DNA from: Bacteroidia bacterium
GTDB lineage: Bacteria > Bacteroidota > Bacteroidia > J057
Direction of reading: 5' to 3'
Assembly: GCA_030430575.1 (NCBI GenBank)
Contig: JAUIKF010000065.1
Span: forward strand, 1 to 42,212
Length of the DNA stretch: 42,212 nucleotides
The translations under genes were made by a program, and so were the position numbers. The notes under the pieces are model-generated. The model saw only the letters and a list, made by a program, of their open reading frames with translations. It searched no databases and was not told the origin of the DNA. Shown piece after piece: positions 1-42,212 of the stretch (position 1 is the stretch's first letter; each line of letters opens with the position of its first letter).

Positions 1-1128
1 AAAAAGTCCCTTTGAGCTATTTGAGTCAGAATTTAGTCAACTTACTGATCCTCGTCGTCAAAGCCAAACTACTTATCCATTAGAAGAAATCATATTTTTG
101 GTTCTTTCAGGGGTGATCAGCGATTGCAATAGTTGGGATGAAATCGAGGATTTTGGTCAAGATCAGTTGGATTGGTTGCGGACTTATTATCCTTACCAAG
201 CAGGTATTCCCCGCCACGATACCCTCAATCGTGTCCTTTCCCTAATTGCTCCTGAGGTATTATCTAGTCATTTTTCTCGCTGGATCAGTTCTTGGATTAA
301 TTTACCCCCACAGACCCTCATCAACCTAGACGGAAAAACAGTTCGTGGCAGTAAAGGGGGTAAAGACTCAAAAGCGATTCACCTGGTCAATGCTTTTGTC
401 AATGAACTTCAGTTGGTTTTAGGCCAAGTGGCAACAGCCGAGAAGTCAAATGAGATTACTGCCATCCCGGAATTGTTAAAGTTACTCAACATCAAGGGCT
501 GCATTATCACCATAGATGCGATGGGCACCCAAAAAGCTATCGCCCAGCAAATAGTTGAGGGAGAAGCTGATTATGTCTTAGCCCTCAAAAACAATCATCC
601 TGAGCTATATCAAGCCGTTGAAGAAAGTTTTGAGCGGCTTGAACCCTTAGATAGCTTTGAGCAAGTAGAGAAGAATAGATCCAGGCTTGAGACCCGAAAA
701 GTCGAAACGCTCGATGACTTTACTTGGATTGATCCAGAAATACGTGAGCCATGGAAGGGACTCAAGCAGGTGGCAAAGATTATCAGACGAAGAGAAAGCC
801 TGATCAATGGCAAAGTTGAGACTGAAACAAGCTATTATCTGATCTCTTTTGAACAAAACGCACAATTCATTGCCCAAGCTATTAGAGGACATTGGGGAAT
901 CGAAAACCGCCTGCATTGGCGATTAGACGTGCTCTTTGGCGAAGATAAAGATAGAAAAAGAGCAAAAGCGGCGGCGGCTAACTTTTCTGCTTTCAGAAAA
1001 ATGGCACAAAATCTTCTGCTAAAAAATCGAACCAAGAAAGCGAGCGTCCCAAGAAAGAGAAAGATGGCTGCACGCAATCAATCATTTAGAAATCAAATTA
1101 TTCAAGGACTATAGATGCGTTTGCCCTG
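1..1128 (+). mobile_element. ISAs1-family insertion sequence, right part
   Basis: The element runs in from the left edge and carries one transposase gene. The right end is placed just after the transposase stop, where the sequence ATGCGTTTGCCCTG (1115-1128) looks like an ISAs1-type terminal inverted repeat read outward (CAGGGCAAACGCAT on the other strand). From 1129 leftward reading resumes the frame of the interrupted secreted-protein gene. The left end and the target duplication lie outside the window, so the boundary is inferred from one side only. Confidence 0.75.
2..1114 (+). CDS. ISAs1-family DDE transposase (5' end outside window)
   Basis: The frame is open to the left edge, and 370 residues are visible; only about ten N-terminal residues are likely missing, because ISAs1 transposases are about 370-400 residues long. 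It would catalyse excision and insertion of its own element. The family signature is clear: N-terminal helical region with the NSWDEIEDFG-type stretch, then the first catalytic Asp in LDGKTVRGS, the EKSNEITAIPELL block, the second Asp in TIDAMGTQKAIA, the ADYVLALKNNH block and the catalytic Glu in GHWGIENRLHW followed by DVLFGEDKDR. No frameshift or internal stop is seen, so the enzyme may still be active. The Arg/Lys-rich tail is normal for the family. An internal TTG at 98 is not the real start, since homologous sequence continues upstream of it. Confidence 0.93.
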   Translation, partial: KSPFELFESEFSQLTDPRRQSQTTYPLEEIIFLVLSGVISDCNSWDEIEDFGQDQLDWLRTYYPYQAGIPRHDTLNRVLSLIAPEVLSSHFSRWISSWINLPPQTLINLDGKTVRGSKGGKDSKAIHLVNAFVNELQLVLGQVATAEKSNEITAIPELLKLLNIKGCIITIDAMGTQKAIAQQIVEGEADYVLALKNNHPELYQAVEESFERLEPLDSFEQVEKNRSRLETRKVETLDDFTWIDPEIREPWKGLKQVAKIIRRRESLINGKVETETSYYLISFEQNAQFIAQAIRGHWGIENRLHWRLDVLFGEDKDRKRAKAAAANFSAFRKMAQNLLLKNRTKKASVPRKRKMAARNQSFRNQIIQGL

Positions 1129-1618
1129 CATCTTGAGTGAAGAGGGGAGAATTCCCCAGTTTGGTATTCCTCCTGATTGCGAGCTCAAATACTGAAGAAG
1201 ACACTGTGGGAGATGTTACTAAGCCAATTTCGGCATGCCGAATATTCTGGGAATTTCCCCCCAATCGCAATTCCCCTGACCTCGTCCCAAAAGTGAATGA
1301 TAGTTCTGCGCCGATTCCGTGAACCTGTTGGCCCGTTGCAGCATTGGTGTCGGCGTCGATATGTAGGGTAATGTGATTGTTTTCCTGCAAATTGATCGTT
1401 TCCCCTACTTCTATCCGAAAATAGAAATTGGCCGAATCGTGGGTCACCCAGCACTGTCCAAAGTCAACGACATCGCTTCCATTGTCGCCAGGAGCATCAT
1501 TATATGCGACGGGGACAGACTGCCAATCAGAGAAGTCTTCGTCGAGAAAGATGGGGACAGATTGAGCTGAAATGTGGAAGGAAGTGACGATCAGGAAAAG
1601 AATTATGAGGTATTTCAT
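1129..1618 (-). pseudogene. secreted protein gene cut by the insertion sequence
   Basis: About 163 codons remain of a gene starting at 1618. The product begins with a signal peptide (MKYLIILFLIVTSFHISAQS) and continues with a beta-rich domain: DEDFSDWQSVPVAYNDAPGD, VDFGQCWVTHDSANFYFRIE, HITLHIDADTNAATG. This arrangement resembles the N-terminal carbohydrate-binding-like domain found before endonuclease/exonuclease/phosphatase domains in secreted Bacteroidota proteins; that assignment is from memory of the family and not certain. Translation then enters the IS end, adds a few residues and stops at 1109. The rest of the gene should lie left of the IS, outside the window. A secreted truncated domain could still be made, but loss of function is more likely. 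Confidence 0.7.
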
Positions 1619-1776
1619 AGAAAGAAAGATTGAATAGCTTCTATTGAGGGGGATGCACGATAGCCTTGAAATTTCGCTTATTTATTCAGTTAAAAAAAAT
1701 TCAATGTTTCATTTATTTTCACCAATTTGGTACTCATAAAACGTTTTTAACCTAGTTTACTCCAATTTAAATCAAC

Positions 1777-2310
1777 ATGAACATTTTCAAACTTTCATCT
1801 ACCGTATTGATGGCGATCTTTTTGGGATTCGCAATGCTGACATTCACTTCCTGTAAGCAAGATGGATGTACTGACATAACAGCAGATAACTATGACCCTG
1901 ACGCAAACAATGATGACGGAACCTGTGTCTATAGTGGATGTACTGATCAAGGTGCAGAAAATTATAATGCGAATGCTACCATCGATGACGGAAGCTGCAT
2001 CTATGCAAGGGATAAGTTCATCGGAGCTTATAATGTAAATGAGAATTGTACTTCGGGTAACTTTACTTATTCCCTTACTATTACACCCTCTACTACGACT
2101 ACTGACGCTATGGTTATTTCTAATTTTGGGGGTTATGGGGTCAATGTACGCGCTACGGTCTCTGGAGCGAATATTTCCTTCAATGATACCCAAGATGGAG
2201 TTACTTTTTCAGGAACAGGAAATATTAGTGGCAACACCCTCACGATCATTTACACAGCATCAGCGGCGGGGCAAACGGATAATTGTACAAAAACCTGCAT
2301 CAAGCAATAA
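1777..2310 (+). CDS. lipoprotein with two DDGxC repeats
   Basis: 177 residues. The N-terminus is a lipoprotein signal with lipobox LTFTSC (Cys near residue 26), so the mature protein is probably anchored in a membrane facing the periplasm or surface. Residues 30-76 hold two tandem copies of the motif GCTD...AxNYxxxAxxDDGxCxY, a Cys-containing repeat seen in many secreted Bacteroidota proteins. The remaining 100 residues are Thr/Ser/Gly-rich with predicted beta strands and end in a Cys pair (NCTKTC), suggesting disulfides. No enzyme motif is visible. It stands alone, with its own terminator at 2332-2360. A weak promoter may be TTG...TAGTTTAC before it at about 1727-1757. Function unknown; the lipoprotein call is firm. 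Confidence 0.85.
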   Translation: MNIFKLSSTVLMAIFLGFAMLTFTSCKQDGCTDITADNYDPDANNDDGTCVYSGCTDQGAENYNANATIDDGSCIYARDKFIGAYNVNENCTSGNFTYSLTITPSTTTTDAMVISNFGGYGVNVRATVSGANISFNDTQDGVTFSGTGNISGNTLTIIYTASAAGQTDNCTKTCIKQ

Positions 2311-2331
2311 AATAAGGTCCTTTTTTATCTC

Positions 2332-2360
2332 AAAGTCCAGCTGCTATAGCTGGACTTTTG
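2332..2360 (+). terminator. intrinsic terminator after the lipoprotein gene
   Basis: AAGTCCAGCT and AGCTGGACTT form a 10-bp perfect stem around a short loop, followed by TTTT. It lies 22 bp after the stop codon at 2310. Confidence 0.8.
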
Positions 2361-2398
2361 CATTTCATCACCTCCCATTTAGCATATCCTTTTCTATT

Positions 2399-2935
2399 AT
2401 GGCTAAACAACTCCCTTCGCTCGACGCAAAACTCATCTCCTTCATCCAGGAACAAAAGCTCTTTTTTGTAGGAACCGCTGGCAATGATGGCCGCGTCAAT
2501 ATCTCCCCCAAAGGCATGGACAGCCTTCATGTTTTGGGACCCAATCGCGTCATTTGGTTGAATCTTACGGGTAGTGGAAATGAGACGGCCGCTCACCTCC
2601 TGGAGCAAAATCGCATGACGATCATGTTTTGCTCATTTGAAGGCAAAGCCTTGATCCTCAGGCTGTACGGATCCGCGAAAACCTATCATCCAGTGGACAA
2701 AGGGTGGAAAGCCCTTGCGTCGCATTTTCCAGATCATCCTAGCGCCCGCCAGATATTTGATCTGACGATAGACCTCGTACAGACTTCCTGTGGCTACGGC
2801 GTGCCTTATTTCACTTATGAGAAGGACCGCGATACCCTCAACAAATGGGCTACCCATAAAGGCCCTGAAGGCATTGCTGCCTATTGGGAGGAGAAGAATC
2901 GCCAAAGCATTGACGGCAAACCGACGGGGATGTGA
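2399..2935 (+). CDS. pyridoxamine 5'-phosphate oxidase family flavoprotein
   Basis: 178 residues starting at the ATG of MAKQLPSLDAKL; an open frame extends upstream but crosses the terminator and the previous gene, so this ATG is preferred. The split-barrel FMN-binding fold of the PNPOx-like family is indicated by the early block FFVGTAGNDGRVNISPKGMD, then VIWLNLTGSGNETAAHLLEQNRMTIMFCSFEG and LRLYGSAKTYHP. This matches the general stress/FMN-binding subgroup rather than PdxH, which is longer and has a different substrate loop. The substrate is unknown; such proteins bind FMN, F420 or heme. It is followed with no gap by a modular repeat (2939-3168), then by an SDR gene in the same direction. 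Confidence 0.85.
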   Translation: MAKQLPSLDAKLISFIQEQKLFFVGTAGNDGRVNISPKGMDSLHVLGPNRVIWLNLTGSGNETAAHLLEQNRMTIMFCSFEGKALILRLYGSAKTYHPVDKGWKALASHFPDHPSARQIFDLTIDLVQTSCGYGVPYFTYEKDRDTLNKWATHKGPEGIAAYWEEKNRQSIDGKPTGM

Positions 2936-2938
2936 TGG

Positions 2939-3168
2939 GAGACCGCTCGGGCTTCGAAGACTCAGCCCTCGCTGCGAGAGGCGAGACCGTTCAGGGCTAA
3001 AGCCCTTCACTGCGAGACCGCTCGCCTTTCAGGCTCGCTACGAGACAAGAGACGAACAATCATCCCTTTGTCTCGCAGCGAGGCGAGTCTTCGAGCCGAG
3101 CGGTCTCGCAGTGAGCGCCAGCGAACGGTCTCGCCTCTCGCAGCGAGCCCGAAGGGCGAGCGATCTCG
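2939..3168. repeat. modular inverted repeat, copy A
   Basis: A GC-rich block of about 230 bp between the flavoprotein stop codon (2935) and the SDR gene. The left half repeats units of the form GAGACCGNTCG ... CTGCGAG (spacing 28-40 bp); the right half repeats the reverse complement, CTCGCAG ... CGANCGGTCTC. The unit boundaries CGAGACCGCTCG and CTCGCTGCGAG are small palindromes themselves, so the block can fold at two levels. The centre (about 3045-3075) is not palindromic. It shares 26 bp or more with the copies at 33964-34207 and 38930-39246. Frames across it are Arg/Ser-rich and unlikely to be genes. Confidence 0.85.
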
Positions 3169-3212
3169 CTTCTTTTCCTTAACTTCACGGCCATATAAGA
3201 ATTCCATTAGAA

Positions 3213-4061
3213 ATGAATAATTCTATCGCACTGGTCACAGGTGCATCATCCGGCATCGGCGAGGCTATCGCCTTTGCACTGATCAAGGCAGGCTACCGCG
3301 TTTACGGCACGAGCCGTAGCCCGCGCGAAAGCAAGCCTGACGGCATTCAATTTCTGCAGATGAATGTAGACGAAGAAGCCTCTGTCAAGACAGCTGTAGG
3401 TGAATTATTGGCAAAAGAGGGGCGAATCGATGTAGTGGTCAATAGCGCGGGACTAGGTGTCATCGGGGCAGTAGAAGAAGTCCCGATAGAGCTTGCCAAG
3501 CGTGTATTTGAAACCAATTATTTTGGGACGATGCGCGTCTGTCAGGCAGTGGTTCCTACAATGCGGAAGCAGCGGTCAGGGTGTATCATTAATATTAGTT
3601 CCATCGCAGGGGAAGTCGGTTTACCATTTCGGGGAATCTACTCTGCCAGCAAATTTGCCGTAGAGGGCATGACAGAAGCCCTTCGGATGGAGCTGCGGCC
3701 GTTTGGGATACGAACAGTCGTCATACAGCCAGGGGATTTCAATACCAATATCGGCACGGACCGCCCGACGATTGACCACGGTGAGGACTCGCCTTATGAG
3801 CATTATCTGCGCGAGATACGCGCTGAGATCGACAAAGGCATGGCGAGTGCGCCTACGCCCGAAGCTGTCGGCGAAGCCGTCCTGAAGATCGTGCGGAGCA
3901 CTATGCCTGGCTTCCGCTACCGTGTAGGGGCATTTATGGAAACCTTAACCCCAAAACTCAAAAAAATATTTCCCCACAAACTCTACGAACACCTCATCAT
4001 GGGTCACTACCGGATGCATGAAGCACGATTGATGAAGGAGGAGAAAGAGATTGCAGAATAA
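3213..4061 (+). CDS. SDR family NAD(P)-dependent oxidoreductase
   Basis: 282 residues, a classical short-chain dehydrogenase/reductase, presumably cytosolic. The Rossmann motif TGASSGIG is at residues 10-17, NSAG near 77, the catalytic Ser in IINISSIAG, and YSASKFA supplies the catalytic Tyr and Lys. After the active site come IQPGDFNT and a C-terminal extension of about 90 residues that forms the substrate lid. The Arg in GTSRSPRE after the second strand suggests NADPH rather than NADH. Substrate cannot be read from the sequence. The gene starts 45 bp after repeat copy A. A 79-bp imperfect inverted repeat follows the stop codon. Confidence 0.92.
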   Translation: MNNSIALVTGASSGIGEAIAFALIKAGYRVYGTSRSPRESKPDGIQFLQMNVDEEASVKTAVGELLAKEGRIDVVVNSAGLGVIGAVEEVPIELAKRVFETNYFGTMRVCQAVVPTMRKQRSGCIINISSIAGEVGLPFRGIYSASKFAVEGMTEALRMELRPFGIRTVVIQPGDFNTNIGTDRPTIDHGEDSPYEHYLREIRAEIDKGMASAPTPEAVGEAVLKIVRSTMPGFRYRVGAFMETLTPKLKKIFPHKLYEHLIMGHYRMHEARLMKEEKEIAE

Positions 4062-4063
4062 CG

Positions 4064-4142
4064 ATTGATGAACAAGGATTTTTGAAATGGAAAAGTTCCT
4101 TTTACTTCAAAAATCATCAATCCTTGTTCGACAATCATCAAT
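4064..4142. repeat. imperfect inverted repeat in the SDR-TPR spacer
   Basis: The left arm (4064-4086, ATTGATGAACAAGG then ATTTTTGAA) pairs with the right arm (4106-4142) in three stem segments, GATTTTTGAA/TTCAAAAATC, AACAAGG/CCTTGTT and ATTGATG/CATCAAT, separated by bulges on the right side. It could end transcription of the SDR gene, though no strong T-run follows. An apparent start codon at 4082 lies inside it and was not used for the next gene. Confidence 0.6.
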
Positions 4143-4192
4143 CAATTCCCCTTTGCCCAGAACAGTTACCCAAAAACTTCGTTTTCCTGATT

Positions 4193-6010
4193 ATGATACA
4201 GAAATTAATTTTTTTACTGCTTTTTTCCTTGCTCGCAGTGAGTACGAGTACTTTTGCCCAAGTAGACCCCGAGGCGGCCTTGGCAGAGCGATATTTCCTA
4301 GATGAAGAGTATGAGTCTGCGCTGGAGTTGTACCAAAAACTTCATCGTAAATCCCCGACAGAGGTATTTACCTTACGCGTCGTAGCATGCCAAGAGCGCC
4401 TTGGACAGTTTGAAGCTGCTGAAAAATTTCTTGACAAGGCCATTCGCAAGCAGTCCAATATGGTGATTTTGCCAATTGTGAAGGCGGATTTATTGGAGAA
4501 AACAGGCAAAATCAAGGAAGCTGACAAGCTCTATTCAGAGACTATTACAAAGAAGCTTCGCATAGAAGGGGATTTCATTCGTGTGGGTTCATATTTGTAC
4601 CAAACAGGCAAATTAGAGTTATCCCGCGAAGCCTATATGCAAGGCCGTAAACGCATGAAGTCTGACTTCATTTTTGCCAATGAAATTGCGAATATCTTTG
4701 CGCAGTTGGGTTCTTGGGAAAACGCGACATACGAATACCTCAATGAGTATTATGCCAATCCTACTAACCTGGACAAGGTAAAGCTGGACGTCCTCAACTT
4801 GGTGAATCCCACTTCGGAACCCTTAGTCGAAAAAGCGTTATTGAACGCTGTAGACAAGCAGCAAAGTGATATTGGCCTGCGGTCTGTTTTATTCGAGTTT
4901 TATGTCCTGGCAGAGAACTTTATGGAGGCGTTTATTCAGGTAAAATCTATTGATCGTCTGTTCAAGGAAGACGGCCATCGGGTCTTTACCTTCGCTGAGA
5001 CCATGCGAAATAATGAGAATTATGCCCTTTCCAATGACGCTTATGATTACATCATCGAACGCAAGAAAAAGTCGCCCTACTTCTTCCGCGCCCATATCGA
5101 AAAGGCAGTGAACAATGAGTTGAAAGCCTTTCAGCAGATTCCAGTGGACCTGGTGGCTGTACGAACTGCGGTAGATACTTACGAAAAGTTGTTCAATGAA
5201 TTTGGCCGTGAGGTCAACTACTTCGATGCGATCTATCGCCAAGCGCGCCTTCGCGTTTTTTACCTCGACGAGATGGAGCGGGCCTTGGGCGACCTGGAAT
5301 TGATCAGTGTCAAGCGTACGCTTCCCAAGGACGAATGGGCCAAGGCAAAACTGCTGATGGGAGATATTCAGCTTATCCAGAAGGACTACAGCAAAGCGAA
5401 ATTGACTTATACAGAGGTCAAGGAGCAATTCCAAGACCGCCAGATCGGTGCCCTCGCCAAATATAAGCTCGGTGAGCTTGCATACTTCAAAGGCGATTTC
5501 AGCCTCTCACAAGCGATGCTGGGCGCCATCAAAGACAATACCTCCAATGACATCTCCAATGATGCCATCAAATTGAATCTATTGATCATTGACAATACGG
5601 GCTTGGATACCACTACTGTACCGCTCGAAATTTTCGCAGAGGCGCAGCTGTTGGTCTATCAGCGTGATTATGACGCAGCCCTGGTCCTGCTGGATACCCT
5701 AGCATTCAACTATCCCGCCCATGGATTGGCGGATGAAATTTTGTGGGAAAAAGCCACCATTGCACTGAAGCGCAATGAGATTGAGAAGGCCCTCGAATAT
5801 ATCGAGCGGGTGCTCGCCAACTTCAAGGAAGACATCTACGGCGATGATGCCCTGTATACCAAGGCCCGCCTGTACGACTACAACATGAAAAATCATGAGA
5901 TGGCGCAGAAATTTTACCTCGAATTTCTCTCAACTTATCCTGGCAGCCTCTATTCGGTGGAGGTGCGTAAGCGGATTCGGGAGCTGCGGAAGATGAATAA
6001 TAATGGGTAA
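4193..6010 (+). CDS. secreted tetratricopeptide-repeat protein
   Basis: 605 residues from the ATG of MIQKLIFLLLFSLLAVSTST, which gives a clean signal peptide ending at FAQ; a frame extends 37 codons upstream but that part is encoded by the inverted repeat. The mature protein is almost entirely helical with TPR-like units, for example AERYFLDEEYESALELYQKL near 30, repeated pairs in the middle, and YERVLANFKEDIYGDDALY/MAQKFYLEFLSTYPGS near the C-terminus, resembling the YbgF/BamD style of periplasmic TPR. The role is probably protein-protein contact in the periplasm. It has no catalytic motif. The downstream helicase gene is 70 bp away in the same direction but functionally unrelated as far as can be seen. 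Confidence 0.88.
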   Translation: MIQKLIFLLLFSLLAVSTSTFAQVDPEAALAERYFLDEEYESALELYQKLHRKSPTEVFTLRVVACQERLGQFEAAEKFLDKAIRKQSNMVILPIVKADLLEKTGKIKEADKLYSETITKKLRIEGDFIRVGSYLYQTGKLELSREAYMQGRKRMKSDFIFANEIANIFAQLGSWENATYEYLNEYYANPTNLDKVKLDVLNLVNPTSEPLVEKALLNAVDKQQSDIGLRSVLFEFYVLAENFMEAFIQVKSIDRLFKEDGHRVFTFAETMRNNENYALSNDAYDYIIERKKKSPYFFRAHIEKAVNNELKAFQQIPVDLVAVRTAVDTYEKLFNEFGREVNYFDAIYRQARLRVFYLDEMERALGDLELISVKRTLPKDEWAKAKLLMGDIQLIQKDYSKAKLTYTEVKEQFQDRQIGALAKYKLGELAYFKGDFSLSQAMLGAIKDNTSNDISNDAIKLNLLIIDNTGLDTTTVPLEIFAEAQLLVYQRDYDAALVLLDTLAFNYPAHGLADEILWEKATIALKRNEIEKALEYIERVLANFKEDIYGDDALYTKARLYDYNMKNHEMAQKFYLEFLSTYPGSLYSVEVRKRIRELRKMNNNG

Positions 6011-6080
6011 TTTTTCTCGCAAAGAACGCCTAGGAAAAATGGCGTATTAATTCTCTAACCTGTGCGAATCCGTGCCCTAT

Positions 6081-7997
6081 ATGATTTCCCAAATTGATGA
6101 TATTGTTCTTGATAAAGAAAATCTCGCGTTCAATCATGCGGTTGAATTTATTCATCACACGGATAAGCTTATCTATTTGACAGGGAAGGCGGGAACCGGG
6201 AAAACGACCTTTTTGAAATATATCAAAAGGACAACGGAGAAGAATGTTGTCATTTTAGCGCCCACTGGCGTAGCTGCGATCAATGCAGGCGGTGTCACGA
6301 TCAACTCTTTTTTTCAAATTCCCTTCGGGCCATTTGTGCCCGATGATGCTCGTCTGCGTACAAAAGCAATAGGCCCAGGGAAAAAGGAGACGATTTTCTC
6401 CAATTTCAGGTATGGAGAAGAGAAGCGGAAAATCATCGCGAACCTTGAACTCTTGATTATTGATGAGATCTCCATGGTACGCTGTGATACCCTCGATGTC
6501 ATTGACCAGATTCTGAAGGTTTTTAGAAATAAACCGTATTTGCCTTTTGGCGGTGTCCAGGTGATATTGATTGGGGATACTTTTCAACTACCCCCAATCG
6601 CAGATGCTAGCCAATGGGCAATCTTGTCCCAGTTTTACAAAACGGCGTTTTTTTTTAGCTCACAGGTGATACAACACCATACGCCTATATACATTGAACT
6701 GAAAAAAATATACCGCCAAAAGGACCAAGGTTTTATTGATTTATTGAATAAAATTCGGGTCAATAAATTAACGCTGCCAGACTTTCATCAGTTAAATACA
6801 AAGTATAATCCCGCTTTTTCTGGGGAAGGCGAGGATTTTATCATATTAGCTACTCACAATAGAATCGTACAAGAAATCAATGCAGAAAAACTAGCTCAGC
6901 TAAAAACACCGTCATTTTCTTATGAGGCAAAGATAGAAGGGACATTTCCTACCAATGCCATGCCTACAGACGAGCATTTGGCCTTAAAGGTAGGGGCGCA
7001 GGTAATGTTTGTGAAAAATGATACGGGAGAAGAAAAGCGTTTTTTTAACGGTAAAATAGGCAAAATAAAATCGCTAGCGGAAGATGAGATCATTGTTGTA
7101 TTTGATAATCAACAAGAGGTAAATATAGAGCGAGCTACATGGGAAAATGTCCAATATGAATACAATGAAGAAGAAGGCAGGGTAAAGGAAGAGGTGGTAG
7201 GCTCGTTTGAGCAATTTCCTATAAAAATGGCTTGGGCAATTACGGTTCACAAGAGCCAAGGGCTGACTTTTGATAAAGTAATCGCAGACTTAGGCAATGC
7301 CTTTGCGGCAGGTCAGGTCTACGTTGCATTGAGTCGCTGTACATCTTTTGATGGATTGGTACTGAAATCAAAAGTGACTCCCTATGCTGTCAAAACGGAC
7401 CCGCAAGCACTCCTATTTGCCCAAAACGAGACCCCAAGTACTTTAGTCATCGAAGAACTGAATACAGGGAAAGCTGATTTTTTCTATAAAAAAGCGAGAT
7501 ATTATTTTGAAAAAGGAAATTTCAAGCCTGCCTTTTCCTATCTGTTGAAGGCATTAGAATTTAGAGATGATAGCCGCACGGCAGCGTTTGAGCGATATCT
7601 GCGGCTCCACCTTCAAAGGCTTTTTTCTTTCAAAAGAAACTTCTCGCTTATGATGGAGAAGGCTGCTACGAAAGAAAAAAAATTGCAAAAGGAGAATGCC
7701 AAGCTAAAGGAGGTAATAGCCAAACAGAAAAAGACAATTATAGGCCAAAATAAAGCCATCCAGAAACTTCAGGATGAGCGCAATGCAAAAAGTCAATCGA
7801 TTCACGCCCTTAAAAAGAAGCAAAAAAGATTGAGCAATGTGATTAAAAGGGCTAATCAAAGGGTAAAAGAAGCCGAAGCAGATTCCGCCTCCACCAAGAA
7901 CCAATTGCTACAGGAGCAAGAAAAAAACAAAGCAAATGCATTGGAAATTAAAAATTTACAGAATCGAAAATGGTATCAAAAACTGACAGGTAAATAA
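6081..7997 (+). CDS. Pif1/RecD-like ATP-dependent DNA helicase with C-terminal coiled coil
   Basis: 638 residues from ATG 6081; a GTG three codons upstream is a poorer start. Helicase superfamily 1B motifs are in order: Walker A GKAGTGKTT (about residue 37), LAPTGVAAINAGGVTINSFF (motif Ia), Walker B LLIIDEISMV (about 130), GDTFQLPP (motif III), and the C-terminal ITVHKSQGLTFDKV and QVYVALSRCTSFDGLVL (motifs V/VI, about 390-440). This core is typical of Bacteroidota Pif1-like helicases that act on DNA with ATP. Behind it lie a TPR-like pair (FFYKKARYYFEKGNFKPAFS, about 475) and a Lys/Glu/Gln-rich coiled coil (about 525-630). The gene is visibly more AT-rich than the TPR gene before it, which may mean separate ancestry. 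Confidence 0.92.
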   Translation: MISQIDDIVLDKENLAFNHAVEFIHHTDKLIYLTGKAGTGKTTFLKYIKRTTEKNVVILAPTGVAAINAGGVTINSFFQIPFGPFVPDDARLRTKAIGPGKKETIFSNFRYGEEKRKIIANLELLIIDEISMVRCDTLDVIDQILKVFRNKPYLPFGGVQVILIGDTFQLPPIADASQWAILSQFYKTAFFFSSQVIQHHTPIYIELKKIYRQKDQGFIDLLNKIRVNKLTLPDFHQLNTKYNPAFSGEGEDFIILATHNRIVQEINAEKLAQLKTPSFSYEAKIEGTFPTNAMPTDEHLALKVGAQVMFVKNDTGEEKRFFNGKIGKIKSLAEDEIIVVFDNQQEVNIERATWENVQYEYNEEEGRVKEEVVGSFEQFPIKMAWAITVHKSQGLTFDKVIADLGNAFAAGQVYVALSRCTSFDGLVLKSKVTPYAVKTDPQALLFAQNETPSTLVIEELNTGKADFFYKKARYYFEKGNFKPAFSYLLKALEFRDDSRTAAFERYLRLHLQRLFSFKRNFSLMMEKAATKEKKLQKENAKLKEVIAKQKKTIIGQNKAIQKLQDERNAKSQSIHALKKKQKRLSNVIKRANQRVKEAEADSASTKNQLLQEQEKNKANALEIKNLQNRKWYQKLTGK

Positions 7998-8020
7998 TAA
8001 CTCATGATCCCTATTTCATA

Positions 8021-8058
8021 AAAAAAATGGAATCCTGCTCTGAGGATTCCATTTTTTT
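8021..8058. terminator. bidirectional terminator between convergent genes
   Basis: AAAAAAATGGAATCCT and AGGATTCCATTTTTTT are perfect inverted copies around GCTCTG. The hairpin has an A-run on one side and a T-run on the other, so it works for the helicase gene (rightward) and the phasin-like gene (leftward). Confidence 0.9.
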
Positions 8059-8081
8059 ATCAAAACTGTATTAAGAAGAAC

Positions 8082-8417
8082 TTACGCGACTTCAAAAAGC
8101 TTCTTAAAGCGATTTGCACCATCAGTGAATTGCTTTTTAGCTGTTTCTAGGGCTGTAAATACAAGCTCCTGTTGAGCGGTCATCACTTGCGCACTTACGT
8201 CAATTCCTTTAGTAAGCGTTTTTTGCCACTGTTTATTGCCTTTTGCTGTTGCATTCAGGACATCGTCAGCGGTTTCCAGGGCGAAAGTATTGATGCTGTT
8301 GACCGTGTTTTTGACCAAAGTCAAGTTCTCATTCATCTCCTGCGTTACTTCGTCAACGGTGATCTTAGGTTCTGTAACCTTTGTCTTAGGAGCTGCTTTT
8401 GTTGTTTTAGTTGCCAT
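8082..8417 (-). CDS. phasin-like small helical protein
   Basis: 111 residues from the ATG at 8417 (MATKTTKAAPKTKV). An ATG at 8459 opens the same frame earlier but overlaps the promoter box at 8457-8464, so the later start is chosen. The N-terminus is Lys/Ala/Thr-rich and probably disordered; residues 25-110 are amphipathic helices with the pattern LVKNTVNSINTFALETADDV, AQVMTAQQELVFTALETAKK and a basic tail NRFKKLFEVA. This composition and length resemble phasins, which coat polyhydroxyalkanoate granules, but no PHA synthase is present in the window, so a general helical, membrane- or DNA-associated protein is the alternative. It has its own promoter and terminator. Confidence 0.65.
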   Translation of the reverse strand: MATKTTKAAPKTKVTEPKITVDEVTQEMNENLTLVKNTVNSINTFALETADDVLNATAKGNKQWQKTLTKGIDVSAQVMTAQQELVFTALETAKKQFTDGANRFKKLFEVA

Positions 8418-8456
8418 TTGGATATCGTTTTTAATGGTTGTTAGCTGATTGATGTC

Positions 8457-8464
8457 CAAATGTA
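8457..8464 (-). promoter_or_regulatory. -7 promoter box TACATTTG of the phasin-like gene
   Basis: On the minus strand the octamer TACATTTG matches the Bacteroidota -7 consensus TAnnTTTG exactly and lies 40 nt before the ATG at 8417. No clear TTG -33 element is seen at the usual distance. Confidence 0.55.
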
Positions 8465-8501
8465 CGGAGGGGGAGTTACAGGTGAGTTACACGCGGAGAA
8501 T

Positions 8502-8570
8502 GTTCTAGGATTTAGGTTCTAAGTTCTAGGTAGAAAACCACATAGAACCTAAAACATAGAACTTAGAACC
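8502..8570. repeat. heptamer word array (TTCTAGG type) forming a hairpin after korB
   Basis: The left part reads TTCTAGG ATTTAGG TTCTAAG TTCTAGG and the right part AGAACCT AAAACAT AGAACTT AGAACC, both in steps of exactly seven bases. GGTTCTAAGTTCTA (8515-8528) and TAGAACTTAGAACC (8557-8570) are a perfect 14-bp inverted pair. The hairpin ends 5 bp from the korB stop codon and may serve as its transcription end. A related fragment lies at 36249-36270. Confidence 0.75.
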
Positions 8571-8575
8571 TTCTT

Positions 8576-9628
8576 TTATCGAAACCCCTCATTAATCGCT
8601 TGCAGCTTCTCATTGCCAGGGCATAACTCCTTCTCTCTCAGAGAATTGAGCGGCTGATCGACGGTGTCGATCAGGGAGTGTAGATCCTGACTTTCAGGAT
8701 CGATATAGAGGAGACCTGTGAGGATGTCGCCTTTCATCTTTGCCTGTTGCAGGCGACCGACGGCGGAGAAGCGGTCTGTAGGATCCCACTCAGGAGCGAG
8801 TTTCTCAAGATGGATCTTCGATCCATCGTGCAAGGTCACGTGCGTGGATTTACCCTCTTCGTATTCGACGGTGATTTCTTCTTCTTCAGGGACGAAGTCT
8901 ATGGTGGAAGTCGCTTCTTGGTGGTCGCGGACAAAAGTATAGGACTTCGTAGAGCCGACATTATTGTTAAAAGTCACGCATGGTGAAATAACGTCCAAAA
9001 AGGCGAAACCTGGATGCGACATAGCGGCTTTGATCATTGGCACCAACTGTGTTTTGTCTCCTGAAAAGCTCCTGCCTACAAAGGTCGCTCCTAGCTCCAA
9101 GGCTAGCCCCGCCAAGTCTATAGCTTGGAACATGTTTTTGGACCCTGGCTTACTCACCGAACCGAAGTCAGCCGTTGCTGAGTCCTGCCCTTTAGTCAGG
9201 CCATAGCAGCCATTGTTCATGACAATATACACCATGTTCAGGTTTCTCCGCACCGCATGGACAAACTGTCCCATGCCGATAGAGGCCGTGTCGCCGTCTC
9301 CTGATACGCCCAGATAGATCAAGTCACGGTTGGCCATATTGGCACCTGTGGTGACGGAGGGCATCCGTCCGTGGACGGAGTTGAAGCCATGAGAGTTGCT
9401 CAGGAAGTAGGTCGGCGTCTTGGATGAGCAGCCGATGCCAGAGAGCTTGGCGAGCTTATGAGGCTCCACTGCCATTTCATAGCAAGCCTGAACGATAGAG
9501 CCACTAATGGAGTCGTGTCCACAGCCCGCACATAGGGTCGAAATCGCCCCTTCATAATCTGCTCGGGCAAAGCCGATCTTATTCTTGGGAAGCGCAGGGT
9601 GACGGAAATTCGGTTTTATATAAGTCAT
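8576..9628 (-). CDS. korB: 2-oxoacid:ferredoxin oxidoreductase, beta subunit
   Basis: 350 residues. This subunit binds thiamine diphosphate and a [4Fe-4S] cluster and, with KorA, oxidises a 2-oxoacid (most likely 2-oxoglutarate) plus CoA to acyl-CoA and CO2, passing electrons to ferredoxin. Visible motifs are CAGCGHDS (cluster and TPP pocket, about residues 33-40), GIGCSSKTP, the TPP/Mg motif GDGDTASIG (about 110), MNNGCYGLTKGQ (about 137) and DVISPCVTFNN. The last 60 residues form the usual C-terminal tail (HLEKLAPEWDPTDR). It is the last gene of the operon, 80 bp after korA; that gap contains AATCAA- and CATTCA-type word arrays. Substrate could also be another 2-oxoacid, as the subunits do not separate KGOR from relatives with certainty. 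Confidence 0.93.
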   Translation of the reverse strand: MTYIKPNFRHPALPKNKIGFARADYEGAISTLCAGCGHDSISGSIVQACYEMAVEPHKLAKLSGIGCSSKTPTYFLSNSHGFNSVHGRMPSVTTGANMANRDLIYLGVSGDGDTASIGMGQFVHAVRRNLNMVYIVMNNGCYGLTKGQDSATADFGSVSKPGSKNMFQAIDLAGLALELGATFVGRSFSGDKTQLVPMIKAAMSHPGFAFLDVISPCVTFNNNVGSTKSYTFVRDHQEATSTIDFVPEEEEITVEYEEGKSTHVTLHDGSKIHLEKLAPEWDPTDRFSAVGRLQQAKMKGDILTGLLYIDPESQDLHSLIDTVDQPLNSLREKELCPGNEKLQAINEGFR

Positions 9629-9632
9629 GGGA

Positions 9633-9725
9633 GAAGAATCAAAATCAAAATTAAAATAGAAGGTTCATTAGGAGAGAGCTTTAATTTCTTTCATTCAAAA
9701 TTCAACATTCACTCATTCAAAAGTG
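9633..9725. repeat. word arrays in the korA-korB gap
   Basis: AATCAAAATCAAAATTAAAAT (about 9636-9656) advances in six-base steps. The following TTCAAAATTCAACATT and CACTCATTCAAAA (about 9691-9721) have a near copy at 21472-21502 in another spacer. The second part overlaps the last codons of korA, whose C-terminus reads VKESLLNE. Confidence 0.5.
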
Positions 9726-11535
9726 ATTCTTTGACAGAAAGGCCTTCGGCAATTTTCTCCATGATGGCATGGGCCGTGATCGGCATACCATTATAGCTCA
9801 GGACAGAGGTAAGTTTCTTAGGGTCTGCGTCCAATTCTGCCATCAAAAGCGTGCGGAATTGCGCATCGCGGTTTTGTTCCACCACAAAGACCTGCTCGTG
9901 CTGATCTATAAAGTCTTTTACTTCATCATTGAAAGGCAAGGATTTGATGCGCATGGCGTCCAGCTCTATCCCTTTTTCTCTCAATAAATCTGTCGCTTCG
10001 ATGGTAGAGTATGCCGTGGTACCAAAAAATATAATGCCTTGCTTATGCGTATTTTCTTCTTGGAAAAACTCAGGTGCCGGTACATGGCTTTTGGCCGTTT
10101 CCCATTTCTTGAGAATGCGGTCTACGACGCGGGCATAGACATTGCCGTCTTCCGTGTACTTGGCGTCTTCATCTCTGGAAGTGCCTCGCGTGAAAAAAGA
10201 ACCTTTGGTAGGATGCGTACCAGGAATCGTGCGGTAGGCAATGCCATCGCCATCTACGTCGCGATAGCGGCCATAAGTGCCTTCCAGATTATCCAAATCC
10301 TCCGCGCTCAATACCTTGCCAAGGTCATACTGACGATTGTCATCCCACTGCAGGGGCGGACACATGTGGCTGTTCATGCCCAAATCGAGGTCTGACATCA
10401 TGATGACTGGCGTCTGAAAACGATCCGCTAAGTCAAAGGCTTCCGCCATCATGTCAAAGCACTCCGTAGGCGTACTGGGAAATAGGAGGATATGCTTAGT
10501 ATCGCCATGCGATGCATAGGCGGAGGAGATAAGGTCTGGCTGCTGGGTACGGGTAGGCATGCCCGTGGAAGGCCCTCCCCTTTGTACATTCACCAACACC
10601 ACAGGTATCTCTGCAAAATACGCCAACCCAATAAATTCACTCATCAGGGAAACGCCTGGCCCACTCGTCGCGGTGAAAGAACGCGCACCGTTCCAGGTAG
10701 CACCGATGACCATGCCCATCGCGGCGAGTTCATCTTCAGCTTGAACGATGGCGTATTTCTTTTTGCCCGTCTCAGGATCTATCCTTAGGCGTTTAGCGTG
10801 GGTCTCAAATGCCTTCACGACCGAGGTAGAAGGGGTGATGGGATACCAGGCAGCCACAGTTGCACCTGCATAGATCGCCCCTAGCCCTGTAGCTTCATTG
10901 CCCTCGATGAGAATGCTGTCACCGACAAGGTCACGTCGTTCCAAATGCAAGTCCAGTGGACACGCATAGTGATCCAGCGCATATTGATATCCCAGTTCCA
11001 ACGCTTTAAAGTTGGGCGGAATGAGCTTCTCCTTTTTGCTGAACTGCTGACGCACCATGTTTTTTAGGACCTCCATCTCTATATTGATGAGGGCTGCCAA
11101 TGCGCCTACATAGATGATGTTCTTGAACAGCTGCTGGTGGCGTGGATTTTCATAATTTTCCATGGACAGCTTCATCATCGGAATGCCAATGAAGGTGATG
11201 TCATCACGAAGCAGGTCGTCGTGGAGTTTGCGGGTGTTGTCGTAGATAAAATAGCCCCCAGTGCGTACAGACTCAATGTCTTTGACGAGACTTTGGGGAT
11301 TAACGCCTACCAGGATATCAATACCGGCTCGTCTGCCGAGGTAGCCTTTTTCGCTGATCCGCACTTCATACCACGTCGGGAGGCCTTGTATATTCGAAGG
11401 GAAAATATTCTTAGGTGAAACAGGAATGCCCATCCGAAAGATGGCCTTGGAGAACATGTTGTTGGCACTAGCTGACCCCGTCCCGTTGACATTCGCAAAG
11501 CGAATCACCATATCGTTTATTAAGCTCGCTTTCAT
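9709..11535 (-). CDS. korA: 2-oxoacid:ferredoxin oxidoreductase, fused gamma-alpha subunit
   Basis: 608 residues, the usual length for a KorA in which the gamma domain precedes the alpha domain. Residues 1-185 are the gamma (2-oxoacid:acceptor oxidoreductase) domain with VRFANVNGTGSASANN and VGVNPQSLVKDIESV. The alpha part begins near residue 215 with GNEATGLGAIYAGATVAAWY and YPITPSTS, followed by AEDELAAMGMVIGA, the SGPGVSLMSEFIGLAYFAEI block and NVQRGGPSTGMPTRTQQ, the conserved substrate/TPP-site segment. A C-terminal domain carries VVEQNRDAQFRTLL. The start codon overlaps the stop of the FAD gene by one base (TGATG), so translation is likely coupled. Confidence 0.94.
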   Translation of the reverse strand: MKASLINDMVIRFANVNGTGSASANNMFSKAIFRMGIPVSPKNIFPSNIQGLPTWYEVRISEKGYLGRRAGIDILVGVNPQSLVKDIESVRTGGYFIYDNTRKLHDDLLRDDITFIGIPMMKLSMENYENPRHQQLFKNIIYVGALAALINIEMEVLKNMVRQQFSKKEKLIPPNFKALELGYQYALDHYACPLDLHLERRDLVGDSILIEGNEATGLGAIYAGATVAAWYPITPSTSVVKAFETHAKRLRIDPETGKKKYAIVQAEDELAAMGMVIGATWNGARSFTATSGPGVSLMSEFIGLAYFAEIPVVLVNVQRGGPSTGMPTRTQQPDLISSAYASHGDTKHILLFPSTPTECFDMMAEAFDLADRFQTPVIMMSDLDLGMNSHMCPPLQWDDNRQYDLGKVLSAEDLDNLEGTYGRYRDVDGDGIAYRTIPGTHPTKGSFFTRGTSRDEDAKYTEDGNVYARVVDRILKKWETAKSHVPAPEFFQEENTHKQGIIFFGTTAYSTIEATDLLREKGIELDAMRIKSLPFNDEVKDFIDQHEQVFVVEQNRDAQFRTLLMAELDADPKKLTSVLSYNGMPITAHAIMEKIAEGLSVKESLLNE

Positions 11536-13307
11536 CAGTACTGTCCTGCTTTGGTTACGTTATACAAAAATTTCTGCATGTCCCATGCTGAAGTGGGGCA
11601 TCGCTCCGCACACAGCCCACAATGCAGGCATACATCTTCGTCTTTGACCATGACGCGCTTGGTAGGCAAGATGTCAGAGACATAGAGGTCCTGCTCTTTG
11701 TTCTCGGCTGGCGCGTTGAGGCGAGTTCGGAGGTCTTCTTCCTCCCCGTTTTCTGTAAAAGTGATACACGTTGTCGGGCAAATGTCCACACAGGCATCAC
11801 ATTCGATACAGAGATTTTCGGTGAAAACAGTCTGCACGTCGCAGTTCAGGCAGCGCTGCGCTTCCTTATAACCTTCCAGCTTGGTGAAGCCGAGTTCTAC
11901 TTCGACCTTGCGGTCTTTGAGAGTGATCGTTTTATCCTCGTGAGCAACCGCATAGCGCTCGTCGTCTACGACGGGGCTGTCATACATCCACTCGTGGATG
12001 CCCATCTTTTGGCGATAGAGGTTGGTCGTAGGCGCAGGGCGATCCATGACGTCCTTGCCTTCACAAAACTGGTGAATGGAGATCGCGGCTTGGTGGCCGT
12101 GGGCCGCCGCTGTGATGATATTCTCAGGCCCAAAGGCCGCGTCACCCCCAAAGAATACCTTTGGCAGCGTAGATTGAAAACTCGTCTTGTCGAGTACCGG
12201 GATGTCCCATTTGCCAAATTCAATCCCCAAATCGCGCTCTATCCACGGGAAGGCATTGTCCTGTCCGATGGCGATGATGACATCGTCTGCTTCGATGAAG
12301 ACATCTGGCTCTCCCGTAGGGATGAGCTTACGGCGGCCATTTTCATATTCGGCGCGCACTTTACCAAAGATCATCCCTTTGAGCTTGCCGTCTTCCACTA
12401 CAAATTCCTTGGGCGGCATATTGTTCATGATGGGGATATCCTCCAACTGGGCGTCTTTGATCTCCCAGGCGGAAGCCTTCATGTCTTGGAAAGGACTTCG
12501 GACGATTACTTTCACATCTTCTCCGCCGAGGCGGCGAGAGGTCCGGCAGCAGTCCATAGCGGTATTTCCACCACCTAGGATGATGACCTTTTTGCCTACT
12601 TTATCTTTATGCTCAAACGCTACACTGGCGAGAAATTCGATCCCAATATGGACGTTTTTGTCAGCGGCTTCCCTTCCAGGGAGGTTGAGGTCTCGTCCTT
12701 TGGGGGCGCCTGTGCCTACAAATACAGCGTCGTATTCTTTGTCCAGAATCTCCTTCATGCTGTCCACATACTGGTTGAAATGGGTGTGGACACCCATATC
12801 GAGAATGTAGTTTACCTCTTCGTCTAGCACCGACTCAGGCAAGCGAAAGGAGGGAATCTGCGTGCGCATCATGCCGCCGCCTTTGTGCCACTCATCGTAG
12901 AGATGGAGTTCATAGCCTAGCGGTGCCAAGTCACGTGCCACAGTCAGGGAGGCAGGGCCTCCACCGATCAAGGCGATGCGCTTGCCGTTCGAAGGAAACG
13001 GCCCTTGGGGCATGCGACTTTTGACTTCGCCTTTGTTGTCTGCTGCTACGCGCTTCAATCGACAGATCGCCACAGGCTCTTCTTCTATTCGTCCACGACG
13101 GCAGGCCGGTTCGCAAGGCCGGTCACAGGTACGCCCCAGAATTCCTGGGAATACATTGGATTCCCAATTGACCATATAGGCATCAGTATAGCGCTCAGCG
13201 GCTATCAGGCGGATGTATTCTGGAACAGGGGTATGAGCAGGGCAGGCGTGCTGACAATCCACTACTTTATGAAAGTATTCAGGGTTGTCAATATTGGTAG
13301 GTTTCAC
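11535..13307 (-). CDS. GltD-like FAD oxidoreductase fused to a 2x[4Fe-4S] ferredoxin
   Basis: 590 residues, GTG start. The N-terminus is an iron-sulfur domain of the glutamate-synthase small-subunit type (CQHACPAHTPVPEY, then GRTCDRPCEPACRRG). It is followed by the FAD-binding motif GGGPASLTVARDL (about 118), a NAD(P)-binding motif ILGGGNTAMDCCR (about 245) and the FAD-pocket motif FFGGDAAFGPENI. The C-terminal 120 residues hold CLNCDVQ, CIECDACVDICPTTC and CLHCGLCAERCPTSAW, giving two ferredoxin clusters. As first gene of the korA-korB operon it very probably takes electrons from the oxidoreductase and delivers them to NAD(P)+ or runs in reverse. No GltB is nearby, so glutamate synthase function is not supported. 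Confidence 0.9.
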   Translation of the reverse strand: MKPTNIDNPEYFHKVVDCQHACPAHTPVPEYIRLIAAERYTDAYMVNWESNVFPGILGRTCDRPCEPACRRGRIEEEPVAICRLKRVAADNKGEVKSRMPQGPFPSNGKRIALIGGGPASLTVARDLAPLGYELHLYDEWHKGGGMMRTQIPSFRLPESVLDEEVNYILDMGVHTHFNQYVDSMKEILDKEYDAVFVGTGAPKGRDLNLPGREAADKNVHIGIEFLASVAFEHKDKVGKKVIILGGGNTAMDCCRTSRRLGGEDVKVIVRSPFQDMKASAWEIKDAQLEDIPIMNNMPPKEFVVEDGKLKGMIFGKVRAEYENGRRKLIPTGEPDVFIEADDVIIAIGQDNAFPWIERDLGIEFGKWDIPVLDKTSFQSTLPKVFFGGDAAFGPENIITAAAHGHQAAISIHQFCEGKDVMDRPAPTTNLYRQKMGIHEWMYDSPVVDDERYAVAHEDKTITLKDRKVEVELGFTKLEGYKEAQRCLNCDVQTVFTENLCIECDACVDICPTTCITFTENGEEEDLRTRLNAPAENKEQDLYVSDILPTKRVMVKDEDVCLHCGLCAERCPTSAWDMQKFLYNVTKAGQY

Positions 13308-13430
13308 AATGAGAGGTATTTAAACAAAAAAATCTGGCAAACAATTTCTCAATTCTTAAGCGATAGGAAGCACGGCATTCAATTATAAGATGAATATTGC
13401 AAAAATCTTTGGATAATCATGAGACAAAGC

Positions 13431-13469
13431 AAAAAAAGCGAAACTACAAAAGTGTAGTTGCGCTTTTTT
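13431..13469. terminator. terminator hairpin upstream of the kor operon
   Basis: AAAAAAAGCGAAACTAC and GTAGTTGCGCTTTTTT pair with one mismatch around AAAAGT, with A and T runs on either side. It most likely ends the leftward glycosyltransferase transcript (stop at 13531) and insulates the kor operon. Confidence 0.85.
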
Positions 13470-13530
13470 CATCAATCAAAAACCTAGCCATGTGGGGGTA
13501 AGTTCCCTTCGCTTTAGGAAGGAAAGCTTC

Positions 13531-14634
13531 CTAGTTTTTCCGGCTAATCACCAACAAGTTCTCTTGAAATACTTCTACATAGTTTGCCAGAGAATATGCT
13601 TCCGTCCCCATTAAGCAGCTGTTGCTATAGCGCCAATACTCTTCGTCAGACATTTCGATGAATTGACGGATGGCTTGGGCAAAATCACGGGCCGTATGAC
13701 AAAGGAACCCATTAACTTTATGGTGTACAAATTGGCTATTTTCTCCCACATCGCTTGCGATGACGGGTACCCCACAGCTCAAATATTGCTTGGATTTAAA
13801 AGCAGACTTCGCCTGATTGAAGGGGTGATCCACCATGGGGGCTATGCCTATGTCAAATTGCCTAATTTTGGGATAAACCCATTGGTCGTTTTCCCAATTC
13901 AAATCTTCGGGAATATCCAACATTATATGGGGGCTTTTGGCGAAATAATGGTTGATTTCTGTGATATCATCAGGGTTTTTGACGCCAATCAAGCACAGTT
14001 TTATCGGATGATCAATCGCTAGGAGTTGAGGAAAAAAGAGCTGATACATACTGGTCTTGTGAGAAAATGCCCGTGAAATGGGGTTCCCGTTTCCGAAGTC
14101 GCCCACCCAACCAATGGTCAATTGTTCGTTGCGCTGTTTTTTCCTGAATCCATGATAAGGAATAGGGGAAGTCTGTATGAAGACATTTGGGTTAAAGACC
14201 CGACAATAGTCCCACAATGCCTGGCTTCCCACGGAGACGGCTGCACAGTTTTTGAGAAAAAAATGCAGGGTATTTGTAGCTGTGCGTAAGTGCTCAGCAT
14301 CATCGATGTCATAGAGCGTTTTGTGGGGATGTGCCCAGATCAGCACTTTGAGCGCATTGGCATACAATCGGTTTGTACATACTTTTTGGATGACAATAAG
14401 GGAAGCCTTTTTTCGGAAAAATATCGCAGAAAAAAATACGCCAAGAAACTTCAAAACGCCCCTCAAACTTCTGGCAGGATAGACAAAATCAAAGGTAATC
14501 CTTTGATTCTCCTGGAGGTATTCCAAGGGGATTTTGCCACGATATCGGGTGCTAGGGCAAGATAAATTAAATGGCGCAAACCAGTAGATGTGGCGAATGG
14601 GTTCGGGCATGGGGATATTGGGGTGAGCCTGCAT
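13531..14634 (-). CDS. glycosyltransferase, GT4-like
   Basis: 367 residues, or 359 if the second Met (MPEPIRHIYWFAPF, 14610) is used; homologues usually begin close to the IYWFAPF stretch. The protein lacks a signal peptide. The N-terminal half is a divergent sugar-acceptor domain with KTLYDIDDAEH (about 121). TIGWVGDFGNGNP (about 193) starts the nucleotide-sugar-binding half, and the C-terminal signature is FDIGIAPMVDHPFNQAKSAFKSKQYLSCGVPVIASDVGEN, shown here only in parts: the EX7E-like position, KxxQYLSCG and VPVIASDVGEN near residue 290. It probably transfers a sugar during polysaccharide or glycolipid synthesis. No other glycan genes are beside it, so the product is unknown. Confidence 0.82.
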   Translation of the reverse strand: MQAHPNIPMPEPIRHIYWFAPFNLSCPSTRYRGKIPLEYLQENQRITFDFVYPARSLRGVLKFLGVFFSAIFFRKKASLIVIQKVCTNRLYANALKVLIWAHPHKTLYDIDDAEHLRTATNTLHFFLKNCAAVSVGSQALWDYCRVFNPNVFIQTSPIPYHGFRKKQRNEQLTIGWVGDFGNGNPISRAFSHKTSMYQLFFPQLLAIDHPIKLCLIGVKNPDDITEINHYFAKSPHIMLDIPEDLNWENDQWVYPKIRQFDIGIAPMVDHPFNQAKSAFKSKQYLSCGVPVIASDVGENSQFVHHKVNGFLCHTARDFAQAIRQFIEMSDEEYWRYSNSCLMGTEAYSLANYVEVFQENLLVISRKN

Positions 14635-14803
14635 ACCGGAGGATGGCAGGGGGATTCAAAAAGAAGCGTCTTGGGGCCGTTCTATTTGATAACGAAGATG
14701 TAGGGAGAGAGGGCAGGTATTTCTTATGTGACTTTTCTCAACTAATCTGCCCTGCTATTGAGATGAAGCATTCATCTTCCAAGATTGGCGAAATGAAGGT
14801 CAT

Positions 14804-15808
14804 TTAGCGTATTCTTGAATGCTCGTTAACCTTTGTAGCAATGAGGGCGAAGAAATAATAGTTATCAAACCCTCGGGGAATTAACCTAGTTTGAAATCTC
14901 TGTGCCATTATCCAAATTTTAAATTGTTTGTTAACTTTCTCATTCTTTGAGATCCACCCGTCATATGCGATGCAATTTCCTTGTTTATTTATAATAAGCT
15001 TATGAGTTGTCCTGAAATAGGGATAGGCGAAAGAATCACTCGGTAGTGTAAGACTTGGGGGAGTGGCCCGCCTCAAAAATTTTGATACTGCTTTTTCAAA
15101 GCTCATCCCTCCCTTTAAGCGAGGCATCATAAATAGATCTGGATATTTATTTTTTATAAATTTTCGAATAGTTTTTGGCGGCCTGGAAGATTTAGCATTA
15201 GAAACTATTTCCTCAATATCAACGTGCTCTAAAGTTAGGCGATCAAAATGCAGGACTGTCACAGAATTTTGATCAGTTATTATGTGTAAAGCATTATTCT
15301 GGACAAAAAACCTATTCTCAGCAATTTTTCGCTCACGTTTTGTCTGCTCTAATGTGTAATCAGGGAATTTAGGAAGCCAAGAATAAAAGAGTCCGTAATT
15401 AATTATGCGAGGTGTTTCAACTACTTCTTGTAATGAAAAGGTCTTATATGGAAGACCATTTTTCAGGATTTCGATAACCGGATAGTCATGGGATGATTGC
15501 TCGTTTTCCCATTTTTCATCAATCATGAGGCTTTGATGAAAAATGGCCAGATATTGCCCATCATCACTCGGAAAAATCATCTCCCCATAATATCGATCAA
15601 TGGTATATAGTAATTTCTTTTTGAAGAAAACCTTTGTGAGTCCTTTTGCGGAGCTGTCTAAGTGTGAGGATGGGATATAGGGAATGGCTTCTATCCTCAC
15701 TTGTTGCCCTTCAATCGATTGATGATAAGGGAGAGAGAACCCCCAAAAAGTGGCAAAACATTTCCCCGCTAAAAGGCACCCTAAAAACAGGCATATAACT
15801 GATTTCAT
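14804..15808 (-). CDS. secreted protein of unknown function
   Basis: 334 residues with a short signal peptide (MKSVICLFLGCLLAGKCFAT). The mature part mixes beta strands and charged loops, for example YYGEMIFPSDDGQYLAIFHQ, which looks like a beta-propeller or repeat-blade strand, and GLFYSWLPKFPDYTLEQTKR. I recognise no domain or catalytic motif. It is more AT-rich than its neighbours and uses more Lys/Ile/Asn codons, which may mean a separate origin. Its start is 11 bp from the stop of the upstream VOC gene, so it is probably in one leftward transcript with the VOC protein and the small GNAT. Confidence 0.7.
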   Translation of the reverse strand: MKSVICLFLGCLLAGKCFATFWGFSLPYHQSIEGQQVRIEAIPYIPSSHLDSSAKGLTKVFFKKKLLYTIDRYYGEMIFPSDDGQYLAIFHQSLMIDEKWENEQSSHDYPVIEILKNGLPYKTFSLQEVVETPRIINYGLFYSWLPKFPDYTLEQTKRERKIAENRFFVQNNALHIITDQNSVTVLHFDRLTLEHVDIEEIVSNAKSSRPPKTIRKFIKNKYPDLFMMPRLKGGMSFEKAVSKFLRRATPPSLTLPSDSFAYPYFRTTHKLIINKQGNCIAYDGWISKNEKVNKQFKIWIMAQRFQTRLIPRGFDNYYFFALIATKVNEHSRIR

Positions 15809-15819
15809 AACGACTTTTT

Positions 15820-16185
15820 TTACCCCACATCCTGCACCACAAAAATGGCATTTTTGTTCAGGTCATAAAACCCAAATTCATGGGTATTCCAGGGCGTATG
15901 TAGCCGCAATTTGTCAGGCGTGACAGTTCCGCGTTCCACAAACTCCGCAAATATAGGCTGGATGTCTTGAACAAAGATACGAACCACCGATCCGCCTAGC
16001 AGCGGGTCATCCGCTGTATCTGCATGCCATTGCAGGTGGAGCCAGAGGTGGTCGCGTTTGAGGCCTGCGTACATATTGTCCCCAAAAACTTTTTCAAAAC
16101 CTGTATGCTTTTGATACCAGTCGAGGTCACGGCTGATGTCTGCTGAAGGAAGGACGGAGACGATTTCAATAAAGGGAGAATTCAT
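15820..16185 (-). CDS. VOC superfamily (glyoxalase/bleomycin-resistance-like) protein
   Basis: 121 residues, a single-domain vicinal-oxygen-chelate protein. The paired beta-alpha-beta-beta-beta units are visible: SVLPSADISRDLDWYQKHTGFE with the typical D-W-Y-x-x-x-L/TGF pattern, then LKRDHLWLHLQW, GGSVVRIFVQDIQPIFAEF and a final HEFGFYDLNKNAIFVVQ that matches the family's C-terminal FxxxDPDGNxIxF strand. Such proteins act as dimers in drug binding, isomerisation or ring cleavage; the substrate here cannot be told. It lies 14 bp after the small GNAT gene and 11 bp before the unknown secreted-protein gene. Confidence 0.85.
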   Translation of the reverse strand: MNSPFIEIVSVLPSADISRDLDWYQKHTGFEKVFGDNMYAGLKRDHLWLHLQWHADTADDPLLGGSVVRIFVQDIQPIFAEFVERGTVTPDKLRLHTPWNTHEFGFYDLNKNAIFVVQDVG

Positions 16186-16199
16186 GATAGATTGAGCGA

Positions 16200-16493
16200 T
16201 TATTTTTTTAAGACGTCCCCAATGGAAGGGTCTTTGGCAAAGACACTTTTGGCATAAGGGCAGAGCGGCAAGATCGTCAGATGTTGAGCGCGCGCCTTTT
16301 CTACCAGCCGATCCAGTAATTTCCGTCCTACTCCTTGCCCTCTGAGGGATTCACTGACTTCTGTATGATCTATGATCAGGAGTGTGTCACTGGCTTTTGA
16401 ATAGGTCATTTCTGCCTGTGGCGCAGAGGCCTCACCGACGTAGGCGCGGCCTTTGGTGTCGTTTTCTTCTAGGTTTATGGTAATTGGGTTCAT
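16200..16493 (-). CDS. small GNAT-type N-acetyltransferase (YjdJ/NATD1-like)
   Basis: 97 residues, matching the minimal GCN5-related acetyltransferase family of roughly 90-100 residues. The acetyl-CoA binding loop is SLRGQGVGRKLLDRLVEKAR (about 57-76), with the strand TLLIIDHTEV before it and the family's ILPLCPYAKSVFAKDP segment after it. This subgroup has the conserved C-P-Y/F motif and acts on unknown small molecules or protein lysines. It begins the likely three-gene leftward transcript with the VOC and secreted proteins. Confidence 0.87.
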   Translation of the reverse strand: MNPITINLEENDTKGRAYVGEASAPQAEMTYSKASDTLLIIDHTEVSESLRGQGVGRKLLDRLVEKARAQHLTILPLCPYAKSVFAKDPSIGDVLKK

Positions 16494-16572
16494 ATCGATT
16501 TTTTTGAAAAAATAGTACGATATTCTGCATTCAAAAAGGACCTATACAAGACAATTGTTTTTCTCTCTTTCC

Positions 16573-17010
16573 CTAACGCCCCTGCCTCCAATCCCCAACC
16601 CGCATTTCAAACTTCACCTCTTCCCCTTTCATCCCTGCCTCCGTCCATCCCTGCAAGCGATAAAACTGCTCCGCACGCGTCCCTGGTTCTGTGCTTAGCC
16701 ACAATACCTCCTCCGTCTGCGCAAAAAAGGCATCCAGCATGATATTGTGTAGCTTTTTGCCTATCCCCATTTCCACATATTCTGGCCTCACAAAAAGCGC
16801 CCAGACATTATTTTCCTGAAAATCCACAATGGCAAATCCCACCACTTGGTCGTCGATTTCACAGACCCAGCCTTTGCCTCTTTGGGTCAAATAAGCCGCA
16901 CAGTCCGCGTCCGTCACCAAGTCGGGATTGGCGAGGACATTCTCCGTGACAGAAAATCGAATGTCCATGATGGCGGGGATGTCACTGATGGTAGCTTCTC
17001 GGATGTGCAT
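16573..17010 (-). CDS. GNAT family N-acetyltransferase
   Basis: 145 residues from the ATG of MHIREATISDIPAIMDIRFS; an ATG 11 codons upstream would add a hydrophobic stretch not normal for the family. The N-terminal motif REATISDIPAI, central strand GFAIVDFQENNVWALFVRPEY and CoA loop GIGKKLHNIMLDAFF are standard for GNATs, and the end EQFYRLQGWTEAGM corresponds to the FYxxxGF motif. It is cytosolic. The substrate is unknown, and it stands apart from the small GNAT by 79 bp. Confidence 0.87.
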   Translation of the reverse strand: MHIREATISDIPAIMDIRFSVTENVLANPDLVTDADCAAYLTQRGKGWVCEIDDQVVGFAIVDFQENNVWALFVRPEYVEMGIGKKLHNIMLDAFFAQTEEVLWLSTEPGTRAEQFYRLQGWTEAGMKGEEVKFEMRVGDWRQGR

Positions 17011-17127
17011 AGGTAAAAATAGCAAAAAACTGAAACCTACCATGTCCGTAGATAATGGCCCTGGTGATTGATTAAGTAGTTCTTTACAAAATCAAGCATT
17101 ATTTTTATCGTTATCAGCATATTCTCT

Positions 17128-17154
17128 CATTCCCTCATCCTATCATTCTATCAT
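17128..17154. repeat. octamer word array (ATTCTATC type) before the CAP gene
   Basis: The 27 bases CATTCCCTCATCC then TATCATTCTATCAT end 11 bp before the start codon of the CAP gene. The identical 27 bases occur at 32784-32810, where they overlap the end of the AraC-type gene. Confidence 0.7.
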
Positions 17155-17165
17155 TTTCTTCCGCC

Positions 17166-17642
17166 ATGAAAGCCACCATACTCTTGTTGATCGCCTTTAC
17201 GCTCACCCATGTCCACGGCCAGACGACCCAAGAAATTGCCATTACCAAAGACCTCCACTTTCGGGTCAATACCTATCGCCAGTCGCTAGGGCTCAACCGA
17301 CTGAATGCGCTGAAGGCGCTCAATTTGATTGCGCGTCAGCATTCTCAGGATATGGCGGATGGGAAGGTGAGTTTCTCTCATACGGGATTCAATAAACGCG
17401 TCCAGCGGATTGTAAAAGGGTACCGGCTGACTTCCTATAAGGCAGCTGAGAACTTATTTATGACAGGGTATCAAACTTCCATCTCTGCCGATGCCCTTAA
17501 AGGGTGGATCAACAGCCCAGGCCATAAGGTCAATTTGGAAGGGAACTTCAACTATACGGGAATCGGCGTGGTCCAGGCAGATGATGGAACCTGGTATATC
17601 ACGCAGATCTATGTGCGCATGAAGTCGCGGAAAAGAAACTAG
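17166..17642 (+). CDS. secreted CAP-domain (SCP/PR-1-like) protein
   Basis: 158 residues with a signal peptide (MKATILLLIAFTLTHVHG) and one CAP domain. The helix HFRVNTYRQSLGLNRL, then NLIARQHSQDMADGKVSFSHTGF (quoted in part: the His of RQHSQDMA and the FSHTGF motif), AAENLF and GWINSPGHKVNL are the family hallmarks, including the His and Glu residues of the CAP cavity. It ends in the beta strand WYITQIYVRM and a basic tail. Bacterial CAP proteins are usually extracellular with poorly known roles. The gene is single, flanked by an ATTCTATC array upstream and a GTTCAGA array downstream. Confidence 0.9.
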   Translation: MKATILLLIAFTLTHVHGQTTQEIAITKDLHFRVNTYRQSLGLNRLNALKALNLIARQHSQDMADGKVSFSHTGFNKRVQRIVKGYRLTSYKAAENLFMTGYQTSISADALKGWINSPGHKVNLEGNFNYTGIGVVQADDGTWYITQIYVRMKSRKRN

Positions 17643-17647
17643 AGGAG

Positions 17648-17794
17648 GGGAGTTCAGAGTTCAGGGGGCAGAGTTCGGGGTTCAGCGTTCGAATGTTCAG
17701 GGCTCTTTTTGTCTTTAAACATCCTGCCTAAACCAGCGTTTCATTACTTTTAAGAAATAAAGATTTCTACCCTAAACCCTGAACTCTGAACCTC
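17648..17794. repeat. heptamer word array (GTTCAGA type), inverted pair flanking a spacer
   Basis: From 17652 the sequence reads GTTCAGA GTTCAGG GGGCAGA GTTCGGG GTTCAGC in seven-base steps. The matching inverted partner CCCTGAACTCTGAACCT is at 17777-17793, close to the next start codon. The arms are separated by about 110 bp, so together they could form a long hairpin spanning the whole spacer between the CAP and NUDIX genes. Confidence 0.7.
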
Positions 17795-17801
17795 TTCCCC
17801 C

Positions 17802-18434
17802 ATGCAGCTGCTAACTCAACAACTCAAAACACGTCTCCAACACCCCTTGCCTGGCTTGCCTGCGCAATTAGAAATGGCGCCACCTGCCCGAGGCACGGGC
17901 GAACTGGTGATCCCTGATAATGCCCGTCATAGCGCGGTGCTTGTCCTTTTATATCCTCATGAGGAGCGTCCTCATGTGGCTTTTATGAAACGAGCTGATG
18001 ATGGTCATGTGCATAGTGGGCAGATCAGTTTTCCTGGAGGAAAAGTGGAGGAGGGTGATCGAGACTATACTCATACCGCCCTGCGGGAGGCGGAGGAGGA
18101 GTTGGGAATTCCTCCCAAGGAGGTGGAAGTACTGGGGCGGTTGACAGATATGTATATCCCTGTCAGCAATTTTTTGGTAGTGCCCAATCTTGGGGTGATG
18201 CATGAACGCCCAGATTTTGTGATAGACCCGGTAGAAGTGGCTCAAGTAGTAGAGGTAGGCCTGGATGTGTTCCAACAGCATGAAGTGCGTGCCGTGCGCA
18301 AGATCGAACAGCGGACGCGCTGGGGGCATTATGAGACGCGCTCCCCTTCTTTTAAAATTGGGGAGCACATCATCTGGGGGGCGACGGCCATGATGCTCAA
18401 CGAGCTGTTAACGATTGTTGAGGGATTGGATTAA
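17802..18434 (+). CDS. NUDIX hydrolase, CoA-pyrophosphatase-like
   Basis: 210 residues. The NUDIX box is complete: GGKVEEGD...ALREAEEELGI (about residues 78-100), providing the metal-binding REAEEE core. Just before it is HVAFMKRADDGHVHSGQISFPGG, where SGQISFPGG is the sequence context of the CoA-pyrophosphatase (NudL/PCD1) subgroup, which cleaves CoA and its derivatives to phosphopantetheine and 3',5'-ADP. Substrate is inferred from this motif only. The C-terminal 38 bp overlap the end of the convergent deacetylase gene. Confidence 0.9.
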   Translation: MQLLTQQLKTRLQHPLPGLPAQLEMAPPARGTGELVIPDNARHSAVLVLLYPHEERPHVAFMKRADDGHVHSGQISFPGGKVEEGDRDYTHTALREAEEELGIPPKEVEVLGRLTDMYIPVSNFLVVPNLGVMHERPDFVIDPVEVAQVVEVGLDVFQQHEVRAVRKIEQRTRWGHYETRSPSFKIGEHIIWGATAMMLNELLTIVEGLD

Positions 18435-19056
18435 GGGCCTTGAAAGCGAAGCCTTCTTGCGCAAAATGGGCCAAGATTTGGGGTAAAGCAATAGATAGAT
18501 GGGGAAAAGCTTTTTCGCTATCATGGAGGCAGACGATGGAGCCTGCTTGGGCGTTTAGCATCACATTCTGTATCACTTTTTCAGGAGCAAGAGACCTGTC
18601 AAAGTCACCTGCCATGACATCCATCATCACCACCTGGTGACTCTTCATGATCTGACGCGCTTGTTTTCGGGTGATCCGCCCATAGGGAGGTCGAAAGAGG
18701 GCCGTTTTGTATCCCGTATATTCTCGGATCGCTTGTTGTCCTTTCAAAAAATCTTTCAGGTAAACGGCTAGCGGTGTCTTCCAGCCGTTGGGATGGGCAT
18801 AGCTATGATTGCCTAGGCTATGGCCAGCATCGATGATGGTATGTGCTAATTTTGGGTGTGCTTTGACATTTTTCCCCAACACAAAAAAAGTCGCCTGGGC
18901 ATCATACGACGCCAATTGGTCCAGAACCCAATCTGTTATCTCTGGACATGGCCCATCGTCAAAGGTGAGGTAAAGTACCTTTTCGGTTCGGTTGTGATGC
19001 CAAAGGTAGTTTGGGTAAAGGGTTTGGAGGATTTGGGGAATTTTCGCGAGAAACAT
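18397..19056 (-). CDS. polysaccharide deacetylase (NodB domain)
   Basis: 219 residues. The NodB fold is shown by motif 1 LYLTFDDGPCPE (catalytic base and metal Asp, about 29-39), motif 2 GHSLGNHSYAHPNGW (the H-xxx-H metal pair, about 77-91), motif 3 LFRPPYGRIT (about 115), motif 4 MMDVMAGDFDRS and motif 5 IVCLHDSEKAF. It removes N- or O-acetyl groups from a polysaccharide such as peptidoglycan or chitin oligomers. No signal peptide is evident, although the hydrophobic N-terminus starts abruptly. The first seven codons (MFLAKIP) are also present at 19752, upstream of the inserted KilA-N gene, suggesting that an insertion separated the gene from its old promoter. Confidence 0.92.
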   Translation of the reverse strand: MFLAKIPQILQTLYPNYLWHHNRTEKVLYLTFDDGPCPEITDWVLDQLASYDAQATFFVLGKNVKAHPKLAHTIIDAGHSLGNHSYAHPNGWKTPLAVYLKDFLKGQQAIREYTGYKTALFRPPYGRITRKQARQIMKSHQVVMMDVMAGDFDRSLAPEKVIQNVMLNAQAGSIVCLHDSEKAFPHLSIALPQILAHFAQEGFAFKALNPIPQQSLTAR

Positions 19057-19058
19057 AG
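19037..19058. repeat. 22-bp direct repeat, left copy (deacetylase 5' end)
   Basis: GGAATTTTCGCGAGAAACAT plus AG. It encodes MFLAKIP on the minus strand as the live start of the deacetylase. The right copy differs at one base. Confidence 0.8.
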
Positions 19059-19075
19059 TCGGTGGAACTCCTAAC

Positions 19076-19678
19076 TTAAAACTTAATCAGACAATCCTTT
19101 AGTGAGCAGCTGCTGATCTCGATAATAAATTCCCAGTTGAACTGTTTGAAAGTGGATTGTGGAAGCAAATTCTGCTTTACGGCTTCAGTTTGTAGCTTAT
19201 AGTTACGTTTAGTTAAAAAGCGTTGTACACTCCATTCAATTTGATTGTTAGCGGCTTCTTCAGATTTGAGGCGATCAAATTCTGAGATAAGCAGCAATTT
19301 GAATTCAGCAGAAATAAAACTTCCAAATTCAAAAGCAATGAGTTTATCTCCAAACGTACCACCATACCTGCCCATCTTCACAAAAATGCCTTTCGCATCT
19401 GTCCGTTTTACCCATTCAGTAGGAGAAAGGGTAAATGCGTTTTCACCAGCATGCTCCATAAGTCCATCGAATTCGATGGACTTAAAAGAGGGATTGTACA
19501 GACGTTCCCAAGCTGCAAGGAACCGTAGGGTGTTTCTGCTACGAAGCCAGTTGCTTATTACCATATCTGGCCTAGGAAGTGACCTTGCCATATCTGTCAA
19601 GCAGATATAATCTCGCTGGGCATGTTGTTGCCAGTTTATGGTAATATTTTGGACTTCTATCTTTTTACGTTTTGCCAT
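19076..19678 (-). pseudogene. KilA-N domain protein, C-terminus probably frameshifted
   Basis: 200 residues as read. KilA-N is a DNA-binding domain common in phage and large DNA virus proteins. Visible signature: QRDYICLTDMARS (about 19-31), DMVISNWLRSRNTLRFLAAWE, then NPSFKSIEFDGL and the central SPTEWVKRTDAKGIFVKMGRYGGTFGDKLIAFEF stretch given here in part (WVKRTDAKGIFVKMG and GGTFGDKLIAFEF). The domain is intact to about residue 165. The last 20 residues read EIISS-type low-quality sequence; the next frame instead gives YRDQQLLTKGLSD and a stop at 19083, which looks like a proper C-terminus, so a one-base deletion near 19128 is likely. The DNA-binding part could still work. Confidence 0.7.
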
Positions 19679-19705
19679 TTGGATTACTTATTCAATCTTG
19701 ATGAT

Positions 19706-19713
19706 CAAAAATA
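19706..19713 (-). promoter_or_regulatory. -7 promoter box TATTTTTG of the KilA-N gene
   Basis: Exact match to TAnnTTTG on the minus strand, 28 nt before the ATG at 19678 and inside the candidate cassette, so the gene carries its own promoter. No good -33 element was seen. Confidence 0.45.
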
Positions 19714-19732
19714 CTTTTGTTTAATAACGCCT

Positions 19733-19754
19733 GGAATTTTCGCAAGAAACATAG
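19733..19754. repeat. 22-bp direct repeat, right copy
   Basis: Differs from 19037-19058 at one base. On the minus strand it again reads ATG TTT CTT GCG AAA ATT CC; the frame goes on for only 15 codons (MFLAKIPGVIKQKYF) before a stop at about 19706, as expected for a severed gene start. Confidence 0.8.
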
Positions 19755-19845
19755 GTGCAAGGCTAAGCATTTTTTATTTTATTTTCCACAGGAACTTTAG
19801 CATCTTTGGTAAGATTTTTAACAATTGTGTCAATAATATTGGGAA

Positions 19846-21252
19846 GTGGCTAAGTCAGATGTGCCTACACGCTATGCGATCATCGATCTGGAGACTACTG
19901 GGGGGAGTCCTCAGCGAGATCGGATCACTGAGGTAGCCATCATCGTCTACGACCAGTCTACCGTCATCGACCGATATAGCACTCTCGTCAATCCTGAGCG
20001 TGCCATCCCCACCGAGATCACTCGGCTCACAGGGATCAATAATGACATGGTCAAAGAAGCTCCACGCTTCTTCGAGGTGGCGCGTAAGATCGTAGAGCTG
20101 ACAGAAGGAGCTGTATTTGTAGCGCATAATGTGCGATTCGATTATGGCTTTTTGCACCAGGCGTTTCGCCGCTTAGGCTATTCCTACACCCGCAAGCAGC
20201 TCTGCACCGTGAAACTGGCACGCAAGCTGCTCCCAGGCTTGCGCTCCTACAGCCTCGGGAACCTGTGCAAAGAACTGAAGATCGTCAACAATACAGCCCA
20301 CCGAGCGATGAGTGATGCAGAAGCCACGCTGGAGCTATTTCAGTACCTGACAAATGACCGCGCCAAGCCGCAATTATCCCTCACCCTACAGGCTGAGATC
20401 GCCACAAGCAAGCTTCCCCCAAACCTCGACCCCAAACTGATCGACGACCTCCCTGACGAAGCAGGCGTCTATTATTTCTATGACCATAAAGGCAGCATCC
20501 TCTATATCGGCAAGAGCAATAAGGTCCGCAAACGGGTGCTCTCTCATTTCTCCGCTGCGCATAAGACTTCGCGGACCCTGCGCCTGATGGCCCAGATAGC
20601 AGACATCAGTTATACCCTCACCGGCAGTGAGTTGATCGCATTGTTATTGGAAAATGAGGAAATCAAACGGCACTTGCCGCCTTTCAATCGCAAACAACGA
20701 CGACGCCATTTGAAGATCGCCGTCTACGATGAAGTCGATAAAAAAGGCTATCGCCGCTTGGGCATCAACTCCTTTGATCCGGAGAATCCGCCGTTGGCTG
20801 GCTTTGCAGACCGAACGCGCGCCGAACGCGCCCTCCAGCGCAAGGCGGAAGCCTACCAGCTATGTATGGGCCTCTGTGGCCTCGCCACTTGTAGCGGGAA
20901 GGCTTGTTTCTATCAGCAATTGAAGTTATGTCAAGGAGCTGCTGTAGGCATGGAGTCTCCAGAAGACTATAACGAGCGCGTGGAAGAGGCCATCGCCAAC
21001 CTTATCTATGGAGAGGCTCACTTTCTCGTGATTGGCGAAGGCCGATCCCCTGAAGAGCGTTCGGTCGTGGCGGTAGAAAGGGGCATCTATCAGGGATTTG
21101 GGTATTTTGAACCCGATTTTGTGGGGGGAGATCTGGAGGAGATCCGCGCCGCTGTGGTGCCAAAGGACGAAACACCAGACGTCAGACAGATCATCCAAGG
21201 CTATGTGCGTAAGCATCCTGGGGAGGTGGTGAAGATGGAGGAGAATGAATAA
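19846..21252 (+). CDS. DEDDh 3'-5' exonuclease fused to GIY-YIG (UvrC/Cho-like) nuclease
   Basis: 468 residues, GTG start (a second GTG is at 19861; the first in-frame ATG is far inside the exonuclease domain). Residues 9-175 are a DNA polymerase III epsilon-type exonuclease: AIIDLETTGGSPQ (ExoI Asp and Glu), LTGINNDMV, VAHNVRFDYGFL (ExoII) and HRAMSDAEATLELF (ExoIII with catalytic His and Asp). Residues 205-290 are a GIY-YIG domain: AGVYYFYDHKGSILYIGKS, then KRVLSHF and the catalytic Glu in LLLENEEIKRHLPPFN. A Cys-rich segment follows (YQLCMGLCGLATCSGKACFY). This architecture is known in actinobacteria and Bacteroidota and is thought to act in DNA repair by nicking and trimming. The C-terminus (KMEENE) merges with a GAGAATG word array. 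Confidence 0.92.
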   Translation: MAKSDVPTRYAIIDLETTGGSPQRDRITEVAIIVYDQSTVIDRYSTLVNPERAIPTEITRLTGINNDMVKEAPRFFEVARKIVELTEGAVFVAHNVRFDYGFLHQAFRRLGYSYTRKQLCTVKLARKLLPGLRSYSLGNLCKELKIVNNTAHRAMSDAEATLELFQYLTNDRAKPQLSLTLQAEIATSKLPPNLDPKLIDDLPDEAGVYYFYDHKGSILYIGKSNKVRKRVLSHFSAAHKTSRTLRLMAQIADISYTLTGSELIALLLENEEIKRHLPPFNRKQRRRHLKIAVYDEVDKKGYRRLGINSFDPENPPLAGFADRTRAERALQRKAEAYQLCMGLCGLATCSGKACFYQQLKLCQGAAVGMESPEDYNERVEEAIANLIYGEAHFLVIGEGRSPEERSVVAVERGIYQGFGYFEPDFVGGDLEEIRAAVVPKDETPDVRQIIQGYVRKHPGEVVKMEENE

Positions 21253-21502
21253 TTGAGAATGAAAAATGGAGAATTGAGAAAGTATAAGAAAAATTCAAGC
21301 GCAAATCTTGTCCAGAGCTTGTCGACGGATCAAGTTCAAATTCAAGAGAAAGAAATCCGTGCAAATCTGTGTAATCCGTGGCTTCTTCTTTTCCTCCCCT
21401 ACAACCTAATAGCCCAAAATTTTTGTAAAATCCATCCAAAATAGCTTGTTTCAGGGCAGAAGAATTCCCATTCAAAATTAATCATTCACTCATTCAAAAT
21501 TT
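21233..21502. repeat. composite repeat-rich spacer after the exonuclease gene
   Basis: The 258-bp spacer has no gene. In order it holds a GAGAATGAA/GAGAATTGAG word array that runs out of the exonuclease C-terminus (21233-21285), a segment CTTGTCCAGAGCTTGTCGAC (about 21308-21327) belonging to the widespread GAGCTTGTCGAAG-type repeats and echoed in copy C at 39172-39187, a segment AATCCGTGCAAATCTGTG then TAATCCGTGG (about 21355-21382) with a short relative at 6061-6077, and a TTCAAAATT...CATTCACTCATTC array (about 21472-21502) related to 9691-9721. Confidence 0.6.
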
Positions 21503-21511
21503 CATAACACT

Positions 21512-21910
21512 ATGGGAGCAGGAGGCACACAAGGCGGAATGGTCCGCTTCATCGTAGGACTCATCATGATGATAGGCGGAGGATACCTCTTGCTAAACGC
21601 CATTCACGTATCCAACCACTTTGGTTTTGGGCATTCAGTCTTCCATGTTGGGGGCTTTGATGTGACCTCTGGAATGGTCCTGGTACCCTTTATGTTTGGG
21701 GTGGGCCTGATATTCTATAACTCTAAAAATCCCCTAGGCTGGGTACTCGCTGCCGGTTCTATCATTATGATGGTTTTTGGGGTGATTACGAGCCTCCAAT
21801 TTACCTTCCAACGCCTCACAGCCTTTGACCTGATCGTGATCCTGGTCTTGCTGGTAGGGGGAGTAGGGCTGTTTCTCAGCTCTTTGAAGGGGTTTGATAA
21901 GGAGCCGTAA
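21512..21910 (+). CDS. small integral membrane protein
   Basis: 132 residues with four likely transmembrane helices: FIVGLIMMIGGGYLLLNAI (13-31), GMVLVPFMFGVGLIFY (50-66), WVLAAGSIIMMVFGVITSL (76-94) and LIVILVLLVGGVGLFLSSL (105-124). The N-terminus MGAGGTQGGM is Gly-rich and the termini are short. No domain is recognised, though the pattern is that of small uncharacterised Bacteroidota membrane proteins. It is alone on its strand and ends at a hairpin-forming hexamer array. Confidence 0.75.
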   Translation: MGAGGTQGGMVRFIVGLIMMIGGGYLLLNAIHVSNHFGFGHSVFHVGGFDVTSGMVLVPFMFGVGLIFYNSKNPLGWVLAAGSIIMMVFGVITSLQFTFQRLTAFDLIVILVLLVGGVGLFLSSLKGFDKEP

Positions 21911-21911
21911 G

Positions 21912-21991
21912 AAAAAGTTCAAGCACAAACTCAAGTTCAACCTCAATCCATTTCTTTTTGAACTTGAACTTGAGATTGAATTTGAGTTTCC
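21912..21991. repeat. hexamer word array (AAGTTC/GAACTT) forming a hairpin between convergent genes
   Basis: Read in six-base steps: AAGTTC AAGCAC AAACTC AAGTTC AACCTC AATCCA TTTCTT TTTGAA CTTGAA CTTGAG ATTGAA TTTGAG. The first half is the inverse of the second, so the block can fold on itself. It fills the 89-bp gap between a rightward gene (stop 21910) and a leftward gene (stop 22000) and may act as a two-way terminator. Confidence 0.75.
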
Positions 21992-21999
21992 ATAAAAAC

Positions 22000-22920
22000 C
22001 TATACCAACGTCTTCGCCCCTTCCCGAAAGGAAGGATACGCTGGCTGCCAATGGAGCCTTTCCTTGGCCAGGTCATTCACACAATTCAAAGAGGTGGTGA
22101 GGAAACGCGCAGGCGCTCGCCCCAGCGCCAAAGCAGCTAGCCAGAAAGGAATGCGCATAGGGCGCTTTTTCCCTACCAACTCTGCTAAGTGGTCCATCAT
22201 TTCCCCAAATGGCGCAGGCTCGTCCTCGCAGATATTGAAGGTCTTGCCTCCATTCCCCGCTCGATGTGTCACCGCTTGTACGACAGCAGATGCTGCATCA
22301 TCCACGTGGATCATGCTCCACTTATACTGCCCATCTCCCGTCACAGGCATTTTCCGTTTTTTGATCATATCGACCATCATTTGGGTATGGCCTGCGTCAG
22401 GCCCATAGAAATTCCCAAACCGTAGGTTGATGGTAGAGAGACCTTGGGTATGTGCATCCGCTACCATCTGCTCCATCGGGACGGAGGATTGGACGCTAAA
22501 CAACAGGTCATTACCTATAGCCGCTGCCTCCGTCAAGGGGCGACCTTGCTGGTCGCCGTAGATGAAGCAAACGCTTTCTTGAATGTACAATTGGTGCCCA
22601 TTTGTAAGGGCGGCATCCAGGAGATTGCGCGTGCCCTCCGTGCGAAGTCGGTCATTGAGCAGCCAGTCTCGCTTGCGGAATTTCGATTCGACCGGGATGG
22701 CGGTCGCCAAGTGGATAATGCCCTCACAGTCAGCTGAGAGGGATTTCATTTGAGCTGCATCAAAAATATCCCCCTGGCGCGCTTCTGCGCCCAGGTTTGC
22801 CAGCAGTTCCTGGTTTTTTGCAGACCGACTCAGGCCTACGGCTTCGTGGTTTTGGGCTAGCAATCCCGCCACAACTCTGCGGCCCAGGACGCCTGTTGCC
22901 CCTGTGATGAATAGTTTCAT
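22000..22920 (-). CDS. NAD-dependent epimerase/dehydratase (extended SDR)
   Basis: 306 residues. N-terminal Rossmann motif MKLFITGATGVLGRRVVAGL (TGATGVLG, 6-13), then GDIFDAAQMKSL and GIIHLATAIP (substrate/cofactor strand), QESVCFIYGDQ with the active-site Tyr (the usual YxxxK is altered here, the segment being YGDQQGRP), and LRFGNFYGPDAGHTQMMVDM. The C-terminal part WSMIHVDDAASAVVQAV is also typical of the family. Extended SDRs of this type act on nucleotide sugars or similar substrates, but the changed YxxxK means that the activity may be different or lost. It is followed on the same strand by nothing and preceded (13 bp) by the serine hydrolase gene, so the two may form one leftward transcript. 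Confidence 0.85.
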   Translation of the reverse strand: MKLFITGATGVLGRRVVAGLLAQNHEAVGLSRSAKNQELLANLGAEARQGDIFDAAQMKSLSADCEGIIHLATAIPVESKFRKRDWLLNDRLRTEGTRNLLDAALTNGHQLYIQESVCFIYGDQQGRPLTEAAAIGNDLLFSVQSSVPMEQMVADAHTQGLSTINLRFGNFYGPDAGHTQMMVDMIKKRKMPVTGDGQYKWSMIHVDDAASAVVQAVTHRAGNGGKTFNICEDEPAPFGEMMDHLAELVGKKRPMRIPFWLAALALGRAPARFLTTSLNCVNDLAKERLHWQPAYPSFREGAKTLV

Positions 22921-22933
22921 GATTGAAAACGCC

Positions 22934-24451
22934 TTATTCCGCTATTCGTTGAAAATCCAATTTGTAAAAATGAAAATCGGGATTGGGCAAGTCAATCTTA
23001 AATCCTGTGATCTGTGCATCACTGTCAAAGGAGAAGGTGACATACCCCTCAGGCAGAAATTCATCTGCAAATTTCACCTCCCACGTATCGTGGTGCCAGT
23101 GGGTCATCTCGCTGTTGAAGAGGTCAGCGGTGGGGAGAAAAGTCAACCAAAGCTTGCCTTCTTTCATCTCCACACGCGCATCGCCATAGTAGCGGTCTCT
23201 GTACAAGCCTACATAGGCTTCATCTGCCAAGGAAGGAGAAGTCCCTTCTTGACGCTTGCTGAGACGGGCTTCACGTGCTTGCTTTTCCCCTGCTTCTCCT
23301 CCTTTTTTATAGCGCAAAAACTCTGCAGCGAAATCATGGGGTTCTGCTTTGAGATACAGGTCAAGGACGCGGTACATCATGACAGTTGGCAAGCTATTCA
23401 TGCCGTTGGTAAGCACTACGATCCCAAGGTTTTCTTCAGGGACCATACAGACTTTGGAGATATAGCCCGGCATGCCGCCGCCGTGCTCGGCGACAGTACG
23501 GCCTCCATAGTCATAAAGATACCAGCCGAGACCGTAGGTCCGGAAGTGGATACTTTTGGACTTAGCCCAGTTCGAAACACGCATCAACGTGCGTGGGGTA
23601 TGAAGGCCCTGAATAGTCTGAGGCGTCAAGACCTCTTGGTCATTCCATTGCCCTTGATTGAGCCACATCTGTAGCCAATGAGTCAGCTCGCTGGCGCTGG
23701 CATAGATAGAAAAGGCAGGCCCAGGCTCGTAGATCTGGATTTCTTCTGCTTGACGCTTTAAGTGTGGAAGCGCTACAGCTTGCTTTTTTTTCAGAAACTT
23801 GCTCGCCGTTCGGCTCTCTTCCATCTTGAGCGGATCGAAGATTCGCGTTTGCACAAAATCACTCCAACTCTGTCCAGAGACGCGCTCGACGATTTCGCCA
23901 GCGATCATGAACATATTATTTTGGTACCCATATTCCCCTCGAAAGTCATTCTCAATCGGCAGGGCCGCCATTCGTTCTATCACCTCTTCGTTGGTATAGG
24001 AAGAGCCGTACCAAAGCAGGTCACCTGTGAAAGTGGTGAGGCCACTGCGATGGCTCAGCAAGTCTATGAGGTTCATGTGACTGGTGATATAGGGATCAGC
24101 GAGGCGGAACTCGGGGATATGGTCGATGACCTTGTCCTTCCAAGAGAGCTTGCCTTCCGCAGCCAATATCCCGATACAAGCTGCTGTGAAGGCTTTGGAA
24201 CAAGACGCGATATTGAAGAGGTCTGTCGACTCCAGTGGTATTTTTTTGCCCACATCCCTATATCCATACGCCTTTTCAAAGACGACCTCGCCGTCCTTGA
24301 CAATAGCGATAGCCAGTCCAGGTGCTTCAAAGTCTTCTACCGCCTTGGCGATATAGGTATCCAAGGCATTGAGGTCAGGAGCTTGTTGAGAAAAAAGAAG
24401 GTAGGGGAGGAAAAAAACACCTATCAAAAGGCGAGTAAAAAGGATTCTCAT
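22934..24451 (-). CDS. serine hydrolase of the class C beta-lactamase family
   Basis: 505 residues with a signal peptide ending near SQQ (residue 23). The beta-lactamase-like fold carries the SxxK motif as S83-C-S-K86 (NIASCSKAFTA) and the YxN motif as Y176-Q-N178 (EYGYQNNMF); a HxGG-type motif is EHGGGMPGY. Behind the 350-residue catalytic domain is a beta-rich C-terminal domain of the DUF3471 type (YVGLYRDRYYGDARVEMKEG, KLWLTFLP). Bacteroidota have many such periplasmic hydrolases; they act as D-aminopeptidases, esterases or peptidoglycan-editing enzymes, and true beta-lactamase activity is not implied. The substrate is unknown. Confidence 0.92.
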   Translation of the reverse strand: MRILFTRLLIGVFFLPYLLFSQQAPDLNALDTYIAKAVEDFEAPGLAIAIVKDGEVVFEKAYGYRDVGKKIPLESTDLFNIASCSKAFTAACIGILAAEGKLSWKDKVIDHIPEFRLADPYITSHMNLIDLLSHRSGLTTFTGDLLWYGSSYTNEEVIERMAALPIENDFRGEYGYQNNMFMIAGEIVERVSGQSWSDFVQTRIFDPLKMEESRTASKFLKKKQAVALPHLKRQAEEIQIYEPGPAFSIYASASELTHWLQMWLNQGQWNDQEVLTPQTIQGLHTPRTLMRVSNWAKSKSIHFRTYGLGWYLYDYGGRTVAEHGGGMPGYISKVCMVPEENLGIVVLTNGMNSLPTVMMYRVLDLYLKAEPHDFAAEFLRYKKGGEAGEKQAREARLSKRQEGTSPSLADEAYVGLYRDRYYGDARVEMKEGKLWLTFLPTADLFNSEMTHWHHDTWEVKFADEFLPEGYVTFSFDSDAQITGFKIDLPNPDFHFYKLDFQRIAE

Positions 24452-24533
24452 AAGGGAGAGGAATGATTAATGGATAATATAATTGATCTATAGAAGGCCA
24501 ATTTATCAATCAATCATGTATAATCCACAATCC

Positions 24534-25823
24534 TTATGGAAAGGCTACGCCTGGAAAGCGGGTAACGTCGGCGGGCGGGATGTTCACCCCCTCAAAAAAG
24601 TCATTGAGGGTATTGATGATCTCATTGGCGATCAAGGCATTGCCACGACCTGTAGGGAAAAGGCCATCTAGCGATACAAAATTACCGGTAAGGTATTGGG
24701 CATTTATCTGGATGCCACTATAGACCATTCCTTCAGCTATTTTTTGGAAAAAGCTGTGCATGTCTACTACAGCTATTCGCTTCTCTGTTTGGTTGTAGCT
24801 TGCTGCGGCTTCGACAATCGCCGCATTATAATCAGCAATGCGTTGACGAAGGGTACTCACTTCCTCGCGATCGAGGACGTATTTGCCTAAAAGAGGATTC
24901 AGTTCTGAAAAACCTTCCTGGCGTGGCCCGATGACCTCATACCAGCGGGTAAGCAAAGGGAAGTCATCTTCCCCCATGGTACGAGTTTCGCCATTGCTGT
25001 CCCTCATAAATAAACTGATGGGCTGGCACGAACTATCTCTAGCAAACTGCTTGATGGCGCTGAAAAAAGGCAATGTAGTAATATCGGGGATGGTGAGAAT
25101 CACGCCTTTGGCATCAGATTGCGCCATGAGCGTTTCTAGCAGCATATTGAGCTTTTGCCGATAAACATCCACCTCTGTCATGCTGTAGATGCTATTATTA
25201 GGCACTCGCCCGCCCAGGTAGGCGGCAGGCAGCACATCCTCCATTCCGAGCCATATGCTGAAAAAAGAAGGCTGGGCCGCCTTCAGACGGTCCAGATAAC
25301 TCTCTTCTGGCGTGGTCACCATTCGGTCAAAGTAGGCATTACCCAAACTACCTACATTGATGTCGCGCATCTTCAACCCTGGCAATCCCCAGTTATGAAA
25401 CGGGCCTTCAGAAGCGACAGACTGTTCCCAGTCGGGATCAGGTATCTGGAGGGCCATCGAAGGAAGGTCACAGGGGGTGCGAAGGATGGCTTCCAACTGT
25501 AGGTACCCTGTCCCAGCACCCGCCATCAGCGGTTGCTTAAATTCGATGTCACTTACATGGGTCAGTTGATTGGCAAGAATTTGAGGATAGGAAAATGTTT
25601 GGGCATTTTCATACATCCCTCCATGGAGGTATTCATTCTGCGCATTTTCCTCCCATATTTTGCTATTGCTCATACCTGCTGTAGTGGCGCTACCAATAGC
25701 GACAACCTTGGAGAAATCTAGGGCTCCTTTGGTAGGTGTCGGTGGGGTAAGCGTAGGTTCACATCCACACAGGACAAGCAAAAATAGCAGTATATAAAAA
25801 AGCGGTGTAGAAGAGTGCTTCAT
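24534..25823 (-). CDS. SGNH/GDSL-like hydrolase lipoprotein
   Basis: 429 residues; lipoprotein signal with lipobox LVLCGC (Cys about residue 21). This is the SGNH-hydrolase-like family commonly encoded next to OmpP1/FadL porins in Bacteroidota. The nucleophile region reads VVAIGSATTAGMSNS instead of the usual GDSxTxG, so the block-I Ser is present but the preceding Asp is not. WLGMEDVL stands at the block-III position where GNxD is typical, and SLDGLFPTGRGNALIANEI carries the DGxHP-like block V with Phe in place of His. Several catalytic positions are therefore altered, and the protein may bind rather than cleave lipid. The FadL gene follows upstream in the same orientation (188 bp). Confidence 0.85.
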   Translation of the reverse strand: MKHSSTPLFYILLFLLVLCGCEPTLTPPTPTKGALDFSKVVAIGSATTAGMSNSKIWEENAQNEYLHGGMYENAQTFSYPQILANQLTHVSDIEFKQPLMAGAGTGYLQLEAILRTPCDLPSMALQIPDPDWEQSVASEGPFHNWGLPGLKMRDINVGSLGNAYFDRMVTTPEESYLDRLKAAQPSFFSIWLGMEDVLPAAYLGGRVPNNSIYSMTEVDVYRQKLNMLLETLMAQSDAKGVILTIPDITTLPFFSAIKQFARDSSCQPISLFMRDSNGETRTMGEDDFPLLTRWYEVIGPRQEGFSELNPLLGKYVLDREEVSTLRQRIADYNAAIVEAAASYNQTEKRIAVVDMHSFFQKIAEGMVYSGIQINAQYLTGNFVSLDGLFPTGRGNALIANEIINTLNDFFEGVNIPPADVTRFPGVAFP

Positions 25824-26010
25824 GTAATGCGGTTCTCTGGTAACAAAAGAATTATTAATTGATTGAGATGTCTTCCTAATTCACTGACAGTCATCTTTTT
25901 ATGCAAAAAAATTAATTACTCAATAAATCAATCCATAATTTCTTATAAGATAACACTAGTAACGAAGGTTTAGTATTTCAGGCTGCCTCTTTATAGGGTA
26001 AAAAAATAGG

Positions 26011-27240
26011 TTAAAAAGAATAGTGAATTCCCAAACCGGCGACAAAAATATTGGTCTCATAGATTCCTTCAAAGCCTCCTGCCTCAAAATTTGATGTCCG
26101 TTCGCCTGTAGACTCAAAAACAAAGCTCATATCCAGGCCAAAACGCTTATGAAATTTGAGTCCCAAACCTCCTGTAAACCCGACACTATTGGCATCAGGT
26201 AATGCTGGCGAGACAAAATCATCCTGGACAGGGGAGGTATCATAAAAAGTTCCAAAGCGGATGGCGAGATTGTCAGTCATTTTCACCTCTGCACCAAGCC
26301 TGACAGAAAAACTATTTTTATAATGGCGGACTGAATTGAACTCTTCAACAGGTATGTTTTCTTTTTCAAAGTCATACAACAAGGAGTCATAGATACCCCA
26401 CCCTGTATAGTTAATATCAAAGGCGATCAGCACAGCCTGTTGGGGTCTATATCCCAATCCAAAGCTCAGCACACTGGGCAAAGCAATCTCACTTTGGAAG
26501 GGGCTATCAGGATAGAGCCTCTCCAGAAAAGCGGGCACATCGAAGGTAGCATCCCCCTCAATAGGTCCAGATGTTACATGTGAGCGATAATTCAGGCCGA
26601 GCGATAGGGATTCGTTAGGTCGAAAATAGAGCCCTGCATTGAAGCCAATCCCAGTTGCATGACTGGAAAACACCACACTGGGGATGACAGTATCGAGATT
26701 GTAGTCAATCGCTTCTTTCTTCATCATGTCGGTATTGCCTACTACCAACCCTACGCCTATCCCTAGTTTGTCATTGATCCGAATGCTCATCGTAGGCTGG
26801 ATAAATAAGGTAGTAATCGAGACTTCTTGGGCTAAGAATCTGCCATCCCAGTTTTCAGGCCATTTTATATGCATGCCAAAAGGGTTGTTGACAGCAATCC
26901 CAAAACTGATGGGGCTATGGACTTTGGTTCGCCAGGCTAAGTAAGCATAGAATGGGGTATGGAAAACGGGTTCGGTGTTGAAAACCTCTACGCCTCGTGG
27001 TGCTTTCAGGAAGGCAGTATATGACATGACCTTGCTTCCTCCGACCTGCAGGCCCAGGTTGTGAGAGAAAACCAATGCACCTGGATTGAAGAAAAGGCTA
27101 CTTGCGTCTAAGGCCAAGCCTGTACCTGTATGGGCCATCCCAAGCTGGCGCATGCCATGGTAGTGCAATTGGAAGCCTCCACCATAGGCATAGGTTGGAA
27201 TCAACAGAAACCCTAATAGCAAGGTAACAGTAAATCTCAT
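26011..27240 (-). CDS. OmpP1/FadL-family outer-membrane transporter
   Basis: 409 residues, signal peptide ending at TYAYG. The N-terminal hatch is GGFQLHYHGMRQLGMAHTGTGLALDASSLFFNPGAL, quoted in part: GMAHTGTGLALDASS and LFFNPGAL are the FadL signature. It continues with alternating beta strands typical of a 14-stranded barrel and ends with an aromatic residue (IHYSF) as outer-membrane proteins require. It should carry long-chain fatty acids or other hydrophobic molecules across the outer membrane. Pairing with the SGNH lipoprotein downstream supports a lipid-uptake role. Confidence 0.92.
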   Translation of the reverse strand: MRFTVTLLLGFLLIPTYAYGGGFQLHYHGMRQLGMAHTGTGLALDASSLFFNPGALVFSHNLGLQVGGSKVMSYTAFLKAPRGVEVFNTEPVFHTPFYAYLAWRTKVHSPISFGIAVNNPFGMHIKWPENWDGRFLAQEVSITTLFIQPTMSIRINDKLGIGVGLVVGNTDMMKKEAIDYNLDTVIPSVVFSSHATGIGFNAGLYFRPNESLSLGLNYRSHVTSGPIEGDATFDVPAFLERLYPDSPFQSEIALPSVLSFGLGYRPQQAVLIAFDINYTGWGIYDSLLYDFEKENIPVEEFNSVRHYKNSFSVRLGAEVKMTDNLAIRFGTFYDTSPVQDDFVSPALPDANSVGFTGGLGLKFHKRFGLDMSFVFESTGERTSNFEAGGFEGIYETNIFVAGLGIHYSF

Positions 27241-27422
27241 CTTTGGGGCAGTTAACTGAGCGGTAGCATAAGTTAGGAAAAATTGAGGGGCAAATTCAAA
27301 TCAAAAGGCTTTTTTCCTAGAAAGCGCTCACGTATGCAGCAATATGAAAACGGGATACGTCTAAAGTGGGCAGATTAACCCTGAATAAAACAAAGCATAT
27401 ATATGCGAAGCTCAAAGCAGTG

Positions 27423-28712
27423 TTATACGACCAGTAATTTGATCACTCGCACCAGTTCATCCAACTCTTCAAGAGAAGTGAATACATTGGGGGAAATGCG
27501 CACCCCTTTGACGTCTTTGTGGTTGGTCGTGGTGGTATAAATATTAAACTCTCGGAGGAGCTGGTCTCCTATTTTTCTTGCTTCTTTTCCTTCTATGGAA
27601 AAATTGGCAATGCTTCCCGTGTGAGCATCTTCACACTTCGCCATAAAGCGAATGGCAGGCAAGTCTGCCACTCGGCTCGTCCAATAATCTCGCAAATACC
27701 GTAACCTGGCCGCCTTCCGTTCTCCGCCTATCATATTGTGAAAATCAAGGGCATGAGAAATCGCCAATTCAGTTGGGAATGACCTGGTGCCCAAATGCTC
27801 AAATTTTGTAATCAACTCCTCTTCCCCATCTGGCGCCCCAAAAATGGGCCAGACGTTTTTGATCTTTTCCTTCTTGACATAAAGCATCCCGGTCCCATAA
27901 GGTGCACATAGCCACTTATGCAGACTCGTCCCAAAGTAGTCACACCCCAAGTCTGGGATGTGAAACGGGAAATGCCCAAAGGTATGGGCACCATCCACCA
28001 GTACTTCAGCCCCATTGGCATGGGCATAGTCTGCGATCCGCTTCACGGGCATGATCTGCCCTGTGAGGTTGATCATATGACATACAAGGACGAGCCTTGT
28101 CGAGGAAGAAATGGCGTTTTCAAACGCCTGTGCCAAGGCATCCATATCGGGGGCAGGGACTGGAAGCGGGACTCTTTTGACGATGATACCTTTGCGCTTT
28201 TCGAGCTGTTTGAGCGCACTGTCCATACTGGGATATACCTGGTCCGATGTCACAATCTCGTCCCCTGGCTGAAAGTCAATGCCTAGCATGATGGCATTGA
28301 GCGCTTCTGTGGTATTGCGCTGAATAGCAATTTCTTCAGGTGAGCAGCCAGCCATCAGGGCAAGCCTCCGCCTGACAGACTTGCGTTCGCGCCTCATGCT
28401 ACGCCACATGACTAATGCTGGGGCTTCATTGGCATTGCGGGTATAGGCTTGTACTGCCTCAGCGACTTGGCGGGTATGGGGGCTCACGCCGCCACTGTTG
28501 AGGTTAATATAATTGGGGGAGGAGGTGTATGCTTGGCGCACTAGGTGCCAGAAGTCCTCATCCTGGGCGAGGTCCTCGGCCTTCACTTCACGAAAGGCGT
28601 CTAGCTTTTGAAGGTGAGAAGCCCCAGATGCGGTCTGGAGCCACGGCCAGGCGAGGGTAGCGCCCGCGGCACTTCCCAGCGTTTTCACAAATTGGCGTCT
28701 TTTTAGACTCAT
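27423..28712 (-). CDS. Tat-exported class V aminotransferase (isopenicillin N epimerase-like)
   Basis: 429 residues. The N-terminus MSLKRRQFVKTLGSAAGATL holds the twin-arginine motif RRQFVK, so the folded PLP enzyme should be exported. The catalytic domain shows YINLNSGGVSPHTRQV, the ATEALNAIMLG-type cofactor loop, QVYPSMDSAL, VLVDGAHTFGHFPFH (PLP-binding Asp and His) and DYFGTSLHKWLCAPYGTGML, in which the Lys of LHK forms the Schiff base. The C-terminal domain ends with VRISPNVFTSLEEL, the substrate-Arg region. Exported relatives in Bacteroidota are of unknown substrate. The gene is divergent from the small membrane protein at 28843. Confidence 0.93.
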   Translation of the reverse strand: MSLKRRQFVKTLGSAAGATLAWPWLQTASGASHLQKLDAFREVKAEDLAQDEDFWHLVRQAYTSSPNYINLNSGGVSPHTRQVAEAVQAYTRNANEAPALVMWRSMRRERKSVRRRLALMAGCSPEEIAIQRNTTEALNAIMLGIDFQPGDEIVTSDQVYPSMDSALKQLEKRKGIIVKRVPLPVPAPDMDALAQAFENAISSSTRLVLVCHMINLTGQIMPVKRIADYAHANGAEVLVDGAHTFGHFPFHIPDLGCDYFGTSLHKWLCAPYGTGMLYVKKEKIKNVWPIFGAPDGEEELITKFEHLGTRSFPTELAISHALDFHNMIGGERKAARLRYLRDYWTSRVADLPAIRFMAKCEDAHTGSIANFSIEGKEARKIGDQLLREFNIYTTTTNHKDVKGVRISPNVFTSLEELDELVRVIKLLVV

Positions 28713-28808
28713 GGGGAAAGATAAAGAATCTTTTGGTTTTTTTTAAAATCCCCCTAAAGCTGTTTATTAGGGACAAAATAGCAAAGTATAAATGTACCCG
28801 ATTTTATA

Positions 28809-28816
28809 TAGATTTG
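28809..28816 (+). promoter_or_regulatory. -7 promoter box TAGATTTG of the 54-residue protein gene
   Basis: Exact TAnnTTTG match 26 nt before the ATG at 28843. The -33 region lacks a clear TTG at the normal distance. The same octamer occurs before nuoA and before the 81-residue protein gene. Confidence 0.6.
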
Positions 28817-28842
28817 ATTCCTGTTAATGAAAACTGAAACTT

Positions 28843-29007
28843 ATGGAAACACAAGCAGCGAGCCCATGGGGCATGGTCATCGGCATCATCATCGGAGTAG
28901 GCACGGCCTTCCTGATCGTATGGGGTGCCTGGAAGCTGTCGCCCTATGTGTATAATATGATTTTCCCACCGAAGGAGGAGGGAGATAATAATAGAATGAG
29001 TGAATGA
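28843..29007 (+). CDS. 54-residue single-pass membrane protein
   Basis: A short gene with a good promoter box and the start METQAASPWGMVIGII. One transmembrane helix spans about residues 11-29 (MVIGIIIGVGTAFLIVWG), followed by AWKLSPYVYNMIFPPKEEGD and the tail NNRMSE. Pro, Trp and aromatic residues at the membrane edge and the clean hydrophobic profile argue for a real protein. The last five codons plus stop are made of an octamer array (28991-29054), so the original C-terminus may have been shorter or replaced. Function unknown. It was below the usual length cut-off for gene calling. Confidence 0.65.
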   Translation: METQAASPWGMVIGIIIGVGTAFLIVWGAWKLSPYVYNMIFPPKEEGDNNRMSE

Positions 29008-29054
29008 TAGAATGAGTGAATGATAGAATGAGTGAATGATAGAATGAGTGGATG
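28991..29054. repeat. four tandem 16-bp repeats (two-octamer unit)
   Basis: The unit ATAGAATGAGTGAATG is repeated exactly at 28991, 29007 and 29023, and once more at 29039 with one change. It belongs to the same word family as ATTCTATC on the opposite strand. The array starts inside the 54-residue protein gene. Confidence 0.9.
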
Positions 29055-29135
29055 AGAGAAGGAGAGAATGGAAAATGGATAATGAAGAATTATAGAGCCT
29101 ATACCTGATGGACTGGGCTTCCTCAGGAAAAACAC

Positions 29136-29190
29136 ATTATTCTAGCATTCTATCCTTCTATCATTCTATCATTCTATCATTCTATCATTT
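29136..29190. repeat. octamer word array (TCATTCTA), inverse partner of 28991-29054
   Basis: TCATTCTA repeats in eight-base steps from about 29153 to 29188, with degenerate copies before it (CATTCTATCCTTC). Its reverse complement resembles the array 100 bp to the left, so the two could pair into a large hairpin. Confidence 0.8.
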
Positions 29191-29273
29191 TCCCTTTACC
29201 CCTTTCTTTATTCCCTTCAACAGGCCAAATCAGCAGTTGGCACAGTAAACCAAAAAGCCCCGTGATTTTTACG

Positions 29274-29281
29274 TACTTTCG
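29274..29281 (+). promoter_or_regulatory. possible promoter box TACTTTCG before a gene-free stretch
   Basis: One mismatch from TAnnTTTG. It lies within the palindrome TTTTACG...CGTAAAA (29268-29287). No gene follows before the terminator at 29381, so a small transcript is possible; see the findings. Weak by itself. Confidence 0.25.
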
Positions 29282-29380
29282 TAAAATTGGGAAACGCATG
29301 TAATTATGAGTTCTTCCCAAAGCTTAGCAGAAAGCTTTTTCTGAACAAGCACTCCAAAAACCTAGCCTATGCTCAAGGTA

Positions 29381-29412
29381 AAAAAGCTCGCCTATATGGC
29401 GGGCTTTTGTGT
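29381..29412 (+). terminator. intrinsic terminator in a gene-free spacer
   Basis: AAAAAGCTCGCC TATAT GGCGGGCTTTT followed by GTGTTTTTT. The stem is about 10 bp with one mismatch. The spacer 29008-29493 has no gene apart from this terminator, two octamer arrays and a possible small RNA. Confidence 0.75.
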
Positions 29413-29493
29413 TTTTTAGGAAAGTCCAAATGAATTTAAAGCAATAGAGAAAAGACACTCAGGCATTCAGACGCTCAGACGTTCGGACTGTTT

Positions 29494-30315
29494 TTACTCA
29501 ACTATCCTAGTTGTGGCACTCAGTCCTATCGCCCCAAAATACCCCAAAGCCCCATTGCTGACATTGGAAGTGGGATTGGCGGGGGCAGCGGCGGCAGGGC
29601 CGATGCCATTGCCTGTGACTTCGGCCAACTGATAGTAATAGGCATAGACGGCCTCATCAATGGCACCAGCGACCAGGGTGATTTCATCCCCTTGCTGAAA
29701 AGAAGCTTGGATAAAGCTGAAGGTCCCCTCATCATCTACTGGCAGGGTCGCATTGTACAAGAAATACCCATCTTGTGGTTCCCCATTTACCTCTACCCAA
29801 AAGCGGACATACGTAGCGCTAGCCGATTCTTGATGAAAATGGGCCTTCATCAAATAGCCCTCTTCTCTCATGGGCGTTCTCGCCCCATATTCAAAGGTCA
29901 CCGAATCGATGATAATGGGTTCAGGCAAATAACTGCTTGCCTCATATGTCTGCCCCTCATGTACAATCGAAAGCTGATAACTGGTTTCGGCTGTCCCGAC
30001 CAGCGAAGGATGGGTATATACCCCCTGATCTGACTCTGTCAGCGGAAAAGTATTCCCTGCATCGTCTGTGATGGTCACTGTCGCTTCGCTCAAGCGCTCA
30101 TACTGACCTGTCTGGTCAAAGCTACTGCTCTTACTCAGGATCACCTGATTGTTGAAGGAGGAATTAGTGAGAGTTGCCTCGACGACAATTTGTGGGCTGG
30201 CATCATTGAGGTCTAGTTCGATGACTTCTGTGCAGGAGGAAAGGCTCATGCTTGCGATAGTAAGCAGTATTAGTTGTATGCTTATTTTGATTTTAATTTT
30301 CATTTCGATTTTCAT
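29494..30315 (-). CDS. DUF4249 lipoprotein
   Basis: 273 residues. It has a lipoprotein signal, LLTIASMSLSSC (Cys about residue 28), followed by TEVIELDLNDASPQIVVEA, the hallmark start of DUF4249 proteins, then Ig-like beta domains (AEVTITDDAG-type strands, SYQLSIVHEGQTYEASSYLPEP, VRFWVEVNGEPQDGYFLY). These lipoproteins are encoded together with TonB-dependent receptors and are thought to work with them at the cell surface. The start codon follows the receptor's stop codon directly (TAAATG). The first residues MKIEMKIKIKI are encoded by a hexamer word array (ATTTTC type on the other strand), so a start at Met5 is an alternative. Confidence 0.88.
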   Translation of the reverse strand: MKIEMKIKIKISIQLILLTIASMSLSSCTEVIELDLNDASPQIVVEATLTNSSFNNQVILSKSSSFDQTGQYERLSEATVTITDDAGNTFPLTESDQGVYTHPSLVGTAETSYQLSIVHEGQTYEASSYLPEPIIIDSVTFEYGARTPMREEGYLMKAHFHQESASATYVRFWVEVNGEPQDGYFLYNATLPVDDEGTFSFIQASFQQGDEITLVAGAIDEAVYAYYYQLAEVTGNGIGPAAAAPANPTSNVSNGALGYFGAIGLSATTRIVE

Positions 30316-30317
30316 TT
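30278..30317. repeat. hexamer word array (ATTTTC type) coding the start of the DUF4249 protein
   Basis: On the plus strand it reads ATTTTG ATTTTA ATTTTC ATTTCG ATTTTC ATTT in six-base steps. On the coding strand this gives alternating Lys and Ile codons. A similar array without any gene lies at 36561-36590. Confidence 0.75.
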
Positions 30318-32634
30318 AAAATGTGAAGTTCCACGTCACCGACGGCACCCATCGGAAGAGATAGGTCTTGACCGCCTCCAAACTTCCTGGCTGGGTTTCA
30401 CTTTCCTGAAAGTCAATAGAATAGACATTTTTGCGGCCGTAGGCATTGTAGAGGGAAAAGTTCCAATTTGTGTTAGGGTTTTTGCCTTTGAGGGTCGCGC
30501 TAAGGTCCAGGCGGTGATTGGCAGGCATGCGGTAGCCGTTTCTTTCTGTGTAAAGCGCCACGACTTTGCCATCGATGACATAGGTGCCACTGGGCAAGGT
30601 GACAGCATTGCCTGTGCTATAGACCCATGCTGCCGATAAAGAAAGTTTGGGACTGGGGTCATACATCGCTACGACGGACAGGTCGTGGATGCGGTCTTGG
30701 CGCGCAGAGAAGGGCTCTCCTTCGTTGATTTGATCAAATTCGCGCAAGGTGCGTGACAAGGTGTAGGAGACCCAGCCCGTGAGTTTTCCCGCTTTTTTTC
30801 GTACCAAAAACTCCGCTCCATACGCCTCCCCTTCTCCAAATACCAGTTGAGACTCTACAGTTGAGTTCAGGACAAGGTCAGCCCCATTTTTGTACTCGAT
30901 CTGGTTTTGAAGTTTTTTGTAATACACCTCTACAGATGTTTCCCATTTATTCTCATCAAAATTCCGAAAATACCCTAGCGCCCATTGGTCTGCAATCTCT
31001 GGGGCCACTGTCTCCGAAGTCGGAATCCATACGTCTGTCGGGGTAGAAGCAGTGCTATTGGACAATAAGTGTACATACTGGCGATTGCGGGCATAAGATC
31101 CTTTGATCGACTGACTAGGACCTAACAAAAAGGTCGCAGTCACACGAGGCTCTAACCCAAAATAGTTCTTTACGACCTCCTGCGAACTGTAGGTGGACGA
31201 GTCTGCCACATTGCCTTCTGCATCATATTGATAAAAAGTCCCAGGTCCCAGGACCGTGAAATTCGAAGCCCGAAGGCCATAATCCATGCTGAACCGATCA
31301 TTCACCTTCCATTTATGGGAAATATAGGCTGCGGTCTCCAGGGCATAGCGCTCTTCTATTTCCTTTGCCACTTCCTCATCCCTCGTCACAACCCCAGGTA
31401 CAAAGGTGTGATGGATGACATTGATCCCGAATTTCAGCGTATTTTGGCTGTTTGCATAATAAGTGAAGTCCTCCTTCAAGTTCCAATCTTTGATGCCTGA
31501 GGTGATCGTGGCATTGGCAGGGCTGATCGTAATATCGTAATCGTAGTCGCTGTAGATCAGGGAGGAATTGAGGAATAATTTGTCGTTAAACAAATGATTC
31601 CAACGAAGCGTTCCCGTCGCATTTCCCCAATCCACCCCCATCACATCATTTAGCCCAAACTTATCCCGCCCAAAATACCCCGACAGAAAAATCTGATCTT
31701 TATCTCCCAAGCGATAGTTCGCCTTGGCATTCAAATCGTAGAAATAGAGCTGAGAGCTATTCAGCGAGGTATCCGAAGAAAGCTTCAAAAACATATCTGC
31801 ATACGTCCTGCGTCCCGATACCATAAAGGAACCTTTATCCTCCACGATCGGGCCTTCGGCCGTAAGCCTTGAAGAGATCAGTCCAATCCCTCCCGATAGC
31901 CCAAAGTCCTTGCGATTGCCTTCCTTCATCTGAATGTCGAGGACCGATGAGAGGCGTCCACCATATTCAGCAGGCATATTGCCCTTATAGAGCTTGGTGC
32001 TATTGATGGCATCTCCATTGAAGACTGAAAAAAACCCCAGGAGGTGGGATGGATTGTAGACAGGTGCTTCATCCAGCAAGATGAGGTTTTGATCCAATCC
32101 TCCTCCTCGTACATAGAAGCCACTATTGCCTTCTCCGGCACTTTTGACGCCTGGCAATAGTTGAATAGTCTTCAGCACATCCGTTTCTCCAAACAAAACG
32201 GGGACTCGCTTGATCTCAGCAATCGTCAACTGGGTGACACCCATCTCTGTGGATTCCACATTTTCAGACTTAGAGCGGCTGCTGATGACGACCTCATTGA
32301 GGTTCATCTCTTGTGGAGTCAGTTCGACGTCATGACGGAGGCTTGCCGACAAGTCTAGCTGTAATGTGTCTGTTTGGAATCCCAAATAGCTGAAGTGCAC
32401 ATCGTAGGTACCGGCAGGTACCGTGAGGGAATAATAGCCATAGGCATTGGTGTATGCACCTTGGCGGATTTCTGGCAAAAGCACCGTGGCGCCGATCATG
32501 GCTTCACCTGTAGTGGCGTCACGGACGTAGCCACTGAGCGTCTGGCGGTCTTGCGCAAGAAGCGATTCTGTGCTGAAAAAGCAGAGAAAAAGCAGCAGAA
32601 ACGACCCAAATTTGGGAGATGGAGATTGTCGCAT
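30316..32634 (-). CDS. TonB-dependent receptor with carboxypeptidase-like N-terminal domain
   Basis: 772 residues. A signal peptide (ends near LLAQ, residue 28) is followed by a carboxypeptidase-regulatory-like domain (LSGYVRDATTGEAMIGATVLL, then YGYYSLTVPAGTYDVHFSYLGF, 33-95), the plug (KRVPVLFGETDVLKTIQLLPGV, VRGGGLDQNLILLDEAPVYNP, SSVLDIQMKEGN, about 135-235) and a 22-stranded barrel ending in SVTWNFTF with the required terminal aromatic. It takes up a large ligand at the outer membrane using TonB energy; ligand unknown. The DUF4249 lipoprotein gene follows at once and is likely translated with it. An AraC-type regulator lies upstream and may control the pair. Confidence 0.95.
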   Translation of the reverse strand: MRQSPSPKFGSFLLLFLCFFSTESLLAQDRQTLSGYVRDATTGEAMIGATVLLPEIRQGAYTNAYGYYSLTVPAGTYDVHFSYLGFQTDTLQLDLSASLRHDVELTPQEMNLNEVVISSRSKSENVESTEMGVTQLTIAEIKRVPVLFGETDVLKTIQLLPGVKSAGEGNSGFYVRGGGLDQNLILLDEAPVYNPSHLLGFFSVFNGDAINSTKLYKGNMPAEYGGRLSSVLDIQMKEGNRKDFGLSGGIGLISSRLTAEGPIVEDKGSFMVSGRRTYADMFLKLSSDTSLNSSQLYFYDLNAKANYRLGDKDQIFLSGYFGRDKFGLNDVMGVDWGNATGTLRWNHLFNDKLFLNSSLIYSDYDYDITISPANATITSGIKDWNLKEDFTYYANSQNTLKFGINVIHHTFVPGVVTRDEEVAKEIEERYALETAAYISHKWKVNDRFSMDYGLRASNFTVLGPGTFYQYDAEGNVADSSTYSSQEVVKNYFGLEPRVTATFLLGPSQSIKGSYARNRQYVHLLSNSTASTPTDVWIPTSETVAPEIADQWALGYFRNFDENKWETSVEVYYKKLQNQIEYKNGADLVLNSTVESQLVFGEGEAYGAEFLVRKKAGKLTGWVSYTLSRTLREFDQINEGEPFSARQDRIHDLSVVAMYDPSPKLSLSAAWVYSTGNAVTLPSGTYVIDGKVVALYTERNGYRMPANHRLDLSATLKGKNPNTNWNFSLYNAYGRKNVYSIDFQESETQPGSLEAVKTYLFRWVPSVTWNFTF

Positions 32635-32738
32635 GAGTAGGATAAGTTGAAATTGGTTTTCAAAATTTACCTAACAAAACGACCTTTATTCGCCCAGAAG
32701 GGCTATATGCATGAATCGGGACGTCCTGATTCTTGAAT

Positions 32739-32786
32739 ATGGAAAACCGTAGAGGCGCGATAAATCGCGTCTCTACGGTTTTCCAT
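32739..32786. repeat. 48-bp near-perfect palindrome
   Basis: ATGGAAAACCGTAGAGGCGC and its inverse, 23-bp arms with one mismatch around AA. The core (GTAGAGGCGCGAT / ATCGCGTCTCTAC) resembles the GTAGAGACGCGAT palindromes scattered in several phyla. Being between the AraC-type gene (stop 32799) and the receptor gene it can act as terminator of the regulator. Confidence 0.8.
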
Positions 32787-32822
32787 TCCCTCATCCTATC
32801 ATTCTATCATCCGCTCATTCTC
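32784..32822. repeat. octamer word array overlapping the end of the AraC-type gene
   Basis: CATTCCCTCATCC then TATCATTCTATCAT, identical to 17128-17154, then CCGCTCATTCTC. The stop codon and the last eight codons of the regulator (ENERMIE) are made of this array. Confidence 0.7.
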
Positions 32823-33959
32823 CCGCTTAAACCCCGAAGGCGTCATACCCGTCACCTTTTTAAAAGCATTATAAAAAGAGGACTTCGATTTAAAGCCCGC
32901 CTCTTGGGCGATGGCGAGGATGGTGAAATAATGGTAAGCGGGATTGAGGAGCATCTCTTGGGCACGGCGGATACGGTAGCCATTGATGAAGTCCATGAAA
33001 TTTTGGTCTTGGAGTTCATTGATCACCTGCGAGAGGTATTTTGCATTGACGCCGAGCTGAGAAGCGAGGGCATTGAGCGTCAGTTCGTGGGTTAAATAAG
33101 GTTGCTCCTTTTCCATAAATGCCAGCAGTTGTTGCTGGATTTGGCGCTTTTGGGGATCGTCCAAGGCTGACGATTCATAACGTTGGGGCGTCAGCTCTTC
33201 CTCCTCATCGACCATGAGCACATCAGGAATCCCGTTCAGCACTTCTGACCGCACCATGACTACCACGCCTATGATGGTCACCATCAAACTGACGCCATAG
33301 GCGGGATAAGGCACCCACCCAGGCCGCCCGAGAGTGATCACCGTCAGGACCACGATAATGACCGGCAACAGCATGACTACCACCAAAAACAGTACCCACC
33401 GAAAGTGAAGGGTATCGGAAAAGGACGCTGTAGACTTTACATACTGACGATACCGAGAAAGCAGACGAAATACCAAGAATAGGTACGTGAGAAAAATGCT
33501 GATCACGAGACCGCCCATCAAGCGGATTTCTATGGGGGGAGGGATACCCTCTCGTGCGACATCCAATATCGTCCGTCCAAAGGAGGGATTTTGGAAGAAA
33601 AACCATTGGTGGAGTCCCACAAGCACCCATACAGGCACCAAATGCCATGCATGCACCTTCCGAAATCGGAATTCGCGTTCTATCAACGATTTGAGGTAGA
33701 AGTAAAATAAAGGGCTATAAAATAAGATGACAAGGCCCCCTAAGCCAAAAAAGGAAGCCGATTTGGGCACGTTATTCGAGAACTCCAGAATCGTAATCAA
33801 GATCCTGATGCCCATGACTAGGACAAAAGCTGCTAACAGGCGATTGGCGAGTTTGGGGCCTTGTTTTCGAAACCATAGCACAGGCACTAGGAGTGCGCTC
33901 TGGTACACGCCTATCCACAGGATGACGGCAGACCAGGTATATGTGACGAGGGATTCCAT
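32799..33959 (-). CDS. membrane-anchored AraC-family transcription regulator
   Basis: 386 residues from the ATG of MESLVTYTWSAVILWIG; the frame extends 13 codons further upstream but those are encoded by repeat copy B. The N-terminal 230 residues hold seven likely transmembrane helices, including the first at 7-27 and LAAFVLVMGIRILITILEF (about 45-63). The C-terminal 110 residues are an AraC-type HTH pair: LTLNALASQLGVNAKYLSQVINEL and YFTILAIAQEAGFKSKSSFY then KKVTGMTPSGFKRE. This is the common Bacteroidota 7TM-HTH sensor-regulator. It lies between the TonB receptor and nuoB; the receptor/DUF4249 pair downstream is the natural target. Start-codon spacing to repeat B is zero. Confidence 0.88.
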   Translation of the reverse strand: MESLVTYTWSAVILWIGVYQSALLVPVLWFRKQGPKLANRLLAAFVLVMGIRILITILEFSNNVPKSASFFGLGGLVILFYSPLFYFYLKSLIEREFRFRKVHAWHLVPVWVLVGLHQWFFFQNPSFGRTILDVAREGIPPPIEIRLMGGLVISIFLTYLFLVFRLLSRYRQYVKSTASFSDTLHFRWVLFLVVVMLLPVIIVVLTVITLGRPGWVPYPAYGVSLMVTIIGVVVMVRSEVLNGIPDVLMVDEEEELTPQRYESSALDDPQKRQIQQQLLAFMEKEQPYLTHELTLNALASQLGVNAKYLSQVINELQDQNFMDFINGYRIRRAQEMLLNPAYHYFTILAIAQEAGFKSKSSFYNAFKKVTGMTPSGFKRENERMIE

Positions 33960-33963
33960 AGGA

Positions 33964-34207
33964 GGAGACCGTTCGGGCTTCGAAGACTCAGCCCTCACTG
34001 CGAGACCGCTCGCCCTGCAGGCTCGCTGCGAGATCGTTCGTCGCGAAGCTCCTCACTGCGAGACCGCTCGGCTCGAAGACTCGCCTCGCTTCGGGACTAA
34101 AGGCACTTTTCTTGTCTCGCAGCGAGTCTTCGAGCGATCTCGCAGTGAGGCCTTCTTAGGCCGAACGGTCTCGCCTCTCGCAGCGAGGGCGTCAGCCCGA
34201 GCGGTCT
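33964..34207. repeat. modular inverted repeat, copy B
   Basis: About 244 bp, same architecture as copy A: three to four GAGACCGNTCG...CTGCGAG units left, then their inverse on the right (CTCGCAG...CGAGCGGTCT). The first 40 bp match copy A at nearly all positions. It fills the whole space between the nuoB stop codon (34206-34208, whose CTA shares bases with GGTCT) and the AraC-type gene start at 33959. The central part carries the inverse of the 26 bp shared with copies A and C (GCTCGGCTCGAAGACTCGCC). Confidence 0.85.
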
Positions 34208-34688
34208 AATCTTGCAAGACAGAATGCTCTGTAACCACCTTCTGCTGAAGGGTTTGAAGGGCGTGGATGACAACTTCAGGTCGTGGAGGACAGCCAGGGA
34301 TGTAGACATCAACTGGTAGGAAAGTGTCCACTCCTTGCACGACGCCATAGACGCGGTGCATGCCACCTGAAGAGGCGCAAGCGCCCATAGCGATGCACCA
34401 TTTGGGATCAGGCATCTGGTCCCAGATACGCTTGACAGCGTGGGACATCTTATAGCTACACCAGCCTGCGACGATCATGACGTCTGCTTGACGGGGTGAG
34501 AAGCGAAACACTTCGCTCCCAAAACGAGATACGTCGTATTTAGGTCCAGCAAAGGACATCATTTCGATGGCGCAGCAGGCCAAGCCCATAGGCATCGGCC
34601 ACATGGAATTGGCGCGGGCCCAGTTGGTGAGCGCATCTACGCTTGAGAGTAGAAAACCTTGTTTTGCTAATGCTTTTTCTATGCCCAC
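34206..34688 (-). CDS. nuoB: NADH-quinone oxidoreductase subunit B
   Basis: 160 residues. NuoB (PSST) holds the N2 [4Fe-4S] cluster that passes electrons to quinone in complex I. The cluster ligands are visible in the family pattern: [12 protein letters not shown] (adjacent Cys pair, about 38-39), then [13 protein letters not shown] and the C-terminal Cys in [16 protein letters not shown]. The Asp of [12 protein letters not shown] and [13 protein letters not shown] are also conserved. The gene overlaps nuoA by 10 bp. After it comes repeat copy B instead of nuoC, and the rest of the nuo genes are not in the window. Confidence 0.96.
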
Positions 34689-35059
34689 TTTAAGCCTCCT
34701 TTTTTATACACGTAAATATATCCAACAAAAAGAATCCCAATAAACACCAACATCTCCACAAAAGGGAACATCGATGGCACGCCCAAGATGCTGCCATCTA
34801 GCAGTTCACGGTATTGGACAGCCCATGGGTACATAAATACCACTTCTATGTCGAATAGAATGAACAACATGGCCACCAGGTAAAATTTGACTGAAAAGCG
34901 CTCATGCGCACTTCCCACAGGGTCCATTCCACTTTCATAGGTGACCAGTTTTTTTGCCTCTGGACGAAAGGGGCCAAAGAAGCGCGATAGGTTGCCCAAA
35001 AGCAGCCCTAGGCCTATGGCAATGATGATGAGAATAATCAGTGGTATATATGCTTCCAC
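34679..35059 (-). CDS. nuoA: NADH-quinone oxidoreductase subunit A
   Basis: 126 residues, the usual size for NuoA (ND3). Three transmembrane helices: [20 protein letters not shown] (5-24), [21 protein letters not shown] (60-80) and [22 protein letters not shown] (91-112). The loop between the first two contains [21 protein letters not shown], the conserved C/T-YESG..P...A...F pattern, and FDIEVVF holds the essential acidic residues. A TAGATTTG promoter box 30 nt upstream makes it the first gene of a nuoAB unit. Confidence 0.95.
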
Positions 35060-35088
35060 GAGAATATGGATTGAAGTTTTTGGAACGG

Positions 35089-35096
35089 CAAATCTA
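35089..35096 (-). promoter_or_regulatory. -7 promoter box TAGATTTG of nuoAB
   Basis: Exact TAnnTTTG match on the minus strand, 30 nt before the nuoA start codon (35059). No convincing -33 TTG. The terminator for the upstream gene (35112-35150) lies just behind it, so this box must serve nuoA. Confidence 0.6.
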
Positions 35097-35111
35097 TCGA
35101 CTTCTAGGCAT

Positions 35112-35150
35112 TAAAAAAAGCGAGGAGGTTATAAAACCTGCTCGCTTTGC
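35112..35150 (-). terminator. terminator of the 81-residue protein gene
   Basis: On the minus strand GCAAAGCGAGCAGGTT, then TTAT, then AACCTCCTCGCTTTTTTT: a long stem with one mismatch and a T-run. It separates this gene from nuoA. Confidence 0.85.
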
Positions 35151-35183
35151 CATGAAATTCATGGATAAATCTAGAACAAGAAT

Positions 35184-35429
35184 CTAGTTCAGGGAAACCT
35201 GACGAAGTTCTTCTAATTCTCCGATCATCTTCTTTAACTTTCTTGACTGGCGTTCGCCAAGATTTCTTACGCCTACGCGCTCTGCTTCATGCAACATGTC
35301 CATGCGAGACCCAATCTCACGGAAAGAAAGGTTGCCGGGTCCTACATTTTGTGTTCTGATGCGAATCATCTCTCTGTCTAAGAAAGCTTTAGTTGACTGG
35401 ATCTTTGAATGCAGTTCTTTTTCTGACAT
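35184..35429 (-). CDS. 81-residue charged helical protein
   Basis: 81 residues, no signal peptide and no membrane segment. The sequence is helical and charged (MSEKELHSKIQSTKAFLDRE, then MIRIRTQNVGPGNLSFREIG and RQSRKLKKMIGELEELRQVS). No known domain is recognised. A strong -7/-33 promoter and a strong terminator frame it, which suggests a well-expressed, single-gene transcript. Isolation on both sides and composition suggest a housekeeping-type small cytosolic protein, perhaps nucleic-acid or ribosome associated; that is inference only. Confidence 0.75.
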   Translation of the reverse strand: MSEKELHSKIQSTKAFLDREMIRIRTQNVGPGNLSFREIGSRMDMLHEAERVGVRNLGERQSRKLKKMIGELEELRQVSLN

Positions 35430-35474
35430 ACGTTAGAATTTTTTTAAAAGTGCAGATTAAACCTAAATAATGCA

Positions 35475-35505
35475 CAAATCTAATACCTTTTAGATTAAAA
35501 ATCAA
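35475..35505 (-). promoter_or_regulatory. Bacteroidota-type promoter of the 81-residue protein gene
   Basis: On the minus strand TTG, 20 nt, then TAGATTTG, an exact fit to the TTG-N17-23-TAnnTTTG consensus. The -7 box lies 46 nt before the start codon at 35429. This is the most complete promoter in the window. Confidence 0.75.
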
Positions 35506-35670
35506 GCGCATTATCAACATTATGATGACATATTCACAATAACGTCACTTTTAGGCAGTGATATTTCTATTTTTTGGCAAAAAGCGACTATTCCGATAAC
35601 GTTTTCGTAAAATTGGGCTTTTTGTAAAAGATGTAAGTTTTTTAGGTATTTTTTAGAATGGAATAATTTC

Positions 35671-36234
35671 TCAATGCTTAAATCGCATTGGGTAGGATGG
35701 GGAGATATTCCCAGTTGAAATATTTTTCAGACGATTCTTGAGCATTCGTTTACGCATCCCAGACAAATAGTCAGTGAATAAAACCCCTTCAATATGGTCG
35801 TATTCATGCTGAATGATCCGCGCTTGCAGCCCTGAGAATGTCTCTTCATGGACTTCACGATTTTCGTCTTCATAGCGGAGTCTGATGGTATCAGGCCGCT
35901 GCACCTCTTCCCGGATATCGGGGATGCTGAGACAGCCTTCCTCGAATTTCCACTCTTGACCTGTTTCCTCAATCTTTTGGGCGTTGATAAACACTTTTTT
36001 AAATCCCACCATCGATTCACCTGTTTCTAATATGTCCTCCATTGGTTCTCCGTCTACCACAAACATGCGGTAGGACAAGCCTACCTGGGGAGCTGCCAGC
36101 CCTACCCCATTGGCATTGTACATGGTTTCAAACATGTTTTCGACGAGTTGTTGTAATTCAGGGAAATCTGCGGGAATTTCTGCTGTTTCGTTCCGCAAGG
36201 CTGGATGGCCAAATCCTACAATTTTGAGTATCAT
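35671..36234 (-). CDS. def: peptide deformylase
   Basis: 187 residues. It removes the formyl group from the N-terminal Met of new proteins, using Fe2+ or another metal. The three family motifs are all present: GVGLAAPQVG (motif 1, about 44-53), EGCLSIP (motif 2, about 98-104, with the Cys metal ligand) and QHEYDHIEG (motif 3, HEYDH, with both His ligands and the catalytic Glu, about 141-149). The start MILKIVGFGHPALR fits the family. It is downstream of ruvX on the same strand, 353 bp away with a palindromic repeat between. Confidence 0.97.
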   Translation of the reverse strand: MILKIVGFGHPALRNETAEIPADFPELQQLVENMFETMYNANGVGLAAPQVGLSYRMFVVDGEPMEDILETGESMVGFKKVFINAQKIEETGQEWKFEEGCLSIPDIREEVQRPDTIRLRYEDENREVHEETFSGLQARIIQHEYDHIEGVLFTDYLSGMRKRMLKNRLKNISTGNISPSYPMRFKH

Positions 36235-36248
36235 GTGTTACGATTGAA

Positions 36249-36270
36249 TGTTCTAGGTTTTAGGTTCTAA
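36249..36270. repeat. heptamer word fragment (TTCTAGG type)
   Basis: TTCTAGG TTTTAGG TTCTAAG T, in seven-base steps, immediately before the def gene. Its counterpart after korB is at 8502-8570. Confidence 0.6.
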
Positions 36271-36368
36271 GTCCGAATGTTAAACCTTATTTAATTTGTT
36301 TAATTAGAAATAAAGAAAGAATAGTATCATGTGTAAAAAGTTTCTGACCATTTCATAACAACACAGTT

Positions 36369-36473
36369 GTCATTTCGACCAACGGGAGAAATCTAACAAG
36401 CCCTTTCGAGCGGTTATTTCCAGGCTTCTAGACCACATTGTTAGATTTCTCCTCGAAGACTCGTCGAAATGAC
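36369..36473. repeat. 105-bp palindromic interspersed repeat
   Basis: Outer arms GTCATTTCGAC (36369) and GTCGAAATGAC (36463) and inner arms GGAGAAATCTAACAA and TTGTTAGATTTCTCC are perfect inverted pairs around a 30-bp centre. This is a form of the GTCATTTCGACC...GAGAAATCT element that I recall as being very frequent in Bacteroidota spacers; it looks like a miniature transposon or REP element. It sits in the 353-bp spacer between def and ruvX, which otherwise contains only the TTCTAGG fragment and an ATTTTC array. Confidence 0.85.
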
Positions 36474-36560
36474 TTCTTTGAATATGTATAAAAACTTTGT
36501 ACACACGATAATAGCTTTTCACTTATTAATTATAACTCACTGAGAATCAGTTCATACTTT

Positions 36561-36590
36561 CATTTCGATTTTAATTTTCATTTTCATTCA
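36561..36590. repeat. hexamer word array (ATTTTC type) after ruvX
   Basis: ATTTCG ATTTTA ATTTTC ATTTTC ATTC in six-base steps, at the 3' end of ruvX. The same words at 30278-30317 code the start of the DUF4249 protein. Confidence 0.6.
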
Positions 36591-37001
36591 TCCCTTATTT
36601 TCCATAAAATCTTGGAGTATCAATACTGCGCTGACTTCATTGATCAGGTGCTTGTCTCGGCGGCGCTTTTTCTTGACGCCTCCCTGAACCATGGCTTGGA
36701 CCGCTTGCCGAGAGGTAAAAGCTTCTTCCCAAAAATGGATTTCCATGTCGGGGAACCACTTTTGGAGGCTCTGGGCAAATTCTCTCACCAATGGGGTCGC
36801 ATGTGTATCAGTCCCATCTGCTTGTGTGGGGTACCCTAGCACAAACGCTTCCACTTCCTCTATCGCGCACAATTCCTTCAACTTCGTTTCTAAGTCACCT
36901 GTTTCCACCCCATCTATCCCTGTGGTGATCAATTGAAGGGGATCAGTCCACGCCAACCCTGTGCGCTTCGCTCCATAGTCAATGCCGATGATTCGTGCCA
37001 T
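36588..37001 (-). CDS. ruvX: Holliday junction resolvase-like / pre-16S rRNA nuclease
   Basis: 137 residues from the ATG of MARIIGIDYGAKRTGLAWTD; an earlier in-frame start would precede the promoter box. RuvX/YqgF has an RNase H fold and is needed for 16S rRNA 5' maturation. The first catalytic Asp is in IIGIDYGAKRTGLA (about 7), the acidic Glu-containing strand in VEAFVLGYPTQADGT, then HFWEEAFTSRQA (E of the second acidic position) and KKKRRRDKHLINEVSAVLIL, whose Asp and Glu complete the site. The C-terminal Asp in LQDFMENKG closes the protein. It is normally found with def in Bacteroidota, as here. Confidence 0.94.
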   Translation of the reverse strand: MARIIGIDYGAKRTGLAWTDPLQLITTGIDGVETGDLETKLKELCAIEEVEAFVLGYPTQADGTDTHATPLVREFAQSLQKWFPDMEIHFWEEAFTSRQAVQAMVQGGVKKKRRRDKHLINEVSAVLILQDFMENKG

Positions 37002-37005
37002 TCGG

Positions 37006-37013
37006 CAAAGATA
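37006..37013 (-). promoter_or_regulatory. -7 box TATCTTTG just before ruvX
   Basis: Exact TAnnTTTG match only 4 nt from the ATG at 37001. If used, transcription would begin at about the start codon and the message would be leaderless. It may be chance, since the spacing differs from the other boxes. Confidence 0.35.
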
Positions 37014-37080
37014 AACCAATTTGGAAAATGAATAAATAATCAGTCAATTTATAGCCTTGCAATCAATATTGTTTCTTGAT

Positions 37081-38400
37081 ATGATCCGCTACCTTTTCCA
37101 CCCCATTGATAATTCCCCCCTGATTGTTTTCCGAATTGCCTTGGGGTTCATATTTCTGGCAGAATCGGCAGGAGCTATCCTTACGGGATGGGTGCATGAG
37201 ACCTTTATAGAACCCGAATTTACCTTCACCTTTATTGGGTTTGAATGGTTACGTGTATTCAACGGTCCCCTCATGTATGGATGGTATGCCCTCATGGCGG
37301 TGCTAGCGATTGGCGTCATTCTGGGTTGGCGTTACAAATTCTGCATGACTGCCCTTGCCCTCCTATGGACAGGATGCTACCTCATGCAAAAATCGCATTA
37401 CAACAACCACTATTATCTCATGATGCTCCTTAGCTACATGATGATATTTGTCCCTGCACATCGCTATCGCGCAGTTGACGTCAAGCGGAATCCCGCTCTC
37501 ATGCGACTTACCTGCCCGCGCTGGTGCGTGCTCATGTTTGTGGCTTTGATAGGCGTCGTATATTTCTATGCCGCCACAGCCAAGATGCAACCTGACTGGC
37601 TTGAAGGGCGGCCTTTGAGCCTTTGGTTTAGCAGAAAGACGCATTACTTTCTCGTAGGGCCACTCCTGGCCCAGCCATGGATACCCATTGTCGTGGCATA
37701 TGCTGGCATGTGCTTTGACCTATTGGTCGTGCCATTACTGCTCTGGCGAAAGACGCGGTGGCTGGCCGTAGGCGCCTCTGTCTTTTTTCATTTATTCAAT
37801 AGTGCAGTCTTTCACATTGGAACATTCCCCTATATGATGATTGGCTCTTTGGTCCTTTTTTTTCCACCCGAACAGGTCCGAAAACACTTCTTTCCCAATA
37901 AACCGAGTCAGGATCAAGTACAAGTTCAAGCTCAACCTCCAGTTCAAAAATGGGTCTTATTAGCCCTGGGCTGCTTTTTTTTAGTGCAAATCACCCTTCC
38001 CGTCCGGCACCATTTCTTTGAGGGATATGTACAATGGACTGAAGAAGGGCATCGCCTTTCCTGGCGCATGATGCTCCGCGCCAAGCAAGGCAACTGTGTG
38101 TTTACCATACAAGACCCTTCGACAGGTGATAGTTGGCAAATAAGGCCCAATAAGCAACTGCCTCCTCATCAAGCGCGCCGTCTCAGTACCCATCCAGATA
38201 TGATCTGGCAATATGTCCAAGTGTTGAAAGCGCAATACGCTGCTGAAGGCAAGCCTGATGTCAAAATCTTTGCACGGGTGCGCGTTAGCCTCAATGGCCA
38301 TCCTTATCAGCCCTTAATTGACCCTAAGGTCGATTTGGCGAAAGTCCCCTGGGAACATTTCCGTCATCATGGTTGGATTTCGCTGAGAGAGAAGCAATAA
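37081..38400 (+). CDS. HTTM (vitamin-K-dependent gamma-carboxylase-like) membrane protein
   Basis: 439 residues from the ATG at 37081 (MIRYLFHPIDNSPLIVFRIA); an upstream TTG would add eight unlikely residues. The HTTM fold is typical: LGFIFLAESAGAILTGW, FTFIGFEWLRVF, MYGWYALMAVLAIGVILG, NNHYYLMMLLSYMMIFVPAHR, then FVALIGVVYFYAATAKMQPDWL with the conserved KxxxDWLxG region and VGASVFFHLFNSAVFHIG. This family covers the gamma-glutamyl carboxylase, though bacterial members have unknown substrates. A soluble C-terminal part of about 150 residues follows. Around residue 279-290 is a linker QDQVQVQAQPPVQ encoded by a hexamer word array (see 37908-37950), an insertion in an otherwise regular protein. 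Confidence 0.88.
   Translation: MIRYLFHPIDNSPLIVFRIALGFIFLAESAGAILTGWVHETFIEPEFTFTFIGFEWLRVFNGPLMYGWYALMAVLAIGVILGWRYKFCMTALALLWTGCYLMQKSHYNNHYYLMMLLSYMMIFVPAHRYRAVDVKRNPALMRLTCPRWCVLMFVALIGVVYFYAATAKMQPDWLEGRPLSLWFSRKTHYFLVGPLLAQPWIPIVVAYAGMCFDLLVVPLLLWRKTRWLAVGASVFFHLFNSAVFHIGTFPYMMIGSLVLFFPPEQVRKHFFPNKPSQDQVQVQAQPPVQKWVLLALGCFFLVQITLPVRHHFFEGYVQWTEEGHRLSWRMMLRAKQGNCVFTIQDPSTGDSWQIRPNKQLPPHQARRLSTHPDMIWQYVQVLKAQYAAEGKPDVKIFARVRVSLNGHPYQPLIDPKVDLAKVPWEHFRHHGWISLREKQ
37908..37950. repeat. hexamer word array inside the HTTM gene
   Basis: In six-base steps: CAGGAT CAAGTA CAAGTT CAAGCT CAACCT CCAGTT CAAAAA. It is in frame with the gene and gives alternating Gln and Val. It resembles the intergenic AAGTTC arrays at 21912-21991 and 39411-39464. 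Confidence 0.75.
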
Positions 38401-38443
38401 TCACACTTAATAGTATATAAAAAACAAAAATATCATAAAAATT

Positions 38444-38463
38444 CAACTTAAAAGTTGTTTTTA
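38444..38463 (+). terminator. weak terminator after the HTTM gene
   Basis: CAACTT AA AAGTTG with TTTTTA following, preceded by an A-rich stretch. The stem is only six to seven base pairs. Confidence 0.45.
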
Positions 38464-38559
38464 TTAATTCATATTCTTATCATTGCAGTGTCAAGAGATC
38501 GTTCTTTCATAAATGATAATAGCTCAATGTTTCTCCCGCTGCTTACAGAAGTATATCCT

Positions 38560-38916
38560 ATGGCACGTATTCAAGACGTCGATAGCTTCCTCTATACATT
38601 CAAAAAGCGGATACAAGACAGTGGCCTGATTTTCTATCAGCGTCATAAGAACCTCCAAGCCTTGCTGGATTTAGAAATCACAGCAAAACGTCGGACTCGG
38701 ATCATCCGGGGCCTGAAACCAGTGGACTACTACCGAGGGCCACGAGAAGATCAAGTAGTCGAAGGCGGAGAATATTGGGAATTTGGCAAAGAAGTGAAAG
38801 GAATAACTGTCTATATCAAACTGGCATTGGACAATGATGGAGGCCCAGCTTGTTGTTATTCCTTTCACCCCGCTGAGCGGCCTATTGTGTATCCTTTTTC
38901 AGAAGAAAAAGGGTAG
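38560..38916 (+). CDS. probable type II toxin (MqsR/RelE-like), partner of the Panacea antitoxin
   Basis: 118 residues from the ATG of MARIQDVDSFLYTFKKRIQD; a longer frame upstream has hydrophobic N-terminal residues and no support. The core pattern is IRGLKPVDYYRGPREDQV, YWEFGKEVKGITVYIKLAL and CCYSFHPAERPIVYPF. This DY-x-GP ... WEFGKxVxGxxVYIKL ... SFHPAExPxxYPF pattern is that of small MqsR-like mRNA-interferase toxins in Bacteroidota found beside MqsA- or Panacea-type antitoxins. Length and context agree; the fold assignment is inference. The antitoxin gene begins 616 bp downstream instead of a few bases away, with repeat copy C in between. Confidence 0.72.
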   Translation: MARIQDVDSFLYTFKKRIQDSGLIFYQRHKNLQALLDLEITAKRRTRIIRGLKPVDYYRGPREDQVVEGGEYWEFGKEVKGITVYIKLALDNDGGPACCYSFHPAERPIVYPFSEEKG

Positions 38917-38929
38917 GTTCAGTAAAAGA

Positions 38930-39246
38930 AGTGTGAGGTTGAGCCCTTCGGCTGTACTCAGGGCAAGCGTGAGAGTGAAAAGTCTTAGTCTCGTAGTGAG
39001 GCGAGTCTTCGAGCCGAGCGGTCTTTGGAGAAGTGTGAGGTTGAGTCCTTCGGCAAGGCTCAGGACAAGTGTGAGAGTGAGTATGTCTTTAGTCTTGTAG
39101 CGAGGCGAGTCTTCGAGCCGAGCGGTCTGACAGTGAGTGCCAAAGGCGCGAACGATCTCGCAGCGAGGGCTGAGCTTGTCGAAGCCCGAGCGGTCTCACA
39201 GTGAGGAGCGATAGCGACGAACGGTCTCTTTGACGAACGGTCTCCT
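38930..39246. repeat. modular repeat, copy C (right-arm units only, with 100-bp tandem duplication)
   Basis: About 317 bp. It contains two tandem stretches of about 100 bp (38930-39030 and 39031-39130), each with GTGTGAGGTTGAG, a CCTTCGGC...CTCAGG segment and the shared GCGAGTCTTCGAGCCGAGCG. Behind them come CTCGCAGCGAGGGCTGAGCT, TGTCGAAGCCCGAGCGGTCT and two more short units ending in CGAACGGTCTC. Only the right-arm orientation of copies A and B is present, so it cannot fold over its whole length. Confidence 0.8.
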
Positions 39247-39410
39247 TATAGTAACAGATACACGCATTTTAAAACAAAAAACCAACCTAAAAGTAGGATA
39301 ATAAATTACTCGCGACTAACTTTACCAGTGGTACACACCAAAACAGGTCCTAATTCCATGAGGAAGCCATTTCGATTCAACAGTCAGTGCCAATCAGTCC
39401 AAAACCTGAT

Positions 39411-39464
39411 CTTGAACTTGCACTTGCACTTGAACTTGAACTTGAGTTTGCACTTGAACTTAAA
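39411..39464. repeat. hexamer word array (CTTGAA)
   Basis: Nine six-base steps: CTTGAA CTTGCA CTTGCA CTTGAA CTTGAA CTTGAG TTTGCA CTTGAA CTTAAA. It lies 70 bp before the antitoxin start, in the same word family as 21912-21991 and the HTTM insert. Confidence 0.85.
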
Positions 39465-39532
39465 TCTTCCTCCCCGTTCTTTCAGTCCTGTCAGTGTACC
39501 TCTTTTTTTCTCCCATTTAATGAAAAGCCATT

Positions 39533-40528
39533 ATGATAGAGCGTTCCATCAAAGGAAAAACCGCCAAGTTGATGAAGGAAATAGGCACGGACAGTTTTCG
39601 CAAGGAGACCTTTCAAATTGTTCGGCATTATTATCTGGATGAGAAAAGTGGCGAGACCTTTTCTACAGAAACCCTGGATGAACTGAATCTACAGCAAGTC
39701 CACAACCAATACCGGGCCAAGCACCATATCCCTTTCCCTACAGAAATCGGAGATATCCGCAAGCAGTACGGCCTCTCGGCCTCCAAGATGTCCGAGGTCC
39801 TCGACCTAGGCATCAATAGCTATCGCAACTATGAAAATGGGGAAATCCCCAGCCTTGCGAATGCCAAGCTGATCCGCTTGGCCAAAGATCCAGAAAACTT
39901 TCGGTCTTTTGTTCGAGAAAAGAAGTCCCTTTTCTCAGTAAAGGCATACCAGCGCGTCATGGACCGAATTACAGCCTTGCTGGAACCTAGTGAACTAGAT
40001 CCACTCGTCGACTATATCTGGAACCACGATACCGAGGCGAATACCTATACAGGATTTGTGAAGCCCAATTTTGACAAAGTGGCCAACTTTGTCCTCTTCT
40101 TCGCAGAGAAGATGCAACCGCTGAAAACCAAGCTGAATAAGCTCTTATTCTATGCCGACTTTGTACACTTCCGTGAGACGGGCTACGCCATCTCAGGCTG
40201 CAATTATCGCGCGATCAAGCTTGGCCCTGTACCCTCCCATTTCAGCGAACTGTTTGGGCTTCTTGAAGACCAAGGATTTGTTCAGGTAGAACATGAAGTG
40301 TTGGAAAGAGGGGTAGGCGAACGATTTGTGCCCGCTCGTGAATTTGATGCTTCACTTTTCTCCGAAAAAGAACTCACACATATGGGTCAAATCGCCCAAA
40401 CGTTTGAAACCCATAAAACCACTGAAATCGTCAACCTCAGCCATGAAGAAAAAGGCTGGATAGAAAACCATGAAAAACGCGAACTGATTGATTATCAGAA
40501 CTATGCATTTGATATAAAAGGCATTTAG
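39533..40528 (+). CDS. Panacea-domain antitoxin with MqsA-like HTH
   Basis: 331 residues. An N-terminal region (1-60) is followed by a Xre/MqsA-type helix-turn-helix: EIGDIRKQYGLSASKMSEVL and SYRNYENGEIPSLANAKLIR (about 66-110). The C-terminal part is a Panacea (SocA/DUF4065) domain: FDKVANFVLFFAEKMQPL, KTKLNKLLFYADFVHFRETG, AISGCNYRAIKLGPVPSHFS and ELFGLLEDQGFVQVE (about 180-260). The Panacea domain neutralises many unrelated toxins by direct binding, and HTH fusions regulate their own operon. The MqsA zinc-finger Cys pairs are absent, so it should bind DNA without zinc. The toxin is the gene ending at 38916, although the distance is unusual. Confidence 0.88.
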   Translation: MIERSIKGKTAKLMKEIGTDSFRKETFQIVRHYYLDEKSGETFSTETLDELNLQQVHNQYRAKHHIPFPTEIGDIRKQYGLSASKMSEVLDLGINSYRNYENGEIPSLANAKLIRLAKDPENFRSFVREKKSLFSVKAYQRVMDRITALLEPSELDPLVDYIWNHDTEANTYTGFVKPNFDKVANFVLFFAEKMQPLKTKLNKLLFYADFVHFRETGYAISGCNYRAIKLGPVPSHFSELFGLLEDQGFVQVEHEVLERGVGERFVPAREFDASLFSEKELTHMGQIAQTFETHKTTEIVNLSHEEKGWIENHEKRELIDYQNYAFDIKGI

Positions 40529-40529
40529 G

Positions 40530-40553
40530 GGATTATGGATTGAGTCATAATCC
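40530..40553. terminator. hairpin directly after the antitoxin gene
   Basis: GGATTATG GATTGAGT CATAATCC, a perfect 8-bp stem two bases after the stop codon, followed by TTTATG. T-run weak. Confidence 0.5.
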
Positions 40554-40663
40554 TTTATGAGGCCGTTCTCGGGAAATTCCAGGTTGATGGCAACGATTTG
40601 GAAGAATGCCCTAAGTTGCCACAGGATTTGTGGTGCAGCATTCTCTCCCAGAATTAGCTTCAT
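40541..40663 (-). pseudogene. possible decayed DUF5615 (PIN-like) toxin fragment
   Basis: The frame from ATG 40663 reads MKLILGENAAPQILWQL then RAFFQIVAINLEF and a short tail. This resembles the start of DUF5615 proteins (MKxLxDENxSxxLVxxL), a PIN-like family often encoded with DUF433 antitoxins, but the conserved Asp before E-N is Gly and the frame decays after 41 codons. Its position beside a toxin-antitoxin module makes a remnant plausible. The evidence is thin; it could be chance. Confidence 0.25.
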
Positions 40664-40679
40664 TTCAACTGCGTTTAGG

Positions 40680-40720
40680 AGTCCCCGTTATCTGCGAAGC
40701 AGTTGCGGGACTTTCTTTTT
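40680..40720 (+). terminator. possible intrinsic terminator in the spacer after the antitoxin
   Basis: AGTCCC and GGGACT enclose a 21-base loop that can pair further, followed by TTCTTTTT. The spacer 40554-40913 holds this and the possible DUF5615 fragment; nothing else is seen in it. Confidence 0.5.
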
Positions 40721-40913
40721 GGAGGGCATGGATATGTGTGAGGGGTGGGAATATCTATGGATAGTATGGGGTGTAGTGGTAAGGTTTTTTGCGTGTCACT
40801 TTTCATGGAAAGCATACTACTCTAACGGTCTGGCTAAATGGCGTAGGGGCGCATAGCCCTCATGAACATTTTAGCCTTTGTTCGCTGCTGGCTTCTTTTT
40901 TTTGATAACTCAT

Positions 40914-41498
40914 TTAAATTCTTGCAGATGGTGGACTTTCTGTTTCGACTTTCCTTGCAACTTTTCGGATTCTTTCAACTGTCTCAAAATAGTTGTTGAC
41001 AAGTTTTTCAAGTTCGTTCTCTTCTTTTATTGGAGTGTCAAGAAGTTCCCTTGTTATGTCGTAGTATTCAGATTCGGTTGCTCTAAATCCTTGATATTTT
41101 TCTTCTGATTTAAAGGTATGAGATACAGCAAAAAGTATCCCTGTCCAAAATGTAAGGATTGTCATAAATGCGTGTGACCATATATCTTTATCATCATAAT
41201 ATTGAATTAGAACAGGAAGACTAACAGCAGAAATAATTCCCCAAAAAGTATTTGATGAGTGTAAAATTCTGTGTGCAGCAGCTTGATTCTTCCAAAAAAC
41301 TAAAGTCCCTTGTATTCTAGTTTCATTAGCAATTAGTCTATCTTTTAAATTCCCAAAATGATTCGCTTCATTGAACCAACTTTTAGGTTTATCTAATTTG
41401 ACCTTTTTCATGAATGCAATCACTATTGGTAATATCGTTAAAACAATCCCAATAGCTAAAGCTATTAATCCGACTTGCCAAAGATTTATGTTTTCCAT
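40914..41498 (-). CDS. two-TM membrane protein, SLATT-like
   Basis: 194 residues. Helix 1 is LIALAIGIVLTILPIVIAFM (11-30), then a cytosolic stretch (FNEANHFGNLKDRLIANETR), helices WGIISAVSLPVLIQYY and FMTILTFWTGILFAVSHTF (about 87-135), and a charged helical tail (EEKYQGFRATESEYYDITRE, then ELEKLVNNYFETVERIRKVA). The order of paired helices followed by the EKYxxFRATExEYY tail resembles the SLATT/DUF4231 membrane effector domain that occurs in nucleotide-sensing defence systems. That likeness is tentative, and no sensor or synthase is present here. It is AT-rich and uses different codons from the main genome, which suggests acquisition. It is 12 bp from the next gene. Confidence 0.6.
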   Translation of the reverse strand: MENINLWQVGLIALAIGIVLTILPIVIAFMKKVKLDKPKSWFNEANHFGNLKDRLIANETRIQGTLVFWKNQAAAHRILHSSNTFWGIISAVSLPVLIQYYDDKDIWSHAFMTILTFWTGILFAVSHTFKSEEKYQGFRATESEYYDITRELLDTPIKEENELEKLVNNYFETVERIRKVARKVETESPPSARI

Positions 41499-41510
41499 TT
41501 TTTGATTATT

Positions 41511-42059
41511 CTATCGTTTATTTTTGCTTGCCCATATTCTTTTATAAAACCAGATTGAAAATAGTATTCCTCCAATTGAAAAAAGAATCCCACTGATTAA
41601 GCAATAAGTTTTCCACTCTTCATAAAAGTATCCGCCAACTAAAAAAAGTGAAGCCCAAAGGATAATAAAACTTATTCCTACTGATGTGAAAATTGTTAAA
41701 TATGTTCTACTGATTGAGTAAAACTGTTTCGACCAAACCAAATTTTCCCAATCTGGGATTAAAGATTTTTTATCAAATCTTTCTTCTAAAAAATCTGATA
41801 TAGACCTAATATGTAAAGTGATTTCTAATATTTTTAAATCTAGGAAAAAACTGACCATTGGAATAAGCAAAATTCCTATTGAAATCAACAAATTATTCTC
41901 TTTCACTAAATTGATTATTATTTCATTTATAATGAAAAAGGTGATTATAGATGAAATTGCGATGAATTTCATTTTTGTGAGAGATTGGATATAAAATCCA
42001 TATTGTCTATATTCTTCTTTTAAAGATTTATATAACTCTATTTTTAGCTCTTCATTCAT
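41511..42059 (-). CDS. four-TM membrane protein
   Basis: 182 residues from the ATG at 42059 (MNEELKIELYKSLKEEYRQY); the longer open frame begins in the GC-rich edge repeat and is not used. Transmembrane helices are MKFIAISSIITFFIINEIII (about 29-48), LLISIGILLIPMVSFFLDL (about 56-74), LTIFTSVGISFIILWASLFL (about 118-138) and LISGILFSIGGILFSIWFY (about 152-170). An amphipathic helix with RSISDFLEERFDKKS lies between the pairs. No domain is recognised. With the SLATT-like gene it forms a two-gene AT-rich unit (12-bp gap). The pair could be a membrane-acting effector system; the basis is only organisation and composition. Confidence 0.65.
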   Translation of the reverse strand: MNEELKIELYKSLKEEYRQYGFYIQSLTKMKFIAISSIITFFIINEIIINLVKENNLLISIGILLIPMVSFFLDLKILEITLHIRSISDFLEERFDKKSLIPDWENLVWSKQFYSISRTYLTIFTSVGISFIILWASLFLVGGYFYEEWKTYCLISGILFSIGGILFSIWFYKRIWASKNKR

Positions 42060-42091
42060 TTTGATTTTTTTCTGCTTGCAGCGAATACTAA

Positions 42092-42135
42092 GATTTACAT
42101 CTGTCCGTCGCCGTAGGCGATGGCAGCTGTAAATC
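42092..42135. repeat. structured hairpin upstream of the AT-rich membrane pair
   Basis: GATTTACATCTGTCCGTCGCC pairs with GGCGATGGCAGCTGTAAATC around GTA with a few mismatches, flanked by TTGAACGAAGCC and a further GC-rich block to the right edge (42136-42212, itself with GCCGCC...GGCG and CCCACC...GGGG pairings). It contrasts strongly with the AT-rich genes on its left and may be the boundary of an acquired segment or the start of a longer structured element outside the window. Confidence 0.6.
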
Positions 42136-42212
42136 AGGTTGAACGAAGCCGCCTCTGGCGATAGTCCCACCCTATGGGGATTCAATATTGTTTTGTGATT
42201 TGTGTTCCCCTC

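What the first reader, a model, noticed from the sequence alone, without database searches (positions are those of the whole stretch)
19037..19754. KilA-N cassette at the start codon of a deacetylase gene, with duplicated 5' codons
Direct repeats of 22 bp (21 identical) flank a KilA-N gene with its own promoter box. Both repeats encode MFLAKIP with an ATG; only the left one continues into the deacetylase. So a cassette of about 700 bp seems to have entered the gene start and restored it with a copied first part, leaving a dead 15-codon start upstream. KilA-N genes are known as mobile but a stand-alone cassette that rebuilds a gene start is unusual.
Basis: partly seen in the sequence, partly recalled or inferred. 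Interest (0 to 1): 0.65.

Follow-up and report, generated by a model that had tools for sequence, protein, structure and literature searches.

The report
Defence gene carrying its own binding site
The inserted gene is a shortened copy of a widespread candidate anti-phage gene; such genes carry inside their coding sequence a variable DNA palindrome that their own protein appears to read, and some phages that lack the gene carry look-alike copies of that palindrome.

Summary
The 22-bp repeats are real and unique in the 8.16-Mb genome. Between them lies a KilA-N gene of PADLOC's candidate phage-defence family PDC-S22, lacking about 80-90 C-terminal residues. Insertion is plausible but unproven: no relative offers a true empty site, and none of 12 other KilA-N loci has a comparable repeat. 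A second copy in the same genome did enter alone, between mrdA and rodA.

The larger find is inside the gene: a perfect 26-bp palindrome (19459-19484). PDC-S22 genes from many phyla and phages have a palindrome at the same codon, usually centred on CGAATTCG, with variable but complementary arms (103 of 179 perfect; shuffled maximum 15). The arms covary with residues 41 and 42 of the KilA-N second helix, with textbook base preferences (Asn-T, Asp-G; Lys/Arg-G, Glu-C). The protein very probably binds the palindrome in its own gene.

Viral contigs without PDC-S22 carry the element too, often between genes and with unequal half-sites (47 of 80 loci examined; control pattern 0 hits). I infer a self-immunity tag, analogous to aba of BstA, that phages counterfeit. 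Binding is well supported; immunity is inferred.

The parts
19076..19678 (-). KilA-N gene of PADLOC family PDC-S22, 200 aa, 3'-truncated (profile positions 1-181 of 281)
19459..19484 (.). perfect 26-bp palindrome inside the coding sequence (codons 65-74), the proposed self-tag; 30-bp element 19457-19486
19037..19058 (-). direct repeat copy 1, at the true start of the deacetylase gene
19733..19754 (-). direct repeat copy 2, dead deacetylase start
19705..19752 (-). 15-codon dead ORF MFLAKIPGVIKQKYF
   Evidence: sequence
19706..19713 (-). TATTTTTG, matches the Bacteroidetes -7 box TAnnTTTG (consensus recalled)
   Evidence: sequence
18397..19056 (-). polysaccharide deacetylase, intact
19846..21252 (+). 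divergent RNase T exonuclease with GIY-YIG domain (neighbour, not part of the element)
17802..18434 (+). NUDIX hydrolase, convergent neighbour; a similar ORF lies beside the same-genus deacetylase

Best explanation
The feature is a 3'-truncated copy of a solitary mobile gene, PDC-S22, lying next to the deacetylase start, one 22-bp piece of which is present twice (shown; that insertion made the copy is inferred). PDC-S22 proteins are KilA-N DNA-binding proteins (domain and fold computed). Each gene, with few exceptions, carries within the stretch coding the KilA-N domain a palindrome of the form TTTAA-N6-CGAATTCG-N6-TTAAA or close to it (shown by comparison). A dimer of the protein reads the N6 arms of its own gene's palindrome, mainly through residues 41 and 42 of the second helix of its helix-turn-helix (strongly supported by covariation; the dimer is inferred). 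The palindrome works as a self-tag: DNA that bears the cognate tag is spared or titrates the protein, as aba does for BstA (inferred). Phages that lack the gene carry counterfeit tags, often mixing half-sites of two types, to escape PDC-S22 of their hosts and satellites (presence shown, purpose inferred). The window copy lacks the C-terminal domain but keeps a perfect tag and the KilA-N domain, so it is probably inactive for defence (inferred).
For: Same codon: best palindrome of the ORF 39 nt after the W of WExxNP in 172 of 177 ORFs where the motif was found, 201 examined. Arms: positions 4-10 pair in 86-97% of 179 distinct sites against 31-81% expected; 103 of 179 pair at all six arm positions against shuffled mean 5.4, maximum 15 in 1000 trials. 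With amino acids kept and codons redrawn, perfect sites fall from 68 to a mean of 16 of 135, maximum 26. Recognition code on the left arm among 148 representatives below 80% identity: N42-T 101/102, D42-G 14/14, K42-C 11/12; K41-G 33/33, R41-G 16/17, E41-C 10/10; left-out prediction beats the commonest base, 130 against 109 of 145 and 112 against 73 of 148. Phages: 118 stretches in viral contigs against 0 for a same-composition control; 47 of 80 loci lie outside PDC-S22 ORFs, and their records have no PDC-S22 match (0 of 47); 52 of 86 half-sites are in the PDC-S22 repertoire against a mean of 11.6, maximum 21, in column shuffles. The Streptococcus satellite tag hits 29 phage records, 28 of them named for Streptococcus, Staphylococcus or Lactobacillaceae; inspected non-PDC hits sit at several unrelated places. 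Precedent for a gene-embedded DNA self-immunity element: BstA/aba.
Against: No defence activity is shown here; PDC-S22 is only a PADLOC candidate. Some members lack the palindrome (L163, L225, L238; L419), L072's best one lies elsewhere, and 76 of 179 sites are imperfect. On the right arm K42 goes with C in only 8 of 15 sites and with T in 7. Residue 41 does not beat the baseline at position 6 among 26 representatives below 55% identity, and residues 87 and 101 fail there too. Residue 85 associates strongly without clear chemistry. The z-scores shuffle letters and do not model the tree. BstA is not a detectable homologue and its aba has direct repeats at the gene start. Viral records may be fragments, and one search had no positive control inside the same search. 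The scan pattern fixed 18 bases, so sees only elements of that form. Tags of other types found few or no phage decoys.
Confidence: 0.66

Rival explanations
1. Intragenic operator: the protein binds the palindrome only to repress its own gene. A promoterless gene that lands in foreign operons keeps its operator inside its coding sequence. Phage copies are then chance or titration sites.
For: Recognition code and cognate arms; the copy in the mre operon starts about 30 bp behind mrdA. A second exact copy of the gene's own half-site elsewhere in the locus is rare, 4 of 179 against 0-1 in controls, and with one mismatch there is no excess (15 against 11-12), so the intragenic site would be the only operator.
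Against: Elements of other specificity lie shortly upstream of several PDC-S22 genes (L114, L165, L112, L125), and viral contigs without the gene carry the elements at unrelated places. Autoregulation predicts neither.
Confidence: 0.2
2. mRNA hairpin: the palindrome acts as an RNA stem with an AAUU loop.
For: Any perfect palindrome can fold; arms covary.
Against: Mismatches do not favour G-U: 38 G-T against 35 A-C at positions 3-10 (summed). The arms covary with residues of a DNA-binding helix. Viral copies tend to lie outside ORFs (27 of 47 outside ORFs of 60 codons or more, 8.1 expected).
Confidence: 0.04
3. Neutral quasi-palindrome correction: template switching keeps an old palindrome perfect without function.
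For: Such a mutational process is known (recalled) and would yield coordinated changes.
Against: It does not explain the residue-base code, the fixed codon across phyla, or the viral elements.
Confidence: 0.03
4. For the repeats: an ordinary rearrangement (tandem duplication, or junction of a PDC-S22 remnant with the deacetylase) made the second MFLAKIP copy, with no insertion event that rebuilt a gene.
For: The gene is 3'-truncated at this junction; the deacetylase has other neighbours in relatives; no comparable repeats at 12 other KilA-N loci.
Against: The 22-bp repeat is nearly perfect and sits on both borders, as a target duplication would.
Confidence: 0.45

Closest known systems
BstA and its aba element (Owen et al. 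2021, PMC8585504; abstract, passages and sections 13 and 17 seen)
   Same: KilA-N(-like) N-terminal domain, single gene often behind a prophage repressor, DNA self-immunity element within the gene locus, element cognate to each homologue. Two of the four Streptococcus satellites viewed have repressor, PDC-S22 and integrase in a row (not so).
   Different: No detectable sequence homology, separate PADLOC families. aba lies at the gene start with direct CCCGCC repeats; here it is a palindrome near codon 70 with variable complementary arms and a visible recognition code. Phage counterfeits were not among the BstA passages seen.
PADLOC candidate PDC-S22
   Same: The window protein, L002, L006 and a Streptococcus satellite protein all match it.
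   Different: The PADLOC entry gives no description; the window copy covers only profile positions 1-181 of 281.
KilA-N / APSES DNA-binding domains (Mbp1, PCG2)
   Same: The AF2 model aligns with Mbp1 1bm8 (residues 1-135, Z 7.1, 2.7 A, 83 aligned) and PCG2-DNA 4ux5 (residues 1-144, Z 7.0, 3.4 A, 91 aligned).
   Different: Z of this size can be a common arrangement; the C-terminal helical part is extra.
DdrC of Deinococcus
   Same: Best whole-chain structural match, 8u0g Z 10.5, 193 residues, rmsd 8.3 A; Foldseek E 5.1e-4.
   Different: 14% identity, large rmsd; no shared function shown.

Membership tests
PDC-S22 (PADLOC) | match to the PDC-S22 profile | tested here: met
   window protein E 3.8e-74, positions 1-181 of 281
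PDC-S22 (PADLOC) | full-length protein with C-terminal domain | tested here: not met
   C-terminal ~80-90 aa missing; no C-terminal match in the window below E 0.4
PDC-S22 (PADLOC) | anti-phage activity | not testable with these tools
   candidate status only
BstA | match to BstA profile or sequence | tested here: not met
   only PDC-S22 hit for the window protein; BstA against L002 and A3 not significant
BstA | aba: 63 bp at the gene start with direct CCCGCC repeats | tested here: not met
   the element found is a palindrome at codons 65-74
BstA-like function | cognate DNA in trans suppresses the protein | not testable with these tools
   needs a phage assay
transposable element with target duplication | flanking short direct repeats | tested here: met
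   22 bp, 21 identical
transposable element with target duplication | transposase or integrase within the element, or terminal inverted repeats | tested here: not met
   main ORF has only KilA-N in Pfam; no terminal inverted repeats reported
transposable element with target duplication | other copies flanked in the same way | tested here: not met
   none of 12 other KilA-N loci has a comparable short repeat
free-standing homing endonuclease | nuclease domain | tested here: not met
   Pfam finds KilA-N only in the window protein

The most novel reading that the evidence does not exclude
PDC-S22 genes form a self/non-self DNA recognition system spread over bacteria and their mobile elements. The gene segment that codes for part of the DNA-binding domain is itself the binding site, the arms are identity codes read chiefly by two helix residues, and phages collect counterfeit half-sites of several codes to pass as self.
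Probability: 0.55. Interest if true: 0.95.

Novelty: new variant of a known kind. Interest (0 to 1): 0.86.

Why it matters
How BstA-type proteins interact with their cognate immunity DNA was left open in 2021 (PMC8585504, section 17). Here recognition can be read from sequence: two residues, two base positions, 148 representatives below 80% identity. It gives a direct binding test, predicts which phages are immune to which PDC-S22, and suggests that phages counterfeit the self-tags of mobile defence genes.

Tried and rejected
Empty site at the deacetylase: no relative shares both flanks. A further DNA copy of the cassette in the genome: only short chance-level matches. A 16-bp match on contig C41 was fetched; on re-reading the coordinates it is off-centre and chance-like, and my script did not find the palindrome I had assumed there. 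The first genome-contig scan with the deacetylase found nothing. tRNA association of viral elements: tRNAs in 2 of 47 loci, only L341 adjacent. NCBIfam: no family. BstA homology: none. A small lactobacillus plasmid hit (pWCFS101) has a 9-bp stem with a 6-nt loop followed by a T-rich stretch and may be a terminator; 18 lactobacillus plasmids hit at E 0.7 and are not counted as evidence. Tags of other types in the phage collection: TTATGG type, one record, a Helicobacter prophage, between genes; AGGTGT type, 13 records, ten of Streptococcus but also Xanthomonas and Synechococcus; Xenorhabdus type, no decoy; Bacteroides type, four records, two of them PDC-S22 genes. Paper searches were uninformative; two gave listings only.

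Selection limits: genome loci are the best 80 of 558 confirmed in a capped list, viral loci the best 80 of 115, phylum loci 30, with 13 stretches from family genomes and the window; 213 ORF hits were merged to 201 distinct fragments. The viral search peptide WExxNPxF[NK] overlaps the conserved outer flank, not the arms. Of 118 viral stretches, 80 were held and 38 not examined. Three of 213 rows had no residue aligned at the reference W, leaving 210 sites, 179 distinct.

Full report
OBSERVATION. The two 22-bp repeats (19037-19058, 19733-19754) differ at one base, occur nowhere else in the 8.16-Mb genome even with three mismatches, and a repeat of this kind arose in 0 of 1000 resamples. On the minus strand the order is: dead 15-codon start, KilA-N gene (19678-19076), true start of the deacetylase (19056-18397). 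The deacetylase N-terminus is similar in relatives, so copy 1 is the working start.

WHAT THE GENE IS. The protein matches Pfam KilA-N (E 2.8e-14) and PADLOC PDC-S22 (E 3.8e-74) but only profile positions 1-181 of 281, whereas L006 and L002 match nearly the whole profile. Alignment with relatives and with L006 (58% identity) shows that homology ends at about residue 187-198; the C-terminal 80-90 residues are gone and no other piece was found in the window. The frame is open. The own genome holds two full-length relatives (44% and 39% identity).

THE INSERTION. Of 22 genomes searched in the order, own included, 18 have the deacetylase and 16 the exonuclease at the thresholds used; in the 14 relatives with both, the two lie on different contigs or far apart, short contigs limiting the test, and the same-genus deacetylase has another upstream ORF. 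So there is no true empty site. Thirteen KilA-N loci were scanned for flanking repeats: the window has the 22-bp repeat; L007 and L009 have long ones that come from tandem KilA-N copies; the other ten reach at most 11 against shuffled maxima of 10-13, L003 exceeding its own shuffles by one. However, a full-length copy in the same genome lies between mrdA and rodA of the mre operon, and in 11 of 12 family relatives these genes adjoin without it; the twelfth contig ends inside rodA. Lone-gene movement is thus real; the rebuilding of a gene start is one plausible reading of one case.

THE PALINDROME. The repeat finder also gave a perfect 26-bp palindrome in the KilA-N gene (19459-19484). Of the 12 other copies then at hand, ten had their best loop-less palindrome at the same codon, none with the window's arms; L009 and L012 show one there only when a loop is allowed. 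I collected 80 loci from genomes, 80 from viral contigs and 30 from the phylum. Of 201 distinct ORF fragments, 177 had the motif WExxNP; in 172 the best palindrome of the whole ORF was centred 39 nt after the W codon, in 5 it lay elsewhere; codon-shuffled ORFs gave stem scores of 4-11 with a mode of 6, real ones a mode of 13. Sources include Bacteroidota, Clostridia, Proteobacteria, Spirochaetia, candidate phyla and phages, and Streptococcus satellites. In the AF2 model of L002 (mean pLDDT 92) the palindrome codes for most of helix 66-75.

COVARIATION. In 179 distinct sites, arm positions 4-10 pair in 86-97% of sites; independence of columns predicts 31-81%. All six arm pairs are perfect in 103 of 179; re-pairing arms at random gives 5.4 on average and at most 15 in 1000 trials; 31 different arms occur in perfect form. 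In 135 distinct 32-mers slid partners give 1.4-2.3 pairs of 7 against 6.25; with the amino acids kept and codons redrawn the mean is 5.17, and perfect sites drop from 68 to a mean of 16, maximum 26. So the constraint is on DNA, beyond the protein sequence. G-T and A-C mismatches are about equally common (38 and 35 at positions 3-10, summed), which does not favour an RNA stem.

RECOGNITION CODE. If the protein reads the palindrome, arm changes should go with changes in its DNA-contacting residues. Over 3425 pairs of proteins (60-97% identical), excluding the segment coded by the palindrome, the columns most correlated with arm differences were residues 42 (r 0.54), 41 (0.48) and 31 (0.45), median -0.03. 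Residues 41 and 42 lie in helix 39-45, the second helix of the model. With one representative per 80% cluster (148), N42 goes with T at left-arm position 5 in 101 of 102, D42 with G in 14 of 14, K42 with C in 11 of 12, R42 with C in 2 of 2; K41 with G at position 6 in 33 of 33, R41 with G in 16 of 17, E41 with C in 10 of 10, Q41 with A in 22 of 37. These match known amino acid-base preferences (recalled). On the right arm, unclustered, N42 goes with T in 123 of 123 and D42 with G in 16 of 16, but K42 with C in only 8 of 15. The strongest z is 27.5, the median over residues of the best z is 2.3; these shuffles do not model the tree. Left-one-out prediction beats the commonest base at 80% and 65% clustering; at 55% (26 proteins) residue 42 still does (20 against 15 of 21), residue 41 at position 6 does not (10 against 10 of 22). 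The window copy (S41, N42, arm GTCCAT) fits the residue-42 rule.

VIRUSES WITHOUT THE GENE. The pattern TTTAA-N6-CGAATTCG-N6-TTAAA has 118 stretches in viral contigs; the same pattern with the centre exchanged for GCTTAAGC has none. Of the 80 loci held, 33 elements lie in PDC-S22 ORFs and 47 do not. The 47 records have no PDC-S22 match (0 of 47, fragments possible); one locus, L351, has a 16-residue match covering the tag itself. These elements avoid ORFs (27 of 47 outside ORFs of 60 codons or more, 8.1 expected), some lie in tandem (L300, L339, L308), and 36 of 43 distinct ones have unequal halves, in 9 of which both halves are known PDC-S22 arms; 52 of 86 half-sites belong to the PDC-S22 repertoire of 82 (of 4096 possible), against a mean of 11.6 and at most 21 in column shuffles. 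Among named phages the Streptococcus satellite tag finds 29 records: Streptococcus 19, Staphylococcus 6, Lactobacillaceae 3, one unnamed host; seven are PDC-S22 genes (compare), 22 are not, three phages being deposited twice. Nine of these 22 and seven hits of other queries, one of them also among the 22, were inspected: all but one (H67, inside an annotated ORF) lie between genes or begin in the last bases of a gene. The places are of several unrelated kinds: before capsid or scaffold genes, beside integrase, after dUTPase, beside a tRNA-His guanylyltransferase gene. Lactobacillus phage LR1 has a perfect 34-bp palindrome of this form (arms ACCGGT) between integrase and recombinase. The centre-exchanged control finds nothing.

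TAGS NEAR PDC-S22 GENES. A second exact copy of the gene's own half-site is rare (4 of 179; 0-1 with half-sites of other genes; no excess with one mismatch), but several loci have an element of another type shortly before the gene, roughly 30-130 nt from the expected start (for example L165, L114, L112, L125), some of them in truncated PDC-S22 fragments (L157, L166, L094). In the own genome the only matches to the pattern with up to two mismatches are two of its three PDC-S22 genes.

MECHANISM. Shown by computation: conserved place, complementary variable arms, residue-base code, elements in viral contigs without the gene. Inferred: binding as a dimer, self-immunity, counterfeit by phages. The precedent is BstA, an abortive-infection protein with a KilA-N-like domain and a DNA element (aba) in its own locus that suppresses it in a cognate manner (PMC8585504; abstract, passages and sections 13 and 17 seen). 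BstA is not a detectable homologue and aba is built differently, so PDC-S22 is filed as working like BstA/aba, not as a member.

LITERATURE. PDC-S22 appears in one paper of the library, a Streptococcus suis survey, as a co-occurring candidate (passage seen). KilA-N with palindrome and KilA-N with inverted repeat found no paper, while KilA-N domain alone finds 43. The library lacks most subscription papers, so absence there is weak evidence.

Noticed in passing
L061:4497-5321 (G000 contig C126): A full-length PDC-S22 gene sits between mrdA and rodA of the mre operon; 11 of 11 informative family relatives have no gene there.
   Followed up: yes
G002:C2:9348-9377 and 12509-12538 (43-kb contig, L064): Two further palindromic tags, sharing five or six arm positions with the gene's own tag, lie outside the PDC-S22 gene on the same contig.
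   Followed up: partly
L006:1182-1206 and 2191-2215: Similar 25-bp hairpins on both sides of a PDC-S22 gene, possibly terminators or element borders.
   Followed up: no
L166: One PDC-S22 gene with two fragments beside it, three different tags within about 1 kb.
   Followed up: partly
model m4a3d5f1bee1e: Whole-chain structural resemblance of PDC-S22 to Deinococcus DdrC, a DNA-binding protein (Z 10.5, rmsd 8.3 A).
   Followed up: partly
window 17645-17800: Intergenic inverted repeat of the type GTTCAGAGTTCAGGG ... CCCTGAACTCTGAAC, REP- or MITE-like (read).
   Followed up: no
L062:9227-11372 (G000 contig C17): Third PDC-S22 copy stands 67 bp behind a tyrosine-recombinase-like gene (the recombinase was named by eye).
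   Followed up: no
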